Source of the DNA: Glycomyces albidus
Lineage (GTDB): Bacteria; Actinomycetota; Actinomycetes; Mycobacteriales; Micromonosporaceae
Direction: 5' to 3'
DNA: 64,000 nucleotides
Assembly (NCBI RefSeq): GCF_009451885.1
Contig: NZ_WIAO01000004.1
Coordinates: forward strand, 186,001 to 250,000
The position numbers were made by a program, and so were the translations under genes. Positions 1 through 64,000 of the stretch are shown one piece after another (position 1 is the first letter of the stretch; each line of letters begins with the position of its first letter). The notes under the pieces were generated by a model, which saw only the letters and a program-made list of their open reading frames with translations, had not been told where the DNA came from and did no database searches.

Positions 1-23
1 AGCCCAGTTCGAACGGCAGGCCG

Positions 24-58
24 GGATCGAGCGGCCCCGCGAGGGAGCCGCTCGATCC
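24..58. terminator. 12-bp hairpin downstream of mazG
   Basis: A perfect 12-bp stem (24-35 pairs with 47-58) has an 11-nt loop and no T-run on either strand. It lies beyond the mazG stop and probably ends that minus-strand transcript, or a transcript arriving from the left. The rest of 1-189 shows no gene; 125-185 is unusually AT-rich for this window. Confidence 0.5.
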
Positions 59-189
59 TCTGACCTGGGCGCCGGCCCCTGCCGGGCCGTCGGCGCTTGC
101 GTCACCGGTTGGCATGGGGACGACCGTAACAAAGTTCGCCACGATTGTTAAGGCCAACAGAACGTTATTGTGAAGTTTTCCGCAATGGT

Positions 190-1140
190 TCAGAAGTCGC
201 TGGGCTTCTCCGCGTCATGGCCTTGCGGGTCAAGCCGTTCGAGGCCCGCTCGCTCCGTGATCGCTTGGCGCAGCGCCAGTTCCGGGTCGACTCCGGCGGC
301 CCTCGCGGCGTTCACGGCGGCGAGCAGGAAGTCGCCGACGTCCTCGGGCGCGAGCTTGACGCCGTCGGGGAGCTCGGGCAGGTCGAGCGGCTCGCCCTGG
401 TCACTGAAGCGCTCGATCACCTTGGCGGCCAGCGCGAGCGACGGGAGCTGCCGCGAGACGCCGTCGGCCGGGTGGTCCCGGTGCGGCTTCTCGGCGGCCT
501 TCGCCTCGTTCCAGTGCTCGTACAGGTCGTCGGGGTCGGCGTCGCCCCACACGTGCGGGTGGCGGCGGACGATCTTCTCCACCAGGTCCCCGGCGACGTC
601 GTCGATGTCGAAGTCCTCGGCGAGCGAGGCGTGCAGCAGCGGCTGGAACAGCAGGTCGCCGAGTTCTTCGCGCAGCTCGTCCGGGTCGCCCCCGGCGATG
701 GCGTCGAGGACCTCGTAGGACTCCTCGAGCAGGTACGGGCCGAGGGTCCGGTGCGTCTGGGCGCGATGCCACGGGCACCCGTCCTCGGCGTGGAGCCGCG
801 CGACGGCCTCGACGAGGTCCAGCAGACGCGCGCCGGCCGGATCCCATGAGCCGTAGACGACTTCGAGTTCGATCTCGCCGCCGGCGACGTATTCGGCGAG
901 GGCTTCGCGGAGCTCCTCGTCGCCGTCGTCGCCGACGATCCAGACCCCGCCCTCCTCGAGGAACTCGGCGGCGTCGTCGACGATCGCGACGTCGATCCCG
1001 GCGCCGCGGATCGCCTCGACGGTGGCCGTCTCGTCGAACGCTGCCACCGCCTCGGCTTCTTGGAGCGCGTCCCACGCCTCGACCGAGAGGAGGCCGGCGG
1101 GGATGCGCGGGGAGGTCAGGAGCCAGGTGACGGTGCTCAA
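190..1140 (-). CDS. mazG: MazG-type nucleoside triphosphate pyrophosphohydrolase
   Basis: The protein is predicted to hydrolyse (d)NTPs, including damaged ones, to monophosphate and pyrophosphate in the cytosol. Of 316 residues, the N-terminal ~100 are an acidic extension. The MazG fold follows, with the family signatures CPWHRAQTHRTL, EESYEVLDAI and EELGDLLFQ, which supply the Mg-binding acidic helix pairs. The start is TTG; its TTGA overlaps the TGA of the upstream lipoprotein gene, so translation is probably coupled. Actinomycetes commonly keep mazG, a SurA-like lipoprotein and mfd close together. Here mfd lies about 15 kb away, with other genes in between. The family assignment is secure; the exact in vivo substrate is unknown. 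Confidence 0.93.
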   Translation of the reverse strand: MSTVTWLLTSPRIPAGLLSVEAWDALQEAEAVAAFDETATVEAIRGAGIDVAIVDDAAEFLEEGGVWIVGDDGDEELREALAEYVAGGEIELEVVYGSWDPAGARLLDLVEAVARLHAEDGCPWHRAQTHRTLGPYLLEESYEVLDAIAGGDPDELREELGDLLFQPLLHASLAEDFDIDDVAGDLVEKIVRRHPHVWGDADPDDLYEHWNEAKAAEKPHRDHPADGVSRQLPSLALAAKVIERFSDQGEPLDLPELPDGVKLAPEDVGDFLLAAVNAARAAGVDPELALRQAITERAGLERLDPQGHDAEKPSDF

Positions 1141-1706
1141 CGCTGCGGGACCTCGACGGGGAACACCGAGGGGAGCGGGCTGAGGTCGAATTCGCCGTAG
1201 CGGGGGTTGACGGAGATGTCGTACTCCTCGATGTAGCCGGCGAGGTCGTCGGTGAACCCGGCGAGGAGCTCGAGGTCGCCCTGGGAGTACCCGGCGACGT
1301 TCGCGTCGGTCTCGGCGGCCGCTTGGGCGGCTTCGATCTCGGCGTCGGTCAGCGACCTGGGCTCGGACCGCTCGACGAGCTGCTGGAAGTACTGCTCGGC
1401 CTCGAGCGCGATGGTCTCGAGCTCGTCGGCGCCGCCGGTCTCCGCGGGCTCGAGGCCGACCGCGCGGCCCAGCTCGGAGTACAGCACGTACACGACGACC
1501 TGCTCGCGGTCGGCCGAGTAGTCGTGGATCGCCAGGTCCTCGCCCTGCTCCTCGCGGAAGTCGGCGATGGTCGAGACGTACCCGTCGATCGTCGACTCGG
1601 TCACCCGCTCGTCTCCGACGAACAGCGCGGCCCCCTGCTGGCTCCCGCAGGCCCCCAGCACGAGAAGCCCGACCGCGGCCACGCCCGCCAGTCTCAGTGT
1701 GCGCAC
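1137..1706 (-). CDS. SurA-like lipoprotein (N-terminal chaperone-type domain)
   Basis: This is a small exported lipoprotein of 189 residues. The start chosen is GTG at 1706, preceded by GGAG at 5-nt spacing. Longer upstream readings add only arginine- and glycine-rich sequence. A basic N-terminus and hydrophobic core end in the lipobox LGAC, with Cys20 as the lipidation site. The mature part is acidic and helical, like the N-terminal region of SurA/PrsA-type foldases, but no parvulin isomerase domain is visible. A periplasmic chaperone-like role is therefore inferred from family resemblance and from the conserved link to mazG. The stop codon overlaps the mazG start. Confidence 0.82.
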   Translation of the reverse strand: MRTLRLAGVAAVGLLVLGACGSQQGAALFVGDERVTESTIDGYVSTIADFREEQGEDLAIHDYSADREQVVVYVLYSELGRAVGLEPAETGGADELETIALEAEQYFQQLVERSEPRSLTDAEIEAAQAAAETDANVAGYSQGDLELLAGFTDDLAGYIEEYDISVNPRYGEFDLSPLPSVFPVEVPQR

Positions 1707-1943
1707 AGCATCTCCATTCACAGCACGGCCCTTCAACACATGGCCTTTCTCAGAGCGGCCCTTCCGAAGCAGAGCCGTCACAGCCGCAGGGCGGAGCCCT
1801 CCGCCCGGCCGCCTCTGTGACCTTAGCCTCACGCCCGAACCATCCACAATCCGCCCGCCTTGAACCGCCGCTGCGGGCGTTTCACCCGTCCGAGTGTCGT
1901 TGATCGGACACACGGACCGGTGGACGATCGCTAGAAAGGATGA
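1707..1943. promoter_or_regulatory. Divergent promoter region lipoprotein/crp
   Basis: These 237 bp separate the minus-strand lipoprotein gene from the plus-strand Crp-type gene. A dyad TGTGA-N8-TCACG occurs at 1816-1833. It resembles a CRP site, but the spacer is 8 rather than the usual 6, so it is only a weak candidate for autoregulation. Confidence 0.3.
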
Positions 1944-2648
1944 GTGAGCACACCCCCTCGAAGTGCACCGACACGCGCATTCAGGGCCCTCATCGGCGAG
2001 GATCGGTGGCGGGCGCTGACGGCTCGCGGGCGCCCCAAGACGCTGCCCGGAAGCTCGCTCCTACTCGGACAAGGTGATCGGGAGTCGCGCCTGTACGCCT
2101 TGGAATCCGGTCGAGTCAGAGTGGTCTACACCGGGGTCGAGGGGACGGAGACGTTCATCGCGATCCGCGGCCCGGGAGACCTCATCGGCGAGTACGCCCA
2201 GCGCGACGCCGGAGGGCGCACGGCCTCGGTCTGGACCTTGGAAGCGTGCGAGGTGACGGTGGTGTCCTTCGGCGCGTTCGGGTCGTTCATCAAGGAGGCC
2301 CGCCTCGAGAACGAGCTGCAGCGGTACATGATGGCGAAGACGCGCCAGAACCCGCAGCGGATCCACCTGGCGGCGAACCGGTCGATGGAGCAGCGCTTGG
2401 CCCAGCTCCTGCTGGAGGTGGTGTACGCGGGGGTGGGGCCCACCGCCTCGCAGGTCCACCTGAGCCAGCGGCAGATCGGCGACGCGCTGGGCGTGACGCG
2501 GCCATGGGTCAATCGCGCGCTGCGGAAGTGGCGGGTGGAGGGCTTCATCCGGACCCGGCCGGACCCGATCACCGTGCTGGACATCGAGGCGCTGAAGCGA
2601 CGAGCACCGCAGGACGCGACGTGCTCGACGTCACCGCCGGGGAAGTGA
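1944..2648 (+). CDS. Crp/Fnr-family transcriptional regulator with cNMP-type pocket
   Basis: The protein is a cytosolic DNA-binding regulator of 234 residues. Residues ~30-115 form a cyclic-nucleotide-binding beta roll. Its phosphate-binding-cassette features are visible: GE at 82-83 and RTAS at 92-95, matching the Glu and Arg-Ser/Thr-Ala pattern of cNMP-binding Crp proteins. A dimer helix follows at ~115-160. The winged helix-turn-helix has its recognition helix around residues 173-196 (LSQRQIGDALGVTRPWVNRA). The GTG start follows AAAGGA at short spacing. The next gene, 79 nt downstream, encodes a nucleotide-cyclase-like protein, which makes a ligand-receptor relation attractive. The ligand is unproven. 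Confidence 0.88.
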   Translation: MSTPPRSAPTRAFRALIGEDRWRALTARGRPKTLPGSSLLLGQGDRESRLYALESGRVRVVYTGVEGTETFIAIRGPGDLIGEYAQRDAGGRTASVWTLEACEVTVVSFGAFGSFIKEARLENELQRYMMAKTRQNPQRIHLAANRSMEQRLAQLLLEVVYAGVGPTASQVHLSQRQIGDALGVTRPWVNRALRKWRVEGFIRTRPDPITVLDIEALKRRAPQDATCSTSPPGK

Positions 2649-2727
2649 TTCCGGATCACATCCCATTCACGGCGAATCGCCGAGGATCTGAAGATCGACT
2701 TCAACTCCACTTACGAAAGAGGAGCTC

Positions 2728-3744
2728 ATGGACGGTCTTTCGATCCCCCGGCCACGTGTCGCCGAACGGCGCCACTCGGTGGTGCTGTCCTTCGACATCC
2801 GCCGCTTCAGCGACTTCACCGACTCCGAGCGGACCCGCGTCTCCTCGGAGTTCCGCGACGACATCGAGGGCGCATTCCAGGACGCCGGCCTGCTCGATGT
2901 CTGGAACGCCTGGGAGTTCTGCCAGAACACCGGCGACGGCCTGGTCGTCGGCTTCGATGAAGCGCACCTGCGAAGCATCCTCGACGGGGTGCCCGCGGCG
3001 CTCCAGAACCGGCTGCGGACGCGGTACCTGGACGGCGGGACCGTCATCCGCATGCGGCTCGGCGTCGCCGCCGGACCCGTCGACGGCATCGAGGACACCC
3101 GGGTCGACGTCTCGCCCGGTCAGGTCGTCATCGACGCCTGCCGCATCTGCGACGCCAAGCCCACCCGGATGCTCCTCGAGAACTCCGACGACAAGGCGAC
3201 GTTCCTGGCCGTCGCCGTGACCGCGCACGTCATCACCGGCACCATCGGGCCCGATCCTGCCCGGATCCGGGCCGGCGAGTTCGTGCGGGTCCCGATCGAC
3301 ATGGCGGACAAGCAGTACCACGCCGAGGCGTACTTGCACGTGCCCTCGCCGTCAGGCGACCTCCTCCGGTTCGGACTCGCGAACCTCCCCGCCTCGGCGG
3401 TCTCGGAGGACACCTCGTTCGAACCGCTCGAGTCGGTCGTCGCCAAGGGACTCATGGAACTCCGCCCGACCTCCGGCGGGCGGGTCGCCGGCGTCGGCGC
3501 CGCCGGACACGACCTGCGCACCGAGGAGTACCGCTTCAGCGGGTTCGGCGCCGACGCGATCGGTGCGGGCTCGGGCAGCGACGTCCGGGTCGACCGGTCG
3601 AAGCGCGCGGACGTCAGCGCGGACCGCGTCGGCAACGTGTTCCACGGCGAGGTGCGCGCCGACGGCGGCGGCACCGTCAACGCCGTCGGCGGCGACCAGC
3701 ACAACGGCGACCAGGGACCGCGCGGGCGGAGCAGCCGCCGATGA
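2728..3744 (+). CDS. Class III nucleotide-cyclase-like protein with C-terminal shared motif
   Basis: Residues ~15-190 resemble a class III adenylate/guanylate cyclase homology domain. The first metal Asp is in SFDIRRF (D23), the second in TGDGLVVGF (D70). RMRLGVAAGPV at ~108-118 matches the RxGxxxG strand, and Arg139 in GQVVIDACRI matches the transition-state Arg. The usual helix Asn is replaced by Ile, and the Lys before GD by Gln, so the nucleotide made (or merely bound) may be non-standard. Residues ~200-300 are unassigned and low-complexity. Residues 303-326 repeat almost exactly in the next protein. The stop overlaps the next start (ATGA). No signal peptide or membrane segment is seen. 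Catalysis is inferred, not shown. Confidence 0.72.
   Translation: MDGLSIPRPRVAERRHSVVLSFDIRRFSDFTDSERTRVSSEFRDDIEGAFQDAGLLDVWNAWEFCQNTGDGLVVGFDEAHLRSILDGVPAALQNRLRTRYLDGGTVIRMRLGVAAGPVDGIEDTRVDVSPGQVVIDACRICDAKPTRMLLENSDDKATFLAVAVTAHVITGTIGPDPARIRAGEFVRVPIDMADKQYHAEAYLHVPSPSGDLLRFGLANLPASAVSEDTSFEPLESVVAKGLMELRPTSGGRVAGVGAAGHDLRTEEYRFSGFGADAIGAGSGSDVRVDRSKRADVSADRVGNVFHGEVRADGGGTVNAVGGDQHNGDQGPRGRSSRR
3634..3705 (+). repeat. Shared 24-residue motif, copy 1 (cyclase-like C-terminus)
   Basis: This segment encodes residues 303-326 of the cyclase-like protein, pattern NxFxGxVxA then GGTVNAVGxDQxN. Sixteen of 24 residues match copy 2 at 3939-4010. A 24-bp stretch is identical at nucleotide level (3666-3689 and 3971-3994). 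Confidence 0.9.
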
Positions 3745-5885
3745 GCGATCCCAGCCTGGTGCCCGCCGGCGGGGACCCGTCGCAGGAGCCTCCCCTGGAC
3801 GGAGCGCGAGCGGAGGCCGATCAGATGCCGCCGCGTTCCGAGTCGTCCGAGCCGGTGTCGGCGCCTGATCCGCCGGAACCTGCGACCGCGCCCGATCCGA
3901 GGGAAGTGCCCAGAGAAGAGGTTCCGTCCTCGACCCGCAACGAATTCCTGGGCGCGGTCACGGCCGAGCACGGCGGCACCGTCAACGCCGTCGGGAACGA
4001 CCAGATCAACAACACGTACAACCTCAGCATCGAGGCGCTGCACCGGCGCATCAGGTACACCGCCGACCGGGAGGCCCTCGACCGGGAGATGCGGGCGGTG
4101 GTCCCGCCGCCCGGTCTGGAAGCGCAGCTCGCGACGTTGGAGCACTCAAGGGTCCTGGTCCTGGCCGGCGGACCGCGCACCGGACTGTCGACCGCCGCCA
4201 GGCACCGGTGGCACGAGTTCGCGGCCCGCAACGCCCATCTCGCATCGGAGCGGCTCTTCGCGGACGACTACAGCGAACTCACCGGCGACCTCGCTCGTCT
4301 GAGCGCCCCCAGCGCGCTCCTGCTCGACGTCTCGCACACGCCCTCCTTCGTCAGGGGACTGACCGAGGACGCGTTCGGCAAGGTGCAGTCGGAGCTCCAC
4401 GAGAAGGACGCCTACATGGTCGTCGCCGTCGGCATCGACGGCCTGCAAGGGGCGGAGCGGTCCTTCAGGGCGGCGGCGCACCTGCTCGGGAGGCCCGACC
4501 CGATCGAGGTCGTCGCCAAGCGCATGAGCGGCAGCGGGCGCCTCGACGAGCTGAAGGGCGACGAGCGGTTCCTCGACCTCGTCCGGGACCTCTGGCCGCC
4601 CCGCGCCGCCGAGATCGCCGAGTTCCTCGACGGCGCTCCGACGACCACGACCCTCGACGCGCTCATCGAAGCGGTCGAGTCGCAGGCGAACTCCTGGTCG
4701 GCCGAACTCCGCGAACTGGTCCACGGCCCCGCCGCGGCCGGGGACGCGCGTGCGCTGCTCCTGGCCAGCGGCGCGCTGCAAGGCGCCGCCAGGGACTCGA
4801 TCTCCTTCGCGGCGCAGGACCTCGCGCAGATCGCCGGCGAGAAGGACAAGCGCTCGGTGATGGAGCAGCGGAGCCTCGAGGAGCGGTTCGGCGACCTGGA
4901 GACGATCCTCACCGCGGCGACCGCGACCTTCAACCACCCGAACATCGCGGACGCCGTCCTGCCGTTCGCATGGAACCAGTTCCCGAACTGGCGCGACCCG
5001 ATCCGGGCCTGGCTCGACCGGCTGCTGGAACCGGGGCGATTCAAGGACGACACGCTCGCGAACCTGATGCCGAGACTGCTGTCCTTCGCGGCGGCGACGG
5101 GCGCGGCCGACATCGTCGTCGACCGGGCTGCGCGCATCGCGGCCGGGCCGGGCGGAGGCTCGGCCGGGCGACGCCGCCTCGCCGCCGAACTCCTGGTCGC
5201 CGGGGCCATCGATCCGACCATCGGCCAGCAGGTCAGGCACCGGCTGTGGTCCTGGTCCGTCGGCAGGTCGGGCGGCAATCCGCTCGTGCAGCGCGTGGTG
5301 GCCGAAGTCTGCGGCGACGCCGAGTACGCGTCCCGGTTCCCCCGGAACGCCCTCACTCGGCTCGGGCACCTGCTCGGCTCGAACGCCGCGGACGTGCAGA
5401 TCGCCGCGCTCGACGGGCTGGTGTCGGCCGCGCGGTACGTCCCGCCGCCGACGCTGATCGACCGGCTCGGCGAATGGGCCGGGCGAGCCCGTCCGCTGCA
5501 AGGGGCCGTCTCCGTGCCCGAGCTCGTCGTCAAGCTCCTCAGCGACGAGACCGTGCGCGACCGCCTGCGAACCGACTGGCTCGTCCGCGACCCGCTCGGT
5601 CAGGTCCGCGCGCTCTGGCGGGCGGTCTTCGCGTCGGCGGGGCAGGGGACCGCTCGGCGCGCCGTCGGCGCCTGGCTCGTCCTCGCCGATGGAGCCGACG
5701 CCGGGCGGCGGTTCGCACTCGCCGACCTGCTGGTCGAAGTCGCCCGCGAGAACTTCTGGGCGCTCGCACTGCTCAACGCCGTCGCGGACGAACTCGTCCA
5801 CGGCTCTCGATCGGCGGATCCCGAAGTGTACGAGCTCCGCGCCTACCTCCACGAACACGTCTCACAAGCAAAGGTCGAACTGTAA
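3741..5885 (+). CDS. Large P-loop (STAND/AAA-like) protein with N-terminal shared motif
   Basis: The protein has 714 residues. Residues 1-65 are a Pro/Glu-rich disordered leader. Residues 67-90 carry the motif shared with the upstream protein. Residues ~100-290 look like a P-loop NTPase domain, with GGPRTGLST at 143-151 in the Walker A position and ALLLD ending at D196 as a Walker B-like strand. The Walker A Lys is Leu149, so ATP hydrolysis may be lost or altered. Residues ~330-714 are helical, rich in Ala/Leu/Arg and resemble alpha-solenoid repeats. No membrane segment is seen. The gene overlaps the cyclase-like gene by 4 nt and the next gene by 1 nt, so the three are one operon. The overall plan (motif, NTPase, helical repeats) is NLR/STAND-like. 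Function is inferred only. Confidence 0.7.
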   Translation: MSDPSLVPAGGDPSQEPPLDGARAEADQMPPRSESSEPVSAPDPPEPATAPDPREVPREEVPSSTRNEFLGAVTAEHGGTVNAVGNDQINNTYNLSIEALHRRIRYTADREALDREMRAVVPPPGLEAQLATLEHSRVLVLAGGPRTGLSTAARHRWHEFAARNAHLASERLFADDYSELTGDLARLSAPSALLLDVSHTPSFVRGLTEDAFGKVQSELHEKDAYMVVAVGIDGLQGAERSFRAAAHLLGRPDPIEVVAKRMSGSGRLDELKGDERFLDLVRDLWPPRAAEIAEFLDGAPTTTTLDALIEAVESQANSWSAELRELVHGPAAAGDARALLLASGALQGAARDSISFAAQDLAQIAGEKDKRSVMEQRSLEERFGDLETILTAATATFNHPNIADAVLPFAWNQFPNWRDPIRAWLDRLLEPGRFKDDTLANLMPRLLSFAAATGAADIVVDRAARIAAGPGGGSAGRRRLAAELLVAGAIDPTIGQQVRHRLWSWSVGRSGGNPLVQRVVAEVCGDAEYASRFPRNALTRLGHLLGSNAADVQIAALDGLVSAARYVPPPTLIDRLGEWAGRARPLQGAVSVPELVVKLLSDETVRDRLRTDWLVRDPLGQVRALWRAVFASAGQGTARRAVGAWLVLADGADAGRRFALADLLVEVARENFWALALLNAVADELVHGSRSADPEVYELRAYLHEHVSQAKVEL
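3939..4010 (+). repeat. Shared 24-residue motif, copy 2 (P-loop protein N-terminus)
   Basis: This segment encodes residues 67-90 of the P-loop protein and is followed by an Asn-rich NNTYN. It matches copy 1 at 3634-3705. Its position at the N-terminal side of an NTPase domain is where homotypic signalling motifs usually sit in NLR-like proteins. Confidence 0.9.
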
Positions 5886-6766
5886 TGGCCATCTTCGTCA
5901 TCCTGCTCATCACGGCAGGCGTCGCCGGCGTCGTGTACCTCGTGCGGAAGCAGCCCGCCGAGCCCGAAGCCGTCTACTCTCCCCCGCAGCCGGTCGTCTT
6001 CGCCGCGCCGCGACGGGTCGACACCCGGCTCGAACTGCCGAGTTCGCAGCCGCTGTTCAAGTTCACCGTCCCGGTCGCGATCAACTACACCGTCAGGCGG
6101 CAGACCGGCCAGAACCACGAGGACAACGCCAAGGCCGAGATCCTGCGGATCGCCGGTCCGCTCGCCGCGCAGTATCCGCTCACGCAGACCCTCCAATTCG
6201 AGGCGGCGCTGCGGCGGGCGCTTGCCCATCCGCTCGAAAGCGCCGACAACTCCCTCTCGCTGAGCGCCGCGTGCAGCACGGTCCAGGTCGATCCGCGGCA
6301 GCTCCAGATGGTCGAGGAGGTGGAGCTGACCTGGCTGAAGGTCGATCAGGAGGAGCGGCTCTTCGCCGCGGAGACGAAGCGGATCGAGCGGCTCGACCGG
6401 CTCCAGAGCGAACCGCGGACCGCCGCCCTCTACTGGCTCTCGAAGCAGACCTACGACCACCAGACTCTCGAGCGGATGCCCCGAGTGACCGAGCTGATGT
6501 TCGAGATCGACCGCGCGCTCAACCGGCGCGGTCAGGACGACCTCGAGGCGCCCCTCTTCAGAGTGTTCGCCCCTCAGGCCGAGGACCTCGACGACTTCTT
6601 GAACGACTCGGAAGCGGCGGAACAGCGCCTGCTGTTCGACAGCCTCGCCCGCGCCTACGAGCATTTCGGACGTCCCGCGATGGCCGCACGGGCGAGGGAA
6701 CTCGTGACCGACCGGGACACGCCGCGCAGCGACGACCCGGAGGGCGAGCCCATGAGCGCGATCTGA
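5885..6766 (+). CDS. Membrane-anchored protein, third member of the cyclase-like operon
   Basis: The protein has 293 residues, and its ATG overlaps the preceding TAA (TAATG), so translation is coupled. Residues ~2-21 (MAIFVILLITAGVAGVVYL) are a single N-terminal membrane anchor followed by a basic VRKQ. The chain beyond would be cytosolic by the positive-inside rule. Residues ~55-180 show beta strands then a helical run with repeated Ala/Leu/Arg, weakly like SPFH/band-7 domains. The C-terminus is acidic and helical. I do not recognise a precise family. As the only membrane protein of the operon it could tether the complex or act as a membrane effector. That is inference from context. Confidence 0.68.
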   Translation: MAIFVILLITAGVAGVVYLVRKQPAEPEAVYSPPQPVVFAAPRRVDTRLELPSSQPLFKFTVPVAINYTVRRQTGQNHEDNAKAEILRIAGPLAAQYPLTQTLQFEAALRRALAHPLESADNSLSLSAACSTVQVDPRQLQMVEEVELTWLKVDQEERLFAAETKRIERLDRLQSEPRTAALYWLSKQTYDHQTLERMPRVTELMFEIDRALNRRGQDDLEAPLFRVFAPQAEDLDDFLNDSEAAEQRLLFDSLARAYEHFGRPAMAARARELVTDRDTPRSDDPEGEPMSAI

Positions 6767-6775
6767 CCGGAACGG

Positions 6776-6824
6776 GCGCGGCGGCGCCGAACAGTCCGAA
6801 GAGGACTGATTCGTGCCGCCGCGC
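6776..6824 (+). terminator. Nested hairpin after the cyclase-like operon
   Basis: A 10-bp outer stem (6776-6785 with 6815-6824) encloses a second 6-bp stem (6792-6797 with 6803-6808) and is followed by TTGATT. It lies 10 nt after the last operon stop and is the likely transcription end. Confidence 0.65.
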
Positions 6825-6845
6825 TTGATTCGGGCCCGTCTAGGG

Positions 6846-6885
6846 GCGGGGGCCGACCGGTTCCACCACATCGGTCGGCCCCCGC
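6846..6885. terminator. 14-bp hairpin between convergent genes
   Basis: A perfect 14-bp stem (6846-6859 with 6872-6885) has a 12-nt loop. It sits between the plus-strand operon and the minus-strand gene ending at 6936, so it probably serves the minus strand or both. Confidence 0.55.
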
Positions 6886-6935
6886 GGAGCGCTCGGCGGT
6901 TCGGGCCTGGGGGTCCCCCGCGGCGGAGCGCTCCT

Positions 6936-7226
6936 CTATCGGGTCGGGTCTTTGATGCGCTTGCGCGCCTCGGCCAGGATCCAGTCGCACCAGTCGTCAC
7001 CGCTCCAGGCGCCGAACCATTCGATGACCGGGTCGGGTTCGTCGACGAAGCGGCAGATCACCCGCGGGCCGGCGCCGTCGTTGCATTCGATGCGGTACTC
7101 GGGCGGACCGAGCGGGTGGGCGGCCTCGCGGTAGACCGAGAAGACGGCCGGCCCCCGGTTGAAGTCGCCCAGCCAGCCGTCGTTCTCGGGATCGGGTTCT
7201 CGATCGGCGAGAAGCGGTTCAGCCAT
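6936..7226 (-). CDS. Hypothetical acidic protein, 96 aa
   Basis: I do not recognise this small soluble protein. It is acidic and unusually rich in tryptophan (GWLGDF, EWFGAWSGDDWCDW), with a basic C-terminal RKRIK. Its ATG at 7226 overlaps the end of the preceding gene by 8 nt, so the two are probably co-translated and may act together. There is no signal peptide or membrane segment. The compact, aromatic-rich composition would fit an immunity-type or regulatory partner, but nothing in the sequence proves it. Confidence 0.6.
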   Translation of the reverse strand: MAEPLLADREPDPENDGWLGDFNRGPAVFSVYREAAHPLGPPEYRIECNDGAGPRVICRFVDEPDPVIEWFGAWSGDDWCDWILAEARKRIKDPTR

Positions 7227-7539
7227 TGCACACCCTGGTCCGTCCCGGGACCGGAGGGCGGCCGTTGTAGAACGCCAGGAACGCCTGGTCCTGACACCAC
7301 TCCTTCCACTCCGCGCTGGCCGACCGCCAGCCCTCGCCCCACGTGGCGTGCAGGTCCCACGAGGTCAGCCCGGCGATCACCACGACGATGTCGGCCGGGT
7401 TCCCATCGGCATAGACCTGGAACGAGTCGGGCGCGTTCTCACTCGACGCGCGGACGGCGAATCGGCGTCGCCCGTCGCTGAAACGGCCCCGTTCGAGTGG
7501 ATCGGGTGCGCTTCGAGACGCGTTCTCTCCTTGTCGCAT
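7219..7539 (-). CDS. Hypothetical protein, 106 aa
   Basis: I do not recognise this protein. The chosen ATG at 7539 is preceded by GGGAGGAG at 8-nt spacing. The open frame extends upstream to 7914 but overlaps the divergent XRE gene there. The central stretch ADIVVVIAGLTSWDL is hydrophobic but too short and interrupted to be a clear membrane helix. The second half is rich in Trp (WGEGW, EWKEWC), like the next gene, which it overlaps by 8 nt. A similar composition and tight coupling suggest a two-gene unit of unknown role. Confidence 0.6.
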   Translation of the reverse strand: MRQGENASRSAPDPLERGRFSDGRRRFAVRASSENAPDSFQVYADGNPADIVVVIAGLTSWDLHATWGEGWRSASAEWKEWCQDQAFLAFYNGRPPVPGRTRVCNG

Positions 7540-7670
7540 TGCTGGTGCTCCTCCCATCGGCACTGCGCTGTGGAGTCGACAGTAGGCGGAGCGATTCGGC
7601 CGCTCAAGTCGAAACACCTGGTAGGACGGTTGGCGATGGCTCGCGGCAGTCCGCGTGCGCCGTAAGGATG

Positions 7671-7744
7671 TGGCAGTATGGTCCACCGAACTGCCATACG
7701 TTTTGGAGGGTTGCACAAAGCGTCGCCATTGCGATACTGAGTGG
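7671..7744 (+). promoter_or_regulatory. Promoter of the XRE/DUF397 pair with inverted repeat
   Basis: TTGCAC (7711-7716), 16 nt, then GATACT (7733-7738) end 6 nt before the ATG at 7745, consistent with a leaderless mRNA. Upstream, TGGCAGT (7671-7677) and ACTGCCA (7690-7696) form an inverted repeat that could be an operator, possibly for the XRE protein itself. Confidence 0.6.
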
Positions 7745-8551
7745 ATGTCGACAGTTTCGGAACTCCGCAGGCAGGTCGGTCGCGAACTGGAAGCGCAGCG
7801 GGAGCTCGCAGGCATCAACGTCACGGACCCGGAGGCGGCCGCGATCGTCGGTTCGACAAGAACCTTGCGGCGGTTGGAGGAAGGCAAGTCGACGCGGCTC
7901 ACCTTCGCGATCATCGGCAGACTCGCCGAGTATTACGGCGCTCCCCAGAAGGTTCGGTTCGAGCTCGAACGCATCTGGAGGTTCGTCGACGAGAAGATCT
8001 GGGCCCAGCCCAGCCACGCGATCGAGAACTCAGGATGGGATGCCTACCTGGAGTTCGAGCGGTTGGCAGCCGGGCTCGACAAGTTCGAAACCATGCACAT
8101 TCCGGGACCTCTGCAAACCGTCGCAACCATGCAGCGGTTGTTCAAGCGAGGCGACGTCGCTCCGGAGCGCCACCCTGCTCTCATTGAAGACCGACTGGGG
8201 CGCCAGCACGAACTCCTAAGCAAGCTTGACGCGATCCGACTCCGCTTCCTCCTCTCAGAGGCGTCGCTACTCGGCGGATGCGATGAGGAGCAGCTTTCGA
8301 GAATGCTCGAGCTAGACGAGCACCCTCATGTAACGATCAGATACCTTCCGCTCGCAGCCGGGCCATATCTCATGTTGGATGTGCCGTTCTCCGTACTATC
8401 CTTCAGGAACATCGAGGAGCCCAGCATCGTCTATCTGGAGAGCCCCTATGAACGCCGCTTCTATGAGAACAGCGACGCCGTGGGCAAGTACAGCCAGGTC
8501 TTCGAAGGAGGGCTCCGACAAGCCAAGTCACTGAAGGAGTTCCAGCGATGA
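7745..8551 (+). CDS. XRE-family regulator with DUF5753 domain
   Basis: This is a DNA-binding protein of the abundant actinomycete helix-turn-helix/DUF5753 class, 268 residues. The N-terminal ~70 residues form the HTH (VGRELEAQRELAG, then GSTRTLRRLEEGKSTR). The rest matches DUF5753 features: IPGPLQT, the LLSEASLL strand, the VTIRYLPLAAGPYLMLD segment and IVYLESPYERRFY near the C-terminus. The ATG is at 7745, directly downstream of a good promoter without a Shine-Dalgarno. It overlaps the DUF397 gene by 4 nt (ATGA), the canonical partner arrangement. Such pairs influence development and secondary metabolism in Streptomyces; targets here are unknown. Confidence 0.9.
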   Translation: MSTVSELRRQVGRELEAQRELAGINVTDPEAAAIVGSTRTLRRLEEGKSTRLTFAIIGRLAEYYGAPQKVRFELERIWRFVDEKIWAQPSHAIENSGWDAYLEFERLAAGLDKFETMHIPGPLQTVATMQRLFKRGDVAPERHPALIEDRLGRQHELLSKLDAIRLRFLLSEASLLGGCDEEQLSRMLELDEHPHVTIRYLPLAAGPYLMLDVPFSVLSFRNIEEPSIVYLESPYERRFYENSDAVGKYSQVFEGGLRQAKSLKEFQR

Positions 8552-8796
8552 GCCAGGATAGGTGGCGCAAGTCGACCCGGAGCCAGGGCACCGCGAACAG
8601 CAACTGCGTCGAAGTGCGGGTCTCCCCGTGGCGCAAGTCGACCCGGAGCCAGGGCACCGCGAACAGCGACTGCGTGGAAGCCCGCACGGCGGGCACCGGC
8701 TTCCAGGTGCGGGACAGCAAGCTTGGCGATGGCTCCCCGATCTTCGACCTGAAGACCGCGGATTTCACCGCGCTGCTTCAGCAAGCCGACCTGTAG
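8548..8796 (+). CDS. DUF397 protein with internal tandem duplication
   Basis: A small protein of 82 residues, partner of the XRE gene it overlaps. DUF397 normally has one W-RKS-S--NCVEV module followed by a RDSK and a Phe-containing end, as seen here at the C-terminus (VRDSKLGDGSPIFDL). The first module is duplicated: WRKSTRSQGTAN begins at residues 6 and 28, and both copies end in a Cys-Val-Glu. The 66-nt offset keeps the frame. Whether both copies fold is unknown. Confidence 0.88.
   Translation: MSQDRWRKSTRSQGTANSNCVEVRVSPWRKSTRSQGTANSDCVEARTAGTGFQVRDSKLGDGSPIFDLKTADFTALLQQADL
8562..8667 (+). repeat. 66-nt in-frame direct repeat inside the DUF397 gene
   Basis: The 40 nt at 8562-8601 recur identically at 8628-8667, an offset of 66 nt or 22 codons. 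Near-perfect identity suggests a recent duplication or slippage event. Confidence 0.95.
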
Positions 8797-8813
8797 CCCG
8801 AACATGAACGAGC

Positions 8814-8838
8814 ACGGCCCCGCCATCGGCGGGGCCGT
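8814..8838 (+). terminator. Terminator after DUF397
   Basis: An 11-bp stem (8814-8824 with 8828-8838) with an ATC loop lies 17 nt after the DUF397 stop and is followed by TCGCGTTTGT. Confidence 0.7.
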
Positions 8839-8890
8839 TCGCGTTTGTCCGCGTCACCGTGTTCGATGAGGGGTTCGCCGCGATCCCGGG

Positions 8891-9820
8891 TCACCAGTGT
8901 TCGATGAGGGGTTCGCCGTGGTCGGTGTGCTGCCACTGGGCGGTGAGTCGGTGGAGGCGGGCGGGGGCGGCTATGGCGGTGGCGTGGGCGATCTTGCCGT
9001 CGCGGACGGCGAGGGCGACGACGCCGGAGACGCGGCCGTCTGCGGTGGCGATCAAGGCCGGGGTGTTGTTGACGATCGCCACGTGCATGGCGACGTCGCC
9101 GCCGGCGCGGCGGCGTTTGGCGTCGGTCGGTTTGAAGCCGCCGCGCATGACCGCGGCGATGCGCTCGGGCCCGGTGTACTGCAGCAGGGTCTCCATGGCG
9201 CCCGCGCCGTCCGAGATGCCGGTGGCGTCGTCGGTGAGGAGGGCGACGAGGGCTTCGGTCCGGCCGGAGGAGGCGGCGTCGACGAACGCCTTGACAATGC
9301 GGTGGGCGGCGGCGCGGTCCACTTCGGCGCGGCCTTCCGAGGCGACGTGGCGGCGGGCGCGGAGGGCGTGCTGCTGGCTCGCCGACTCGGAGATGTCGAG
9401 TATCTGCGCGATCTCCTTGTGGCTGTAAGAGAAGGCTTCACGGAGCACGTAGACGGCGCGTTCGACGGGCGTCAAGCGCTCGAGCAGCAGCAGGACGGCG
9501 AGGGTGACCGACTCGCGCTGCTCGACGGTGTCGAGCGGGCCGAGCATCGGGTCCCCGTCGAGCAGCGGCTCGGGCAGCCAGGCGACGGCCTTCTCGCGCC
9601 GGGCCCTGGCCGAGCGGAGCCGGTCGAGGGCGAGGTTGGTGACCACCTTGGTGAGCCATGCCTCGGGTACTTCGATGTGGTCGCGGTCGGCGGCCTGCCA
9701 GCGCAGGAACGCGTCCTGTACGACGTCCTCGGCGTCGGCGGCCGAGCCGAGCAGGCGGTACGCCAGCGCGGCCAACCGGTTCCGGCTGGCCTCGAAGCGC
9801 TCCAAGGTGGCGGTGTCCAT
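8891..9820 (-). CDS. ECF41-family RNA polymerase sigma factor (SigJ-like)
   Basis: A 309-residue sigma factor. Region 2 (LAYRLLGSAADAEDVVQDAFLRW) and region 4 (LTPVERAVYVLREAF, then YSHKEIAQILDIS) are joined by the linker WLPEPL, characteristic of ECF41. The C-terminal ~100 residues are a SnoaL/NTF2-like domain that in this family replaces an anti-sigma factor. The family's C-terminal DGGGK motif reads DGAGA here (in ISDGAGAMETL), so autoregulation may differ. The gene lies directly downstream of the oxidoreductase gene on the same strand, the usual ECF41 target association. A near-consensus promoter precedes that gene. Confidence 0.92.
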   Translation of the reverse strand: MDTATLERFEASRNRLAALAYRLLGSAADAEDVVQDAFLRWQAADRDHIEVPEAWLTKVVTNLALDRLRSARARREKAVAWLPEPLLDGDPMLGPLDTVEQRESVTLAVLLLLERLTPVERAVYVLREAFSYSHKEIAQILDISESASQQHALRARRHVASEGRAEVDRAAAHRIVKAFVDAASSGRTEALVALLTDDATGISDGAGAMETLLQYTGPERIAAVMRGGFKPTDAKRRRAGGDVAMHVAIVNNTPALIATADGRVSGVVALAVRDGKIAHATAIAAPARLHRLTAQWQHTDHGEPLIEHW

Positions 9821-9884
9821 GGCGCGACTCTAGGTCCTCTCGTGCGGGTCCGGCCGGTCCGGGCCGGGACTCACGGGCCGGGAC

Positions 9885-11066
9885 TCACGCGACGGCCGCC
9901 TCGCGGCGGGCGGCCGGCTCGGCCGTGAGGGCGCGTCTGCGGGACGGCATCCCGAACGTCGGGTGGCCCATGCCGAACACGGCGGTCCTGAGCACGGTCT
10001 CCTTGAGGAACGCGGCGGTGCGGCCGCGGATGGACCAGCTCGTGGCTTCGCCGCGGCGGTCGACGGGCTGGAATATGGCGTCCTTGCGTCCGAGGCTCAT
10101 GTGGTTGCCGTAGTAGGCGAGCGCGGTGCGTCCGACGTCGCAGCCGGTGAGGTCGCCGACGATCGCGGCGGTCGCCTGCATGGCGGTGAAGCCGGCGGAG
10201 GCGCACGACATCGGGAGCGGCTTCCCGTTCTCGGCGATCGTGAAGACGCTGTCGCCGGCGGCGTAGACGCCGGGGTGGGAGACCGAGCGCATCTGGCGGT
10301 CGACGAGGATCCGGCCGGTGTCGGTGACGTCGAGGCCGCTGGCGGCCGCGATGGGGTGGACGGCGAAGCCCGCGGCCCACACGGTCGCGTCGGCCGCGAG
10401 GGCCCGGCCGTCGGCGGCGACGGCGCCGTCCGCGGTGACCTCGGCGATCTCGGTGTGCTCGTGGATCGCGATCCCGAGGCGCTCGAACGCGCGCAGGAGG
10501 TGGCGGCGCGGCTTCTCGGCGAACCAGCCGCCGAGTTCGCCGGCGGTCGCGATGGCGACGCGCAGCCGCGGGTGCGACTCGGCGATCTCGGTGGCGGCCT
10601 CGATCGCGGTGAGGTTGCCGCCGACGACGAGCACGGTCCCGCCGGGGCCCAGGTCGTCCAGGCGGGCCCGGAGGCGCAGCGCGGCGGGCCGGGCGGCGAC
10701 GTGGTGGGCGTGCTCGCGCACGCCGGGGACGCCGTGGTCGGCGGCGGTGCTGCCGAGCGCGTACAGCAGCGTGTCGTACGCGAGTTCGCCTCCGTCGTCG
10801 AGGGTGACGCGGCGGCGGTCGGCGTCGACCGCGGCGACCCGGTCGACGCGCAGGTGGACGCCGGTGCCGGCGAACATCTCGGCGAGGCCCCGGTAGCGCA
10901 GGCGCTGGCCGGCGGCGACCTGGTGGAGGCGGAGGCGCTCGACGAAGTCCGGTTCGGCGTTCACCACGGTGATGTCCACGTCCTCGGGGCGGAGGTGGCG
11001 GGCGAGGAAGCCGGCGGCCCAGGCCCCCGCGAACCCGGCGCCGAGGACGGCGATGCGGTGCTGCAT
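9885..11066 (-). CDS. FAD/NAD(P)-dependent oxidoreductase (NDH-2-like), ECF41 partner
   Basis: A 393-residue pyridine-nucleotide-disulfide-type flavoprotein. The N-terminal dinucleotide fold has GAGFAGAW (FAD), a second Rossmann motif VLVVGGNLTAIEAA binds NAD(P)H, and GVYAAGDS is the FAD ribityl-contact motif. It lacks a redox CxxC, so it fits NADH-dehydrogenase-2-like or related oxidoreductases rather than disulfide reductases. It is encoded upstream of the ECF41 sigma gene with a 64-nt gap. ECF41 operons typically pair with an oxidoreductase, epimerase or carboxymuconolactone decarboxylase gene. The physiological electron acceptor is unknown. Confidence 0.88.
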   Translation of the reverse strand: MQHRIAVLGAGFAGAWAAGFLARHLRPEDVDITVVNAEPDFVERLRLHQVAAGQRLRYRGLAEMFAGTGVHLRVDRVAAVDADRRRVTLDDGGELAYDTLLYALGSTAADHGVPGVREHAHHVAARPAALRLRARLDDLGPGGTVLVVGGNLTAIEAATEIAESHPRLRVAIATAGELGGWFAEKPRRHLLRAFERLGIAIHEHTEIAEVTADGAVAADGRALAADATVWAAGFAVHPIAAASGLDVTDTGRILVDRQMRSVSHPGVYAAGDSVFTIAENGKPLPMSCASAGFTAMQATAAIVGDLTGCDVGRTALAYYGNHMSLGRKDAIFQPVDRRGEATSWSIRGRTAAFLKETVLRTAVFGMGHPTFGMPSRRRALTAEPAARREAAVA

Positions 11067-11101
11067 GGTCTCACTCCTGTCTGGCGGTGTGTCGCCCCTT
11101 G

Positions 11102-11128
11102 AACGGGGCGGCGGCCGGATCCATGACA
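11102..11128 (-). promoter_or_regulatory. Candidate ECF41-type promoter
   Basis: On the minus strand TGTCATG (11128-11122), 16 nt, then CGTT (11105-11102) lie 36 nt before the oxidoreductase ATG. The published ECF41 consensus, from memory, is TGTCACA-N16-CGTC, so spacing is exact and 8 of 11 bases match. Confidence 0.65.
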
Positions 11129-11150
11129 GTGAGGAGGTATGCGGTGCGTC

Positions 11151-11741
11151 TCAGTCGGCGCTGTCCTCGTCGCCGGCCGGGATGCGGCGGCGGCCGCCGC
11201 GGCCGATGTACCGGCGCCGGTCCGCCTGGTCCATCTCGTACCGGATGTACCAGGGCGCCCAGCCGCCCTGCGCGAACCAGCGGCGGCCGGTCGGCGAAGC
11301 GAGGCCGCCGATGACACACAGCCCCATGACGATCCACACCGGCGAGATGACGAGGGCGGTGACGTCGCCGTAGGTCCGCGAGACGCCGGCGATGCCGATC
11401 GCGGTGTTCCCGATCGCGAACAGGACGGCGAAGGCCCGGGCCCAGCGGCGCCCGCGCCCGAGCTGGAACACGATGGCGGCGTAAGGGACCGTGAGGACCG
11501 CGATGAGGGGCAGCACGATCGCGATCGGGAAGGTGGTGCCGACCGGGAGGGCGTCCTCGAGTTCGGAGAGCCCCGGGATGCCGTCGGACTGCGATTCGAC
11601 CCAGCCGAGCAGGCGCGGGCCGAGACCGAGGCTGACGCTGACCAGCATGAAGTACTGGAACACCATCATGACCTGCGCGAGGTCGACGGAGTGCGGCTTG
11701 TCGTAGAGCGGTGCGGGTCCGGGAGAGTCGGGGCTGTTCAC
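11151..11741 (-). CDS. Polytopic membrane protein, 196 aa
   Basis: Function not recognised. About four membrane segments are visible: VMMVFQYFMLVSVSLGL, FPIAIVLPLIAVLTVPYAAIVF, WARAFAVLFAIGNTAIGIA and VISPVWIVMGLCVIGGL. A basic, Arg-rich C-terminus follows. The GTG start is preceded by TTGGAG at suitable spacing. The next upstream minus-strand gene encodes a similar small membrane protein 60 nt away, so the two may be one transcript. The pattern resembles the many uncharacterised actinomycete multi-pass proteins of this size. Confidence 0.72.
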   Translation of the reverse strand: MNSPDSPGPAPLYDKPHSVDLAQVMMVFQYFMLVSVSLGLGPRLLGWVESQSDGIPGLSELEDALPVGTTFPIAIVLPLIAVLTVPYAAIVFQLGRGRRWARAFAVLFAIGNTAIGIAGVSRTYGDVTALVISPVWIVMGLCVIGGLASPTGRRWFAQGGWAPWYIRYEMDQADRRRYIGRGGRRRIPAGDEDSAD

Positions 11742-11801
11742 GGGCGCTCCAAGGAACTGGGTCCTTCCAGGGTACGTCCGCGGAGCCGCCGGCGGGTCCC
11801 C

Positions 11802-12224
11802 TCATTCTCCGGATCCGGTGGGCCGCACCTGCACCCACCGCCACACCGGTGGCGAGACGAGCAGTCCGAGGCAGGTGAGGTCGAGGACGCCCGCGAGCTT
11901 CCCGAGGACCGGTGCGGCGAGCCAGGAGTCGAACTCCGCGAGGAGCACCATCGCGGGGATCCCGGTGGTGACCGTGGCGAGGAACCACGCCCAGGCCCGG
12001 CGGTGCCAGATCCCGAGCGCGTACAGCAGCAGCAGCGAGGCGCCGACGACGAGGACGGTGAGGAACACCGGGCTGGTGTAGCCCATGCGCTCGCAGTCGA
12101 CGTCGTGCGGGCCGCACGCGAAGTACTCGGGGATCAGGACCGCCATGAAGTCGATCCAGCTGAGGACGAGCAGGGCCATGAGCAGCCGCACGGTCAGCGG
12201 CCGCGGCTCGGTCGGTGCCCCCAT
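11802..12224 (-). CDS. Small polytopic membrane protein, 140 aa
   Basis: Function not recognised. Membrane segments include VRLLMALLVLSWIDFMAVLI, VFLTVLVVGASLLLLYALGIW, AWAWFLATVTTGIPAMVLLA and LAGVLDLTCLGLLVSPPVW. The ATG at 12224 is preferred because GGGGGA lies upstream and it begins 4 nt beyond the epoxide hydrolase stop; an in-frame ATG at 12242 would overlap that gene. The two Cys of ACGPHDVDC lie in the first extracellular loop and could form a disulfide. Confidence 0.68.
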   Translation of the reverse strand: MGAPTEPRPLTVRLLMALLVLSWIDFMAVLIPEYFACGPHDVDCERMGYTSPVFLTVLVVGASLLLLYALGIWHRRAWAWFLATVTTGIPAMVLLAEFDSWLAAPVLGKLAGVLDLTCLGLLVSPPVWRWVQVRPTGSGE

Positions 12225-12228
12225 GCGC

Positions 12229-13386
12229 TCATTGTCCCCCATGCGCGGCGCCGCGCAAAGGCCGGAAGAAGTCGCGGAGGTCCTGGACGAGGAGGTCCGG
12301 GGCCTCCATGGCGGCGAAGTGGCCGCCGCGGTCGAACTCGGACCAGTGGACGATCCGCTGGGTCCGCTCCAGGAGTCCGCGGATCGCCGGGTCGGTCGGG
12401 AAGACCGCGACGCCCGTGGGGACGTCCGAGTACGCGGGCGCTGGCTCGTCGCGGACGGCCCGGTACTGGTGGGCCGAGGTCGCGCCGGTCCCGGTGAGCC
12501 AGTAGAGGGTGACGTTCGTGAGGAGCTGGTCGAGGTCGACGGCGTGCTCGGGGAGGCGCGCGGCCGGGTCGGTCCAGTCGTGGAACTTGTCGGCGATCCA
12601 CGCGAGCTGCCCGACGGGCGAGTCGTTGAGGGCGTAGGCGATCGTCTGCGGCTTCGTGGACTGCAGGGCCGAGTACCCGGTGCCGTCGCGCACGAGGTCG
12701 CGGACGGCCTGGAGGCGTTCGCGCTCCTCGGCCGTCAGGGAGGCGAGCGCAGGGTCGTCGGGCGGCGGGAGTTCGAGGCCGCCGTTGATGTGGACGCCGG
12801 CGACCCGGTCCGGGGCGAGGCGGCCGAGGGCCGGGGAGACCTTGGAGCCGGTGTCGCCGCCGTGAGCGCCGAACCGGTCGTAGCCGAGCCGGTCCATGAG
12901 GGCGAGCCAGAGGCCGGCGATGCGCGCGTGGTCGAAGTCGGGCGCCGACAGGGGCGTGGAGAATCCGAATCCCGGCAGGGACGGCGCGACGACGTGGAAC
13001 GCGTCGGCGGCGTCGCCGCCGTGCGCGGCCGGGTCGGTGAGGGGCCCGATGATCTTCATGAACTCCACGACCGACCCGGGCCAGCCGTGCGTCAGGACGA
13101 GCGGCAGCGCGCCGGGTTCGGGCGAGCGGACGTGCAGGAAGTGGATCCGCTGGCCTTCGATCTCGGTGAGGCCCTGCGGGAACGAGTTGAGCGCCCGCTC
13201 GTGGACGCGCCAATCATAGCGGTGCAGCCAGTGGTCGGCCAGGCGCCGCAGGTACAGGACCGGGACGCCGCGCGCCCAGCCCGGCTCCGGGCTCCCCGCC
13301 GGCCAGCGCGTGAGCCGCAGCCGGTCGTGCAGGTCGTCGAGCGCGGACTGCGGGACGTCGATGCGGAAGTCGGCGATCGGTTCCAT
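12229..13386 (-). CDS. Epoxide hydrolase, alpha/beta-hydrolase fold with EHN domain
   Basis: A 385-residue protein predicted to open epoxides to diols. Residues ~1-110 are the epoxide hydrolase N-terminal domain (DFRIDVPQSALDDLHDRLRLTRWP). The alpha/beta-hydrolase core has the oxyanion motif LTHGWPGS, the nucleophile Asp in GAHGGDTGSKV, and the catalytic His in GGHFAAMEAPD near the C-terminus. The start follows GGGAGG at good spacing. It is in line with two downstream membrane-protein genes. Substrate is unknown; proteins of this type in actinomycetes act on juvenile-hormone-like or xenobiotic epoxides. Confidence 0.9.
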   Translation of the reverse strand: MEPIADFRIDVPQSALDDLHDRLRLTRWPAGSPEPGWARGVPVLYLRRLADHWLHRYDWRVHERALNSFPQGLTEIEGQRIHFLHVRSPEPGALPLVLTHGWPGSVVEFMKIIGPLTDPAAHGGDAADAFHVVAPSLPGFGFSTPLSAPDFDHARIAGLWLALMDRLGYDRFGAHGGDTGSKVSPALGRLAPDRVAGVHINGGLELPPPDDPALASLTAEERERLQAVRDLVRDGTGYSALQSTKPQTIAYALNDSPVGQLAWIADKFHDWTDPAARLPEHAVDLDQLLTNVTLYWLTGTGATSAHQYRAVRDEPAPAYSDVPTGVAVFPTDPAIRGLLERTQRIVHWSEFDRGGHFAAMEAPDLLVQDLRDFFRPLRGAAHGGQ

Positions 13387-13686
13387 GGTCGTTCCTCCCG
13401 GGTCCTGCGGCCGCCGGCGCGGCCTCCGCCCCATGCAATCAGAGCGGACGGGGTCCGTCCACCGGGTTCGACCGGTGCGGCTGGGCGAGGAGCCCGGGAA
13501 CGGTCGGGCGAAGGAGGTCCGCGGCTCATCCCGGGGCGCCAGAGGACGGACTCGGGGCCGTCCCCGCGACCGAGGTCCGCCGTTTCGCCGGGCGGATGCA
13601 CCGCCGGAGGGGCCTGGGACGGTCCGAGGACTTGACGCGTCCGTGGGGGCGAGGACACTGAGGGTTCTACGGATCGGGAGGTCGGG
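13387..13686. other. Gene-free divergent region
   Basis: These 300 bp separate the epoxide hydrolase and SDR genes, which are divergent. Open frames here are short and arginine-rich and lack usable starts. I see no clear dyad or hairpin; promoters for both genes are presumably here. Confidence 0.5.
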
Positions 13687-14409
13687 ATGGAGTTCGCGGG
13701 GTATCGGGTGGTCGTCACGGGCGCCGGGCGCGGGTTCGGGCGGGCGCTGGCGCTCGCGTTCGGGCGGGAGGGTGCGGAGGTGTTCGTGTCGGCGCGGCGC
13801 TTCCAGGCCGCGGAGGACACGGCGCAGGAGGTCCGGCAGGTCGGCGGGCGGGCGCACGCGTTCGAGTGCGACCTCGCGGACGCCGAGTCGGTGCGGGAGT
13901 TCGCCGAGGGGCTCGCCGAGACCGCTGACGCGGTGGACGTGCTGGTCAACAACGGCGCGCCGTACTTGGACGCGGGCGGGTTCACCGAGGCGACCGATGA
14001 GCAGGTGGCCGAGACGATCGCGGCGGGCGCCGCCGGGACGGTGCTCGTGACGAAAGCGGTCCTGCCGCTGCTGCTGCGCAGCGACCGGCCCGACATCGTG
14101 ACGATGGTGTCCGGCTGCGGGGAGTACGGGAACCACCGGTCGGCCGCGCACGAGGCGTTCTACGCGGCGAAGTCCGCGCAGGCCGGGTTCACCGAGGTCC
14201 TCTCGAAGCGGCTACGGCCCCAAGGGGTCCGCGTGATCTCGCTGTACCCGCCGGACTTCGAGACCCCCGATCCGCTCGGGCCCGAATGGGACGAGCCCAC
14301 CCGGAACGGCGACGCGCTGCGCGCCCGGTCGCTCGTGGACTGCGTCCGCTTCGCGATCGGGCAGCCCCGCGACTGCTTCATCAAGTCGTTCTACTTCGAG
14401 CAGGTCTAG
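13687..14409 (+). CDS. SDR-family oxidoreductase
   Basis: A 240-residue classical short-chain dehydrogenase. The NAD(P) motif is TGAGRGFG (residues ~11-18). The usual NNAG reads NNGAP. The catalytic Ser is in MVSGCG, and YAAKS supplies the Tyr-x-x-x-Lys pair. The C-terminus (RDCFIKSFYFEQV) is atypical and lacks the common VDGG end, so it differs from FabG-like enzymes. ATG at 13687 follows GGGAGGTCGGG. Substrate cannot be read from sequence. A monocistronic unit. Confidence 0.88.
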   Translation: MEFAGYRVVVTGAGRGFGRALALAFGREGAEVFVSARRFQAAEDTAQEVRQVGGRAHAFECDLADAESVREFAEGLAETADAVDVLVNNGAPYLDAGGFTEATDEQVAETIAAGAAGTVLVTKAVLPLLLRSDRPDIVTMVSGCGEYGNHRSAAHEAFYAAKSAQAGFTEVLSKRLRPQGVRVISLYPPDFETPDPLGPEWDEPTRNGDALRARSLVDCVRFAIGQPRDCFIKSFYFEQV

Positions 14410-14880
14410 GGTTCGACGTCTGTTCTCGAACCGTCGTCGTCCCGCCGTTCGCTCGCCCCGAAGCGGTGGTCGAGTTCGGCCTCATGCCGGTTGCGGGGCT
14501 CGGGGCCGCGGGTCTTGCGGTCTGAGGCGGCGACGGCGAGTCGGGCGGGGCGGTCGTGATGCGTCTGCGGTCCTCCGGGCTCGCAGTCTCCAGCACCGCG
14601 GCCGTGCGTGCGCGGCGGCGACCGCGGCCACGCGGTCGCCTGTGGTCAACTCCGGGGCGTCTCGGGCGCGGGTCGGCGATCGGGCGAGACCACTTGGGGC
14701 GCAACGACTTCAGGGGCGGAACGTGAGCGTTCTCCAACCCGTGGGGTGATGACGCCACCGCTCCTGCGAGGGAGGATTGAGATACGCACAGGGATACGGA
14801 ATTGGTTCAGGTGGCGGCAGGTGTACGCAGACTGAGACAAGCCTCTGGCCGGGATCGTTCTCCTCACCAGTTCCGGGCAT

Positions 14881-14905
14881 CCCCTGCCGCGATGGGCGGC
14901 AGGGG
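14881..14905. terminator. 10-bp hairpin in the gene-free tract
   Basis: CCCCTGCCGC (14881-14890) pairs perfectly with 14896-14905 across a 5-nt loop. No T-run follows and no gene flanks it, so a terminator role is tentative. Confidence 0.35.
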
Positions 14906-15332
14906 TGTCCAGCCTCGGGGGCGCAGAGTCCTCAGTGCTATCGGGTTCTTCCCCCCGCCTGCCGACCGGTAGTGCCGAAAGGGGGAGGGAGACCTCCGGA
15001 CGGGATCACCTCGGCCGGGGTGCGAGTGCTCGGAACGAGGCACAACCAGCCAGGAAGCACGGCACAGCGGACACGCCAGGCCGGGCAGGCCGGGCGGGGT
15101 CCGCGGACGGCAACCCGCCGCACACAACCACCCGCACGGCGACAGCCGGGTCGAACGGTCCTGCGACCGCTCGCTCGAGACCCGGCAGCCGGAACCACCC
15201 GGCCCCGGTCACGGGATGACGGCATTCGGCCACCAGGACCTGGACCACCGGGTCTGACCGGCCGCGCGCCCGGCTGGACACGAGCAAGGGCCCACCACAT
15301 CCGGGGGACACCACACCACCACGGGAGCGGGC

Positions 15333-15565
15333 AGGGCCGAAGCGCGAGACGCCTGGAGGGGAACCGAAGTCAGGGGTGCGACGCGCCCCGGGAACAGACG
15401 GGGCCGGGTCGCAAGGCACCCAAGGGGGGAACCGAAGTCCGAGGTGCGACGCGCCCCGGGAACGGACAGGGCCGGGTCGCAAGGCGCTCTGGAGGGGAAC
15501 CGAAGCCGGGATATGACGCCCTGGGAGGGGAAACCGGAGCCGGGGTGCGACACGCCCCCGCGTGG
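15333..15565. repeat. 68-bp tandem repeat array
   Basis: The unit carries GAACCGAAG, then GTGCGACGCGCCCCGGGAA, then GGGTCGCAAGGC. GAACCGAAG recurs at 15361, 15429 and 15497, exactly 68 bp apart, with degenerate partial copies before and after (about four in all). A 68-bp period is not a multiple of 3, which argues against coding. Confidence 0.85.
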
Positions 15566-15964
15566 GGCCGAGGCGAACCGGGCCTGGAGCACACGACGAG
15601 GAACGCGAAGGAAAGGAGGAACGATGCGAGACCGAGCGATCATTCGCTGCCCTGCCACTGCCACTGCCGCCGCTGCCACGCCGACCGACAGCGGGCGTCG
15701 GTGCCGTACCCGCGAAGGCGTAGCTCCCGGCACGGTCGAGCCGACCGGACGCCGACCGAGCCCCGGGGGCGACATGGCATCGAGATCGGGACGATACGCC
15801 GCACCGACCGGTCGCCGAGCCGCGCAACCGCACTCCCTCGCGAGCGAAGCGAACCCGCCACCACCGCAACACTCACCCGACCCACGCACGACGCGTCAGG
15901 GCCCCGACCGGCCATCACCACCGCGGGCAGGCAAGACGGTCACCTGCGCCCGCCCGATCCTCAC

Positions 15965-16395
15965 TAGCACCGTCGCCGATCGCCCGAACCCTGAACCGGA
16001 CGGGCCCGGCCACGGTAATGCCACCCGACCCGATCGCTAGCTACACCGTCGCCGATCGCTTGAACAGCGACCCGAACGTGCCCGGCCACGGTGATATCAC
16101 CCAGCCTGGCCGCTAGCCTTCGCCGTCTCCCATCGCCGGAACCGCAACCCGAGCGGGTCCGGCCACGACCACACCACCCGACTCGGTCCCTCGCCGGCAC
16201 CGTCCCTGATCGCCCGACCACGACCCGAACAGGCCCGGCCACGAGAACACCGCCCTATTCGGCCCCGGCCTCGCCGTCGCTGATCGCTCGAACATTGAAC
16301 CGGCCGGGCCCGGCCACGTCGATGCCGCCCGACCCGGTCGCTAGCTTCGCCGTCGCTGATCGCCCGAACTCCGAACCCCGATTCGAGCAGACCGG
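15965..16395. repeat. ~76-bp degenerate tandem repeat array
   Basis: A CCCGGCCACG-type core recurs at 16005, 16081, 16158, 16234 and 16309, spacing 75-77 bp. Between cores are CGTCGCTGATCGCCCGAAC-like and CCCGACCCGGTCGCTAG-like blocks. Five full copies plus a partial sixth end at the 3' end of mfd. Divergence between copies implies an old array. Confidence 0.85.
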
Positions 16396-16402
16396 TCCCG
16401 CC

Positions 16403-19400
16403 CTATGCCTTCGCGGGTTCGGCCGCCGGGACGATGTCGGAGATCAGGTCCGCGCACCACTGGAGCAGCGCCAGGCCCTCGAGGGGCTTGCCGCCGACGC
16501 GGGACGTCGTGGGCCGCGGGACGCTGATGAGGCCGGCCGGGGCCTTGTAGTGCGCGTCCGGGTAGTGGCGGCCCAGGCGGAGCTGCCGCGAATCCGGGAG
16601 TTCCACAGTGGAGAACCGAAGGTTCTTGCCCTGCAAGGTGATGTCGGTCAGGCCGTGCGCGCGGGCGAGGAGTCGGAAGCGCGCCAGGTGGAACAGGGTC
16701 AGGACCGGCTCGGGCGCGGGCCCGTACCGGTCCTCCATCTCCTCGCGGACCTCGTCGAGCTCGGCCTCGTCGTGGACCTCGGAGATCTTGCGGTACATCT
16801 CCAGGCGCAGCCGCTCGACCTCGATGTAGTCGAACGGGATGTTCGCGTCCAGCGGCAGCTCGACCTTGACCGGCGCCGGCGGCTCGTCGCCGCCGCCCTT
16901 GAACGCGGTCACGGCCTCGCCGACCATCCGCAGGTACAGGTCGAAGCCGACGTCGGCGATGTGCCCGGACTGCTCGGCGCCGAGCAGGTTCCCCGCACCG
17001 CGGATCTCCAGGTCCTTCATGGCGACGTACATGCCCGCGCCGAGCTCGGAGTGCTGCGCGATGGTCGCGAGCCGCTCGTGCGCGGTCTCCGACAGCGGCT
17101 GCTCCGGCGGGTACAGGAAGTAGGCGTAGGCCCGGTCGCGGCTGCGGCCGACGCGGCCGCGGATCTGGTGGAGCTGCGAGAGGCCGAGCAGGTCGGCGCG
17201 CTCGACGATGAGCGTGTTGGCGTTCGGGATGTCGATGCCGGACTCGATGATCGTGGTCGAGACGAGCACGTCGGACTCGCCCTCCCAGAAGCTCTGCATG
17301 ATCTTCTCGAGCTGGCCCTCGCCCATCTTGCCGTGCGCCACCGCGATCCGGGCCTCGGGCACGAGCTCGCGCAGCCGCGTCGCGGCCCGGTCGATCGACT
17401 CGACCCGGTTGTGCAGGTAGAACACCTGGCCGTCGCGGAGCAGTTCGCGGCGGATCGCGGCGACGACCTGCCTCGCCTCCCACGCGCCCACGTACGTGAG
17501 CACCGGGTGGCGCTCCTCGGGCGGGGTCGCGATCGTCGACATCTCGCGGATGCCCGTCACGGCCATCTCGAGGGTCCGCGGGATCGGCGTCGCCGACATG
17601 GTGAGCACGTCGACGGCGGTGCGCAGCGCCTTCAGCTTCTCCTTGTGCTCCACGCCGAACCGCTGCTCCTCGTCGACGATGATGAGCCCGAGGTCCTTGA
17701 ACCGGGTCTCGGCCTGGAGGAGCCGGTGGGTGCCGACGAGGATGTCGATCTCGCCCGCGGCGATGCCGCGCTGGATCTCGGCGGCCTCGCGCGCGGACTG
17801 GAACCGCGAGAGCTGCTTGATCTTCACCGGGAACTGGCCCATGCGCTCGACGAACGTGCCGTAATGCTGGCTGGCCAGGAGCGTCGTGGGCACGAGGACC
17901 GCGACCTGCTTGCCGTCCTGGACGGCCTTGAACGCGGCCCGGACCGCGACCTCGGTCTTGCCGTAGCCGACGTCGCCCATGACGAGGCGGTCCATCGGGA
18001 CCCGGGCCTCCATGTCCGCCTTCGTGTCGATGATCGCCGAGAGCTGGTCGGGGGTCTCGACGTACGGGAACGCGTCCTCGAGTTCGCGCTGCCACGGCGT
18101 GTCGGGGCTGAACGCGTGCCCTTCGGCGGCCTGCCGGGCCGCGTAGAGCTGGATCAGCTCGGCCGCGATCTCGCGGACCGCCTTGCGGGCGCGGCGCTTC
18201 GTCTTCTGCCAGTCGGTGCCGCCGAGCTTGTGGACGGTCGGCTGCTCGCCGCCGACGTAGCGGGTGAGCTGGTCGAGGGAGTCGGTCGGGACGAAGAGCC
18301 GGTCGCCGGGCTGGCCGCGCTTCGACGCGGCGTACTCGATGACGAGGTACTCGCGTTCGGCGCCGCCGATCGCGCGGCGGACCATCTCGACGTACTTGCC
18401 GACCCCGTGCGCGTCGTGGACGACGAAGTCCCCCGGGGAGAGCTCGAGCGGGTTGACCGCGCCTCTGCGCTTGGCGGCCTTGCCTTTGCGGGGCCGCTGG
18501 GCCGCGAGGGCCTTGCCGCCGGCGATGTCGGCGGCGGTGACCGCCACGATCCCCTTGTCCGCGAAGCCGAGCGCGAGCGTGCCGACGCACGCGACAACTT
18601 CGCCGGGCCGGAACGCCGCGGGCGAGGCCTCCAGGTGCGCGCCGATCCCTTCGGCGCGGAGCTGCTCGGCGGCCCGCTCGGCGCCGCCGAGCGCCGGGTA
18701 GACGACCGCGACGGCGCGGCCTTCGCGGACCCAGGCGCGCATGTCCTCGACGAGCTGGGCGGTGTTCCCGTGGTACCGCGGCGTTTCGGCGATGCCGAGG
18801 TCGACGGTGACCGCGTCGTCCTCGACGCCGCCGTACGTCAGCGGCTCGCCGGTGATCGCGGCCAGCTCCGCGGCGGCCGCGTCCTGGACGGCGTCCTCGG
18901 GGGCGGCGGCGAACGGCGAGACCGTCCACCAGCGCTGCCCTTTCGCGAGCGCGGCGGTGCGGGCGTCGGCGAGGTCGCGGAACGTCCCCGCGCCGAGGTC
19001 GACGGGCGCTTCGCCGCCGGCCGCGGCGGCGGCCCAGGACGCTTCGAGGAACTCGTTCGAGGTCGCGACGAGGTCGAGGGCGCGGGAGCGGATGCGTTCG
19101 GGCTCGATCGCGACGATGAGGGCGTCCCGGGGCAGGACCTCCTGGAACAGTTCGAGCCGGTCGGGGCCGGCGAGGGCCGGCAGGAGCGACTCCATGCCTT
19201 CGACCGGGATGCCCTGGGCGAGTTTGGCGCACATCTCGGCGAGCCCGGGGAACGCTTCGCCGAGGGCGGCGGCCTGCTCGCGGACGTCGTCGGTGAGGAG
19301 CAGTTCGCGGCAGGCGACGGCGCGCATCTCCTCGACCGCGTCGAGGGACCGCTGGTCGGCGACGGAGAACTCGCGGATCGAATCGACCTCGTCGCCGAAG

Positions 19401-20011
19401 AACTCCAGGCGCAGCGGGTGCTGGGCGGTCGGCGGGAACACGTCGAGGATGCCGCCGCGCACGGCGAACTCGCCGCGCTTCTCGACCAGGTCGACGCGTT
19501 CGTACGCGAGGTCGACCAGGTGCGCGGCGAGCTCGGTCAGGTCGGTCTCGTCGCCGCGGCGCAGGTGCACCGGTTCGAGCGAGCCGAGCCCTTTGAGCTG
19601 GGGTTGGAGCGCGCCGCGGACGGGGGTGACGATGACGCGCGGTATGTCGCCGGCGTGGATGCGGTGGAGCAGGTCCAGCCGGGCGCCGACGGTGTCGGAG
19701 CGCGGCGAGAGCCGCTCGTGCGGCAGCGTCTCCCACGCCGGGTAGTACGCGATGTCGTCCTCGGCGATGAACGAGGCGAGGGACTCGGCGAGCTCCTCGG
19801 CTTCGCGGGAGGTCGCGGTGATCGCGAGGACGGGCCCGGCGGCGTGCCGGGCGGCCTGCGCGAGCGCCAGCGGCCGCGCGCCGGGGACGGCGACGACGTC
19901 GACCGGCCGGTCGGAACCGGAGGCCAGCTCCGCGAGGCGGGCGAGCTTGGGTGCGGACGCGGCGGCCTCGAGCAGGCGCTCGAGTCTGGGCTGCGGCTTG
20001 CCTTCGGACAT
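16403..20011 (-). CDS. mfd: Transcription-repair coupling factor Mfd
   Basis: A DNA translocase of 1202 residues that removes RNA polymerase stalled at lesions and recruits UvrA. The N-terminal UvrB-homology part is followed by a CarD-like RNA-polymerase-interaction domain (LSPGDFVVHDAHGVGKYVEM). The RecG-like helicase has Walker A GDVGYGKTEVA, DEEQRFGV (the DEEQ box), SATPIPRTL and the TRG motif region QIRGRVGRS. The C-terminal UvrA-inhibitory domain ends the chain. Length is normal for the family. ATG at 20011 follows GGGAG. It is probably transcribed from within the 20012-20215 gap. Confidence 0.97.
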   Translation of the reverse strand: MSEGKPQPRLERLLEAAASAPKLARLAELASGSDRPVDVVAVPGARPLALAQAARHAAGPVLAITATSREAEELAESLASFIAEDDIAYYPAWETLPHERLSPRSDTVGARLDLLHRIHAGDIPRVIVTPVRGALQPQLKGLGSLEPVHLRRGDETDLTELAAHLVDLAYERVDLVEKRGEFAVRGGILDVFPPTAQHPLRLEFFGDEVDSIREFSVADQRSLDAVEEMRAVACRELLLTDDVREQAAALGEAFPGLAEMCAKLAQGIPVEGMESLLPALAGPDRLELFQEVLPRDALIVAIEPERIRSRALDLVATSNEFLEASWAAAAAGGEAPVDLGAGTFRDLADARTAALAKGQRWWTVSPFAAAPEDAVQDAAAAELAAITGEPLTYGGVEDDAVTVDLGIAETPRYHGNTAQLVEDMRAWVREGRAVAVVYPALGGAERAAEQLRAEGIGAHLEASPAAFRPGEVVACVGTLALGFADKGIVAVTAADIAGGKALAAQRPRKGKAAKRRGAVNPLELSPGDFVVHDAHGVGKYVEMVRRAIGGAEREYLVIEYAASKRGQPGDRLFVPTDSLDQLTRYVGGEQPTVHKLGGTDWQKTKRRARKAVREIAAELIQLYAARQAAEGHAFSPDTPWQRELEDAFPYVETPDQLSAIIDTKADMEARVPMDRLVMGDVGYGKTEVAVRAAFKAVQDGKQVAVLVPTTLLASQHYGTFVERMGQFPVKIKQLSRFQSAREAAEIQRGIAAGEIDILVGTHRLLQAETRFKDLGLIIVDEEQRFGVEHKEKLKALRTAVDVLTMSATPIPRTLEMAVTGIREMSTIATPPEERHPVLTYVGAWEARQVVAAIRRELLRDGQVFYLHNRVESIDRAATRLRELVPEARIAVAHGKMGEGQLEKIMQSFWEGESDVLVSTTIIESGIDIPNANTLIVERADLLGLSQLHQIRGRVGRSRDRAYAYFLYPPEQPLSETAHERLATIAQHSELGAGMYVAMKDLEIRGAGNLLGAEQSGHIADVGFDLYLRMVGEAVTAFKGGGDEPPAPVKVELPLDANIPFDYIEVERLRLEMYRKISEVHDEAELDEVREEMEDRYGPAPEPVLTLFHLARFRLLARAHGLTDITLQGKNLRFSTVELPDSRQLRLGRHYPDAHYKAPAGLISVPRPTTSRVGGKPLEGLALLQWCADLISDIVPAAEPAKA

Positions 20012-20117
20012 TCGCGGGCTCCCTGCGCAGTGTCTGGATGCTGCCCTTGCAGGGCACGACTGATGGCCGGAGACAGCCCTGACGGGGGGCTGTTCCGGCG
20101 ACCGGTCGAGTCTACCT

Positions 20118-20147
20118 CGCGAGCCCGATGCCGTTTCCCGGCTCGCG
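20118..20147 (-). terminator. Hairpin between the DUF457 gene and mfd
   Basis: CGCGAGCC (20118-20125) pairs with GGCTCGCG (20140-20147) across 14 nt, 69 nt after the DUF457 stop. No T-run is present. Confidence 0.4.
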
Positions 20148-20215
20148 GGCTTCGCCGAGGACGAGGCGGCGGCAGCGGCCGCGCGGCTCGCGCCGCGGAC
20201 CGCCCGCTCTGCGTG

Positions 20216-21046
20216 CTATTCCGTGGCGCCCTGTCCGCCGCCCTGGTCGAACAGGAGGCCCTGCACCTCGGGAAGGAAGAAGAACATGCCGAGGACGACC
20301 ATGACGGTGAGCGCGGGCAGCAGGATCTTGTACTCGGCCTTGCCTCCGGCGCGCAGGGCGATGCTGTCGGGCAGGCCGATCTCGCGCCAGCGGCGCTTCT
20401 GGATCGGGATCGGGAAGAACATGGGGCAGCCCATCTTCGTGATCACGTCCCCGAGGATGTGGATGAAGCAGCCGACCCCCATGGCGACGCCGAGCAGCCA
20501 GTACGAGCGGTTCTCGTCCAGCAGGTGGTACATGCCGTAGGCGACGGCCAGCGAGATGCCGGTGGTCACGACCCACCCGTACTTCTCCACCACCGAGTTC
20601 ATCAGGCCGCGCACCGCGAGGCCGGTGAGCACGAACAGGATCGCGATCACGGCGAACTTGCCGCCCCAGGCGGCGAGGAACCCGGTGCCGGCGCCCACGA
20701 GTCCCGCGTGGACGATCGTGTGCGTGAACAGGCGGTGGCCGTTGTTCCGCTTCTTGTCCTTCTTGGATTTCGTCAGCAGGTAGAACCAGTAGCAGAGGCG
20801 TTCGACGATCTCGGCGAAGAGCAGGGACACGACCCCGAACGAGCGGGCCACAGTGGACCCGCCCTTGTTCTCGGTCACGCGTCCGGCGCAGTCGATGTCG
20901 GGGTACAGGGCGGCGCCGGCGCAGGCGATGGTGCCGACGGCGAGCTCGCTCGCGGTCTGGTCGATGCCGAACGCGGCGGAGGCGACGGCCGAGCCCGCCA
21001 ACCACAGGGCGGCGCCGGACATGGCGTGGGTCGGACCCATGACCAT
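20216..21046 (-). CDS. DUF457 membrane protein (putative metal-dependent hydrolase)
   Basis: A 276-residue polytopic protein of the YdjM/DUF457 type. Conserved metal-ligand-like positions are present: GPTHAMSG at the N-terminus, YPDIDCAG, and HRLFTHTIVHA. About seven hydrophobic segments follow, with GCFIHILGDVITKMGCPMFFPI near the C-terminus, another family hallmark. E. coli YdjM is an inner-membrane, LexA-regulated protein of unknown exact reaction. It lies upstream of mfd on the same strand with a ~200-nt gap containing a hairpin, so it is probably a separate unit. Confidence 0.85.
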   Translation of the reverse strand: MVMGPTHAMSGAALWLAGSAVASAAFGIDQTASELAVGTIACAGAALYPDIDCAGRVTENKGGSTVARSFGVVSLLFAEIVERLCYWFYLLTKSKKDKKRNNGHRLFTHTIVHAGLVGAGTGFLAAWGGKFAVIAILFVLTGLAVRGLMNSVVEKYGWVVTTGISLAVAYGMYHLLDENRSYWLLGVAMGVGCFIHILGDVITKMGCPMFFPIPIQKRRWREIGLPDSIALRAGGKAEYKILLPALTVMVVLGMFFFLPEVQGLLFDQGGGQGATE

Positions 21047-21203
21047 TACGGGGACTCCTTCAAGGGCAATGTGAGAGCAGTCGGGAGGATGGCGACACTA
21101 TCCCACACCGGCCGCGAACCCGGTGTCCCAGGAGTATCAGGACGCCGCAACGGGTTTCGCGACCGGTCCGATCGCGACCGGTACGCGCCGGTGCCGTTCG
21201 CGC

Positions 21204-21215
21204 TATGGTCGAGGA
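21204..21215 (+). promoter_or_regulatory. Leaderless promoter -10 of the N-acetyltransferase
   Basis: TATGGT (21204-21209) ends 6 nt before the GTG at 21216. GAGGA abuts the GTG too closely to act as a ribosome-binding site, so a leaderless transcript is likely. Confidence 0.5.
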
Positions 21216-22112
21216 GTGTTCGACTCCGCCATGCTCGCCGCGTACTTCGAGCGCGTGGGCATCTCCGCTCCGCGGCGCCCGACGCTGCACGCGCTCAGGC
21301 GGGTCCACCGCGCCCACGTCGCCGCGATGCCCTACGAGAACCTCGACATCCAGCTCGGACGGCCGATCCGCCTCGACGCGGAGTCGCTGCACGCCAAGCT
21401 GGTCGCGGGCGGGCGCGGCGGGTACTGCTACGAGCACAACGGCGTCATGGCGTTCGCGCTGGAGGCCATGGGCTTCGACGTGCGCCGCGTCCTCGGCGGG
21501 GTCGCCCGCGAGACCGAGGGCGACGGCAACTGGTGGAACCACATGCCGCTGGTGGTCCGGTTCGGCAAGCCCGGCACCGGGGAACGCGGCGGCAAGCCCG
21601 GGACCGACGGCGCGGAGTACCTGGCGGACTCCGGGATCGGCACCGGCTTCCGCGACCCGCTGCCGGTCCGCAACGGCAGCTATCGGGTCGGCGCGTTCAA
21701 CTTCGGCATGTGGAGCCTCGGCGGCGACGAGTGGCGCTGCTCGATCGACCCGCGCGTCTCGAACCTGACGTTCGACTTCCGGCTCCCCGCCCGGCGGCCC
21801 GAGGAGTTCGCCGACCGCTGCCGCGAACTGTCCACTTCACCCGAGTCGCCGTTCGTGAAGACCCTGACGGTCCAGAACCCGCGCGAGCACGACATGTGGG
21901 TCCTGCGCGCCCGCACCCTCACCGTCTACGACCCGGCCCTGCCGGACTTCAAGTCGGTCCGCGTCGTCGAGGACGCCGACGACTTCGCGTCGCTCCTCAG
22001 AGGCCGGTTCAACCTCACCCTCCCGGACGCCGACATCGCGGCCCTGTGGGCCAAGGCCGAGGAGCAGCACGAGCGCAGGCTCGCCGAGGAGTCGAAGGCG
22101 AGCGCCCTCTAG
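21216..22112 (+). CDS. Arylamine N-acetyltransferase
   Basis: A 298-residue cytosolic enzyme transferring acetyl from acetyl-CoA to arylamines or hydrazines. The Cys-His-Asp triad is visible: Cys in GGRGGYCYEHNG, His in WWNHMPLVV, Asp in YLADSGIG. MPYENLDIQLG and the family's N-terminal helical region are intact. The GTG at 21216 is preferred because a -10 box lies 6 nt upstream; an in-frame ATG at 21231 is possible. Mycobacterial homologues acetylate isoniazid and affect cell-wall lipids. It is a single gene, divergent from DUF457. Confidence 0.92.
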   Translation: MFDSAMLAAYFERVGISAPRRPTLHALRRVHRAHVAAMPYENLDIQLGRPIRLDAESLHAKLVAGGRGGYCYEHNGVMAFALEAMGFDVRRVLGGVARETEGDGNWWNHMPLVVRFGKPGTGERGGKPGTDGAEYLADSGIGTGFRDPLPVRNGSYRVGAFNFGMWSLGGDEWRCSIDPRVSNLTFDFRLPARRPEEFADRCRELSTSPESPFVKTLTVQNPREHDMWVLRARTLTVYDPALPDFKSVRVVEDADDFASLLRGRFNLTLPDADIAALWAKAEEQHERRLAEESKASAL

Positions 22113-22125
22113 GACCGCCTGTGCA

Positions 22126-22995
22126 TCATGGCGCGAACGGGCCGGGAGACGACCGCTCACCGGACGGCCCCTCGGGCTCCAGGGCCCGCTGGCGGGCGGC
22201 CTCGTAGAGCGCGACCGTGCCGGCGTTCGCGGCGTTCAGCGACGAAGCGGCCTTGGGCGACATGGGGATCCGGGCCGTGGCGTCGGTGAGCTCGGTCCAC
22301 GCCTTCGACATGCCCTCGGTCTCGTTCCCGATCACGAGCAGGGTCGCGCCGCGCAGGTCGTGCTCGGACAGCGCCCGCTCGCCGTGCTCGTCGGTGCCCA
22401 CGATGGACGGGCGGTGCGGCTGCCGGTCGGCCCATTCGACGACCTCGTGCGCGGACGCCGCGCTGATCACCGGGACCGCGAACAGGCTCCCGGTGGAGGC
22501 GCGGACCGCTTTGGGGTCGTACGGGTCGGCGGCGTTGCGGCCGGTGACGACCACCGCGTCGGCGCCGAACGCGTCGGCGGAGCGGATGAGCGAGCCGACG
22601 TTCCCCGGGCTCGAGGGCCGGTCGATGACGAGCCCGAGCCAGCCGGGGCGCGACTCGAGCTGCGAGAGCCGCCGCGTCGGGATGGCGACCTGGGCGAGCA
22701 GTTCGGGCGCCTCGCCGTCCTTGTCGCCCAGCTCGGCCATGAGGTGCGCGGCGACGGCCGCCCGCTCGGTGTGCGGGGCGTCGAGCAGGCCGCGGGCCCA
22801 GTCCGACAGGCGCGGGCGGTCGGCGTCGTACAGCAGCTCCTGCACGGTCCAGCCGTGCTCGACGGCCATCGTGATCGGCCGGACCCCCTGGACCAGGAAC
22901 GACCCGGACCGGTGCCGCTTGGTCCGGTTGCGCAGCAAGGTCTCCCACTGCTGGAACTTCGCATTCCGGACGCTGACTCGCAAGCTTCTCGCCAT
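22126..22995 (-). CDS. SpoU/TrmH-family RNA 2'-O-methyltransferase
   Basis: A 289-residue SPOUT-class enzyme predicted to methylate ribose 2'-OH on rRNA or tRNA with SAM. The N-terminal ~110 residues form a substrate-binding domain (FLVQGVRPITMAVEHGW). Knot motifs follow: motif 1 DRPSSPGNVGSLIRSADAFGAD, split here as the Asn-Arg catalytic strand; motif 2 LLVIGNETEGMS; motif 3 IPMSPKAASSLNAANAGTVA. ATG at 22995 follows CGGAGA. The specific target nucleotide cannot be told; thiostrepton-type rRNA methyltransferases are in the same family. Confidence 0.9.
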   Translation of the reverse strand: MARSLRVSVRNAKFQQWETLLRNRTKRHRSGSFLVQGVRPITMAVEHGWTVQELLYDADRPRLSDWARGLLDAPHTERAAVAAHLMAELGDKDGEAPELLAQVAIPTRRLSQLESRPGWLGLVIDRPSSPGNVGSLIRSADAFGADAVVVTGRNAADPYDPKAVRASTGSLFAVPVISAASAHEVVEWADRQPHRPSIVGTDEHGERALSEHDLRGATLLVIGNETEGMSKAWTELTDATARIPMSPKAASSLNAANAGTVALYEAARQRALEPEGPSGERSSPGPFAP

Positions 22996-23102
22996 GGTCT
23001 CCGTGCTTCTGCTGTGAACCGCCGCCGAGGGACGCGCCGAACCTAGCATGATGAACGGTGCGGCGCCGCGCGACGATCGCGCGGCCGGAACGGAGGGAGA
23101 CC

Positions 23103-23588
23103 ATGCGAGTCGGGATCACCGGGCACATGGACCTGGCGGAGGACTGCACGGACCTGGTGCGCGAAGCCATCGAGCGGGCCCTCCCGCAGGAAGGGCCCGA
23201 TCTCATCGGGGTGAGCTGCATGGCGTACGGCGCGGACTGGATCTTCGCCGAGGAGGTCCTCGAAGCGGGCGGGCGCCTCGAGGTCGTCCTGCCCGCCGCG
23301 GACTACCGCGAGACGAAGGTGTGGCAGAGCCACCACGAGCACTTCGACGCCCTCATCGCGCGGGCGGCGACCGTCGACGTCATGCCGTTCGAACTGAGCG
23401 ACCCCGAAGCGTACGCGGCCGCGAACGAGCGGATGCTCGCCTCGATCGACAAGCTCCTGGCGGTGTGGGACGGCAGGCCCGCGAAGCGCCGCGGCGGCAC
23501 CGCCGACGCCGTCGCCGAAGCCGAGCGGCGCGGCGTCCCGGTCACGCGGATCTGGCCCGACGGCGCGAGACGCGAACACGAGGACTGA
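23103..23588 (+). CDS. SLOG-superfamily-like Rossmann protein
   Basis: A 161-residue soluble protein. GITGHMDL at the N-terminus and GVSCMAYGADWIFAEEVLEAGG form a Rossmann-like nucleotide-binding core of the SLOG/TIR-like class. The C-terminal WDGRPAKRRGGTADAVAEAERRG is a conserved hallmark of such stand-alone proteins, with RGGTADAV as the likely phosphate-binding loop. ATG follows GGAGGGAGACC. SLOG domains often sense nucleotide-derived signals or accompany defence genes, but no partner is adjacent here. Function unknown. Confidence 0.75.
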   Translation: MRVGITGHMDLAEDCTDLVREAIERALPQEGPDLIGVSCMAYGADWIFAEEVLEAGGRLEVVLPAADYRETKVWQSHHEHFDALIARAATVDVMPFELSDPEAYAAANERMLASIDKLLAVWDGRPAKRRGGTADAVAEAERRGVPVTRIWPDGARREHED

Positions 23589-23608
23589 GTCCGCGCCGTG
23601 CGCGCTCC

Positions 23609-23632
23609 GGGCCGGGCCCGCCGGCCCGGCCC
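23609..23632. terminator. Convergent terminator SLOG-like gene/ppc
   Basis: A perfect 10-bp GC stem (23609-23618 with 23623-23632) with a 4-nt loop lies between the convergent genes and can serve both. Confidence 0.65.
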
Positions 23633-23647
23633 CGGGCTCCGCCCCGG

Positions 23648-26407
<2,760 letters not shown>

Positions 26408-26530
26408 GGAGGTCTCCACTGCTGGTCTGGGCAAACCCTGAGGGGGCCGCTCGCGCCGACGTCCTTGTCCGCGGTGAACTGCTGCTGCTCTGGAGCTGTG
26501 TGAGCGTTTGAAGAGCGCTGTCAGCGTAAC

Positions 26531-26540
26531 TTACCGGTAA
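26531..26540. promoter_or_regulatory. Perfect 10-bp palindrome between ppc and the APS kinase gene
   Basis: TTACCGGTAA lies in a locally AT-rich spot within the 285-bp divergent region. It could be a regulator site for either gene. No regulator is known. Confidence 0.35.
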
Positions 26541-26692
26541 TGGGCGCGCCACTTTCTCAGTCCGCCATGCGGGACGGACCGGAACGAATGCGGCGGCGCG
26601 GGTGAGGTGCGTGACGGAGCGGTGGCATACCCTGGTTCGACCGAGACCGATGCCGCCCCGACCGATCCGCAGCGAAGGGACCCCGACCGCCG

Positions 26693-28237
26693 ATGTCTGA
26701 CTGGGTACTGCCCGACGAGATCCTCGCCGAGGCGCCGAGCCACACCCCGCTCCCGCACGAGCTCGCCGACCTCGAGCTGCTGCTGTACGGCGCGTACGCG
26801 CCGCTGCGCGGGTTCATGGGCGAGGCGGAGGCGCGGGCGGTGACCACCACGGGCGCGCTGCCGGACGGGACGGCGTGGCCGGTGCCGGTGACGCTGGACG
26901 TCCCGATCGCGATCGCGAGGATGCTCGACAACCCCGACCCGAAGCGGCGTGTGCTTCGCATCACCGACCCGGAGGGGGCGCCGGTCGCCGCGGTGGAGTG
27001 CCACAGCCTCGACGCGCTCGGCCCGGACATGGTCCGCGTCGGCGGTCCGGTGCGGCGCATCGCGGACGCCGCCCACGGCGTCTTCACGGGCCTGCGGGCG
27101 ACCCCGGAGCAGGCGAAGACGACGTACACGAAGCCGCGGGTCCTCGCGCTCGTCGCCGACAAGCCGCTGCACCGGCCCCAGCTGGCGCAGCTCGCGCGGG
27201 CCGCGCACAACCTCGCGGCGCACGTGCTGGTCATGATCCCCACCGGGGACGAGACGAACGGCGACCGGGAGCTGCGGCTGCCGACGGCGGCGCTGGTGCG
27301 GTCGGTGCTCGCGGCGAAGGACCGGCTGCCGACGGCGACGGTGCTGACGGTGCCGCTGTCCAAGCGCGGCGACCGGCTGCGGGACGGCCTGCTGACGGCG
27401 AAGGTGGCGGCCGCGTACGGCGCCACGCACGTGATGACCGGCCCGGACGGGCTCGGCGGCGGCGACGGCGTCCGGGCGATGGTGCCGCGGGAGCTCGCCT
27501 ACGACACGCGCGACGGCCAGTGGCGGCCGATCGAGGACATCGAGCCGCCGTTCCGGCGCACCGCGCTCTCCGACGCCGAGATCGCCGACATGCTCGACCG
27601 CGGCTTCGGGCTCCCCGAGTGGCACACGCCCCCGAGCGTGGCCGCCGAACTCCGCAAGGCCCGCCCGCCGCGGCGCCAGCGCGGCCTGGTGCTGTTCTTC
27701 ACCGGCCTGTCCGGCTCGGGGAAGTCCACGATCTCGCGCGGCGTCTACGAGGCGCTCCTGGAGGACGGGACGCGCACGGTGTCGCTGTTCGACGGCGACG
27801 TGGTGCGCCGGCTCCTGTCGAGCGGGCTCGGGTTCACGCGCGCGGACCGGTCGGTGAACATCCGCCGGATCGGGTTCGTCGCGGCCGAGGTCGCGCGGCA
27901 CGGCGGCATCGGCATGGCCGCGCCGATCGCGCCGTACGAGGCCGACCGGGCCGAGGCGCGGCGCATGGCCGAGGCCGCGGGCGCCGACTTCGTGCTCGTG
28001 CACGTCTCGACGCCGCTGGAAGTGTGCGAGGCGCGGGACCGCAAGGGGCTCTACGCGAAGGCGCGCGCGGGCCAGATCCCGGAGTTCACGGGGATCTCGG
28101 ACCCGTACGAGGAGCCGCTGCACGCGGAGCTGGAGATCGACACGAGCGAGATCACGATCGGCGAGGGCGTCGAGCAGGTCCTCGAGTACCTGTCCGAGGG
28201 CGGCTGGCTGGAGCCGATCGGGCTGCGGATCGCCTGA
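26693..28237 (+). CDS. ATP-sulfurylase-like/adenylylsulfate (APS) kinase fusion
   Basis: A 514-residue two-domain protein. Residues ~1-320 have the fold plan of ATP sulfurylase (a PUA-like start with LLLYGAYAPLRGFMG, then a nucleotidyltransferase-like part). But the catalytic QxRNPxHxxH box is replaced by ALVADKPLHRPQ, losing Arg, Asn and the second His. Residues ~330-514 are an intact APS kinase: P-loop TGLSGSGKST, FDGDVVRR, and IRRIGFVA. So the protein phosphorylates APS to PAPS, while the N-terminal domain may be regulatory. ATG follows GGGACCCCGACCGCCG. No cysD/cysN is in the window. Monocistronic. Confidence 0.88.
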   Translation: MSDWVLPDEILAEAPSHTPLPHELADLELLLYGAYAPLRGFMGEAEARAVTTTGALPDGTAWPVPVTLDVPIAIARMLDNPDPKRRVLRITDPEGAPVAAVECHSLDALGPDMVRVGGPVRRIADAAHGVFTGLRATPEQAKTTYTKPRVLALVADKPLHRPQLAQLARAAHNLAAHVLVMIPTGDETNGDRELRLPTAALVRSVLAAKDRLPTATVLTVPLSKRGDRLRDGLLTAKVAAAYGATHVMTGPDGLGGGDGVRAMVPRELAYDTRDGQWRPIEDIEPPFRRTALSDAEIADMLDRGFGLPEWHTPPSVAAELRKARPPRRQRGLVLFFTGLSGSGKSTISRGVYEALLEDGTRTVSLFDGDVVRRLLSSGLGFTRADRSVNIRRIGFVAAEVARHGGIGMAAPIAPYEADRAEARRMAEAAGADFVLVHVSTPLEVCEARDRKGLYAKARAGQIPEFTGISDPYEEPLHAELEIDTSEITIGEGVEQVLEYLSEGGWLEPIGLRIA

Positions 28238-28245
28238 ACGCACGA

Positions 28246-28267
28246 GGCCCGGGCGTCCGCCCGGGCC
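28246..28267. terminator. Convergent terminator APS kinase/VKOR
   Basis: A perfect 9-bp stem (28246-28254 with 28259-28267) and 4-nt loop lie between the convergent stops at 28237 and 28274. Confidence 0.6.
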
Positions 28268-28273
28268 CGCCGG

Positions 28274-28894
28274 TCAGAGCAGCGTGGACCAGTAGTCCCA
28301 GAACCCGATGCCGACGATGCCGATCACGGCGAGGTACAGCAGGGCCAGGCCGATCCAGTGGAAGCGGAGCACGTCGTCGACGGCGTCGCGCCAGTCCTCC
28401 GAGACCGGGATCGCGCCGGTGCTGAGGTTGCGCATGGTCGTGAACCAGAAGATCGGCAGGACCACGGCCCAGACGGCCATGCACCACGGGCACAGGACGC
28501 CGATCCGGTACACCGACTGGAAGATCAGCCACGACACGAACGCGAGCCCGCCGAGCGTGCCGAGGTTGAACACGAGGACGATCCAGCGCGGCAGCTCGAC
28601 CTTCGAGAGCCACAGCACCCCCATGAAGACCACCAGCGGGAACGCCGCGAGCCCGATCATCGGGTTCGGGAACCCGAACGCGGACGCCTGCGGCGTGTTC
28701 ATGACGGTGCCGCACGACAGCACCGGGTTGAAGTCGCAGGAGATGACGTGGTCGGGGTCGATGAGCGAGGCGATCCGCTCGTAGGTGAGGTCGAACGCGG
28801 CCGCGAGGCCGACGAGCCCGCCGACGAGGAGGACCAGCGCGGTGAGCGTGCGCCCCCTGGCCTCTCTCGCCGTCTCGCCGAACGCCTCGTCCAT
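28274..28894 (-). CDS. Vitamin K epoxide reductase (VKOR)-family membrane protein
   Basis: A 206-residue membrane protein that in actinomycetes reoxidises exported thiol oxidases, replacing DsbB. Several membrane segments are visible. The redox CxxC is in VLCPWCMAVW, and the loop Cys pair lies in ISCDFNPVLSCGTVM, as in bacterial VKOR. The quinone-binding region FGFPNPMIG is kept. ATG at 28894 follows AGGGGG. No adjacent DsbA-like gene is seen; the partner would be elsewhere. Confidence 0.93.
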   Translation of the reverse strand: MDEAFGETAREARGRTLTALVLLVGGLVGLAAAFDLTYERIASLIDPDHVISCDFNPVLSCGTVMNTPQASAFGFPNPMIGLAAFPLVVFMGVLWLSKVELPRWIVLVFNLGTLGGLAFVSWLIFQSVYRIGVLCPWCMAVWAVVLPIFWFTTMRNLSTGAIPVSEDWRDAVDDVLRFHWIGLALLYLAVIGIVGIGFWDYWSTLL

Positions 28895-29049
28895 GCGCGC
28901 CCCCTGGATCGTGGTTGCCGTCGATGTGATCACGCAAGGGTAACGAGCGCGGCGCGATCGAAGTTGCGCGCAGGGCGCGCGAATGTGGCGATTCGGACAG
29001 GCGGGAACCGGGCCGGGCGGCCCGGCGTCGAAGCGGTCGGCGCCCTGCG

Positions 29050-29913
29050 TCAGACCCGCAGCGACCGGCCGCCGTCGACCACGAGCACCTGCCCGGTCAC
29101 GTAGGAGGCCGAAGGCGCGCAGAAGAACACGGCCGCGGCCGCGACCTCCTCGGGCGTGCCGGGGCGGCCCATCGGGCCGTCGAGGCCCTGCTGGAGCTCG
29201 GGGACCGTGGAGGAGCCGGTGCGGACCAGGCCCGGCGCGACCGCGTTGACGGTGACGCCGTCGGCGACGACCTCCGTCGCGAGCGCCTTCGTCAGCCCGG
29301 TGACGCCGGCCTTCGCGGCGGCGTAGGCGGCCTCGGCGGGGACGGCGTTGACGACGCCGGCGGTCGCGGCGACGTTCACGATCCGGCCCCAGCCGCGCTC
29401 GGCCATGGCCTGCACGAACGCGCGCGACACCAGGAACGCCGTGTCGAGGTTCCGCGACAGCTCCGACCGCCAGTCCTCATAGGACAACTGGGCGACCGGC
29501 TTCACCACGGCGGGATCGGACTTCGACGTCAGGCCCGCGTTGTTCACGAGGATGTCGACCTCGCCGACCGCGTCCGTGACGGCGTCGGCCAGCCCGCCCA
29601 CCTCGGCCTCGTCGGTCAGGTCCGCCACGAACCCGACCGCGTCGATCTCCTCGGCCCGCTCGTGGATCCGCTTGGTCGTCGACACGATCGCCACCGTCGC
29701 GCCCGCCAGCCGCAGCCGCGTCGCGATCGCGAACCCGATCCCGTCGGGCGCACCGGCACCCGTCACCAGCGCGATCTTCCCGGCCAGCGAATCGAGCTCC
29801 TGGAGGCGCCCTCGCTGCGACGACTCGGTCGGGGTCTGACCGGTCGAGGGAAGGTCGATCACGTCAGCGAGGCCGTCATCGAAGGAGTCGAGGCTCGGTC
29901 GCGGTTCATTCAT
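29050..29913 (-). CDS. SDR-family oxidoreductase (FabG-like) with N-terminal extension
   Basis: A 287-residue short-chain dehydrogenase. The Rossmann motif is TGAGAPDGIGFA; NNAG is present; YAAAKAG supplies Tyr and Lys. The strand normally carrying the catalytic Ser reads VNVAATAGV, with no Ser, so activity may be altered. An acidic N-terminal extension of ~42 residues precedes the core. The C-terminus ends in the typical VDGGRSLRV. The start codon is ATG at 29913, divergent from the AMMECR1 gene. Substrate unknown. Confidence 0.85.
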   Translation of the reverse strand: MNEPRPSLDSFDDGLADVIDLPSTGQTPTESSQRGRLQELDSLAGKIALVTGAGAPDGIGFAIATRLRLAGATVAIVSTTKRIHERAEEIDAVGFVADLTDEAEVGGLADAVTDAVGEVDILVNNAGLTSKSDPAVVKPVAQLSYEDWRSELSRNLDTAFLVSRAFVQAMAERGWGRIVNVAATAGVVNAVPAEAAYAAAKAGVTGLTKALATEVVADGVTVNAVAPGLVRTGSSTVPELQQGLDGPMGRPGTPEEVAAAAVFFCAPSASYVTGQVLVVDGGRSLRV

Positions 29914-30094
29914 GCGGGCAGTCTCTCACGGGCCACCGACCAAATCCATCACCGGCAGGCGGAACAGCGCAGAACCGACACTCCGGGTTCGATCGGCCAA
30001 CCGGCGCACCGGTACCGGTCCCGCAGCGCACCCCGCCGGACGGCGATCCCGGGCGCCGCGCGACCCGGCCGGCGGCGCGTGGGACCATCGGAGG

Positions 30095-30679
30095 ATGGAG
30101 CCGCATCTCGGCCCGGTCCTGACGGCGCTGGCGCGCAGCGCCGTCGCGACCTCGTTCGGCCCGAAGCCGCCCGCGGCGGCCGAGCTCCTCGCCGACACCC
30201 CGACAGCCCTGGCCGAGAAGGCCGCGACCTTCGTGACCCTCGAGCGCGACGGGGCCCTCCGCGGCTGCATCGGCACGCTCGTCGCCTTGCGGCCCTTGGG
30301 GTTCGACGTGGTCCGCAACGCCCGCCTGGCCGCCAGGGACCCGCGGATGGCGCCGGTGAGGGCCGACGAGGTCCCCGGCCTCACGTTCGAGGTCGCGGTC
30401 CTCACGCCCGCGGAAACCGTTGCGGTGCAGGACTTCTCAACGCTGATCGAAGGGCTGCGGCCCGGCGAGGACGGCCTCACCCTGAAGGACCGGGAGGGCC
30501 GCCGCGCCACGTTCCTGCCGTCGGTGTGGGGGCATTTGCACGACCCGCACCGGTTCGTCGCGGCCCTGCTGCGCAAGGGCGGCTGGCCGCGCCGGCTCTG
30601 GGCCGGCGACCTCCGCACGGCCCCCTGGCCCGCAGGGCTCACGGCCGAGCGGTACGGGACCACCGTCTACACCGGTTGA
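30095..30679 (+). CDS. AMMECR1-domain (AmmeMemoRadiSam system A) protein
   Basis: A 194-residue protein of the AMMECR1 fold. LRGCIGTLVALRPL contains the invariant LRGCIGT signature, and FLPSVWGHLHDPHRFVAALLRKGGW carries the conserved LP-VW segment. Normally it accompanies a Memo-like protein and a radical-SAM enzyme; neither is next to it here. A GACCAT -10-like box ends 6 nt before the ATG, and GGAGG abuts the start, so a leaderless mRNA is possible. The reaction is unproven for the family. Confidence 0.88.
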   Translation: MEPHLGPVLTALARSAVATSFGPKPPAAAELLADTPTALAEKAATFVTLERDGALRGCIGTLVALRPLGFDVVRNARLAARDPRMAPVRADEVPGLTFEVAVLTPAETVAVQDFSTLIEGLRPGEDGLTLKDREGRRATFLPSVWGHLHDPHRFVAALLRKGGWPRRLWAGDLRTAPWPAGLTAERYGTTVYTG

Positions 30680-30681
30680 GC

Positions 30682-30708
30682 CCCTGCGGGTCCGCCGGAC
30701 CCGCAGGG
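30682..30708. terminator. Convergent terminator AMMECR1/PhzF
   Basis: A perfect 12-bp stem (30682-30693 with 30697-30708) with a GCC loop sits between the convergent genes. Confidence 0.7.
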
Positions 30709-30716
30709 ACCGGCGC

Positions 30717-31556
30717 TCACGGCAGCGCGACCAGCGAGCCCTCCGCGGTCTTCACCGCGGAACCGGACACCGAGACCGACACCGGGACGCCGGCCTCCAC
30801 CACGACCTCTCCGAACAGCGTCGACGGGCGCCCGATCTCGGCGCCCTGCGCGATCTCGTACGCGTGCACGCCGTCGCCGGCGATCAGGCCCGCGTCCACC
30901 AGGTGCACCCCGAGCGCCACCGCCGCCGAACCGGTCGCCGGGTCCTCCCCCACGCCCACGTGGAACAGGCGCGCGTGCACCGCGGAGGTCTCCGGGTCGA
31001 AGCTGTACACGTACACCTTGTCGAGGTGCCCGGGCACGTCGACCGCGGCGGCCACGTCCTCGTCCGCGAGGCGCACGAAGTTGTGGTCGAGCCCGGCGGA
31101 GGCGTTCTTGGGGACGCCGACGATCCGGTCGGCGCTCAGGCCGATCGCCGCGGCGGCGGTCTCGGGGTCGAGCTCGGGACCGATCGCGATCGCGGTCGAC
31201 GTGAGCTTCGCCGCGCCGCCGTCGACGGCGACGGTCATGAGGCCCGCGCCGCACTCCTGGACGACCGTCCCGTCCTTCGCGGTGACGCGGCCGGACGCCA
31301 CGGAGGCGACCGCCGCCCCGATCGTGGGATGCCCGGCGAACGGGAGTTCCTCCGCAGGGGTGAAGATTCGCGCGCGATAGTCGGCGCCGGGATCGGCCGC
31401 GGGGAGCACGAACACGGTCTCGGAGAAGCCGAACTCCTTCGCGATCGCCTGCATCTGGGCGGTCGCGAGGTCCGCGCCGTCGTAGACGACGGCGAGCTGG
31501 TTGCCCGCATACGGGCGGTCTGAGAAGACGTCGTAGATCTCGAACGGAAGCGTCAT
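30717..31556 (-). CDS. PhzF-family isomerase
   Basis: A 279-residue protein of the diaminopimelate-epimerase-like fold. The catalytic Glu lies in FGFSETVFVL. FAGHPTIGAA and GEDPATGSAAVALG are the paired phosphate/substrate loops of PhzF proteins. Phenazine PhzF isomerises a dihydrohydroxyanthranilate, but most family members, as probably here, act on unknown substrates since no phenazine genes are nearby. A TATAAG box lies 6 nt before the ATG, with no Shine-Dalgarno, consistent with a leaderless mRNA. Confidence 0.88.
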   Translation of the reverse strand: MTLPFEIYDVFSDRPYAGNQLAVVYDGADLATAQMQAIAKEFGFSETVFVLPAADPGADYRARIFTPAEELPFAGHPTIGAAVASVASGRVTAKDGTVVQECGAGLMTVAVDGGAAKLTSTAIAIGPELDPETAAAAIGLSADRIVGVPKNASAGLDHNFVRLADEDVAAAVDVPGHLDKVYVYSFDPETSAVHARLFHVGVGEDPATGSAAVALGVHLVDAGLIAGDGVHAYEIAQGAEIGRPSTLFGEVVVEAGVPVSVSVSGSAVKTAEGSLVALP

Positions 31557-31610
31557 GCCGCACTTATAGCTCGCCTCCCTGAGCGAGCGGTGGGTAAGGC
31601 TACGCTCACA

Positions 31611-31638
31611 TTGCCTTCTCCGGGCACGTGGCTACGAT
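31611..31638 (+). promoter_or_regulatory. Leaderless promoter of mrp
   Basis: TTGCCT (31611-31616), 16 nt, then TACGAT (31633-31638) end 6 nt before the ATG at 31645; no Shine-Dalgarno is present. Confidence 0.65.
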
Positions 31639-31644
31639 TGACGC

Positions 31645-32778
31645 ATGTCTGACAACGCCGCCGTCGTCGAGGCCGTGCATGAAGCGCTCTCGCACGTCAA
31701 CGACCCTGAGATCCGCCGTCCGATCACCGAGCTGGGAATGGTCGACACCGTCGCGGTCGCAGGCGGGCGCCTGTCCCTGAAGATCCTCCTCACGGTCGCG
31801 GGCTGCCCGATGCGCGACACGCTGCAGCGGGACGTCGCCGCCGCCGTCGACGGGGTCGAGGGCGTCGAGGAGCTCGACCTCGAGTTCGGCGTCATGAGCG
31901 AGCAGCAGCGCGCCGACCTCCAGGTGAAGCTGCGGGGCAAGGCCGGCGCCGAACCGGTCATCCCGTTCAACCTGCCCGAATCGCGCACCCGCGTGTTCGC
32001 GATCGCCTCCGGCAAGGGCGGCGTCGGCAAATCGTCGATGACGGTGAACCTCGCCGCCGCGCTCGCGGAGAAGGGCCTGTCGGTCGGCATCGCCGACGCG
32101 GACATCTACGGGCACTCGATCCCGCGGATGCTCGGCGTCGAAGGCGCGCCCACGCAGGTCGAGGACATGATCATGCCCCCACAGGCGCACGGCATGAAGG
32201 TCATCTCGATCGGCATGTTCACGCCCGGGAACACCGCGGTCGTGTGGCGCGGGCCGATGCTCCACCGCGCGCTCCAGCAGTTCCTCGCCGACGTGTACTG
32301 GGGCGACCTGGACGTGCTCCTGCTCGACCTGCCGCCCGGGACCGGCGACATCGCGATCTCCGTGGCGCAGCTCCTGCCGACCGCCGAGCTCGTCGTCGTC
32401 ACCACCCCGCAGCAGGCGGCCGCCGAGGTCGCCGAGCGCGCCGGGGCGATCGTCACGCAGACGCACCAGAAGCTCGCGGGCGTGGTCGAGAACATGTCGT
32501 GGATGGAGCTGCCCGACGGCTCCCACATCGAGCCGTTCGGCTCCGGCGGCGGCAAGACCGTCGCCGAGGCGCTCACCCGGGACGTCGGCACCGAGGTGCC
32601 GCTGCTCGGCCAGATCCCGCTCGACCCGAAGCTCCGCGAAGGCGGGGACGCCGGCGTGCCGCTGGTGATCTCCGACCCCGACTGCGAGGCGTCCCGCGCG
32701 ATCCGCGCGATCGCGGACCAGCTCGCGGTGCGCAAGGTCTCGCTCGCCGGCAAGCGGCTGGGGCTCAGCCCGGTCTAG
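31645..32778 (+). CDS. mrp: Mrp/NBP35-family P-loop ATPase, Fe-S carrier type
   Basis: A 377-residue cytosolic protein of the ApbC/Mrp class that supports iron-sulfur cluster delivery. Residues ~1-95 are a MIP18/DUF59 domain (VNDPEIRRPITELGMV, and GCPMRDTL). The ParA-like ATPase follows with the deviant Walker A ASGKGGVGKSS, switch DADIYGHSIPRML and DLPPGTGD. The C-terminal CxxC that bridges a cluster in many homologues is absent: after VVENMSW comes MELPDG. Cluster binding may thus use other ligands. A strong terminator follows. Confidence 0.93.
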   Translation: MSDNAAVVEAVHEALSHVNDPEIRRPITELGMVDTVAVAGGRLSLKILLTVAGCPMRDTLQRDVAAAVDGVEGVEELDLEFGVMSEQQRADLQVKLRGKAGAEPVIPFNLPESRTRVFAIASGKGGVGKSSMTVNLAAALAEKGLSVGIADADIYGHSIPRMLGVEGAPTQVEDMIMPPQAHGMKVISIGMFTPGNTAVVWRGPMLHRALQQFLADVYWGDLDVLLLDLPPGTGDIAISVAQLLPTAELVVVTTPQQAAAEVAERAGAIVTQTHQKLAGVVENMSWMELPDGSHIEPFGSGGGKTVAEALTRDVGTEVPLLGQIPLDPKLREGGDAGVPLVISDPDCEASRAIRAIADQLAVRKVSLAGKRLGLSPV

Positions 32779-32796
32779 GGCCCGAAACGGAAACGG

Positions 32797-32832
32797 GCGG
32801 CGGCACCGGTCCTCGCGGGCCGGTGCCGCCGC
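32797..32832 (+). terminator. Terminator after mrp
   Basis: A perfect 13-bp stem (32797-32809 with 32820-32832) with a 10-nt loop is followed by TTT. It lies 19 nt after the mrp stop. Confidence 0.8.
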
Positions 32833-32952
32833 TTTCCATCTCCCGGTTTCCATGAAAGAAGCCTGTGCGGGGAGCGCCTGCGCCTGCCGCCGCGTGCCCC
32901 TCTCCGACCACGGTATGCGGGCCAGGGCGCCCGCGCGTCGGCCCGAGGAACG

Positions 32953-32983
32953 AAAAAGCCCCTCATGCTCAGGCATGAGAGGC
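32953..32983 (-). terminator. Intrinsic terminator of dapD
   Basis: On the minus strand a stem (CTCATGC/GCATGAG core plus a 3-bp base, one mismatch) is followed by TTTTT, a classic intrinsic terminator 90 nt after the dapD stop. Confidence 0.8.
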
Positions 32984-33019
32984 GGTACCCGGGTACTACA
33001 GGCGCATTACCCGGCGCGC

Positions 33020-33083
33020 GTCACTGGGCCGCGTCACTGGGCCGCGTCACTGGGCCGCATCACTGGGCCGCATCACTGGGCGC
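33020..33083. repeat. 13-bp tandem repeat (five copies) at the dapD 3' end
   Basis: TCACTGGGCCGCG or TCACTGGGCCGCA recurs at 33021, 33034, 33047, 33060 and 33073, period 13. The last copy contains the dapD stop codon (TCA at 33073-33075) and its last codons; the other copies are 3' untranslated. Confidence 0.95.
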
Positions 33084-34002
33084 TGTGGAGGGCGGCGTTG
33101 AGCTCGCCCCACGTCCCGGCGCGGGGCCGCACCTCGAGGACGCCGGTCTGGGTGTTGGTCCAGAACTGCAGGTTGTCCTTGCCCGAGAGGGTCGCGGCCT
33201 TGACCACGGTCCCGTCCGGGAGCGTGACCTTCGAGCCGGCGGTCACGTAGCAGCCGGCGGCCACGACGCAGTTGTCGCCCAAGGAGATCCCGATGCCGGA
33301 GTTCGCGCCGAGGAGGCAGCGCTCGCCGATCGAGATGACCTCCTTGCCGCCGCCCGAGAGCGTCCCCATGATCGAGGAGCCGCCGCCGATGTCGGAGCCG
33401 TCGCCGACGACGACCCCGGCGGAGATGCGGCCCTCGACCATCGAGTTGCCGAGCGTCCCGGCGTTGAAGTTCACGAAGCCCTCGTGCATGACCGTCGTGC
33501 CCTCGGCGAGGTGCGCGCCCAGGCGCACCCGGGAGGCGTCGGCGATGCGGACGCCGGTCGGGGTCACGTAGTCGGCCATCGGCGGGAACTTGTCGAGCGA
33601 CTTGACCTCGAGCGTCCCGCCCGCGGCGCGGAGCTTGAGCCGGGCGGCGTTCACCGCGTCGGCCGGGATCGGGCCGTGGTTGGTCCAGGCGTTGTTCGGG
33701 AGGAGCCCGAAGATGCCCTCCAGGTTGATCGAGTGCGGGATCGCGAAGCGGTGCGAGAGCAGGTGCAGCCGCAGGTAGACGTCCGCGGTGTCGACCGGCT
33801 CGCCCTCGAGGGACTTGATGAGGACCGACACGCCCTTGGAGCGGGTCCCGGTCGGGTTCTCCCGGTCGATTCCGGGCGCGGCCACACCGGTCGGCGCCTC
33901 GCCGAGGCCGAGGCGGGTGAACCACACGTCGAGGACCGTGCCGTCGGGGGCGACCGTGGCCACGCCGACTCCCCAGGCTGCGTCAGTCAGGAATTCACTC
34001 AT
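33073..34002 (-). CDS. dapD: Tetrahydrodipicolinate N-succinyltransferase
   Basis: Catalyses succinyl transfer from succinyl-CoA to tetrahydrodipicolinate in the lysine/meso-DAP pathway, cytosolic, homotrimeric. Length of 309 residues matches actinobacterial DapD, which differs from the E. coli type. Residues ~170-270 are a left-handed beta-helix of hexapeptide repeats ([36 protein letters not shown]). [21 protein letters not shown] contains catalytic-loop residues. It is divergent from dapE with a 39-nt gap. A 13-bp tandem repeat overlaps its stop codon. The ATG lies at 34002. Confidence 0.96.
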
Positions 34003-34041
34003 GGTCAGAGCCTATCCACGCGGCGGGTATCGTCTGCGGAT

Positions 34042-35112
34042 GTGACAGTTTTGAGTGAGGCAGTCCTCGCGGACCCGGTCGAGCTGACCCGGGCCCTGTG
34101 CGACATCCCGTCGGTCTCCCGGGACGAGGCCGCGATCTGCGACGCGGTCGAAACGGCCCTCAAGCGCATGGGCCACTTGACGACCGAGCGGGTCGGAAAC
34201 ACCCTCGTGGCCCGCACCGAGCTGGGCCGCGGCCGCCGCGTCATGCTCGCCGGGCACCTGGACACCGTCCCGGTCAACGGCAACTTCCCCACGCGCACCG
34301 AAGGGGACGTGATGTGGGGGCTCGGCACGTCGGACATGAAGTCCGGGACCGCGCTCGCGCTCTGGATCGCCGCCACCGTCGAGGAACCGAAGTTCGACCT
34401 GAGCTTCGCGTTCTACGACTGCGAGGAGATCGAGGCCGTGCACAACGGACTCAACAAGCTGTCGCAGTCGCGCCCCGAGCTCCTCGCCGCCGACTTCGCG
34501 ATCCTCCTGGAGCCGACGTACGGCCTGGTCGAAGCCGGATGCCAGGGCACCATGCGGGTGCGCGTGACGACCCGCGGCAAGCGGGCCCACTCGGCCCGGT
34601 CCTGGAAGGGCGAGAACGCGATCCACCGGCTCGCGCCGGCCCTGGAGCGGCTGAACGCGTACGAGGCGCGGGAGGTCGAGGTCGACGGCTGCACCTACCG
34701 GGAGGGCCTGAACGCGGTCTTCATCGGCGGCGGCGTCGCCGGGAACGTCATCCCCGACGAGGGCTGGATCGACGTGAACTACCGCTTCGCGCCCGACCGC
34801 GACGAGGCGGCCGCCGAAGCGCACGTGCGGGAGGTGTTCGCCGGGTTCGAGGTCGAGGTCTCCGACATCGCCCCGTCGTGCCGGCCGGGCCTGGACCGGC
34901 CCGAGGCCGCCGAGTTCGTCGCCGCGGCCGGCGGCGAGTTCCGCGCCAAGCTCGGCTGGACGGATGTGGCCCGGTTCGCGACGTTGGGTATCCCCGCGGT
35001 GAACTTCGGGCCGGGCGACCCGAACCTCGCCCACAAGCAGGACGAACGCGTCGAGATTCCGCGCATCCGCGAATGCGCGGCGGCGCTGCGAGCCTATGTG
35101 GAGGCATCATGA
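34042..35112 (+). CDS. dapE: Succinyl-diaminopimelate desuccinylase
   Basis: Hydrolyses N-succinyl-LL-DAP to LL-DAP, needed for lysine and peptidoglycan. A 356-residue M20 metallopeptidase-fold enzyme. Zinc ligands and bases are visible: AGHLDTVPVNGN, GTSDMKSG, CEEIEAVHNG, and the C-terminal NLAHKQDE. GKRAHSARSWKGENAI is the dimerisation/lid region. The GTG at 34042 follows a TATCGT box at 34028-34033, a near-leaderless arrangement. An in-frame TTG at 34051 is an alternative. Its stop overlaps the LOG-gene start (ATGA). Divergent dapD lies 39 nt away. Confidence 0.95.
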   Translation: MTVLSEAVLADPVELTRALCDIPSVSRDEAAICDAVETALKRMGHLTTERVGNTLVARTELGRGRRVMLAGHLDTVPVNGNFPTRTEGDVMWGLGTSDMKSGTALALWIAATVEEPKFDLSFAFYDCEEIEAVHNGLNKLSQSRPELLAADFAILLEPTYGLVEAGCQGTMRVRVTTRGKRAHSARSWKGENAIHRLAPALERLNAYEAREVEVDGCTYREGLNAVFIGGGVAGNVIPDEGWIDVNYRFAPDRDEAAAEAHVREVFAGFEVEVSDIAPSCRPGLDRPEAAEFVAAAGGEFRAKLGWTDVARFATLGIPAVNFGPGDPNLAHKQDERVEIPRIRECAAALRAYVEAS

Positions 35113-35813
35113 GCGAGCGCCGGATCATCGGCGGCGACCACCGGGTCACCGCCGACCAGCACCTGCTGGACGTCGCCCACGAAGAAGAGTGGAAGCAGCG
35201 GGCCGCCTGGCGGATCATGAAGTTCCAGGCCGAGTTCGTCGAGGGCTTCGACGCGATGGAGGAGGCCGACCTCGGCGACGCCATCGGCGTCTACGGGTCG
35301 GCGCGCACCCCCGTCGACTCCGAGGAGTACAAGCTCGGCGTCGAACTGGGCCGCAAGCTCGGCGAGGCCGGGTTCTCGGTGATCACCGGCGGCGGCCCCG
35401 GCGCGATGGAGGCCGCGAACCGCGGCGCCGTCGAAGCCGGCGTCAAGTCGGTCGGGCTCGGCATCGAGCTGCCGTTCGAGCAGGGCATCAACGAGTTCGT
35501 GCACATCGAGCTCGACTTCAAGTACTTCTTCGTGCGCAAGGTCATGTTCCTGAAGTACTCGCGCGGGTTCTGCGCGCTCCCCGGCGGATTCGGGACCATG
35601 GACGAGCTGTTCGAGGCGCTCACCCTGGAGCAGACCGGCAAGGTCGGCAAGTTCCCGATCGCCCTGATCGGCACCGCCTACTGGGGCGGCCTGGTCGACT
35701 GGCTGCGCGACTCGATGCTCGGCCAGGGCAAGATCGACCCCAAGGACGTCGACCTGCTCAAGGTCACCGACGACCTGGACGAGGCCGTCGAGCACATGAA
35801 GCAGGCGGGCTGA
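35109..35813 (+). CDS. LOG-family (TIGR00730-type) Rossmann protein
   Basis: A 234-residue protein of the LOG/lysine-decarboxylase-like family. IGVYGSART, VITGGGPGAMEAANRGA and LPGGFGTMDELFEALTL are the defining PGGxGTxxE and GGG motifs. Many such proteins are cytokinin-riboside 5'-monophosphate phosphoribohydrolases; here the cellular substrate is unknown. Translation is coupled to dapE by an ATGA overlap. The same order occurs next to dapE in mycobacteria, from memory. It has a ~45-residue N-terminal extension that includes TADQHLLDVAHEEEWKQ. Confidence 0.93.
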   Translation: MSERRIIGGDHRVTADQHLLDVAHEEEWKQRAAWRIMKFQAEFVEGFDAMEEADLGDAIGVYGSARTPVDSEEYKLGVELGRKLGEAGFSVITGGGPGAMEAANRGAVEAGVKSVGLGIELPFEQGINEFVHIELDFKYFFVRKVMFLKYSRGFCALPGGFGTMDELFEALTLEQTGKVGKFPIALIGTAYWGGLVDWLRDSMLGQGKIDPKDVDLLKVTDDLDEAVEHMKQAG

Positions 35814-35991
35814 CGAATATCGGCCACGTCTCAGAAGCGTTAGGGTCCGTCACCTTCCTCTCACCCGATCGTTGGACGCTGCGGGACGGTGACGCGCGTG
35901 CGCATGCTGCCGCATACTGGAGGCGCCGATCCGTCCTGGTCATGAACGAACCCGAGCGATCAGGAAGGAGGCCGACATGGGAGGTCTGACG

Positions 35992-36597
35992 ATGGTGGCG
36001 ACCGAGGCACCGAGACATACGCACGGAGCCGACCGCGATCTTCTCTGGGAAACCTGGGAAGAGCTCGATCTGCCGCCTGGTTCTCGCGCGGAGATCCTGC
36101 GAGGAGCGATCTACTTGTCGCCTACACCGATGTCCAGGCACAACCGGCTGTACTTCAAGCTGGCCAAACTGCTCAATGACGTCGTCAACGAACACGACTG
36201 GGCGGTCATCAACACCGAGACGGTGCTGCTGCCCGCGACCGACGAAGCTGCGGTGCCCGACATGGTCGTGGTACCGGATGAGGTCCTCGACGAGCACGAC
36301 GACTGGCGTCTTCCTCCTGACGACGTGCAACTGGTAGCCGAGATCACCTCCGACTCGACGCGCAAGCGCGACCTCACCGTCAAGCTGGAGAGCTACGCGA
36401 AGGCGAACATCCCGATCTACCTGGTCATCGACCAATTCGACGGCGAGGGCACCGTCACCGTGTACCACCAGCCGGACGGAACCGGCCGCTACCTCCAGCA
36501 CCAGACGGTGCCGTTCGGCGAACCGATCCGACTCCCGAAGCCCTTCGACATCGAGCTGGACACCATGGAGTTCCAGTCCCGCCGACGCAAGGCTTGA
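35992..36597 (+). CDS. Uma2-family putative restriction-endonuclease-fold protein (paralogue 1)
   Basis: A 201-residue protein with the DUF820/Uma2 PD-(D/E)XK fold. Motifs: EILRGAIYLSP (the conserved Glu), AVPDMVVVPDEV (the Asp), VAEITSDSTRKRDLTVKL (E-x-x-S then Lys) and YAKANIPIYLVID. The start is ATG 35992, because its paralogue at 55522 begins MVA in the same context and both have GGGAGG 7 nt before. The earlier ATG at 35977 would place that GGGAGG inside the gene. Uma2 proteins are extremely numerous in actinomycetes; DNA cleavage has not been established for most. Confidence 0.88.
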   Translation: MVATEAPRHTHGADRDLLWETWEELDLPPGSRAEILRGAIYLSPTPMSRHNRLYFKLAKLLNDVVNEHDWAVINTETVLLPATDEAAVPDMVVVPDEVLDEHDDWRLPPDDVQLVAEITSDSTRKRDLTVKLESYAKANIPIYLVIDQFDGEGTVTVYHQPDGTGRYLQHQTVPFGEPIRLPKPFDIELDTMEFQSRRRKA

Positions 36598-36617
36598 AGC
36601 AGGCATGCTCAACTGCG

Positions 36618-36639
36618 GCCGGTCCGGTTTCGGGCCGGC
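36618..36639. terminator. Convergent terminator Uma2/folP2
   Basis: A 9-bp stem with one G-U pair (36618-36626 with 36631-36639) and a GTTT loop lies between the convergent stops. Confidence 0.55.
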
Positions 36640-36648
36640 CGGCGGTGT

Positions 36649-37512
36649 TCACAGGCTCCGGTGCGGGGCCTTCGGAGGCTTGTCGCCCTTGATCGCCGCG
36701 ACCATGTCGAGGACCTCGCGGGTGGCGGCGACGTCGTGGGCGCGGAAGACGCGGGCGCCGTTCCAGGCCGAGACCGCGGTCGCCGCGAGCGTGCCGTTCA
36801 GGCGCCGGTCCACCGGCAGATCGAGCGTCTCGCCGACGAAGTCCTTGCGGGACAAGGCGACCAGGACGGGCCAGCCGGAGTCGGAGAGCTCTGCGAGCCG
36901 GCGGGTCAGCTCCAGTGAGTGGTACGTGGTCTTCCCGAAGTCGTGGGTCGGGTCGATGAGGATCCCGTCGGCGCGCACGCCCGCCGCCACCGCGGCCTCG
37001 GCCCGGTCGACGAGCTCGGCGCGGACCTCCTTGACGACGTCGCCGTAGACGGCCTTCGCGGCCACCGTGCGCGGCTCGAGCCCGCCGGTGTGGGAGACGA
37101 CGAGCCCGGCGCCGGTGTCGGCGGCGACCTCGATCACCGACGGGTCCCAGCCGGCCCACGTGTCGTTGATGAGCTCGGCGCCGGCGGCGACCGCTTCGCG
37201 GGCGACCTCGCCGCGCCAGGTGTCGACGGAGACGACCAGCTCGGGGTGGCGGTCGTGGACGGCGGCGATGAACGGGACGACCCGGTCGATCTCCTCGGCG
37301 ACCGTGACCTCGGGCCCGTCGCCGGCCTTGACCCCGCCGACGTCGACGATGTCGGCACCGCTCGCCACCGCGCTGTCGACCGCGGCGACGGCCGCATCGA
37401 ACGCGAACGTCCGCCCGGAGTCGTAGAACGAGTCGGGCGTGCGGTTGACGATCGCCATCACCGCGTAATCGCCGCCATCGAACACCCGTCTGCCAAGTCG
37501 CAACGCACGCAT
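36649..37512 (-). CDS. FolP2-type dihydropteroate synthase homologue
   Basis: A 287-residue TIM-barrel protein. VMAIVNRTPDSFYDSGRTF aligns with the DHPS signature but carries Arg where true FolP1 has Val, and Tyr-Asp where most have Ser-Asp-Gly, as in mycobacterial FolP2. DVGGVKAGDG replaces the canonical GGEST-type pterin site, so DHPS activity is doubtful. LSRKDFVGE and RAHDVAATREVLDM resemble the C-terminal DHPS motifs. ATG at 37512 is chosen; a longer reading to 37554 is Cys-rich and not family-like. Position after dapE/LOG matches folP2. Confidence 0.88.
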   Translation of the reverse strand: MRALRLGRRVFDGGDYAVMAIVNRTPDSFYDSGRTFAFDAAVAAVDSAVASGADIVDVGGVKAGDGPEVTVAEEIDRVVPFIAAVHDRHPELVVSVDTWRGEVAREAVAAGAELINDTWAGWDPSVIEVAADTGAGLVVSHTGGLEPRTVAAKAVYGDVVKEVRAELVDRAEAAVAAGVRADGILIDPTHDFGKTTYHSLELTRRLAELSDSGWPVLVALSRKDFVGETLDLPVDRRLNGTLAATAVSAWNGARVFRAHDVAATREVLDMVAAIKGDKPPKAPHRSL

Positions 37513-37595
37513 GCATCTATGCTGACAGCCGCACCAGCCTCCCGCCAGCCGCACCGGTGAACGCGGGGATGTGAATGAGCACAGGAGGAGCCGCC

Positions 37596-38861
37596 ATGCC
37601 CCGCTTCGACAGGTCGCACACCGACGACCTCGCCGCGTTCATCCAGGCCAGTCCCACCCCGTACCACGCGTGCGCCGAGGCCGCGAAGCGGTTGGAGGCG
37701 GCCGGGTTCCGGCGGCTCGCCGAGACGGACGACTGGCCGGCCGGCGAGCCCGGCGGCCACTACACCGTGCGGGACGGCTCGATCATCGCCTGGCGGGTGG
37801 ACGACCCCTCGATCGGCGCGTTCAGGATCTTCGGCGCCCACACCGACACCCCGACGTTCAAGGTCAAGCCCGACCCGGACCTCGGCTCGGCGGGCTGGAA
37901 GCAGATCGCCGTCGAGGTCTACGGCGGCGTGCCGCACCAGACCTGGCTCGACCGCGACCTGTCGGTCGCCGGGCGGCTCGTCATGCGCGACGGCTCGGAG
38001 GTGCTCGTGCACGTCGACCGCCCGCTGCTGCGCATCCCGCGCCTGGCGATCCACCTCGACCGGGGCGTGAACGAGGGCCAGAAGCTCAACGCCCAGACCC
38101 AGTTGACGCCGGTCTGGGGCATCGGCGCGGCCCGGCCCGGCGAGTTCCTCGAGTTCATCGCCGCCGAGGCCGGGGTCGACGCGGCCGACGTGTTCGGGCA
38201 CGACCTCTTCACCGTGGCGCTCGACCCGCCCGCGTACCTCGGCAAGGACGAGGAGCTGTTCGCCGCCTGGCGGCTCGACAACCTGACGAGCACCCACGCC
38301 GGGATCGCCGCCCTCATCGCCGCCGAGGGGACCGGCGCGAACGTGCCCGTGCTCGCCGCGTTCAACTACGAGGAGATCGGCTCGACGACCTACTCGGGCG
38401 CGCAGAGCCCGTTCCTGGAGACCGTCCTCCGCCGCGTCCTCGGCGGCGACGCCGACGAGGCGTACGCGAAGACCATCGCCGCCTCCGCGATGATGTCCTC
38501 CGACACCGGCAACGCCGTCCACCCCAACTTCCCCGAGAAGCACGACCCCGTGCACCGGCCGATCCCCGGCGGCGGCCCCATGATCAAGGTGAGCGCGAAC
38601 CAGCGGTACGCCAGCGGCGCCGAGGAGCACGCCCTGTTCCGGCGCTCCGCCGAAGCCGCCGGGATCCCGTGGCAGACGTACGTGAACCGCAACGACATCC
38701 CCGGCGGGACCACCATCGGGCCGCTCTCGGGCACGCAGCTCGGGATGCTCACTGTGGACGTCGGGCTCCCGATCCTGTCGATGCACTCGGCGCGCGAGCT
38801 GTGCGGCTCGGACGACCCGGGGTACCTCGCGGACCTGGCCTTGGGCATGTTCACGCACTGA
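37596..38861 (+). CDS. M18-family aminopeptidase
   Basis: A 421-residue cytosolic zinc aminopeptidase (PepC/ApeB type) preferring acidic or other N-termini. Dinuclear-metal motifs are visible: GAHTDTPTFKVK, NYEEIGS, ASGAEEHALF and LSMHSARELCGSDD. ATG 37596 is chosen since GGAGGA lies at 7-nt spacing; the earlier ATG at 37575 would put that site inside the gene. The family forms large tetrahedral oligomers. Divergent from folP2 with no obvious shared operator. Confidence 0.94.
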   Translation: MPRFDRSHTDDLAAFIQASPTPYHACAEAAKRLEAAGFRRLAETDDWPAGEPGGHYTVRDGSIIAWRVDDPSIGAFRIFGAHTDTPTFKVKPDPDLGSAGWKQIAVEVYGGVPHQTWLDRDLSVAGRLVMRDGSEVLVHVDRPLLRIPRLAIHLDRGVNEGQKLNAQTQLTPVWGIGAARPGEFLEFIAAEAGVDAADVFGHDLFTVALDPPAYLGKDEELFAAWRLDNLTSTHAGIAALIAAEGTGANVPVLAAFNYEEIGSTTYSGAQSPFLETVLRRVLGGDADEAYAKTIAASAMMSSDTGNAVHPNFPEKHDPVHRPIPGGGPMIKVSANQRYASGAEEHALFRRSAEAAGIPWQTYVNRNDIPGGTTIGPLSGTQLGMLTVDVGLPILSMHSARELCGSDDPGYLADLALGMFTH

Positions 38862-39076
38862 GGACGTCGAGGACGCGGAGGGCACCGGTGCCCCACACCG
38901 CAGGCGCCGGCGACGCGGTGAACGGGCCGCAGGACCGCTCCGGCCCGCAGGACCTGCCCCCGACGGCCCCGGATCCGGGTGCGGTGCACTCGCATTCGCG
39001 CTCCGCTCCGGTCTCCTCACGCGGCGCGGCGCCCCGGTAAGGTGGTGTCGACCACGGCACCCCTGGGGAGGCGGCA

Positions 39077-41617
39077 TTGACTTGGCGGACCGAACTCGAG
39101 CGGGCCGCCGCGCGGCTGCGCGAAGCCGCCGGGGCCGCTGACCGGGCCGAGCGGCTGCTCGCCGAGGCCGCCGCGCGCCTGGCCGCCGACGACACCGAAC
39201 GGCGCAGAGGCGAACTCGCGAGGCGGCTCGCCGCCGCCGCCGCGGGCGCCGCGACCGGATGGCTCGGCGACGACCTCCGCGACACCGACCCGAACACTCC
39301 CGTATGGACCGACCCTGCGGCGACGGCGGCGGTGCGCGTCGGCACCGCCCTCCTCGACGGCGCCGCCGACGGCCCCGAACCCGCGTTCCCCGCCCTCGTC
39401 GGCCTGCTCGGCAAAGGGCACCTGGTGTGCGACGGCGACGCCGCCGACCCCCGCGTGGCCGGGATGCTCCAGTCCCTGCTCGTCCGGATCACCGCCGCGC
39501 ACCCGAACCTCGAACTGTCCCTCGTCGACGGCGTGACCCTCGGCCAGGTCTTCGCGCCCGCCACGGCACTCGTCGACGCCGGGATCGCCGCCACGGTCGC
39601 CACCGACCACCTCGCGCTCGGGCGGGTCCTCACCGCCGCCGAGAAGCGGCTCACCGAACTGCGCGACATCGCCGCCCGCGGCCAGTCGATCGCCGACCGG
39701 CCCTTTCACCTCATCGTCGTCGCCGGGCTCCCGCCGGAGGTCGGCAAGTCCACGCGCGAACGGCTCGCGGCCCTCGCGCACGCCGGGCCCTCCGCCCGCT
39801 GCCACCTCGTCCTCTGCGGCTGGCGCAACCTGCCGCACCGCGAGGCGCTCCCCGCGATCGAGCACGCCACCTACCTCGAATGCGGCGACGAGGCCCGCCT
39901 CGGGAACCTGCCGCTCCCGGTCGTCCTCGACGCCCCGCCGCCGCCAGCGCTGGCGCGCAACGTCTTCGGGTCCCGCGCCCGCCAGCGCCGCGAAGCCGGC
40001 GAGCTGTCGGTCGCCGACCTCGTCCCCCAGGAGCTGTGGACCGAGTCGAGCCGCGACGGCCTCACCACCGTGATCGGCCGCGACCAGGCCGGACACACCG
40101 CCGGCGGCGACGTCGCGGTCTCGTTCGACGACGCGACCCCGCACTGGCTCATCGGCGGGCGCACCGGCGGCGGCAAGACCGTGTTCCTCCTCGACGTCCT
40201 CTACGGGCTCGCGACCCGCTACTCCCCCGACGAGCTGGAGCTGTACCTCCTGGACTTCAAGGAGGGCGTCTCGTTCACCGAGTTCACGCCCTCGCCGCTC
40301 GACCCGTCGTGGATCCCGCACGTCAAGGCCGTCGGCGTCGAGTCCGACCGCGAGTACGGCGTCGCGGTCCTCGGGGCGCTCCGCGCGGAGCTGACGCGCC
40401 GGGCCGGGCTGATGAAGCGGGCCGGGGCGACCCGGCTGGCGCGGCTGCGCGAACTGCGGCCCGAGGTGCGGCTGCCGCGGATCGTGGCGGTCGTCGACGA
40501 GTTCCACGTGCTGTTCGCCGGGAACGACCGGCTCGCGGGCGAAGCGGTCGCGCACCTGGAGGAGCTGGCGCGCAAAGGCCGCTCGTACGGGGTGCACCTG
40601 GTGCTCGCGTCGCAGACGATCTCGGGCATCGAGGCGCTGTACTCCAAGAAGGACTCGATCTTCGGGCAGTTCCCGCTCCGGGTGGCGCTGCCGGGCGCGA
40701 AGCACCTGCTCGACGAGGGCAACGACGCGGCGGTCGAGTCGGTCGGGCAGGCCGTCATCAACGACGCCGGGGGGCTCAAGGGCCGCAACCGGACCTGCCG
40801 GTTCCCCGACGCGTCGAGCGCGGACGAGCTGCTGGCGACCCTGCGGCGGGACCTGTGGGCGCGGCGGGACTCGGACGAGGAGCCGGTCGTGTTCCGCGGG
40901 TTCGACGAGCAGCACCTCGCCGCCGATCCGCGGTTCGAAGCGCTCGCGCCGCCCACGCACGCGCCGCGGGCCCTGATCGGGCGCGCGGTCGACGTCCACA
41001 TGTCCACAGTGGGCTACCGGTTCGACAAGAGCCCCGGCCGGCACCTCGCCGTCCTCGGCACCTCGATCGTCGCCGCCGACGTGCTCACCTCCGCCGCGGT
41101 CTCCCTGGCGCGCCAGCACGAACCCGGAAGCGTCGAGTTCCAGATCGCGGCCACGGCGGCCGGCGCGGAGGGCGTCGCGCGCGACCTCGTGGAGGAGCTG
41201 AAGGCCGCCGGGCACGAATGCCGCGAACTCGAACCCGGGACGATCCTCACCGCGCCGCGCGGGAAACCGGTCTACCTGGTGTGGTTCGGCGCCGACGGCG
41301 CCGACGGCCAGCCCGGGACCCTGCGCGACCTCCTCCTGCACGGCCCGGCGGCCGGCGCGCACCTCATCGGCTGGTGGCGCGGGGCCCGGCGGTTCCTCGA
41401 CGACATCGGCGGATCGGCCGGGCGCGAGAGCTGCGCCGGCGTCGTCGCGCTCAACATCGCCGCGAACGACCTCGCCGCGATCACCGGCGGCTACGAGCGG
41501 ACCTGGGACGCGCGCGCGAACCGGTGCCTGGTCATCGACCGGCACGCGGGCGGCGAGACCCTCGCGGTCCCGTACGTGCGGCCCGGCCGCCTGGACGAGG
41601 TGGTGGAGACCCGATGA
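39077..41617 (+). CDS. FtsK/SpoIIIE-like DNA-translocase-family ATPase
   Basis: An 846-residue protein. Residues 1-60 are a charged coiled coil. The FtsK motor domain has Walker A GGRTGGGKTVF (~residues 361-371), Walker B RIVAVVDEFHVLF and HLVLASQTISGI. No N-terminal membrane helices or C-terminal winged-helix gamma domain are visible, so it is not the divisome FtsK. A C-terminal degenerate ATPase-like region follows. TTG start follows GGAGG. The next gene overlaps by ATGA and encodes a coiled-coil membrane protein, a plausible membrane anchor as SmeA is for SffA in Streptomyces. DNA or protein substrate is unknown. Confidence 0.85.
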   Translation: MTWRTELERAAARLREAAGAADRAERLLAEAAARLAADDTERRRGELARRLAAAAAGAATGWLGDDLRDTDPNTPVWTDPAATAAVRVGTALLDGAADGPEPAFPALVGLLGKGHLVCDGDAADPRVAGMLQSLLVRITAAHPNLELSLVDGVTLGQVFAPATALVDAGIAATVATDHLALGRVLTAAEKRLTELRDIAARGQSIADRPFHLIVVAGLPPEVGKSTRERLAALAHAGPSARCHLVLCGWRNLPHREALPAIEHATYLECGDEARLGNLPLPVVLDAPPPPALARNVFGSRARQRREAGELSVADLVPQELWTESSRDGLTTVIGRDQAGHTAGGDVAVSFDDATPHWLIGGRTGGGKTVFLLDVLYGLATRYSPDELELYLLDFKEGVSFTEFTPSPLDPSWIPHVKAVGVESDREYGVAVLGALRAELTRRAGLMKRAGATRLARLRELRPEVRLPRIVAVVDEFHVLFAGNDRLAGEAVAHLEELARKGRSYGVHLVLASQTISGIEALYSKKDSIFGQFPLRVALPGAKHLLDEGNDAAVESVGQAVINDAGGLKGRNRTCRFPDASSADELLATLRRDLWARRDSDEEPVVFRGFDEQHLAADPRFEALAPPTHAPRALIGRAVDVHMSTVGYRFDKSPGRHLAVLGTSIVAADVLTSAAVSLARQHEPGSVEFQIAATAAGAEGVARDLVEELKAAGHECRELEPGTILTAPRGKPVYLVWFGADGADGQPGTLRDLLLHGPAAGAHLIGWWRGARRFLDDIGGSAGRESCAGVVALNIAANDLAAITGGYERTWDARANRCLVIDRHAGGETLAVPYVRPGRLDEVVETR

Positions 41618-42267
41618 GCCTGAGCGCCTACGACGACCTGGTCCACGAACTCGCGCGCCTGGACGCGGACTCGGCGGCCAGCACCGCCCAGGCCGCCCGG
41701 CGCCTCGAGCGGCGCCGAAGCGCCCTCGCCGACGTCCGGTCCGATCTGGACGAGCAGACCGCGCGGATCGCCGAACTGTGCTCGGCGCTGCGCACCACGA
41801 CCCCCGACCTCGTGCCGGACCCCGCAGTCGAGGAGGCCGAAGCGGCCGTGCAGGACCCGGACGCGGCGCTGGCGCACGCGCAGACGGCGCTGCGCGAGGC
41901 CGAGGCGGCGCGGACGGCGACCGTGCGCGCCGCGCAGCGGCCGACGCTGCTGCCGGGCGTCCACCACGTGCTCCGCGAACTCCTCGTCTACGGGTCGTGC
42001 ATGATCGCCTGCCTCATCGGCCAGTTCGCCTACCTGGCCGCGAGCGGCGGTGGCGGCGAGGCCCTGTGGTCGGTCGTGTTCCTGTCGCCGGTGCTGGCGG
42101 CACTGGTGGGATATCTGCTGGTGGGCGCCGCGAACCGGCCCCGGCTGCCGCTCACGGACCGGCACGGGAAACCCGTCAAGCCGGTCGTCCCCCGCAACCC
42201 GCGTCTGGGAGTGACCCTCGCGGTCTGCACAATGGCGCTGTTCGCCTATTTCGCGTTCTTCGCTTAG
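41614..42267 (+). CDS. Coiled-coil membrane protein of the FtsK-like operon
   Basis: A 217-residue protein. Residues ~1-60 and ~75-108 are strongly helical, charged coiled coils (DAALAHAQTALREAEAAR). Then four hydrophobic segments follow: LLVYGSCMIACLIGQFAYL, ALWSVVFLSPVLAALVGYLLV, and LGVTLAVCTMALFAYFAFF, with a basic loop RHGKPVKPVVPRNPR between. The ATG overlaps the FtsK-like stop. I do not recognise a family. Context suggests it places the FtsK-like motor at the membrane. Confidence 0.75.
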   Translation: MSLSAYDDLVHELARLDADSAASTAQAARRLERRRSALADVRSDLDEQTARIAELCSALRTTTPDLVPDPAVEEAEAAVQDPDAALAHAQTALREAEAARTATVRAAQRPTLLPGVHHVLRELLVYGSCMIACLIGQFAYLAASGGGGEALWSVVFLSPVLAALVGYLLVGAANRPRLPLTDRHGKPVKPVVPRNPRLGVTLAVCTMALFAYFAFFA

Positions 42268-42285
42268 AGCTGCTTGGAGGTTCCC

Positions 42286-42834
42286 GTGGGTCTCGTGCTC
42301 CCGGTCATCGTCGCCGTCATCGGCGTGTGGATCGCGTTCTCGATCGTCGTGTGGGCCACCGGCCGCGACACGCTGCTGGACCTCGCCCCCGCCGGCGCCC
42401 CGGCCGGGCTCGGCGACGAGGAGCCGGTCAGCGAGGCGTCCATCGGCGCCCTCAAGTTCGACACCGGCGCCCGCGGCTACCGGACCGACCAGGTCGACGC
42501 GGCCCTGACCCGCCTGGCATGGGAGATCGGCCGCCGGGACGAGCAGCTCGCGGCCCTGCGCGCCGAACTCGGCACCGGCGCGGAGGAGGCCGCCGAGGCG
42601 GAGGCAGAGGCGGAGGCGGAGGCCGAGGTGCTCGCCGCCGTCGACGAGGGCGTGGAGCCCGCGACCGGGGACGAGGACTTCGAACCGGCCGAGGAGGCGG
42701 GCGAGTCGTTCGACGAGCCGCTCGACGAGGACACGTTCCGGCTCGCCAAGGAGTCCGGCGCGGACGGCGACGGCGCGGGACGTGAGGCAGCGCGCGAGGA
42801 CGACGGGGAGCAGACGCCGCGCAGCGGCTCGTGA
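42286..42834 (+). CDS. DivIVA-domain-like membrane protein
   Basis: A 182-residue protein. GTG at 42286 follows GGAGG. An N-terminal membrane helix (VLPVIVAVIGVWIAFSIVVW) precedes a short DivIVA-type segment: FDTGARGYRTDQVDAALTRLA matches the F-x-x-x-xRGYD/xxQVDxFL pattern. The tail is very acidic with an EAEAEAEAEAE run, hence low-complexity. DivIVA-type segments mark curved membrane or septa. Third gene of the FtsK-like operon, 18 nt after the second. A cell-division or pole-related role is inferred. Confidence 0.75.
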   Translation: MGLVLPVIVAVIGVWIAFSIVVWATGRDTLLDLAPAGAPAGLGDEEPVSEASIGALKFDTGARGYRTDQVDAALTRLAWEIGRRDEQLAALRAELGTGAEEAAEAEAEAEAEAEVLAAVDEGVEPATGDEDFEPAEEAGESFDEPLDEDTFRLAKESGADGDGAGREAAREDDGEQTPRSGS

Positions 42835-42846
42835 TGGGATAGGCCC

Positions 42847-43344
42847 ATGCGTTATTGGCTGCTGGTGTTGAACGAAGACGAGTACGCGGAGCAACAGGCG
42901 TACGAAGTCGAGGCAGTGGAGCCGAGCGGGGCCGTTCCCGAGGGCGCCGGGGACGGCGACGAGGTCGCGCTGGCCGGTCCCGAGGGCGTCTTCGCGCTCG
43001 GGGAGTTCGACGGCTCCGCGATCGCGTACCGCCGCCGCCTCGAGGAGCCCGAGAAGACCGCGGAGAGCGCCGCGGCCGGCGAGGGGTGGACCTCGCTCAC
43101 GCCGGACGCCTGGGAGGACCTGGTGCGGGCGCTGCCGACCCCGGAGCGGCGCCGCGACTGGCTCGTGACCCTGTCCATGCCGATCGAGGCGGTCGACAAG
43201 GCCGAGGCCGTGCGCCAGTTCTGGTCCTACATCCGCTCGCTCGGGCCGAAGGAGCTGCCGACGTTCGTGGCCCCGTACGGGCGCGAGATCGAGGGGACCG
43301 CGTTCCTGCTCGGGGCCGAGCACGAGCAGGACCCGGAAGAGTAG
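42847..43344 (+). CDS. Hypothetical protein, 165 aa
   Basis: I do not recognise this soluble acidic protein. It begins MRYWLLVLNEDEYAEQQAYE and ends in an acidic EHEQDPEE. TPDAWEDLVRALPTPERRRDWLVTLS and AEAVRQFWSYIRSLG are amphipathic helices. No signal peptide or membrane segment is seen. It begins 12 nt after the DivIVA-like gene and probably belongs to that operon. Confidence 0.65.
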   Translation: MRYWLLVLNEDEYAEQQAYEVEAVEPSGAVPEGAGDGDEVALAGPEGVFALGEFDGSAIAYRRRLEEPEKTAESAAAGEGWTSLTPDAWEDLVRALPTPERRRDWLVTLSMPIEAVDKAEAVRQFWSYIRSLGPKELPTFVAPYGREIEGTAFLLGAEHEQDPEE

Positions 43345-43570
43345 TCACGGCGCGGAAGGGGCCGTCAGGATCCGGCAGTATTCCAGTGCTGTGGACACGT
43401 GAATCGGAAATCCGCAAATTCGCTGTCCGATTTCATGGCTTTTAAGCACTTTCTCCGCAACTTTGTCACATACTCGGAGGGGCGAGTTGGCTCTCGGCCT
43501 GCGGATCGGGGAAACTTGATCTAGCAACGTCGAGTCGCAACCTGCGGCCTTGGATCGAGGGGAGACGAAT

Positions 43571-43738
43571 ATGGCGGCCATGAAGCCGCGGACTGGCGAT
43601 GGTCCGCTGGAGGTTACCCAGGAGGGCCGCGGCATCATCATGCGGGTGCCGCTGGAAGGCGGTGGCCGACTTGTGGTCGAGATGTCGCCGGAAGAGGCCG
43701 AGACCTTGAACAAGGAACTCCAGGGCGCCCTCGAGTAA
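43571..43738 (+). CDS. DUF3117 protein, 55 aa
   Basis: A small, highly conserved actinobacterial protein (Rv1211-like) of unknown function. MAAMKPRTGDGPLEVTQEG, RGIIMRVPLEGGGRLV and EMSPEEAETL match family positions. ATG at 43571 follows GGGGAGA. The preceding 226 bp hold no gene and may contain its promoter and a leader. Confidence 0.9.
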   Translation: MAAMKPRTGDGPLEVTQEGRGIIMRVPLEGGGRLVVEMSPEEAETLNKELQGALE

Positions 43739-43793
43739 CGGCAGCAAGCCCACCCCACTCGGCGGTCACCCCGCCGCCGGTCCGGACTGGGGG

Positions 43794-43819
43794 CCCGCTC
43801 CGCGGTCGCGCGGAGCGGG
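43794..43819 (+). terminator. Terminator after DUF3117
   Basis: A perfect 11-bp stem (43794-43804 with 43809-43819) with a GTCG loop is followed by TCCTTTCTC, 56 nt after the stop. Confidence 0.8.
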
Positions 43820-43912
43820 TCCTTTCTCGTGCCCTCGGACCGGCCGGAGTGGACGCTCGGACAGGACGCGAGAGGGAATCGCAGCGGCCGTGAAGGGGCG
43901 GCAAATGCGGCA

Positions 43913-43918
43913 TAGACT
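43913..43918 (+). promoter_or_regulatory. Leaderless -10 of the HtrA-like protease
   Basis: TAGACT ends 6 nt before the ATG at 43925, and no Shine-Dalgarno is present. Confidence 0.5.
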
Positions 43919-43924
43919 CTTGTC

Positions 43925-45220
43925 ATGAATTCCGGCACCCAGCCGCCCCAGGCAGATCCGGGCGACCAGTGGCGGCTCCGGCAACCCTGGCAGCCGTCCG
44001 AGGCGCGGCCGCAGTCGGCGCCCGCCGAGCCGGCCGCGCAGTCGGCGTGGTGGAACCCGGCCGCGCCCGGCGACCCGTGGCGCGACCCGGCCAGCCACGC
44101 CGTCATCGAGACCCGCCCGGCCCCGGCCGCGACGCCGGTCGAGCCGCTGCCCGAGCGGCCGCGCGGCGCCGCGCGCGCCGGCCTCGGGCTCGTCATCGCC
44201 GTCTCGGCGATCACCGCGCTCATCGCCGGGACGCTCGGGGCGGCCATCGGCATCTGGGCCGTCCGCGGCGACGGCGGCGGCACCATCACCGGCGCCGACC
44301 CCGAGACCGCCCGCGACCTCTCGTCCGTCGCCGGCGTCGTCGAGCAGATCATGCCCTCGGTCGTCACGGTCCTCACGCCCGACGGCGGCAACGGCTCGGG
44401 CTTCATCGTCTCCGACGACGGCTACCTGCTGACCAACCACCACGTGGTCGCCGGCGGCGGGTCCGTACCCGCCGAGAGCCTCCAGGTCCTGTTCAGCGAC
44501 GGCTCGGTGACGACGGCCGCGGTCATCGGCTCCGACCCGGACTCCGACGTGGCCGTCCTCCAGATCGAGGGCGGCGACCACCCGGCGATGGTCCTGGCCG
44601 ATTCCGACCAGGTCGCCGTCGGCGACCCGGTGCTCGCGGTGGGCGCGCCGCTCGGGCTGTCCTCCACGGTCACCGAGGGCATCGTGTCGGCGATCGACCG
44701 GCCCGTGCTGACCGAGAACAACAACGGCGAGGTCGAGTCCGTCATGGCCGCGATCCAGACCGACGCCGCCATCAACCCCGGCAACTCCGGCGGGCCGCTC
44801 ACCGACATCGCCGGGCAGGTCATCGGCATCAACACCGCGATCGCGTCGACCGCCGCCGAAGGCGAGGCCGGGAACATCGGGATCGGGTTCGCGATCCCGA
44901 TCAACCAGGCGAAGCGCATCGCCGACGAGATCATCGCGACCGGCAGCGCCACGCACGCCGTCCTCGGCGCCGAACTCGGGGAATCCGAACTGGGCATCGG
45001 CGTGACCCTGAGCAAGATCGTGGCCGGCTCGCCCGCCGACGACGCCGGGATGGAGGACGGCGACGTCGTGACCAGCTTCGACGGCACCACGGTCACCGAG
45101 AACACGCAGCTCATCGCCCTCATCCGCAAGCTCGCGCCGGGCACGACGGTCACGGTGGTGTACGAGCGCGATGGCGAGGAGCACAGCGCGCAGGTCACTC
45201 TAGAAGCGGCCGGGGACTGA
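43925..45220 (+). CDS. HtrA/DegP-like trypsin-type serine protease with PDZ domain
   Basis: A 431-residue envelope-quality-control protease. Residues 1-83 are a cytosolic Pro-rich tail; ~84-112 a membrane helix; then the protease domain with catalytic His173 (TNHHVV), Asp208 (DSDVAVL) and Ser288 (GNSGGP); ~330-431 a PDZ domain (AGSPADDAGMEDGDVVTSF). So the catalytic part is extracytoplasmic. Next to tatB as in mycobacterial htrA/tatB, though no adjacent sigma or anti-sigma gene is seen. All catalytic residues are intact. Confidence 0.95.
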   Translation: MNSGTQPPQADPGDQWRLRQPWQPSEARPQSAPAEPAAQSAWWNPAAPGDPWRDPASHAVIETRPAPAATPVEPLPERPRGAARAGLGLVIAVSAITALIAGTLGAAIGIWAVRGDGGGTITGADPETARDLSSVAGVVEQIMPSVVTVLTPDGGNGSGFIVSDDGYLLTNHHVVAGGGSVPAESLQVLFSDGSVTTAAVIGSDPDSDVAVLQIEGGDHPAMVLADSDQVAVGDPVLAVGAPLGLSSTVTEGIVSAIDRPVLTENNNGEVESVMAAIQTDAAINPGNSGGPLTDIAGQVIGINTAIASTAAEGEAGNIGIGFAIPINQAKRIADEIIATGSATHAVLGAELGESELGIGVTLSKIVAGSPADDAGMEDGDVVTSFDGTTVTENTQLIALIRKLAPGTTVTVVYERDGEEHSAQVTLEAAGD

Positions 45221-45287
45221 CGTGGGGGTACGCTAGGCGGAGGTTTTTCAGGTATCAGCAGTCACGGTCGGTCATCGGAGGGTCAGC

Positions 45288-45782
45288 GTGTTCGGAGGCT
45301 TGGGCGGAACCGAGTTCCTCGTGATCATCCTCATCGCGATCTTCCTTTGGGGCCCCGACAAGCTGCCGAAAGCCCTCGCAAACCTGCGACGGTTCATCTC
45401 CAAGGCCCGGAACATGGCGTCGAACGCCGCGGCCGACCTGAGCCGCGAGATCGGCACCGACATCCGCCCCGAGGACCTCAACCCGAAGACGTTCGTCCGC
45501 AAGCACATCCTGAGCGAAGAGGACCAGGAGATGCTCACGAACCCCCTGAAGTCGACGATGCGCGACCTCCAGGACGGCGTCAAGCCGCTCCAGGAGGGCC
45601 TGACCGACACCACCCGCGAGATCGAGGGCACCCGCCGCAGCGTCAACCGCGGCGCGCTCACCCGCGGGACGAACGGCTCGGCGAACGGGTCCGGGAACGG
45701 CTCGGGCACGGGCGCCTCCGACGAGGCCGCACCCGCCGAGCGCACCCGCGGCCGCGCGGCCAGCTTCGACGACGTCACCTGA
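45288..45782 (+). CDS. tatB: Twin-arginine translocase subunit TatB
   Basis: A 164-residue membrane protein recognising Tat signal peptides with TatC. One short N-terminal membrane helix (FLVIILIAIFLWGPDKLP) and an amphipathic helix (ALANLRRFISKARNMAS) are the family plan. A Gly/Ser/Asn-rich disordered C-terminus follows. GTG follows CGGAGG. TatB is favoured over TatA by the length and by the GPDKLPK turn. Confidence 0.93.
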   Translation: MFGGLGGTEFLVIILIAIFLWGPDKLPKALANLRRFISKARNMASNAAADLSREIGTDIRPEDLNPKTFVRKHILSEEDQEMLTNPLKSTMRDLQDGVKPLQEGLTDTTREIEGTRRSVNRGALTRGTNGSANGSGNGSGTGASDEAAPAERTRGRAASFDDVT

Positions 45783-45822
45783 TCCGGGTTTGACCGTCGC
45801 ATCCCGCTGGAATACTCGCGGG

Positions 45823-46179
45823 ATGATCGGAAAATGGCACGGACTCATCATCGACTGCCCCGACCCGTCGTCGCTCGCCTCGTTCTATGAGGAGCTGCTC
45901 GGCATGGTCAGGGTCCAGGACGACGGCGACTGGGTCGTCATCGGCGACGCACCGGACCGGCCCGGAGTGGCCTTCCAGCGGGTCGAGGGCTTCAGGGCCC
46001 CGACCTGGCCCACTCAGGACGCCCCGCAGCAGATGCACTTCGACGTGAAGGTCGACGACCTCGACGCGGGCGAGGAGGCGGTCCTGAAGATCGGCGCCCG
46101 GCGCCTCGACGGCGGCGGGGAGAGCTTCCGGGTCTTCGCGGACCCGATCGGGCACCCGTTCTGCCTCGTCATCACCTAG
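45823..46179 (+). CDS. VOC/glyoxalase-like protein, 118 aa
   Basis: A small single-module vicinal-oxygen-chelate protein. The beta-alpha-beta pattern starts GLIIDCPDPSSLASFYEELLG and ends ADPIGHPFCLVIT, with His in MHFDVKVDD. ATG 45823 is chosen since a promoter-like AATACT ends 6 nt upstream. Such single-domain VOC proteins dimerise to bind metal; substrate unknown. A longer reading from 45790 would add 11 unlikely residues. Confidence 0.88.
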   Translation: MIGKWHGLIIDCPDPSSLASFYEELLGMVRVQDDGDWVVIGDAPDRPGVAFQRVEGFRAPTWPTQDAPQQMHFDVKVDDLDAGEEAVLKIGARRLDGGGESFRVFADPIGHPFCLVIT

Positions 46180-46271
46180 CGTTCAGGCCCTGCTGCACGG
46201 CCGTCCCCGCGAACTGGTGAGCCGGCCGGGCCGTGCGGCGCGCCGCCGTCCGGCGGCCGTGGAACGCGAAA

Positions 46272-46296
46272 GCGGCCCGGACACCGCCCGGGCCGC
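46272..46296 (-). terminator. Convergent terminator VOC/DUF4190-like
   Basis: A perfect 9-bp stem (46272-46280 with 46288-46296) with a 7-nt loop is followed on the minus strand by TTTCGC; 18 nt after the minus-strand stop. Confidence 0.65.
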
Positions 46297-46313
46297 CCTT
46301 CACGTGTGCGTTC

Positions 46314-46835
46314 TCAGATCGTCGCCGTCCCGGCGGTGCCGAGCATGGCCATGCCCGCCGCGAGGGCGATGATGGCGAAGACGCCCACCGCGCAGACGAT
46401 GATGCCGAGCACCAGGCCGGTGATCGCCATGCCCTTGCCGCCCGCGAGGCCCTGGTTGGCCTTCTTCATGGCGATGCCGCCGAGGATCGCGGCGATGATG
46501 CCGCAGACGAGGGCGATGAACCCTCCGGCGTAGGGGATGCAGAGGAAGACGGCCGCGACGATGCCGAGCACCATCGAGGCGACGGCCTGGCCCTTGGGAA
46601 GCTGCGGGCCGTACGGGCCGGGCGCGCCGTAAGGGGGCGGGTATCCGGGGGCCGCGGGCGGCAGCTGCGGGGCGGGTCCGTAACCGGGCTGCTGCTGGGG
46701 CTGGCTGTAGCCGGGCTGCTGCGGCTGCGGGCTGTAGCCGGGCTGCTGGGGCGGCTGGGAACCGGGCTGGCTGCCGTACGGGTCGTACTGGAAGCCGCCC
46801 TGACCGGACTGGTCCGGAGTCGGAGGATAGGTCAT
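46314..46835 (-). CDS. Pro/Gln-rich membrane protein (DUF4190-like)
   Basis: A 173-residue protein. The N-terminal ~75 residues are low-complexity QQPGYSPQP-type repeats. Two membrane hairpin segments follow: VASMVLGIVAAVFLCIPYAGGFIALVCGIIAAILG, split by a short loop, and GLVLGIIVCAVGVFAIIALAA. This is the DUF4190-like plan with GxxxMGxGLGIAG-type features. Likely a small-molecule or peptidoglycan-associated membrane protein of unknown role; monocistronic. Confidence 0.82.
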   Translation of the reverse strand: MTYPPTPDQSGQGGFQYDPYGSQPGSQPPQQPGYSPQPQQPGYSQPQQQPGYGPAPQLPPAAPGYPPPYGAPGPYGPQLPKGQAVASMVLGIVAAVFLCIPYAGGFIALVCGIIAAILGGIAMKKANQGLAGGKGMAITGLVLGIIVCAVGVFAIIALAAGMAMLGTAGTATI

Positions 46836-46962
46836 CGCTGCACTCTCTGCTCGGGCGGAAACGGCGCGGGGAGGTTCACGATAGCCGACCCCCGCAACGG
46901 CAGTGTGACGAGGCCGATTCGCGAAACAGGGCGAATCGGCCACGGGCCGTTCCGAATCGGGT

Positions 46963-48054
46963 CTAATCGCGCAGCAGGCGTCCGCGGAGGACGATCAGCG
47001 CCGGTTCGCGGACCGCCGCCACGTCCACTCGCGGGTCGCGGTCGTAGACGACGATGTCGCCCAGATCGGGGGCCAGGCCCAGCCATTCGCGGGCCTCCCA
47101 GGACGCGGCGGCGACCAGCTCCGGAGCCGGGATGCCGGCGGCCTCGTGGAGCAGGCGCATCTCCTCGGCCGCCAGGCCGTGGTCGATCCCGCCGCCCGCG
47201 TCGGTGCCGAGCCGGACCTTGACGCCGGCCTCCCAGGCGGCCCGCACGACCTCGGGGAAGCCGCGCTTGAGGCGGCGCATGTGGTCGGCGTAGCGCGGGA
47301 ACTTGGCGTCGGCGTCCCGCGCGATGTCGTCGAACGTCTCGATGTTGATCATCGTGGGCACCAGGGAGATCCCCTTGGCGGCCATGCGGTCCAGGAGGTC
47401 CTTCGAGAGGCCCGTGCCGTGCTCGACGGAGTCGGCGCCGGCCTCGACGACGCACGCGACGGCCTCCTCGGAGAAGGTGTGCACGGCGACGCGGGCGCCC
47501 TCGGCCTGGGCGGCGTGGATCGCGGCGGTGAGGACCTCCGGCTCGAACGACGGGGCGAGGTCGCCCTTGCCGCGGTCGATCCAGTCCCCCACGAGCTTCA
47601 CCCAGCCGTCCCCGAGCTTCGCCTGGCGCGCCAGCGCGCCGACGACCTCGTCGGGTTCGCATTCGAGGCCGATGCCGCGCAGATAGCGCCTGGAGGCGGC
47701 GACGTGGTGGCCGGCCCGGACGAGCCGCGGAATGCCGTCTTCGCCGACGAGTTCGGGGTACGGGTACGGCGATCCGGCGTCGCGGATCGCGAGGACCCCG
47801 GCGTCGCGGTCGGTGCGCGCGAGCGACCGGGCCTCGTCGAGGCTCTCGATGGGCGCGGCGCCGCGGCGGATGCCGATGTGGCAGTGGGCGTCCACGAGGC
47901 CGGGGAGCGCGTACCCGGAGGTGGCGACGGTCTCGGCGCCCGGCACCGGGTCGAACGTGATCCTGTCGCCGTCCACATAGATGTCGCAGACCGTGTCGTA
48001 CGGCAGCCAGACGACGCGGAGATGGAGCGGCGCGAGCGGTTCGAGTGCAGTCAT
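46963..48054 (-). CDS. Amidohydrolase-superfamily protein
   Basis: A 363-residue metal-dependent hydrolase. HxH motif in DAHCHIG, Lys in WVKLVGDW, His in RVAVHTF, His in DSVEHGTG, and Asp in RLGTDAGGG are the subtype metal-ligand set. This resembles imidazolonepropionase/dipeptidase-like amidohydrolases common in actinomycetes. ATG is preceded by a weak site; the start is not strongly fixed. It is separate from ffh by a terminator. Substrate unknown. Confidence 0.88.
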   Translation of the reverse strand: MTALEPLAPLHLRVVWLPYDTVCDIYVDGDRITFDPVPGAETVATSGYALPGLVDAHCHIGIRRGAAPIESLDEARSLARTDRDAGVLAIRDAGSPYPYPELVGEDGIPRLVRAGHHVAASRRYLRGIGLECEPDEVVGALARQAKLGDGWVKLVGDWIDRGKGDLAPSFEPEVLTAAIHAAQAEGARVAVHTFSEEAVACVVEAGADSVEHGTGLSKDLLDRMAAKGISLVPTMINIETFDDIARDADAKFPRYADHMRRLKRGFPEVVRAAWEAGVKVRLGTDAGGGIDHGLAAEEMRLLHEAAGIPAPELVAAASWEAREWLGLAPDLGDIVVYDRDPRVDVAAVREPALIVLRGRLLRD

Positions 48055-48244
48055 CGCCTCGCAGTATCACCCGGACGGGTCGGGATGTCCAGCGCCGCGC
48101 CCGGATCAGCGGCGGGCGGCGGGCGGATCCTCCCACCCTGGGTGGGTGATGCTCCCGGCCAGATTCGCTCCGGGCCCCGACATGATCACGCTTGCGCGGC
48201 GCCCGTGGTGGCGAAGGACACGCGAAGTCCGCGCGCGCACGAAC

Positions 48245-48272
48245 GTGCCCCGGCCGTGTGCGGCCGGGGCAC
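48245..48272 (-). terminator. Terminator after ffh
   Basis: A perfect 12-bp stem (48245-48256 with 48261-48272) with a TGTG loop lies 86 nt after the ffh stop and before the amidohydrolase gene. No T-run. Confidence 0.6.
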
Positions 48273-48357
48273 GGTCTGGGCCGGTGCGGAGGCGGTGCCG
48301 GGCCGGTGCGGGCGCGTACCGCGCCCGGCGGTTCCGGGGACGCCCGCCGGTCCCGGG

Positions 48358-49908
48358 CTACTTGTCCTTGCCCTGGTCCTTGAAACCCTGCTGCTTCAGG
48401 AACTGCTCGAGGTCGATGTCGGGCAGGTCGGCCGGGTTGAAATCGGTCAGGTCCGGCATCTGGCCGGGGAGGCCCTGCGGGAGCTGCGGGGCGCGCTGCT
48501 GCTGGGAGGCCGGTCCGCCGCGGCGGACCGTCTTCTTCTTGGCGCCCTTCTTGCCCTTGCGCTTGGTGTAGGGCGACTTCGTGGCCTTGCCCGTGGGGAT
48601 GCCCATGGCGCCGCTCATCTGGCGCATCATCTTCTGGGCCTCCTTGAACCGGGCGAGGAGCTGGTTCACCTCGGAGACGGTGACGCCGGAGCCGTTGGCG
48701 ATGCGCAGGCGGCGGGAGCCGTTGATGAGCGAGGAGTCGCGGCGCTCGGCGGGGGTCATGGAGCGGATGATCGCGGTGGTCCGGTCGATCTGCTTGTCGT
48801 CGATCGAGTCGATCTGCTGCTTCATCTGGCCCATGCCGGGCATCATCTTGAGCAGGTTGCCGATGGGGCCCATCTTGCGGATGGCCTGCATCTGGTCGAG
48901 GAAGTCCTCGAGGGTGAAGTCCTCGCCCTTGAGGAGCTTGTCGGTGTACTCCTCTTTCTGCTTGTCCTCGAAGACGGCCTCGGCCTGCTCGATGAGGGTG
49001 AGCATGTCGCCCATGCCGAGGATGCGCGAGGACATCCGGTCGGGGTGGAAGACGTCGAAGTCCTCGAGCTTCTCGCCGGTGGACGCGAAGAGGATCGGGC
49101 GGCCGGTGACATGGCGGACCGACAGGGCCGCGCCGCCGCGGGCGTCGCCGTCGAGCTTGGAGAGGACGACGCCGGTGATGCCGACGCCGTCGCGGAACGC
49201 CTCGGCGGTGTTCACGGCGTCCTGGCCGATCATGGCGTCGATGACGAAGAGGACCTCGTCGGGGTTGACGGCGGCCCGGATGTCGCGGGCCTGCTGCATC
49301 ATCTCCTCGTCGATGCCGAGGCGGCCGGCGGTGTCGACGATGACGACGTCGTGGCCGCGCTGCCTGGCTTCGGCGATGGAGTCGGTGGCGACCTTCACGG
49401 GGTCGCCGACGCCCGAGCCGGGCTCGGGGGCGTAGGCGGCGACGCCGGCGCGCTCGGCGAGGACCTGGAGCTGGCCGACGGCGTTCGGCCGCTGGAGGTC
49501 GGCGGCGACCAGGAGCGGGGAGTGGCCGTCGCCCTTGAGCCACTTGGCGAGCTTCCCGGCGAGGGTGGTCTTGCCGGCGCCCTGGAGGCCGGCGAGCATG
49601 ATCACCGTCGGGGGCTGCTTGGCGTAGTTGATGCGCCGGGTCTCGCCGCCGAGGATCGCGATGAGCTCCTCGTTGACGACCTTGACGATCTGCTGGGCGG
49701 GGTTGAGGGCCTTGGAGACCTCGGCGCCCTTGCAGCGCTCCTTGATCTGGGCGATGAAGGTCTTGACCACCGGGAGGGCCACGTCGGCCTCGAGGAGGGC
49801 GAGGCGGATCTCGCGGGCGGTGGCGTCGATGTCGGCATCGGTCAGGCGGCCCTTGCCGCGGATCGACTCGAAGATTCCCGACAGTCGATCTGACAATGCG
49901 TCGAACAC
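48358..49908 (-). CDS. ffh: Signal recognition particle protein Ffh
   Basis: The GTPase that delivers nascent membrane proteins to FtsY. A 516-residue NG-M protein. N domain, then G domain with P-loop LQGAGKTT, DTAGR (G3), and the closing TGEKLEDFDVF; M domain rich in Met (GNLLKMMPGMGQMKQQ and EAQKMMRQMSGAMG) with the RNA-binding SRRLRIANGSG motif. C-terminal basic and Pro/Gln-rich tail. GTG start follows GAGAGG. Confidence 0.97.
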   Translation of the reverse strand: MFDALSDRLSGIFESIRGKGRLTDADIDATAREIRLALLEADVALPVVKTFIAQIKERCKGAEVSKALNPAQQIVKVVNEELIAILGGETRRINYAKQPPTVIMLAGLQGAGKTTLAGKLAKWLKGDGHSPLLVAADLQRPNAVGQLQVLAERAGVAAYAPEPGSGVGDPVKVATDSIAEARQRGHDVVIVDTAGRLGIDEEMMQQARDIRAAVNPDEVLFVIDAMIGQDAVNTAEAFRDGVGITGVVLSKLDGDARGGAALSVRHVTGRPILFASTGEKLEDFDVFHPDRMSSRILGMGDMLTLIEQAEAVFEDKQKEEYTDKLLKGEDFTLEDFLDQMQAIRKMGPIGNLLKMMPGMGQMKQQIDSIDDKQIDRTTAIIRSMTPAERRDSSLINGSRRLRIANGSGVTVSEVNQLLARFKEAQKMMRQMSGAMGIPTGKATKSPYTKRKGKKGAKKKTVRRGGPASQQQRAPQLPQGLPGQMPDLTDFNPADLPDIDLEQFLKQQGFKDQGKDK

Positions 49909-49977
49909 GGGCGGACCTCTCGGTGGGTTGGCTGGACACTACGAGCTTAACGGGGCGCGCGCCGGAGCGTGAAAACA

Positions 49978-50005
49978 GGACGGCCGCCCCGTGGGGCGGC
50001 CGTCC
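49978..50005 (-). terminator. Intrinsic terminator of amtB
   Basis: A perfect 13-bp stem (49978-49990 with 49993-50005) is followed on the minus strand by TGTTTTC, 24 nt after the stop. Confidence 0.82.
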
Positions 50006-50029
50006 CTGGCGGTGACGTGAAGTCGCTGC

Positions 50030-51367
50030 TTACGCGTTGACCTTGTCGGTCGCGGCGGCGTTGGTCTCCGGCACACCCGAGCCGGTGTTGCCGTTGACGG
50101 GCAGGTCGTAGCCGGCCTCGCCGTGCTGGCCGGCGTCGATGCCCGCCAGCTCCTCTTCTTCGCTGACCCTGACGCCGATGGTGAACTTCAGGACGAAGGC
50201 GATGATGAGGGAGACCACGAAGGAGAACGCGACCACGGAGAGGACCGCGGCGGCCTGCTTGCCGACGAAGGCGGCGTCGCCGCCGTAGAAGAGGCCGTCC
50301 ACGCCGTCGTCGTAGACCCCGGCGATGACGGTGGCCTCGGAGATCGCGAACAGGCCCACGGAGATCGAGCCCCAGATGCCGGCGACCATGTGCAGGCCGA
50401 CCACGTCGAGCGCGTCGTCGTAGCCGAGCTTGTGCTTGAGGCCGATGGCGAAGGGGCAGATCACGCCGGCGATGGCGCCGATGGCGATCGCGCCGAGCGG
50501 GGCGACGTACCCGGCGGCCGGGGTGATGGCGACCAGGCCGGCGATGACGCCGGAGCAGGCGCCGAGCACCGAGGGCTTGATGCCGCGGATGCGGTCGATG
50601 ATGAGCCAGGCGAGGATCGCGGCGGCGGTGGCGACCTGCGTGTTGAGCAGGGCCAGGCCGGCGGTGCCGTTCGAGGCGAACGCCGAGCCGGCGTTGAAGC
50701 CGAACCAGCCGAACCACAGCAGGCCGGTGCCGATGACGACGAGCGGCAGGTTGTGCGGCGCGAAGTTGCCGTCCTTCCAGCCGATGCGGCGGCCGACGAC
50801 CAGGGCCAGGGCGAGGCCCGCGGCACCGGCGTTGGCGTGGACCGCGGAACCGCCGGCGAAGTCGAGCACGCCCCAGTCCTCGATCCAGCCGCCGCCCCAG
50901 ACCCAGAAGGCGACCGGGGCGTAGACCACGACGACCCAGAGGGTGGCGAACACGACCCAGGAGAAGAACTTCATGCGGTCGGCCACGGCGCCGGCGATGA
51001 GGGCGACCGTGATGATCGCGAACATCATGCCGAAGGCGGAGAGCGCGGCATTGGAGACGCCGCCGGTGACGCCGGCGAGGTCCTTGACGTAGTCGAGGCC
51101 GAACGAGCTGCTGAAGTCGCCGAAGAACAGGTTGTTGTCGGCGCTGAGGTTCTCGGGGTCGGTGCTGCCGATCGCGAGGGACTCGCCGACGAGGACCCAG
51201 GCGACGGAGACCACGCCGATGGCCACGAGGCACTTCATCATCATGTTGAGGACGCTCGAGGCACGGGTCAGGCCGCCGTAGAACAGGGCGAGGCCGGGCG
51301 TCATGAGCAGAACAAGGGCGGCGGAGGTCAAGATCCAGGCATTGCTGCCGGTGTCGAGCTCGGGCAT
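50030..51367 (-). CDS. amtB: Ammonium transporter (Amt/MEP/Rh)
   Basis: A 445-residue polytopic channel. Eleven membrane segments. The pore-defining sequences are kept: ALFYGGLTRASSVLN, DFAGGSAVHANAGAAGLALAL (a pore His), GFNAGSAF, and GLHMVAGIWGSIS (second pore His). The C-terminal cytosolic tail is long. ATG at 51367 follows GAGGAGG; a longer start at 51460 begins in a hairpin of the leader and is rejected. No glnK/glnD is adjacent, unusual among actinomycetes where amtB-glnK-glnD are usually together. Confidence 0.95.
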   Translation of the reverse strand: MPELDTGSNAWILTSAALVLLMTPGLALFYGGLTRASSVLNMMMKCLVAIGVVSVAWVLVGESLAIGSTDPENLSADNNLFFGDFSSSFGLDYVKDLAGVTGGVSNAALSAFGMMFAIITVALIAGAVADRMKFFSWVVFATLWVVVVYAPVAFWVWGGGWIEDWGVLDFAGGSAVHANAGAAGLALALVVGRRIGWKDGNFAPHNLPLVVIGTGLLWFGWFGFNAGSAFASNGTAGLALLNTQVATAAAILAWLIIDRIRGIKPSVLGACSGVIAGLVAITPAAGYVAPLGAIAIGAIAGVICPFAIGLKHKLGYDDALDVVGLHMVAGIWGSISVGLFAISEATVIAGVYDDGVDGLFYGGDAAFVGKQAAAVLSVVAFSFVVSLIIAFVLKFTIGVRVSEEEELAGIDAGQHGEAGYDLPVNGNTGSGVPETNAAATDKVNA

Positions 51368-51387
51368 GGCCGCCTCCTCTCTCCAGG

Positions 51388-51500
51388 GATAGGTAGAAAC
51401 TTCGGGCTTTAGCAGGTATCCGGCGTCGAGGGGAGCGACGGTGCTCGGGAGAGTGGTCACGCGCCGGCCGCGAGGCCGGCGCGTGAATCTCCTACCTACC
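51388..51500 (-). promoter_or_regulatory. Structured 5' leader of amtB
   Basis: On the minus strand TAGGTAG (51498-51492) can pair with CTACCTA (51396-51390) to close a structure around a 13-bp hairpin (51457-51469 with 51474-51486). It ends about 10 nt before the Shine-Dalgarno. It could be a cis-acting RNA or the footprint of an attenuator. No known riboswitch class is recognised. Confidence 0.45.
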
Positions 51501-51739
51501 GGAGTGAGCCCAGCTTCACTGCGACGTGTTACGCGACCCGGGCCTGCGTGTTAAGAAGTTGTCGCCAAAGATTTCGAGTGTGTGAACTCACTCTCACAGC
51601 GGGGGTTTTCCGCGAGGTGTGAGGCGCACGTGGGGCCGATGCGGCTTTTGGTGGTATTGATGGGTTCGAATGACCCGTGACTTCGGCATGACCACTCCGT
51701 TACAGAACTGTGCTCTAATGTCTGTGGACCATCAATGAG

Positions 51740-51751
51740 GTGAACGTTCAC
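51740..51751. promoter_or_regulatory. LacI-type operator
   Basis: GTGAACGTTCAC is a perfect 12-bp palindrome with the central CG typical of LacI-family operators, 91 nt before the LacI-family gene; probable autoregulation of the operon. Confidence 0.7.
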
Positions 51752-51842
51752 ACGAGGCGGCGTATCGTTTTACTGGACCGGGGCGCTCTGCGCGCGCCCG
51801 GAATGGCGTGCGTGCGGATGAACATGGAAAGCGACGGCAGCG

Positions 51843-52886
51843 ATGGCGCAAGCGAAGAAGGCAGCCAGTATCTGGGACGTGGCGAGACTGGCCGGCGTCT
51901 CGCACCAGACCGTCTCCCGGGTCGTCAACGGCTCCCCGCGCGTGGCCGCCGCCACCCGCGACAAGGTCCTCGAGGCCATCACCGAACTCGGCTACCGGCC
52001 CAACCGGCTCGCCCGCAGCCTCGCCGGCGGCGCCGTCGAGTCGGTCACGGTCCTCACCGCCGACATCTCCCTGTACGGCCCCGAGGCCGCCCTGCGCGGC
52101 ATCGAGAAGGCCGCGCGGGCGCTCGACTGGAGCGTCCAGATCTCGGTGCTCGACCCCGCCGACACCCACTCGGACGCCGACATCATCGCGCGCCTCCCCC
52201 GCGCCGGCGAGCCGACCATCATCATGGCCCACGACGAACCGGGCATGCGCGCCAAGCAGGTCCTGCTCGACACCCAGCCGCAGGCGATGGTCGCGATCGG
52301 CCCCTACACCGCCGAGGAGCTCGCGGCCTCGCCGTGGCTGGTCGGCATGGACGACGGCAAGGCCGCCGCCGAGGCCACCAGGTACCTCCTCGACCTCGGC
52401 CACACCACCGTCCACCACCTGGCGATCCCGACCTCGACCGGCACGTTCGGCGGCGGCAGGGCCCACCGCGCCGAGGGCTGGGCCCGCGTGCTGCGCGAGG
52501 CCGGCCGGCCCGTCCCCGAGCCGGTCCCCTCCGGCTGGACCATCGCCGAGGCGTTCAAGGCCGTGCAACCGCTCGTGGCCGACCCCGAGGTCACCGCGAT
52601 CCTCTGCGGCAACGACCACCTCGCGCTCGCCACGATGCGCGCCGCGCACCTGGCGGGCCGCTCGGTCCCCGGCGACCTGTCGATCGTCGGCTTCGACAAC
52701 ACCCCGTTCTCGGCGTACACGACCCCCGCGCTGACCACGGTGAACCAGGACTTCGAGAGTGTCGGGCGCGGTGCGTTCGAGCTGCTGCGCCACCGCGTGG
52801 ACAGCTCGATCCCGCGGCCCGTCCCGGGCTGGCCCGAGCCCGAGCTGATCGTCCGCGAGACCTCGGGGCCGCCGGCCGAGCACTGA
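51843..52886 (+). CDS. LacI-family transcriptional regulator
   Basis: A 347-residue sugar-responsive repressor. The N-terminal HTH reads SIWDVARLAGVSHQTVSRVVNG, and the hinge helix is YRPNRLARSLAGG. The rest is a periplasmic-binding-like effector domain ending in ILCGNDHLALATMRA and SIVGFDNTPFSAYTTPALTTVNQ, the family's GFD signature. The ATG follows a weak site. It precedes the glycoside hydrolase gene by 44 nt, and a perfect palindrome lies upstream. Ligand is presumably a sugar released by that enzyme. Confidence 0.93.
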   Translation: MAQAKKAASIWDVARLAGVSHQTVSRVVNGSPRVAAATRDKVLEAITELGYRPNRLARSLAGGAVESVTVLTADISLYGPEAALRGIEKAARALDWSVQISVLDPADTHSDADIIARLPRAGEPTIIMAHDEPGMRAKQVLLDTQPQAMVAIGPYTAEELAASPWLVGMDDGKAAAEATRYLLDLGHTTVHHLAIPTSTGTFGGGRAHRAEGWARVLREAGRPVPEPVPSGWTIAEAFKAVQPLVADPEVTAILCGNDHLALATMRAAHLAGRSVPGDLSIVGFDNTPFSAYTTPALTTVNQDFESVGRGAFELLRHRVDSSIPRPVPGWPEPELIVRETSGPPAEH

Positions 52887-52930
52887 CCCGGCCGGGAAGG
52901 CGCCCCCGAAGAACCCCGAAAGGCCCAGCC

Positions 52931-55336
52931 ATGAACCCCGACCCCTCCGCACCGCCGGCGGGGCCACCCGGCCCTGAACCGCACGCGGTCCTCGTCGCCG
53001 ACTTCGCGGTCTCCACCGGCCCGGTCCTGCACGGTGCGACCGGGTCGCTGTACGGCGTGGCCGACGACGGCGTGCCGGGCGACGAGCTGCTCGACGCGCT
53101 GGACCTGACGACGCTGGCGGCCGGGCCCGACGGCGGCGCACAGCACCCCGGCGGGGACGCCTCCAGCGCGGTCGCGGTCCTGCGCCGCAACGGGCGCCTG
53201 CGCGGGACCGCGGGCCTGGCGTTCGTGTACCTCCAGGACCTGTTCGCGTCGTGGCCGTACGAGGACGTGGGGATCGACGTCTACCACGAGCGGCTGTGCG
53301 CGGTCGTCCCGCCGATGCTCACCGAGGCGAACGCGGGCCGCCTGGTGCTCGTGCCGTTCAACGAGCCCGACTGGATCTGGTACGCGCTCAAGGAGAACGC
53401 CCCGGCCCGGTTCGACCGGTTCATGGCCGACTGGACCACCACGGTGCGGCTGCTGCGGGGCCTGGCGCCGGGCGTGCCGATCGCGGGCCCGAACGAGGCG
53501 TACTTCCACCGCGAGTTCCTGCGGCACTTCCTGCGCCGCGCCCGCGACACCGGGACGCTCCCGGAGTGGATCGCCTGGCACGAGCTGTCGCCGAAGTCCC
53601 TCGCCGACTTCCGCGGGCACCACGCCGAGTACCGGGAGCTCGAGCGCGCCCTGGGGATCGAGCCGCGGCCGGTGAACATCGACGAGTACGCCAACAACCG
53701 CGACCTGTCGGTACCCGGGCAGCTCGTGCAGTGGGCGGCCCTGTTCGAGGACGCGAAGGTCCACGCGGACATGGCGTTCTGGACCGCCCCCGGCGGCTAC
53801 TCGGGCGCCGCGCCGCAGACGAACGTCCCCAGCGGCGCCTGGTGGCTGCTCAAGGCGTACTCGGGCATGACCGGCGAGACGGTGCGCGTGACGCCGCCGC
53901 GGCCGGACACGCCGGACACGCTCCAGGGGATCGCCAGCCTCGACCGGGAGCGGCGGACCGCGCAGGTGCTGGCGGGCGGGTGCGCCGGGGACTTCACGAT
54001 CACCCTCGAGGGCCTCGACCCGGCGCTGTGGGGCGAGGCCGTGACCGCGACGGTGCACCGGATCGACTGGACCGGGTACGAGGGCGCCGCCGGCCCACCG
54101 GTCCCGCTCAGCCGGGTCACCGCACCGCCGGGCCGGATCGACCTCCTTGTGCCGCAAGCCGACCGGATGGCCGCGTACTGGGTGGCGATCGCGCCCGGCG
54201 AGGCCGAGCCGCTCGCGGCGCCGCCGTGGCGGGGCTCGTGGGAGGCGGAGCACGCGCGGATCACCTCCGGCGAGGTCGCCCGGCAGGGCCACCCCGGCGA
54301 GGGCAACGGCTTCGCCGCCTCCGGCGAGTACGACGTCAGCGGTCTGAACATGAACGACTCGGCCGTGACCTTCCAGGTCGAGGTCCCCGCGGACGGCGAG
54401 TACGACCTCGCCGTCTTCTACGCCCACATGTACGGCCGCGGCGCCGAGGCCACCGAACCCCAGCCCGCGCAGCAGGTCCTGGCCGTCAACGGCGCCGAGC
54501 GGTTCGTCGAGTACCCGTCGACGATGAACTGGCAGCACCGCTCGGCCGTGCACCTCCCGGTGCGGCTGCGCGCCGGCGAGAACACGCTGGAGCTGTCGAA
54601 GTCCGGCGCGATCGGGACCGCCCGCGGCGAGGTCGCGCTCGACAAGATCGTCCTCACCGAGCACCGCCCCGAGCGCGGGACCTACGACGGCGCGTTCGCC
54701 CGGCACGAGGACGCCGCCGAGGGCGCCGCGGGCCCGGTCTTCGACGTGTACGCGTCACAGGACCGGTACCACCGCATCTCCGGTGCGGACCGCGGCGTCC
54801 TGCTGGGACCGCAGAACCAGTGCGTCCCAGTGGATCTGACCCGCCCGGTGTTCCTCCACGCCGGCATCAACCGGCTCCGGGCCGCCGCCGCGCGGCTCGT
54901 CGTCGAGCCCGCCGAGGGTCCCGCGCCCCTCGAGGTCGACGCGGCCGAAGCGGTCCGCTCGGGCGGGTCCTGCCTCATCGTCAACGAGTTCGCGCGCGGC
55001 GGCCACGTGATCGGCTGGAACGGCCGCGGCGCCGACGCCGCCATCGCCTTCGAAGCCGCCGCCGGCCCGCACGCCCTGGTCGTCAGCTACGCCAACGGCG
55101 AGCGCACCGAAGGCCACGAGTACAACGTGGACATCGTCACCCTGCACTGCGACGTCGTCGTCAACGGCAAGCCGGCCGGGCGGTACCCGATGCGCGGCAC
55201 CTGGACCTGGAACGACTTCTGGACGTACCCGATGATCGTCGACCTCGCCGCGGGCCGCAACACCATCGCGTTCGGCAACGAGGACGGGCCGACCGCCGAG
55301 TTCGAACGGTTCCTGATCGCCCCGCTCAATCCCTGA
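52931..55336 (+). CDS. Clan GH-A (GH39-like) glycoside hydrolase with CBM-like domains
   Basis: An 801-residue protein. Residues ~20-400 resemble a (beta/alpha)8 glycosidase with the acid/base Glu145 in FNEPDW and the probable nucleophile Glu252 in NIDEYANN. Residues ~435-580 form a CBM6/35-like beta sandwich (WEAEHARI start, VALDKIVLTE end); a second such domain lies at ~640-800. No signal peptide is seen, so it is apparently cytosolic or exported by another route. It is transcribed with the LacI-family gene. Substrate unknown, perhaps a xyloside- or arabinose-containing glycan. Confidence 0.82.
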   Translation: MNPDPSAPPAGPPGPEPHAVLVADFAVSTGPVLHGATGSLYGVADDGVPGDELLDALDLTTLAAGPDGGAQHPGGDASSAVAVLRRNGRLRGTAGLAFVYLQDLFASWPYEDVGIDVYHERLCAVVPPMLTEANAGRLVLVPFNEPDWIWYALKENAPARFDRFMADWTTTVRLLRGLAPGVPIAGPNEAYFHREFLRHFLRRARDTGTLPEWIAWHELSPKSLADFRGHHAEYRELERALGIEPRPVNIDEYANNRDLSVPGQLVQWAALFEDAKVHADMAFWTAPGGYSGAAPQTNVPSGAWWLLKAYSGMTGETVRVTPPRPDTPDTLQGIASLDRERRTAQVLAGGCAGDFTITLEGLDPALWGEAVTATVHRIDWTGYEGAAGPPVPLSRVTAPPGRIDLLVPQADRMAAYWVAIAPGEAEPLAAPPWRGSWEAEHARITSGEVARQGHPGEGNGFAASGEYDVSGLNMNDSAVTFQVEVPADGEYDLAVFYAHMYGRGAEATEPQPAQQVLAVNGAERFVEYPSTMNWQHRSAVHLPVRLRAGENTLELSKSGAIGTARGEVALDKIVLTEHRPERGTYDGAFARHEDAAEGAAGPVFDVYASQDRYHRISGADRGVLLGPQNQCVPVDLTRPVFLHAGINRLRAAAARLVVEPAEGPAPLEVDAAEAVRSGGSCLIVNEFARGGHVIGWNGRGADAAIAFEAAAGPHALVVSYANGERTEGHEYNVDIVTLHCDVVVNGKPAGRYPMRGTWTWNDFWTYPMIVDLAAGRNTIAFGNEDGPTAEFERFLIAPLNP

Positions 55337-55521
55337 CCCGACTGTCCCGTATCCGACAGTTCGAGGAGTTCTCGTCACCTTTCCGCTCTACGGTCGTTGG
55401 TCCTGCGCGGGACGGTGGCGGGAACGCTCGGGTTGTCACATACTGGTGAGAACCTGGCCGTCCCGATTCGAACCAGCAATCGAAACGCCAGGAAAGGAGG
55501 TCGCACAAGGGAGGACTCGCG

Positions 55522-56133
55522 ATGGTCGCCGCCGAACCGGACACCGGCATCAGCCAGGCAGACCGCAGTCGCCTGTGGAAGACGTGGGAAGACTTCGATG
55601 CGCCGCCCGGGTTCCGAGCGGAGATCATCGAGGGAGACATCATCTTGTCGCCATCCCCGACCAGCAAGCACAGTCTGATCTTTGCCGACCTAAACCGACA
55701 GATAGGGCCCCTTGGGTCCGAGCAGGACTGGTATTTCACGGCCGAAATCGGCGTCCGAGTCGAGCATACCGGTGAAGTGTTCATCCCAGATCTCGTTGCG
55801 GTGCCCGCGGTGGTGCTGACAGAAGGCGAAGAGACCTCCGTAATCGACTCGCAAGACTTGCTGCTCGCTGTCGAAATCACCTCGGACTCCACATACAAGC
55901 GGGACCGCAAGACGAAGCTTTGGAGCTATTCCTACGGCTTGGTTCCGATCTACCTGCTTGTCGACCGCCACGATCGCAACGGGACCGTGACCGTGTACAG
56001 CAAGCCCGACGGCAAGGGCAACTACCTGCACCATGATCCAGTCGCGTTCGGGAAGCCCGTGCAATTGCCAGAACCATTCGGCATCGATATCGACACCAGT
56101 CGCTTTCAAGCGAAGAAACAGAACCGATCCTGA
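55522..56133 (+). CDS. Uma2-family putative restriction-endonuclease-fold protein (paralogue 2)
   Basis: A 203-residue homologue of the protein at 35992. EIIEGDIILSPSP, FIPDLVAVPAVV and AVEITSDSTYKRDRKTKL carry the catalytic-type Glu, Asp, Glu and Lys. ATG follows GGGAGG at 7 nt, the same context as its paralogue. Codon use is slightly less GC-biased than the surrounding genes (AAA, ATA and TTT occur), hinting at a more recent arrival. Function unproven. Confidence 0.9.
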   Translation: MVAAEPDTGISQADRSRLWKTWEDFDAPPGFRAEIIEGDIILSPSPTSKHSLIFADLNRQIGPLGSEQDWYFTAEIGVRVEHTGEVFIPDLVAVPAVVLTEGEETSVIDSQDLLLAVEITSDSTYKRDRKTKLWSYSYGLVPIYLLVDRHDRNGTVTVYSKPDGKGNYLHHDPVAFGKPVQLPEPFGIDIDTSRFQAKKQNRS

Positions 56134-56147
56134 ACCTGAAACGGCCC

Positions 56148-56175
56148 GGGCCCGCGCCGATGTCGGCGCGGGCCC
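56148..56175. terminator. Convergent terminator Uma2/aldo-keto reductase
   Basis: A perfect 13-bp stem (56148-56160 with 56163-56175) lies between the convergent genes. Confidence 0.75.
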
Positions 56176-56193
56176 CTCGGGTCTTCGGCTCGG

Positions 56194-57039
56194 CTACGCC
56201 GAAGCGAGCCCGTCGAGGGTCGCGTACTGGTCGTCGGTGAGGACCACGCCGCGGGCGGCGACGTTCTCCTCCAGGTGCGCGATCGAGCTGGTGCCCGGGA
56301 TCGGCACGATGTTGTCCGAGCGGCGCAGGAGCCAGGCGAGCGCGGTCTGGGCCGGGGTCGCGCCGACCTCGGCGGCGATCCGGCCGACCGGGCCGTCGGG
56401 GCCCGCGTGCTCGCCGGCGGCGATCGGGAACCACGGGATGAACGCGATGCCCTGCTCGGCGGTGTACTCGAGCACGTCCTCGCTCTGGCGGTTGATCAGG
56501 TTGTAGAGGTTCTGGACGCTCGCGATCGGGGCGACCTGCTGGGCCTCCTTGAGCTGGTCCACGGTGACTTCGGACAGTCCGATGTGGCGGATCTTGCCCT
56601 GCTTCTGGAGGTCGGCGACCGTCTCGATCTGGTCGGCCACCGGGAGGTTCGGGTCGAGCCGGTGGAGCTGGTAGAGGTCGATGGTCTCGACGTTCAGGCG
56701 GCGCAGGCTCAACTCGGCCTGCTGCCGGATGTACGCGGGCTGCCCCAACGGGACCCATTCGTCGGCGGAGGGCCGGGTGTTGCCGCCCTTGGTGGCGATC
56801 ACGACGCCGTCGGCGTACGGGTGGAGCGCTTCGGCGATGAGCCGCTCGTTGTCGCCCAGCGCGTACGCGTCGGCGGTGTCGATGAAGTTCACGCCGAGCT
56901 CGACGGCGCGGCGCAGCACGGCGACGGCGGCCGCGCGGTCCTTCGGCGGGGTGAAGATGCCGGGATCGCCGCTCAGGCGCATCGCACCGTAGCCGAGCCG
57001 GTCCACGGTCAGGTCGCCGCCGATGACGATGTCGCTCAT
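56194..57039 (-). CDS. Aldo/keto reductase
   Basis: A 281-residue NADPH-dependent TIM-barrel reductase. The catalytic tetrad is visible: Asp and Tyr in FIDTADAYALGDNE, Lys in VIATKGG, His in LYQLHRLD. The NADP motif near the C-terminus is IVPIPGTSSIAHLEENV. ATG at 57039 follows AAAGG. Monocistronic; substrate unknown. Confidence 0.93.
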   Translation of the reverse strand: MSDIVIGGDLTVDRLGYGAMRLSGDPGIFTPPKDRAAAVAVLRRAVELGVNFIDTADAYALGDNERLIAEALHPYADGVVIATKGGNTRPSADEWVPLGQPAYIRQQAELSLRRLNVETIDLYQLHRLDPNLPVADQIETVADLQKQGKIRHIGLSEVTVDQLKEAQQVAPIASVQNLYNLINRQSEDVLEYTAEQGIAFIPWFPIAAGEHAGPDGPVGRIAAEVGATPAQTALAWLLRRSDNIVPIPGTSSIAHLEENVAARGVVLTDDQYATLDGLASA

Positions 57040-57183
57040 CGTTCTGCCTTTCCCATAGGTTCGATTTCCCGGTGCAACCTCGGCGGCGGCCGGAGTCTTC
57101 CGCACGGGTGATATCGGCTCTGTCACAGCGACACTGCCGACCAGGTCGGGGATTCGGGCGGGGCCGGATGCGAGACTCTTGGC

Positions 57184-57570
57184 ATGATCAAAGGCTTCAA
57201 AGAATTCCTGATGCGCGGCAACGTGGTCGAGCTGGCCGTGGCGGTCGTCATGGGCGCCGCGATGACCGCGCTCGTGGCGTCGTTCGGCGCTGCGTTCCTC
57301 AACCCGCTCATCACACTGGTCACCGGCGGCGCCGAGGTCGGCGGCAGCTTCACCGTCAACGGAGTCGAGTTCCCGTACGGCGAGTTCATCAACGGGCTGC
57401 TGGTGTTCTTCCTGACGGCGCTGGCCGTGTACTTCGTGATCGTGCTGCCGATGAACAAGCTGCGCGAGCGGTTCATGGCTCCCGACGAGGTGACCGAGGA
57501 GCTCCAGGCGAGCGAAGTGGTGCTGCTGCAGGAGATCCGCGACCTGCTGCGGGAGCAGCGCCAGCGCTGA
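57184..57570 (+). CDS. mscL: Large-conductance mechanosensitive channel MscL
   Basis: A 128-residue pentameric channel opening on osmotic downshock. Two membrane helices: VVELAVAVVMGAAMTALVASF (pore-lining TM1 with the small-residue pattern) and GLLVFFLTALAVYFVIVLPM. The N-terminal amphipathic helix is FKEFLMRGN and the C-terminal cytosolic helix is LLQEIRDLLREQ. A GAGACT box lies 6 nt before the ATG, and no Shine-Dalgarno is present. Confidence 0.95.
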   Translation: MIKGFKEFLMRGNVVELAVAVVMGAAMTALVASFGAAFLNPLITLVTGGAEVGGSFTVNGVEFPYGEFINGLLVFFLTALAVYFVIVLPMNKLRERFMAPDEVTEELQASEVVLLQEIRDLLREQRQR

Positions 57571-57580
57571 CGGTTTCGGG

Positions 57581-57614
57581 GGCGGCGGCGCCGGGTAGCC
57601 CCCGGGCCGCCGCC
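57581..57614 (+). terminator. Terminator after mscL
   Basis: A 9-bp stem (57581-57589 with 57606-57614) with an inner CCGGG/CCCGG pairing is followed by TCTTG, 10 nt after the stop. Confidence 0.6.
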
Positions 57615-57679
57615 TCTTGCGGGTGTCGCACCGGCCTGGGAGGCTGGACGCCACTGACCCTTACCGGAGGACCGCAGCC

Positions 57680-58495
57680 ATGCCGACCTCGATTCCCCTG
57701 GGCGCGCCGATCTGGGCCGACGCCGTGACCCCGGACCTGTCCGGGGACGTGGACTTCTACATGCGGCTGTTCAACTGGGCCGCGTTCGACTCGGGCGAGC
57801 AGTTCGGGCACTACACGGAGTTGTGCCTGGGTACGACGGTCTCGGAGGCGCGGGCCGTCGCCGGGATCGCGGAGAGCGCGTCGGGGCAGCCCGGTTCGTC
57901 GTGGGGCGTGGCGTTCCATGTGAGCGACTGCGTGCGGTCGGCGGCGGAGGCCGAGAAGCTGGGCGCGGCGATCACGAGCCACCCGATCCGGGTCGGCGAC
58001 GACCTGGTGTACGCGGCGCTGCGGGACCCCGACGGCGGCGCGTTCGGGCTGTTCGAGCCGTTGAGCGACAAGGTGGGGTTCACGGCGCGGAACGAGCCGG
58101 GCGCGATCGTGTGGTTCGAGTACGTGTACGACGGGGCGCCGGTGGAGGCGATGCAGTTCTACTCGGAGCTGCTGAACTGGACGCTGAAGGCCCCCGAGCA
58201 GGAGGACCCGGAGCAGGACGCGCCGTACGTGGGCCTGTGGACGAACGAGGGGCATGCGATCGCCGGGCACCACGTCGAGTTCGGGGGCGCCCGGATGGCG
58301 CTGGGTCCGGAGCTGAAGATGAAGCCGCACTGGACCGTGTGCTTCGGGACGGACTCGGTCGATCTGACGGCGGCGAAGGCGGTGGACCTGGGCGGGTCGG
58401 TGGCGGTGGCGCCGGTGGACGATCCGGGCGGCCGCATGGCGGTGCTGACGTCGCCGACGGGGGCGTTCTTCACGGTCATGGACGCGCGGGAGTAG
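57680..58495 (+). CDS. Two-module VOC-family protein (copy 1)
   Basis: A 271-residue vicinal-oxygen-chelate protein with two modules: ~5-128 and ~135-271. IPLGAPIWADAVTPDLSGDVDFYMRLFNW starts module 1, and GAIVWFEYVYDGAPVEAMQFY starts module 2. Each VOC module has beta-alpha-beta2 units, and metal-ligand His is sparse here. ATG follows CGGAGG. A diverged copy follows at 58588. Confidence 0.88.
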   Translation: MPTSIPLGAPIWADAVTPDLSGDVDFYMRLFNWAAFDSGEQFGHYTELCLGTTVSEARAVAGIAESASGQPGSSWGVAFHVSDCVRSAAEAEKLGAAITSHPIRVGDDLVYAALRDPDGGAFGLFEPLSDKVGFTARNEPGAIVWFEYVYDGAPVEAMQFYSELLNWTLKAPEQEDPEQDAPYVGLWTNEGHAIAGHHVEFGGARMALGPELKMKPHWTVCFGTDSVDLTAAKAVDLGGSVAVAPVDDPGGRMAVLTSPTGAFFTVMDARE

Positions 58496-58587
58496 CCGCC
58501 GGCCCCGGAGTACGCGAAAGTCGCTCGGATGCGGGTTCGGCGTGCCACGGTGTGGGGGACGACCGACTCACTGAAGGGGCAGCGGCC

Positions 58588-59394
58588 ATGACCTCCATTG
58601 CACTGGGAGCGCCGATCTGGGCGGACTCCGTCACCTCCGACCTCCGCGCCGACACCGCGTTCTACGAGGGCCTGTTCGGCTGGGCCTCGGAGGATTCGGG
58701 CGAGGAGTTCGGGAACTACACGACCTTCGGCATCCCCGACGGCTCCCCGGGGGCGGGGCGCCCGGTCATGGGCATCATGCCGTGCCCGCCGGGCATGTCG
58801 CCCTCGAAGTCCTGGAACCTCCATTTCAAGGTCGCGAGCTGCGAGGCCGCCACCGATCAGGCGGTGCGGCTCGGGGCGGTCCTGGAGGACGGGCCGGGCG
58901 AGGTGAGCGGGATGCTGCGGTACTCGATGCTGACCGACCCGAACGGGGCGCCGTTCGGGCTCGTGGAGGCCCTGGACCCGACGACCGGTTTCGGCGCGTG
59001 GGGCGAGCCGAACACGGTCTCGTGGGCGGAGTACCACTACGACGGCGCGCCGGCCGACGCCATGCGCTTCTATGCGGCCCTTCTGGGCTGGAACGTGACG
59101 ACGCCGCCGTGGGAGGACCCGTCGAATCCGCGGCCGTACGCGGCGCTGAGCCCGGACGGGGGCGGTGAGGAGTTCGGCGGCTGCCATGCGGCCGCGGGGT
59201 TCGAGAAGGACCTGCCGCCGCAGTGGAGCGTCATGGTCGCCGTGGACGACGCCGAGGCGGTGTGCGCCCGCGCGAAGGAGTTCGGCGGCTCGGTCGCGGC
59301 CGAGCCGATGGAGGTGCCGGGCCTGCTCGTCGCGGGCGTGGCGGCCCCGAGCGGCACGGTGGTCTCGATCCATTCGCAGCGCCCTTGGGAGTAG
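58588..59394 (+). CDS. Two-module VOC-family protein (copy 2)
   Basis: A 268-residue relative of the protein at 57680, sharing APIWADSVTSDLRADTAFYEGLFGWA and WAEYHYDGAPADAMRFYAALLGW in the two modules. The pair arose by duplication, since the modules align end to end. ATG follows GAAGGGG. Cys residues in IMPCPPGM and GGCHAAA differ from copy 1. Substrate unknown. Confidence 0.88.
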   Translation: MTSIALGAPIWADSVTSDLRADTAFYEGLFGWASEDSGEEFGNYTTFGIPDGSPGAGRPVMGIMPCPPGMSPSKSWNLHFKVASCEAATDQAVRLGAVLEDGPGEVSGMLRYSMLTDPNGAPFGLVEALDPTTGFGAWGEPNTVSWAEYHYDGAPADAMRFYAALLGWNVTTPPWEDPSNPRPYAALSPDGGGEEFGGCHAAAGFEKDLPPQWSVMVAVDDAEAVCARAKEFGGSVAAEPMEVPGLLVAGVAAPSGTVVSIHSQRPWE

Positions 59395-59400
59395 CCGGTG

Positions 59401-59421
59401 GCCCGCCGCACTGCGGCGGGC
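59401..59421. terminator. Convergent terminator VOC/VapC
   Basis: A perfect 9-bp stem (59401-59409 with 59413-59421) with an ACT loop lies between the convergent genes. Confidence 0.6.
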
Positions 59422-59430
59422 GTACCGCTT

Positions 59431-59829
59431 TCAGCCCGGCTCGGGAACCCTGAAGACGCACTCGGCTCCGGGCGCACCGGCGAGTTTTCGGTCGAAGGTC
59501 CACAGCTCGGCCCGGAATCGCTCGGCCAGAGCGACGTACGCGGCGTCGTACGGGGTGAAGTTGTGGCGAAGCTCCCAGATTCGAGTCTCGAGAGCCGCTG
59601 TCGGCATTCGCTCGATGGGGAACTGGCCGAGATCGACCAGTGCCATCGCGACCCGCTCCTCGGTGATCGCTCCCTTCCGGCATTGTTTCCGGAAGACCGA
59701 CATGACTTCGAGGTTGACGTGGCTCGGGGCCGCCATCTCCTGTCGCAGGAGGAGGCTGCGCAGCCGCGTATCGGATTCGTTGAAGGACAGGAGCACTGAT
59801 GCGATCACCGACGCATCGACAATGATCAC
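59431..59829 (-). CDS. VapC-like PIN-domain toxin
   Basis: A 132-residue ribonuclease of the PIN fold. The four acidic metal-binding residues are Asp5 (VDASV), Glu41 (NLEVMS), Asp95 (YDAAYVALAE) and Asp113 (FDRKL). All are present, so it should be active. It is translationally coupled to the antitoxin by an ATGA overlap. VapC toxins cut tRNA or rRNA; the target here is unknown. Confidence 0.92.
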   Translation of the reverse strand: MIIVDASVIASVLLSFNESDTRLRSLLLRQEMAAPSHVNLEVMSVFRKQCRKGAITEERVAMALVDLGQFPIERMPTAALETRIWELRHNFTPYDAAYVALAERFRAELWTFDRKLAGAPGAECVFRVPEPG

Positions 59830-60056
59830 CGAGAGTCCCTGTCTTCCCGGATCATCTGGACGATCTCTTCATGGTCGAGCTTCGGCCCTCCCCGATGCTC
59901 GATCCGTTCGAAGAGTTCGGCGGTAGTCGGCCGCTGAGCCTCCTCGGTCAGTTTCCGATGCAGGTACTCCTGCAGCGACATGCCCGCTGCGGCGGCGCGG
60001 GTCTTCCACACCCGGTGGACCTCGTCGGACACGTTCTTCACCTGGATGTTCTTCAT
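59826..60056 (-). CDS. FitA/VapB-like ribbon-helix-helix antitoxin
   Basis: A 76-residue antitoxin. The N-terminal ribbon-helix-helix (MKNIQVKNVSDEVHRVWKTRAAAAGMSLQEYL) binds DNA. Its C-terminal tail (LDHEEIVQMIREDRDS) should occupy the PIN active site. ATG at 60056 begins at MKNIQ; a longer reading to 60080 lacks family features. It precedes vapC, the usual order for autoregulated modules. Confidence 0.9.
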   Translation of the reverse strand: MKNIQVKNVSDEVHRVWKTRAAAAGMSLQEYLHRKLTEEAQRPTTAELFERIEHRGGPKLDHEEIVQMIREDRDSR

Positions 60057-60247
60057 GGCTCCAGAATAGCTCTCAAGCATGCGCAGAACATACGATTCAC
60101 TCTCACATGATCACTGCATTTCGAACCCGATGGCGTGTCGCGTCCCGTTGGCAGCCTCGTCAGAAGCGACGGCGGGCCGCGCTGAGCCGAGTACTGCGAC
60201 AGCGGGCGCCCGCGCCCTCCTGACGGACCTTGGCCGCGAATACGAGG

Positions 60248-60277
60248 AGGGGCCGCCCCGGCGGCAGGGCGGCCCCT
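60248..60277 (+). terminator. Hairpin between VapB and glycerophosphodiesterase
   Basis: An 11-bp stem (60248-60258 with 60267-60277) is followed by CTTTC on the plus strand, although both flanking genes are on the minus strand. It may end the minus-strand phosphodiesterase transcript, for which no T-run follows. Confidence 0.5.
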
Positions 60278-60313
60278 CTTTCTCGGTTGCGAATCCTGGG
60301 TTTCGCACCGGCC

Positions 60314-61360
60314 TCAGCAGTCGCGGGCTGCGATCGCCTTGTCCGGGTAGTCGCTGAAGACCGCGTCGACGCCGAGCGAGTAGAACAGCTCGTACTCGGC
60401 CGCGAAGTCGCCCCAGGCCGCGCCGGCGGTGCCCTCGCGGAAGTCGGCGGGCAGGAACTGGTTCTCGTTGCGGAACGTCCACACGTGCACGTCGAGGCCG
60501 CGCTCGTGCGCGCGCTCGACCACGTCGGTCGGCTCCGCCAGGTAGCCGTTCGCGTCGCGCGGGATGATGCGGTTCTTGTTGAGGCTCACCGTGTCGAGGG
60601 TCTCGGCGTACTCGTCGAGGTCGGCGTCGGAGATCGGGCCCTGGCCGTCGATGTTCAGGCCGACGCGGTTGTCGACGCGCTCGGAGATCGTCAGCAGGCT
60701 CTCGTACTCGAACGACTGGATCCACACGGGCGAGCGCTTCTTGTCGAGGCGGCGCTCCTCCAGGAGGTCGGCGAGCGCGTCCTCGATGCTCATGCCCTTG
60801 TCGTCGTAGTAGGACGGGTGCTTCATCTCGGGGTAGGTGACGACGCGCCGGTCGAGGTCGTCCACGAAGTCGAGGACCTCGTCGTAGGTGACGAGCTCGA
60901 ACTCGCCGTCGTGCGCGGCGCTCTGGGGCCGGACGCTCGGGAGCCGCTCCTCGGCGCGGAGGGTCTTGAGCTCGGCGAGGGTGAAGTCGTCGGCGAAGAA
61001 GCCGGTGACGGGGACGCCGTCGATGAGCTTGGTGGTCTTGCGGTCCGCGAACTCGGGGTGCTGGGCGATGTCGGTCGTCTCGTCCAGGACCGGTTCGTGG
61101 CGGGCGAGCAGCTCCCCGTCCTTGGTGAGCACGAGGTCCGGCTCGATGACGTCGGCGCCGAGCTCGACGGCGAGGGCATACGCCTCGAGCGTGTGCTCGG
61201 GGAGGTAGCCGCTCGCGCCGCGGTGGGCGATGACGATCGGGTCGGCGTCGCGGTGGGGGTGGTGCGGCTTGGCGGCGGCCGGGGCGGCCATGAGGCCGAC
61301 GATCGCGCCGGCGACGGCGGCGGCGGCCGCGCCGCGGAGGAGGGCGCCCTTGCGGGACAT
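60314..61360 (-). CDS. Secreted glycerophosphodiester phosphodiesterase
   Basis: A 348-residue GDPD (GlpQ-type) enzyme that releases glycerol 3-phosphate and alcohol from deacylated phospholipids. A signal peptide with basic SRKG, hydrophobic core and AAPAAA cleavage region opens the chain. Catalytic motifs: IAHRGASGYLPEHT (His, Arg, Glu) and DVIEPDLVLTKDG; later YPEMKHPSYY. Exported. ATG at 61360. Monocistronic. Confidence 0.94.
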   Translation of the reverse strand: MSRKGALLRGAAAAAVAGAIVGLMAAPAAAKPHHPHRDADPIVIAHRGASGYLPEHTLEAYALAVELGADVIEPDLVLTKDGELLARHEPVLDETTDIAQHPEFADRKTTKLIDGVPVTGFFADDFTLAELKTLRAEERLPSVRPQSAAHDGEFELVTYDEVLDFVDDLDRRVVTYPEMKHPSYYDDKGMSIEDALADLLEERRLDKKRSPVWIQSFEYESLLTISERVDNRVGLNIDGQGPISDADLDEYAETLDTVSLNKNRIIPRDANGYLAEPTDVVERAHERGLDVHVWTFRNENQFLPADFREGTAGAAWGDFAAEYELFYSLGVDAVFSDYPDKAIAARDC

Positions 61361-61513
61361 GTACGTCCACCTTTCTGGGGGCAGAGCCTGTCGGGGACTG
61401 GGTCCCTTCAGCCAACCCCGCGCGGCCGTATTCGCGCCGGACCGTAGTTGAACGGCGCTTGAAGCCTGATTGAAATGGCCGCTTCACCGTACGGCGCGGC
61501 GGTGCCCGAGGGG

Positions 61514-62074
61514 CTATCCGCGGGCCGACGCGCCGTCGAGGAAGAGCGAGACGACCGCCGCGGCGGCCCGCTCGGGGCCGAGGCCGCCGCCGGCGAGCTG
61601 CCGGAGCGCCTGGGAGACGAGGGCGGTGAACATCGCGAAGAGGGTGTCGACGCCGAGGTCGCCGCGGAGCTCGCCTTCGGCGACGCCGCGTTCGAGCAGC
61701 GCGCGGACGGGTTCGCGCAGGCGGCGGTCGAGGTCGGGGTCCTTGTGCGGCTCGTCATCGAGGCGGGCGAGGAACGCGAAGCGCGCGCCGGCGGCCATGT
61801 ACCCGCGGCAGATCCGGGCGAGGCCCTCGCGCACGTCGACCGATGCGACGTCGGCGTCGGCGACCCGCCGCTCGACCTCCGCGGCGGCGGCTTCGACCAG
61901 GCCCTGGAGGAGCGCGTCGCGGCTCGGGAAGTAGCGGTAGAGGGTCGCGCGGCCGACTCCGGCGGCGGCGGCGACCTCGGCCATGCCCGCGGCGGGTCCG
62001 CGCTCGGTGAAGACGCGGGCGGCCGCGTCGATGAGGCGCTCGGCCGTCCGGTCCGGGTCGGGACGTCGGGTCAT
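61514..62074 (-). CDS. TetR-family transcriptional regulator
   Basis: A 186-residue repressor. The N-terminal HTH is LIDAAARVFTERG, VAAAAGVGRATLYRYFPSRDALL. The C-terminal ligand domain is helical. A TAGGCT box ends 6 nt before the ATG, consistent with a leaderless transcript. It is divergent from the aldo/keto reductase, and two related dyads lie between them, so it probably represses both. Confidence 0.92.
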   Translation of the reverse strand: MTRRPDPDRTAERLIDAAARVFTERGPAAGMAEVAAAAGVGRATLYRYFPSRDALLQGLVEAAAAEVERRVADADVASVDVREGLARICRGYMAAGARFAFLARLDDEPHKDPDLDRRLREPVRALLERGVAEGELRGDLGVDTLFAMFTALVSQALRQLAGGGLGPERAAAAVVSLFLDGASARG

Positions 62075-62091
62075 GGCAGGAGCCTACGTGA

Positions 62092-62107
62092 GAGACATAT
62101 ATGTATC
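62092..62107. promoter_or_regulatory. TetR-type operator 1
   Basis: GAGACAT-AT-ATGTATC is a dyad with one mismatch. It shares GAGACA with operator 2. It sits upstream of the TetR start, overlapping its presumed promoter. Confidence 0.6.
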
Positions 62108-62111
62108 ATGA

Positions 62112-62129
62112 TGAGACATGCTTGTCTCA
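62112..62129. promoter_or_regulatory. TetR-type operator 2
   Basis: TGAGACA-TGCT-TGTCTCA has perfect 7-bp arms. It lies 36 nt before the aldo/keto reductase GTG and so could block its promoter. Confidence 0.65.
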
Positions 62130-62164
62130 AAGCGGCGCCGCCGCCCTCACGACGGGAGAAGTCC

Positions 62165-63142
62165 GTGCTCACTCGCCGACTCGGCCGCACCGACCGCGAA
62201 CTCACCGCGATCGGCCTCGGCTGCATGCAGTTCAGCAACACCGGCGCCGGCGCGCGCTTCTACGGCGCCACCGCGCAGGACGCCGCCACCGCGATCGTCC
62301 GCACCGCGCTCGACGGCGGCGTCAACTGGTTCGACACCGCGGAGATGTACGGCGGCGGCCACTCCGAGCGGGCGCTCACGACGGCCCTCCGCGAACTCGG
62401 CGTGAAGCCCGGCGAGGTCGCCATCGCCACCAAGTGGCCGCCGCTCATGCGGACCGCCCGCAGCATCGGCGCGACCATCGGCGACCGGCTCGACGCCCTC
62501 CAGGGCCACCCGGTCGACCTCCACCAGATCCACATGCCGTGGGGCAGCCTCTCCCCCATCGGTGCGCAGGTCAAGGCCATGGCCCGGCTCCAACTCGACG
62601 GGAAGGTCGGCGCCGTCGGCGTCTCGAACTTCAGCGCGGCCCAGATGCGCCGCGCCGCCGCCGTCCTCGAAGCCGAGGGACTCTCCCTGGCCTCCAACCA
62701 GATCCAGATGAGCCTGCTGCACCGGAACGCCGAACGGGACGGCGTCCTCGCCGCGGCCCGCGACCTCGGCGTCACCCTCATCGCCTTCTCTCCCTTGCGG
62801 TCGGGCCTGCTCACCGGCAAGTTCCACGACGAGCCCGAGCGCCTCGCCCGGGTGCTGCCGATCCGCAGGATCCTCGGCGGGTTCACCGCGAAGGCCCTCG
62901 AGCGGACCCGGCCGCTCATCGACGAGCTCGCCGCCGTCGCCGCCGCCCACGGGGCCACCCGAGGACAGGTCGCGCTCGCCTGGCTCCTGACCCGCTACGG
63001 CGACACCGTCGTCGCGATTCCGGGGGCCTCCCGCCCCGAACAGGCCGCCGAACTCGCCGCCGCGGGCGACCTGCGGCTGAGCGAGCGCGAAGCGGCCGCG
63101 CTCGCTCAGCGCTCGCTCGCGGTCGCCCGCCGCACCCGGTGA
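62165..63142 (+). CDS. Aldo/keto reductase regulated by the adjacent TetR protein
   Basis: A 325-residue NADPH-dependent reductase. WFDTAEMYGGGHSE (Asp, Tyr), AIATKWPP (Lys) and LHQIHMPWG (His) form the tetrad. The cofactor motif is VVAIPGASRPEQAAE. GTG at 62165 follows GGGAGAA. Divergent from the TetR gene with two dyads between, hence probably induced by an unknown ligand. Different subgroup from the reductase at 56194. Confidence 0.93.
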   Translation: MLTRRLGRTDRELTAIGLGCMQFSNTGAGARFYGATAQDAATAIVRTALDGGVNWFDTAEMYGGGHSERALTTALRELGVKPGEVAIATKWPPLMRTARSIGATIGDRLDALQGHPVDLHQIHMPWGSLSPIGAQVKAMARLQLDGKVGAVGVSNFSAAQMRRAAAVLEAEGLSLASNQIQMSLLHRNAERDGVLAAARDLGVTLIAFSPLRSGLLTGKFHDEPERLARVLPIRRILGGFTAKALERTRPLIDELAAVAAAHGATRGQVALAWLLTRYGDTVVAIPGASRPEQAAELAAAGDLRLSEREAAALAQRSLAVARRTR

Positions 63143-63516
63143 ACGGCGCCGCGGCGCGTCGCGGAGCGGGGCCGCCGCTCCGGCGGTGGCGGCCACCCCG
63201 GCATGCACCACCGCGACCATCCGTCCGGTCACCGGAGCAGCGGCCCCCGGCCGAACGCGGCGGTCCTCGTTACCGCTCCGGTGATCCGGGAACCGGTTTC
63301 TGCGATCGGGCGCTCAACCGACGCCACCACAGCCGAGAACCGCTCTGTCCAGCCTTCGAAAGCGATAGGAACCGCTTTCTAAGACATCTTGATACAGCCG
63401 CCGCCGAACGTCAAGGATCGAAGCCTGCAAATATGCGGTGACGGCCCCGTCACCTGTTCGCGGACGACGAGAACGGTGCCCCGCGACCTGTCGCGGGGCA
63501 CCCTTCGCCGATCATC
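63143..63516. other. Convergent intergenic region with dyads
   Basis: No gene is seen in these 374 bp. Inverted repeat GAAAGCG (63358-63364) with CGCTTTC (63373-63379) and the related blocks GAACCG-G/C-TTTCT near 63290 and 63370 recur, in an unusually AT-rich stretch (63340-63435). They are not upstream of any gene seen here. Confidence 0.5.
63476..63501. terminator. Convergent terminator aldo-keto reductase/ABC
   Basis: A perfect 11-bp stem (63476-63486 with 63491-63501) with a CCTG loop lies 16 nt after the ABC stop. Confidence 0.75.
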
Positions 63517-64000
63517 CTAAGCGGCCGTGAGCAGCTGCGAAGCGGCCAGGTCGCGGTACAGCTCGTCCTTCTCCACCAGCTCGGCGTGCGTGCCGACCGC
63601 GCGGACCACGCCGGTGTCGAACACGACGATCTGGTCGGCGCTCGTCACGGTCGACAGCCGGTGGGCCACCACCAGGACGTTGGTGCGCTCGGCCGCGTCG
63701 AGCATCACCTGCTTCAGGGACGCCTCGTTCGCGGCGTCGAGCTGCGAGGTCGCCTCGTCCAAGAGCAGCAGGCGCGGCTTGCGCAGCAGCGCCCGCGCGA
63801 TCGCGACGCGCTGGCGCTCACCGCCCGAGAGGGTGGTCCCGCGGTAGCCGATGCGCGAGTCGAGGCCCTCGGGGAGCTTCTCGACCAGCTCGGTGAGCCG
63901 GGCCGTCTTCACGACGTCCTCGATCTCGGCCTCCGAGGCGTCCTGGGCGGCCATCACGAGGTTCTCGCGGAGGGTGCCGTCGAGGACCGGCGCGTCCTGC
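63517..64000 (-). CDS. ABC transporter ATP-binding region, cut by window edge
   Basis: The C-terminal part of an ABC exporter-type ATPase. Visible: a Q-loop-adjacent stretch ([14 protein letters not shown]), signature [16 protein letters not shown], Walker [13 protein letters not shown], and the H-loop [10 protein letters not shown]. The Walker A and any membrane domain lie beyond 64000. The frame runs open to the edge, so the in-frame ATG near 63957 is not the start. The motif variant is of the MsbA/LmrA class, usually with a fused membrane domain. Confidence 0.92.

What the first reader, a model, noticed from the sequence alone, without database searches (positions are those of the whole stretch)
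39077..43344. FtsK-like motor with coiled-coil membrane and DivIVA-like partners
An FtsK-type ATPase without its own membrane anchor is encoded with a coiled-coil membrane protein (ATGA overlap), a DivIVA-motif membrane protein and a small unknown protein. The set recalls the SffA/SmeA-type membrane-targeted FtsK-like system of Streptomyces and may pump DNA during septation, or serve another DNA process.
Basis: inference. Interest (0 to 1): 0.5.

Follow-up and report, generated by a model that had tools for sequence, protein, structure and literature searches.

The report
EccC-like motor with membrane partner
Two of the four genes form a conserved pair, an EccC-like protein motor and a membrane protein, that looks like part of a small secretion-type system in soil actinomycetes rather than a DNA pump for cell division; the other two genes are old, probably unrelated neighbours.

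Summary
The four genes are real but probably not one functional set.

In 11 of 11 relatives read (of 15 family genomes outside the genus), the DivIVA-motif and small proteins sit in an older neighbourhood; only 2 of the 11 carry the FtsK–membrane pair there.

The "FtsK" is not an FtsK-type DNA translocase by architecture: 846 residues, three tandem RecA-like domains, only the middle one with intact Walker motifs, no gamma domain, no anchor, closest to the type VII secretion ATPase EccC. Canonical FtsK and EccC are separate genes.

Elsewhere in the class the motor goes with a membrane protein and an ~86-residue, probably two-helix protein. In 296 genomes the latter occurs in exactly the 31 with a close motor relative; outside the window's order it lies just downstream in 22 of 27. 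The same domain heads polymorphic toxins (7 of 10 selected proteins).

Best reading: motor and anchor of a minimal type VII-like export module. The window's clade lacks a linked two-helix gene (0 of 27), so its cargo is unknown.

The parts
39077..41617 (+). EccC-related FtsK/HerA-superfamily ATPase, 846 aa, TTG start; no transmembrane anchor
   Evidence: AlphaFold model mean pLDDT 89; Foldseek best match EccC 4nh0 E 1.7e-29
39080..39250 (+). N-terminal helix (residues 2-58), coiled-coil candidate; no membrane anchor
   Evidence: secondary structure
39329..39928 (+). First RecA-like domain (about residues 85-284), no Walker A
   Evidence: domain bounds drawn by eye from the model
40061..40801 (+). 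Second RecA-like domain (about residues 329-575), the only one with intact Walker A (360-368) and Walker B (471-476)
   Evidence: Walker A lysine in 41 of 43, Walker B aspartate in 43 of 43, glutamate in 41 of 43 family members
40967..41575 (+). Third RecA-like domain (about residues 631-833), degenerate Walker A
   Evidence: domain bounds drawn by eye from the model
41614..42267 (+). Membrane partner (CC), 217 aa: helices 3-59, 70-78 and 82-107, then three membrane helices 118-144, 150-173, 196-216; ATGA overlap with the ATPase
   Evidence: downstream in 27 of 27 loci of the clade
42286..42834 (+). Neighbour, probably not part of the module: DivIVA-motif protein with one N-terminal hydrophobic segment, GTG start
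   Evidence: TIGR03544 9.8e-6; present in 11 of 11 relatives read, 9 of them without the pair beside it
42847..43344 (+). Neighbour, probably not part of the module: conserved small protein without known family
   Evidence: Found in 37 of 37 genomes of the family at E 0.01, one of them weakly (G042), and in 0 of 24 others; beside the pair in the genus and in 2 of 11 relatives read

Best explanation
The ATPase and the overlapping membrane protein are two parts of an actinobacterial three-gene module related to type VII secretion: (1) a soluble motor with three tandem FtsK/HerA domains, the middle one active; (2) a membrane protein with N-terminal helices and C-terminal membrane segments that anchors the motor, in place of EccC's own anchor; (3) an ~86-residue, probably two-helix protein that often ends in [Y/F]xxx-hydrophobic. 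Proposed working: the membrane protein forms a ring, the motor docks on it, the flanking dead domains gate the middle ATPase or bind the C-terminal motif, and ATP hydrolysis drives export of the two-helix protein and of toxins that carry the same domain at the N terminus. Shown by computation: domain layout, gene linkage, co-occurrence, the domain on toxins. Inferred: ring, docking, gating, recognition, export. The window's copy has no two-helix gene beside it; it may serve one encoded elsewhere or have a changed cargo. The DivIVA-motif and small proteins are neighbours, not parts.
For: Motor: three tandem RecA-like domains; Foldseek EccC 4nh0 over 934 columns E 1.7e-29, best FtsK motor 322 columns E 3.2e-14; VIA-align EccC Z 28.5 over 483 residues; EccCa 91.5 bits versus 24.5 for FtsK, EccCa matched by 43 of 43 family members, FtsK by 29 of 43. 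Pair: membrane protein downstream in 103 of 119 loci, 30 repeats of the same places dropped; of the 16 misses 4 run to the end of the sequence held, 12 are in divergent branches. Third gene: in 296 class genomes the two-helix profile (E 1e-6) is in 31, exactly the 31 whose motor match is better than 1e-160, a line drawn after the fact (the next motor match is 7.5e-104); none in the other 265. Outside the window's order 22 of 27 copies lie 0.5-1.7 kb downstream on the same strand, the other 5 on another contig; in 5 of 5 such loci read a protein with hydrophobic C-terminal segments lies between. In 61 relatives: 39 genomes with both, 18 with neither. Toxins: of ten selected proteins with the domain near the N terminus, five carry DddA-like and two CdiA_C domains. 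[YF]xxx-hydrophobic C terminus in 38 of 68 distinct small copies.
Against: The window's clade has no two-helix gene within 3 kb (0 of 27), and the window genome has one copy in all, beside another paralogue. Two-helix and WXG100 profiles are not demonstrably homologous (hhalign probability 14%). EccB, EccD and EccE equivalents were not sought. The middle ATPase alone matches FtsK motors as well as EccC (Z 28.5 each), and conjugation coupling proteins come just under Pfam's cut-offs (TrwB_AAD_bind 20.4 of 20.5, TraG-D_C 21.3 of 22). One relative (G045) has a motor but no two-helix hit, and three (G039, G055, G056) have weak hits (5e-5 to 6e-4) without a motor. Fifteen of the 46 class genomes with a motor-like match have no two-helix hit; all 15 have distant motors. 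The class search scored only 3 motor and 18 two-helix candidates per genome, so misses are possible. Shared ancestry is not corrected for. Copies of middling strength, 0 of 28, and weak ones, 4 of 35, are rarely near a motor, and I noticed no motor beside the toxin genes, so their export by this motor is inference. No localisation or secretion data.
Confidence: 0.5

Rival explanations
1. A septal DNA translocase: the motor pumps chromosome DNA through closing septa, held there by the membrane protein and the DivIVA-motif protein.
For: The middle ATPase aligns with FtsK motors at 25% identity over 272 residues, Z 28.5; a DivIVA-motif protein is 18 bp downstream; the order is fixed in 22 of 22 genomes of the genus.
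Against: No gamma domain found; the one gamma domain of the genome is in another gene; two extra degenerate domains; the DivIVA-motif gene is without the pair in 9 of 11 relatives read; 29 of 40 genomes that have the family hold three copies.
Confidence: 0.13
2. The window copy descends from the export module but has been repurposed: having no linked two-helix partner, it energises another membrane process such as membrane-domain or envelope organisation, without secretion.
For: 0 of 27 loci of the clade have the two-helix gene within 3 kb, while the membrane partner is kept in 27 of 27. A sister paralogue (B type) lies beside a Band_7 (flotillin-like) gene in Glycomyces.
Against: Two clade members outside Glycomyces (L020, L022) have next to the pair a protein family that elsewhere sits beside two-helix genes; but that family is also in three genomes without a motor (G026, G028, G053), so the link is weak.
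Confidence: 0.22
3. A defence or nucleic-acid-processing ATPase of the HerA kind with a membrane effector.
For: PADLOC matches SspH 3.4e-20, mad8 7.7e-17, HerA 1.7e-4 through the ATPase domain.
Against: The family is in 36 of 37 genomes of the window's family and at one place in the genus; defence genes are usually patchy (general knowledge). No effector domain was found in the pair.
Confidence: 0.08
4. The four genes do work together in Glycomyces: an inserted motor pair recruited the DivIVA-motif protein for polar or septal placement.
For: Tight spacing and fixed order in 22 of 22 genomes of the genus and in G049 and G050.
Against: The neighbours keep older company (DHPS, HtrA, TatB) in most of the 9 relatives read without the pair.
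Confidence: 0.12

Closest known systems
EccC, the ATPase of type VII (ESX) secretion (4nh0, TIGR03924/TIGR03925)
   Same: Tandem FtsK/HerA domains with one canonical active site; best sequence and fold match
   Different: 846 aa instead of about 1350 for the genome's own EccC; no transmembrane segments; three RecA-like domains instead of EccC's DUF plus three ATPases (EccC layout recalled); far below the curated cut-off (91.5 against 509 bits)
[quoted passage not shown] 2012, PMC3482391, table footnote; passages read)
   Same: The same domain count and the same active middle domain, with a small helical partner in related loci
   Different: [quoted passage not shown] here in Actinomycetota, at fixed chromosomal places in the genus, with a small partner that does not match WXG100 and a membrane protein the footnote does not mention. 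No direct sequence comparison was made
SffA/SmeA of Streptomyces
   Same: FtsK-like ATPase gene beside a membrane protein gene
   Different: Stated to be absent from other actinobacteria (PMC4255298); septal role in sporulation; sequences not at hand for comparison
FtsK/SpoIIIE DNA translocases
   Same: Superfamily and middle ATPase fold
   Different: No gamma domain, no own anchor, two extra degenerate domains
DUF6244 (PF19757)
   Same: 6 of 21 two-helix proteins match it (best 9.1e-31)
   Different: Pfam gives no function; here found beside the motor pair and related to toxin N-termini

Membership tests
FtsK/HerA ATPase superfamily | FtsK_SpoIIIE domain with Walker A and B | tested here: met
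   PF01580 78.7 bits, cut-off 24; motif residues kept in 41-43 of 43
EccC (type VII secretion ATPase) | Score over the curated EccCa cut-off | tested here: not met
   91.5 bits against 509.15
EccC (type VII secretion ATPase) | Own N-terminal membrane segments | tested here: not met
   None in the model or by hydropathy in the N-terminal part
EccC (type VII secretion ATPase) | Tandem FtsK/HerA domains | tested here: met
   Three RecA-like domains; EccC aligned over 934 columns
EccC (type VII secretion ATPase) | Gene cluster with EccB, EccD, EccE and WXG100 proteins | tested here: not met
   None among the nine proteins scanned from 35977 to 45779; the canonical EccC is on contig C45
FtsK/SpoIIIE DNA translocase | C-terminal gamma domain (PF09397) | tested here: not met
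   Not among the Pfam matches at E 0.1; the sole genome match is G000:C14
FtsK/SpoIIIE DNA translocase | Translocates double-stranded DNA | not testable with these tools
   Needs biochemistry
SffA/SmeA | Sequence orthology with SCO1416/SCO1415 | not tested
   Sequences not held; a review says absent outside a few genera
SffA/SmeA | Localisation to sporulation septa | not testable with these tools
   Needs microscopy
YueA-like three-domain ATPase of 'mobile T7SS' | Three FtsK/HerA domains, only the middle active | tested here: met
   (activity judged from Walker motifs only)
YueA-like three-domain ATPase of 'mobile T7SS' | Associated solo WXG protein | tested here: inconclusive
   A small partner in other loci, not shown to be WXG100 (hhalign 14%); none seen beside the window copy
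DivIVA | DivIVA domain | tested here: inconclusive
   TIGR03544 motif over cut-off (25.1 against 22); PF05103 under cut-off (17.6 against 28)

The most novel reading that the evidence does not exclude
A separate, minimal type VII-like export system of Actinomycetota made of three proteins (three-domain motor, membrane anchor, two-helix protein with a [Y/F]xxx-hydrophobic tail), with its own class of polymorphic toxins (dsDNA deaminases, CdiA_C-type nucleases) that carry the two-helix domain as export tag; the window holds one of three paralogues in its genome, with motor and anchor kept and the two-helix gene gone or elsewhere.
Probability: 0.35. Interest if true: 0.75.

Novelty: new variant of a known kind. 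Interest (0 to 1): 0.52.

Why it matters
If the reading holds, some FtsK-like and DUF6244 proteins of these actinomycetes belong to a compact secretion-type machine, simpler than ESX, with an identifiable tag on antibacterial toxins. That would give a small, testable model for how EccC-like motors recognise cargo, and a candidate exporter for a class of dsDNA-deaminase toxins. It also warns that synteny within one genus can make unrelated neighbours look like a functional set.

Tried and rejected
Four-gene unit: set aside because the DivIVA-motif and small genes keep older company without the pair in 9 of 11 relatives read; four further family genomes (G023, G042, G046, G052) were not read there. 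FtsK-type translocase: rejected as family membership. A CC–two-helix fusion in L118: suggested by a 328-codon frame, but gene calls show two genes in different frames. WXG100 homology of the two-helix protein: hhalign probability 14%, not claimed. DUF6244 genome search: 1 of 61 genomes, under cut-off, so my own profile A4 was used. A4 was built from copies found near motors, so linkage inside the order (43 of 46 strong hits within 5 kb) is partly circular; its rows come from the window's order except two unplaced genome bins (L024, L070), so the counts outside the order are the independent ones. One search left out one hit and the A- and B-type motors of Glycomyces; one search repeats it with the full lists (28 instead of 27 mid-strength hits, still none linked). 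Proximity to ESX: in the five genomes read, one motor clade lies within 20 kb of canonical EccC, but the genes between look like ordinary housekeeping genes (names recalled, no family search), so it was not used. EspC or weak WXG100 matches beside B-type motors: in L078 and L109, none seen by eye in L112, L185, L186, L187, L167, L170, so not used. Fold search of the membrane protein: no match under E 1. An EVE fold for the small protein was an idea from its first residues and was not tested. Papers: DUF6244 0 hits; listings (titles and starts of abstracts) show nothing describing this module; that is the extent of the novelty search. Passages read: PMC3482391, PMC4255298, PMC5859096; no paper was read whole.
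Full report
What is there. The ATPase gene starts at TTG 39077 and ends at 41617; the membrane protein gene starts at ATG 41614 inside it; the DivIVA-motif gene is best started at GTG 42286; the small gene is 42847-43344. Spacing is -4, 18 and 12 bp. The best named matches are Glycomyces at up to 92%. All four genes are in 22 of 22 genomes of the genus in the same order.

The set is probably not one unit. I fetched the region around the small protein in 11 of the 15 family genomes outside the genus. The DivIVA-motif and small genes are in all 11. The window's next gene (43550-43738, DUF3117-like, name recalled) is found in 9, HtrA in 8 and TatB in 7 of the 11 regions, some of which are cut short; DHPS lies within 0.5 kb of the DivIVA-motif gene in six. 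The ATPase and membrane protein lie in that place in only two of the 11 (G049, G050). The small protein is in 37 of 37 genomes of the family, G042 weakly. So the pair most likely entered an existing neighbourhood in the ancestor of Glycomyces and two near genera.

What the ATPase is. Pfam finds one FtsK_SpoIIIE domain over cut-off, residues 343-516; two conjugation coupling families come just under theirs. NCBIfam ranks EccCa first (5.6e-26), FtsK far behind (5e-6), all below cut-off; over the 43-member alignment EccCa matches 43 and FtsK 29. PDB sequences: EccC 2.5e-20, FtsK 6.4e-8. The AlphaFold model (43-row alignment, pLDDT 89, pTM 0.77) shows an N-terminal helix and three RecA-like domains; only the middle one has Walker A and B. 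Foldseek puts EccC and EssC first (4nh0 over 934 columns, E 1.7e-29; TM 0.49 and rmsd 11, so domain placement differs), FtsK motors next over about 320 columns. VIA-align gives EccC Z 28.5 (483 residues, 4.0 A) and FtsK Z 28.5 (272 residues, 2.7 A): the middle domain alone does not decide, the tandem layout does. FtsK's gamma domain is absent; the genome's one gamma domain is in another gene, G000:C14. Canonical EccC is also another gene, G000:C45.

The membrane partner. The 217-residue protein is modelled (pLDDT 91, pTM 0.67) as a 57-residue helix, two further helices and three membrane helices; Foldseek finds nothing under E 1. A homologue is downstream in 103 of 119 motor loci, after 30 repeats of the same places were dropped, and in 27 of 27 of the window's clade. 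Of the 16 misses, four run to the end of the sequence held; ten are in the C clade and two in distant families of the order, where the profile is weak.

The third gene. Beside many motors lies an ~86-residue protein, two helices by its sequence pattern (not modelled); six of 21 match DUF6244. In a 75-row tree the window sits in a clade of 19 rows (SH-aLRT 99) without this gene within 3 kb, while a separate clade of 16 rows has it in 15. Over all fetched loci, nine assigned to the window's clade by identity rather than by the tree: window clade 0 of 27, B clade 2 of 11, C clade 15 of 16, others 35 of 65. Class-wide, 296 genomes were searched with the motor profile (46 at 1e-60; 31 better than 1e-160, the next at 7.5e-104) and with the two-helix profile (31 at 1e-6); the 31 are the same genomes, and none of the other 265 has it. 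The two calls report the same number of genomes with the same handles; I take the samples as identical. The search scored only the best 3 and 18 candidates per genome. Outside the window's order 22 of 27 copies lie 0.5-1.7 kb downstream on the same strand and five are on other contigs. In five of five such loci read, a protein with C-terminal hydrophobic segment(s) lies in between, although the window's membrane profile does not detect it. In the 61 relatives, 39 genomes have both, G045 has a motor only, G039, G055 and G056 have weak two-helix hits only. Shared ancestry inflates any p-value, so none is claimed.

The link to toxins. Weaker genome hits of the two-helix profile include N-terminal domains of proteins of about 240-300 residues; I chose 18 regions, favouring long frames. 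Of ten such proteins scanned (two more, in L151 and L156, were not), five carry DddA-like dsDNA deaminase and two CdiA_C domains; three carry no known toxin domain. The small copies end in [YF]xxx-hydrophobic in 38 of 68 distinct cases and none shows YxxxD/E in the last 12 residues; ESX substrates carry YxxxD/E at the end of the second helix (recalled). In the toxin-type set the corresponding tyrosine is invariant among ten. Middling hits are not beside motors (0 of 28 within 5 kb) and weak ones seldom (4 of 35).

Interpretation. A soluble, EccC-like motor, a membrane protein and a small two-helix protein whose domain also heads toxins together suggest protein export. The steps shown are architecture, linkage and co-occurrence; docking, recognition and export are inferred. 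The window's copy keeps motor and anchor but not the third gene, and its genome has one two-helix hit in all, beside another paralogue. So the function of this copy is less sure than that of the module. In two clade members outside Glycomyces (L020, L022) a ~200-residue protein follows the pair; its homologues sit beside two-helix genes in L145, L153 and G022, a possible remaining link, weakened by its presence in three genomes without a motor (G026, G028, G053).

Known kinds. Zhang et al. 2012 (PMC3482391; [quoted passage not shown] The motor here has that layout, so the kind is known; the actinobacterial form, its membrane partner, two-helix partner and toxin link were not in the listings my searches gave. 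SffA and SmeA are said to be absent from other actinobacteria (PMC4255298, passage read).

Noticed in passing
   Followed up: partly
L109, L112, L185-L187 (B-type paralogue): A second motor-membrane pair lies beside a Band_7 (flotillin-like) gene and genes that look like molybdopterin synthesis (names recalled) in Glycomyces; in L078 and L109 EspC-family proteins lie close by.
   Followed up: partly
L110, L114, L116 (C-type paralogue): A third type has the order two-helix gene, 265-359 aa protein with helical-looking N terminus and proline-rich part, motor, membrane protein; the two of the 265-359 aa proteins scanned have no family.
   Followed up: no
L115, L117: Two motors have lost the Walker A lysine and the Walker B glutamate, so they are probably dead ATPases though still beside a membrane protein.
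   Followed up: no
L020:11208-11807, L022, L145:4142-4780, L153:3092-3718: A ~200 aa family without Pfam match over cut-off recurs beside two-helix genes and downstream of the pair in two members of the window's clade, but also in three genomes without a motor.
   Followed up: partly
window 42847-43344: Small protein found in 37 of 37 genomes of the family, with an almost invariant acidic C terminus (EHEQDPE) in the genus; no known family.
   Followed up: partly
window 35977-36597: Uma2-family putative nuclease gene, found by tblastn in only 2 of 21 named Glycomyces-clade loci, several of them cut short; perhaps a recent arrival or often lost.
   Followed up: no
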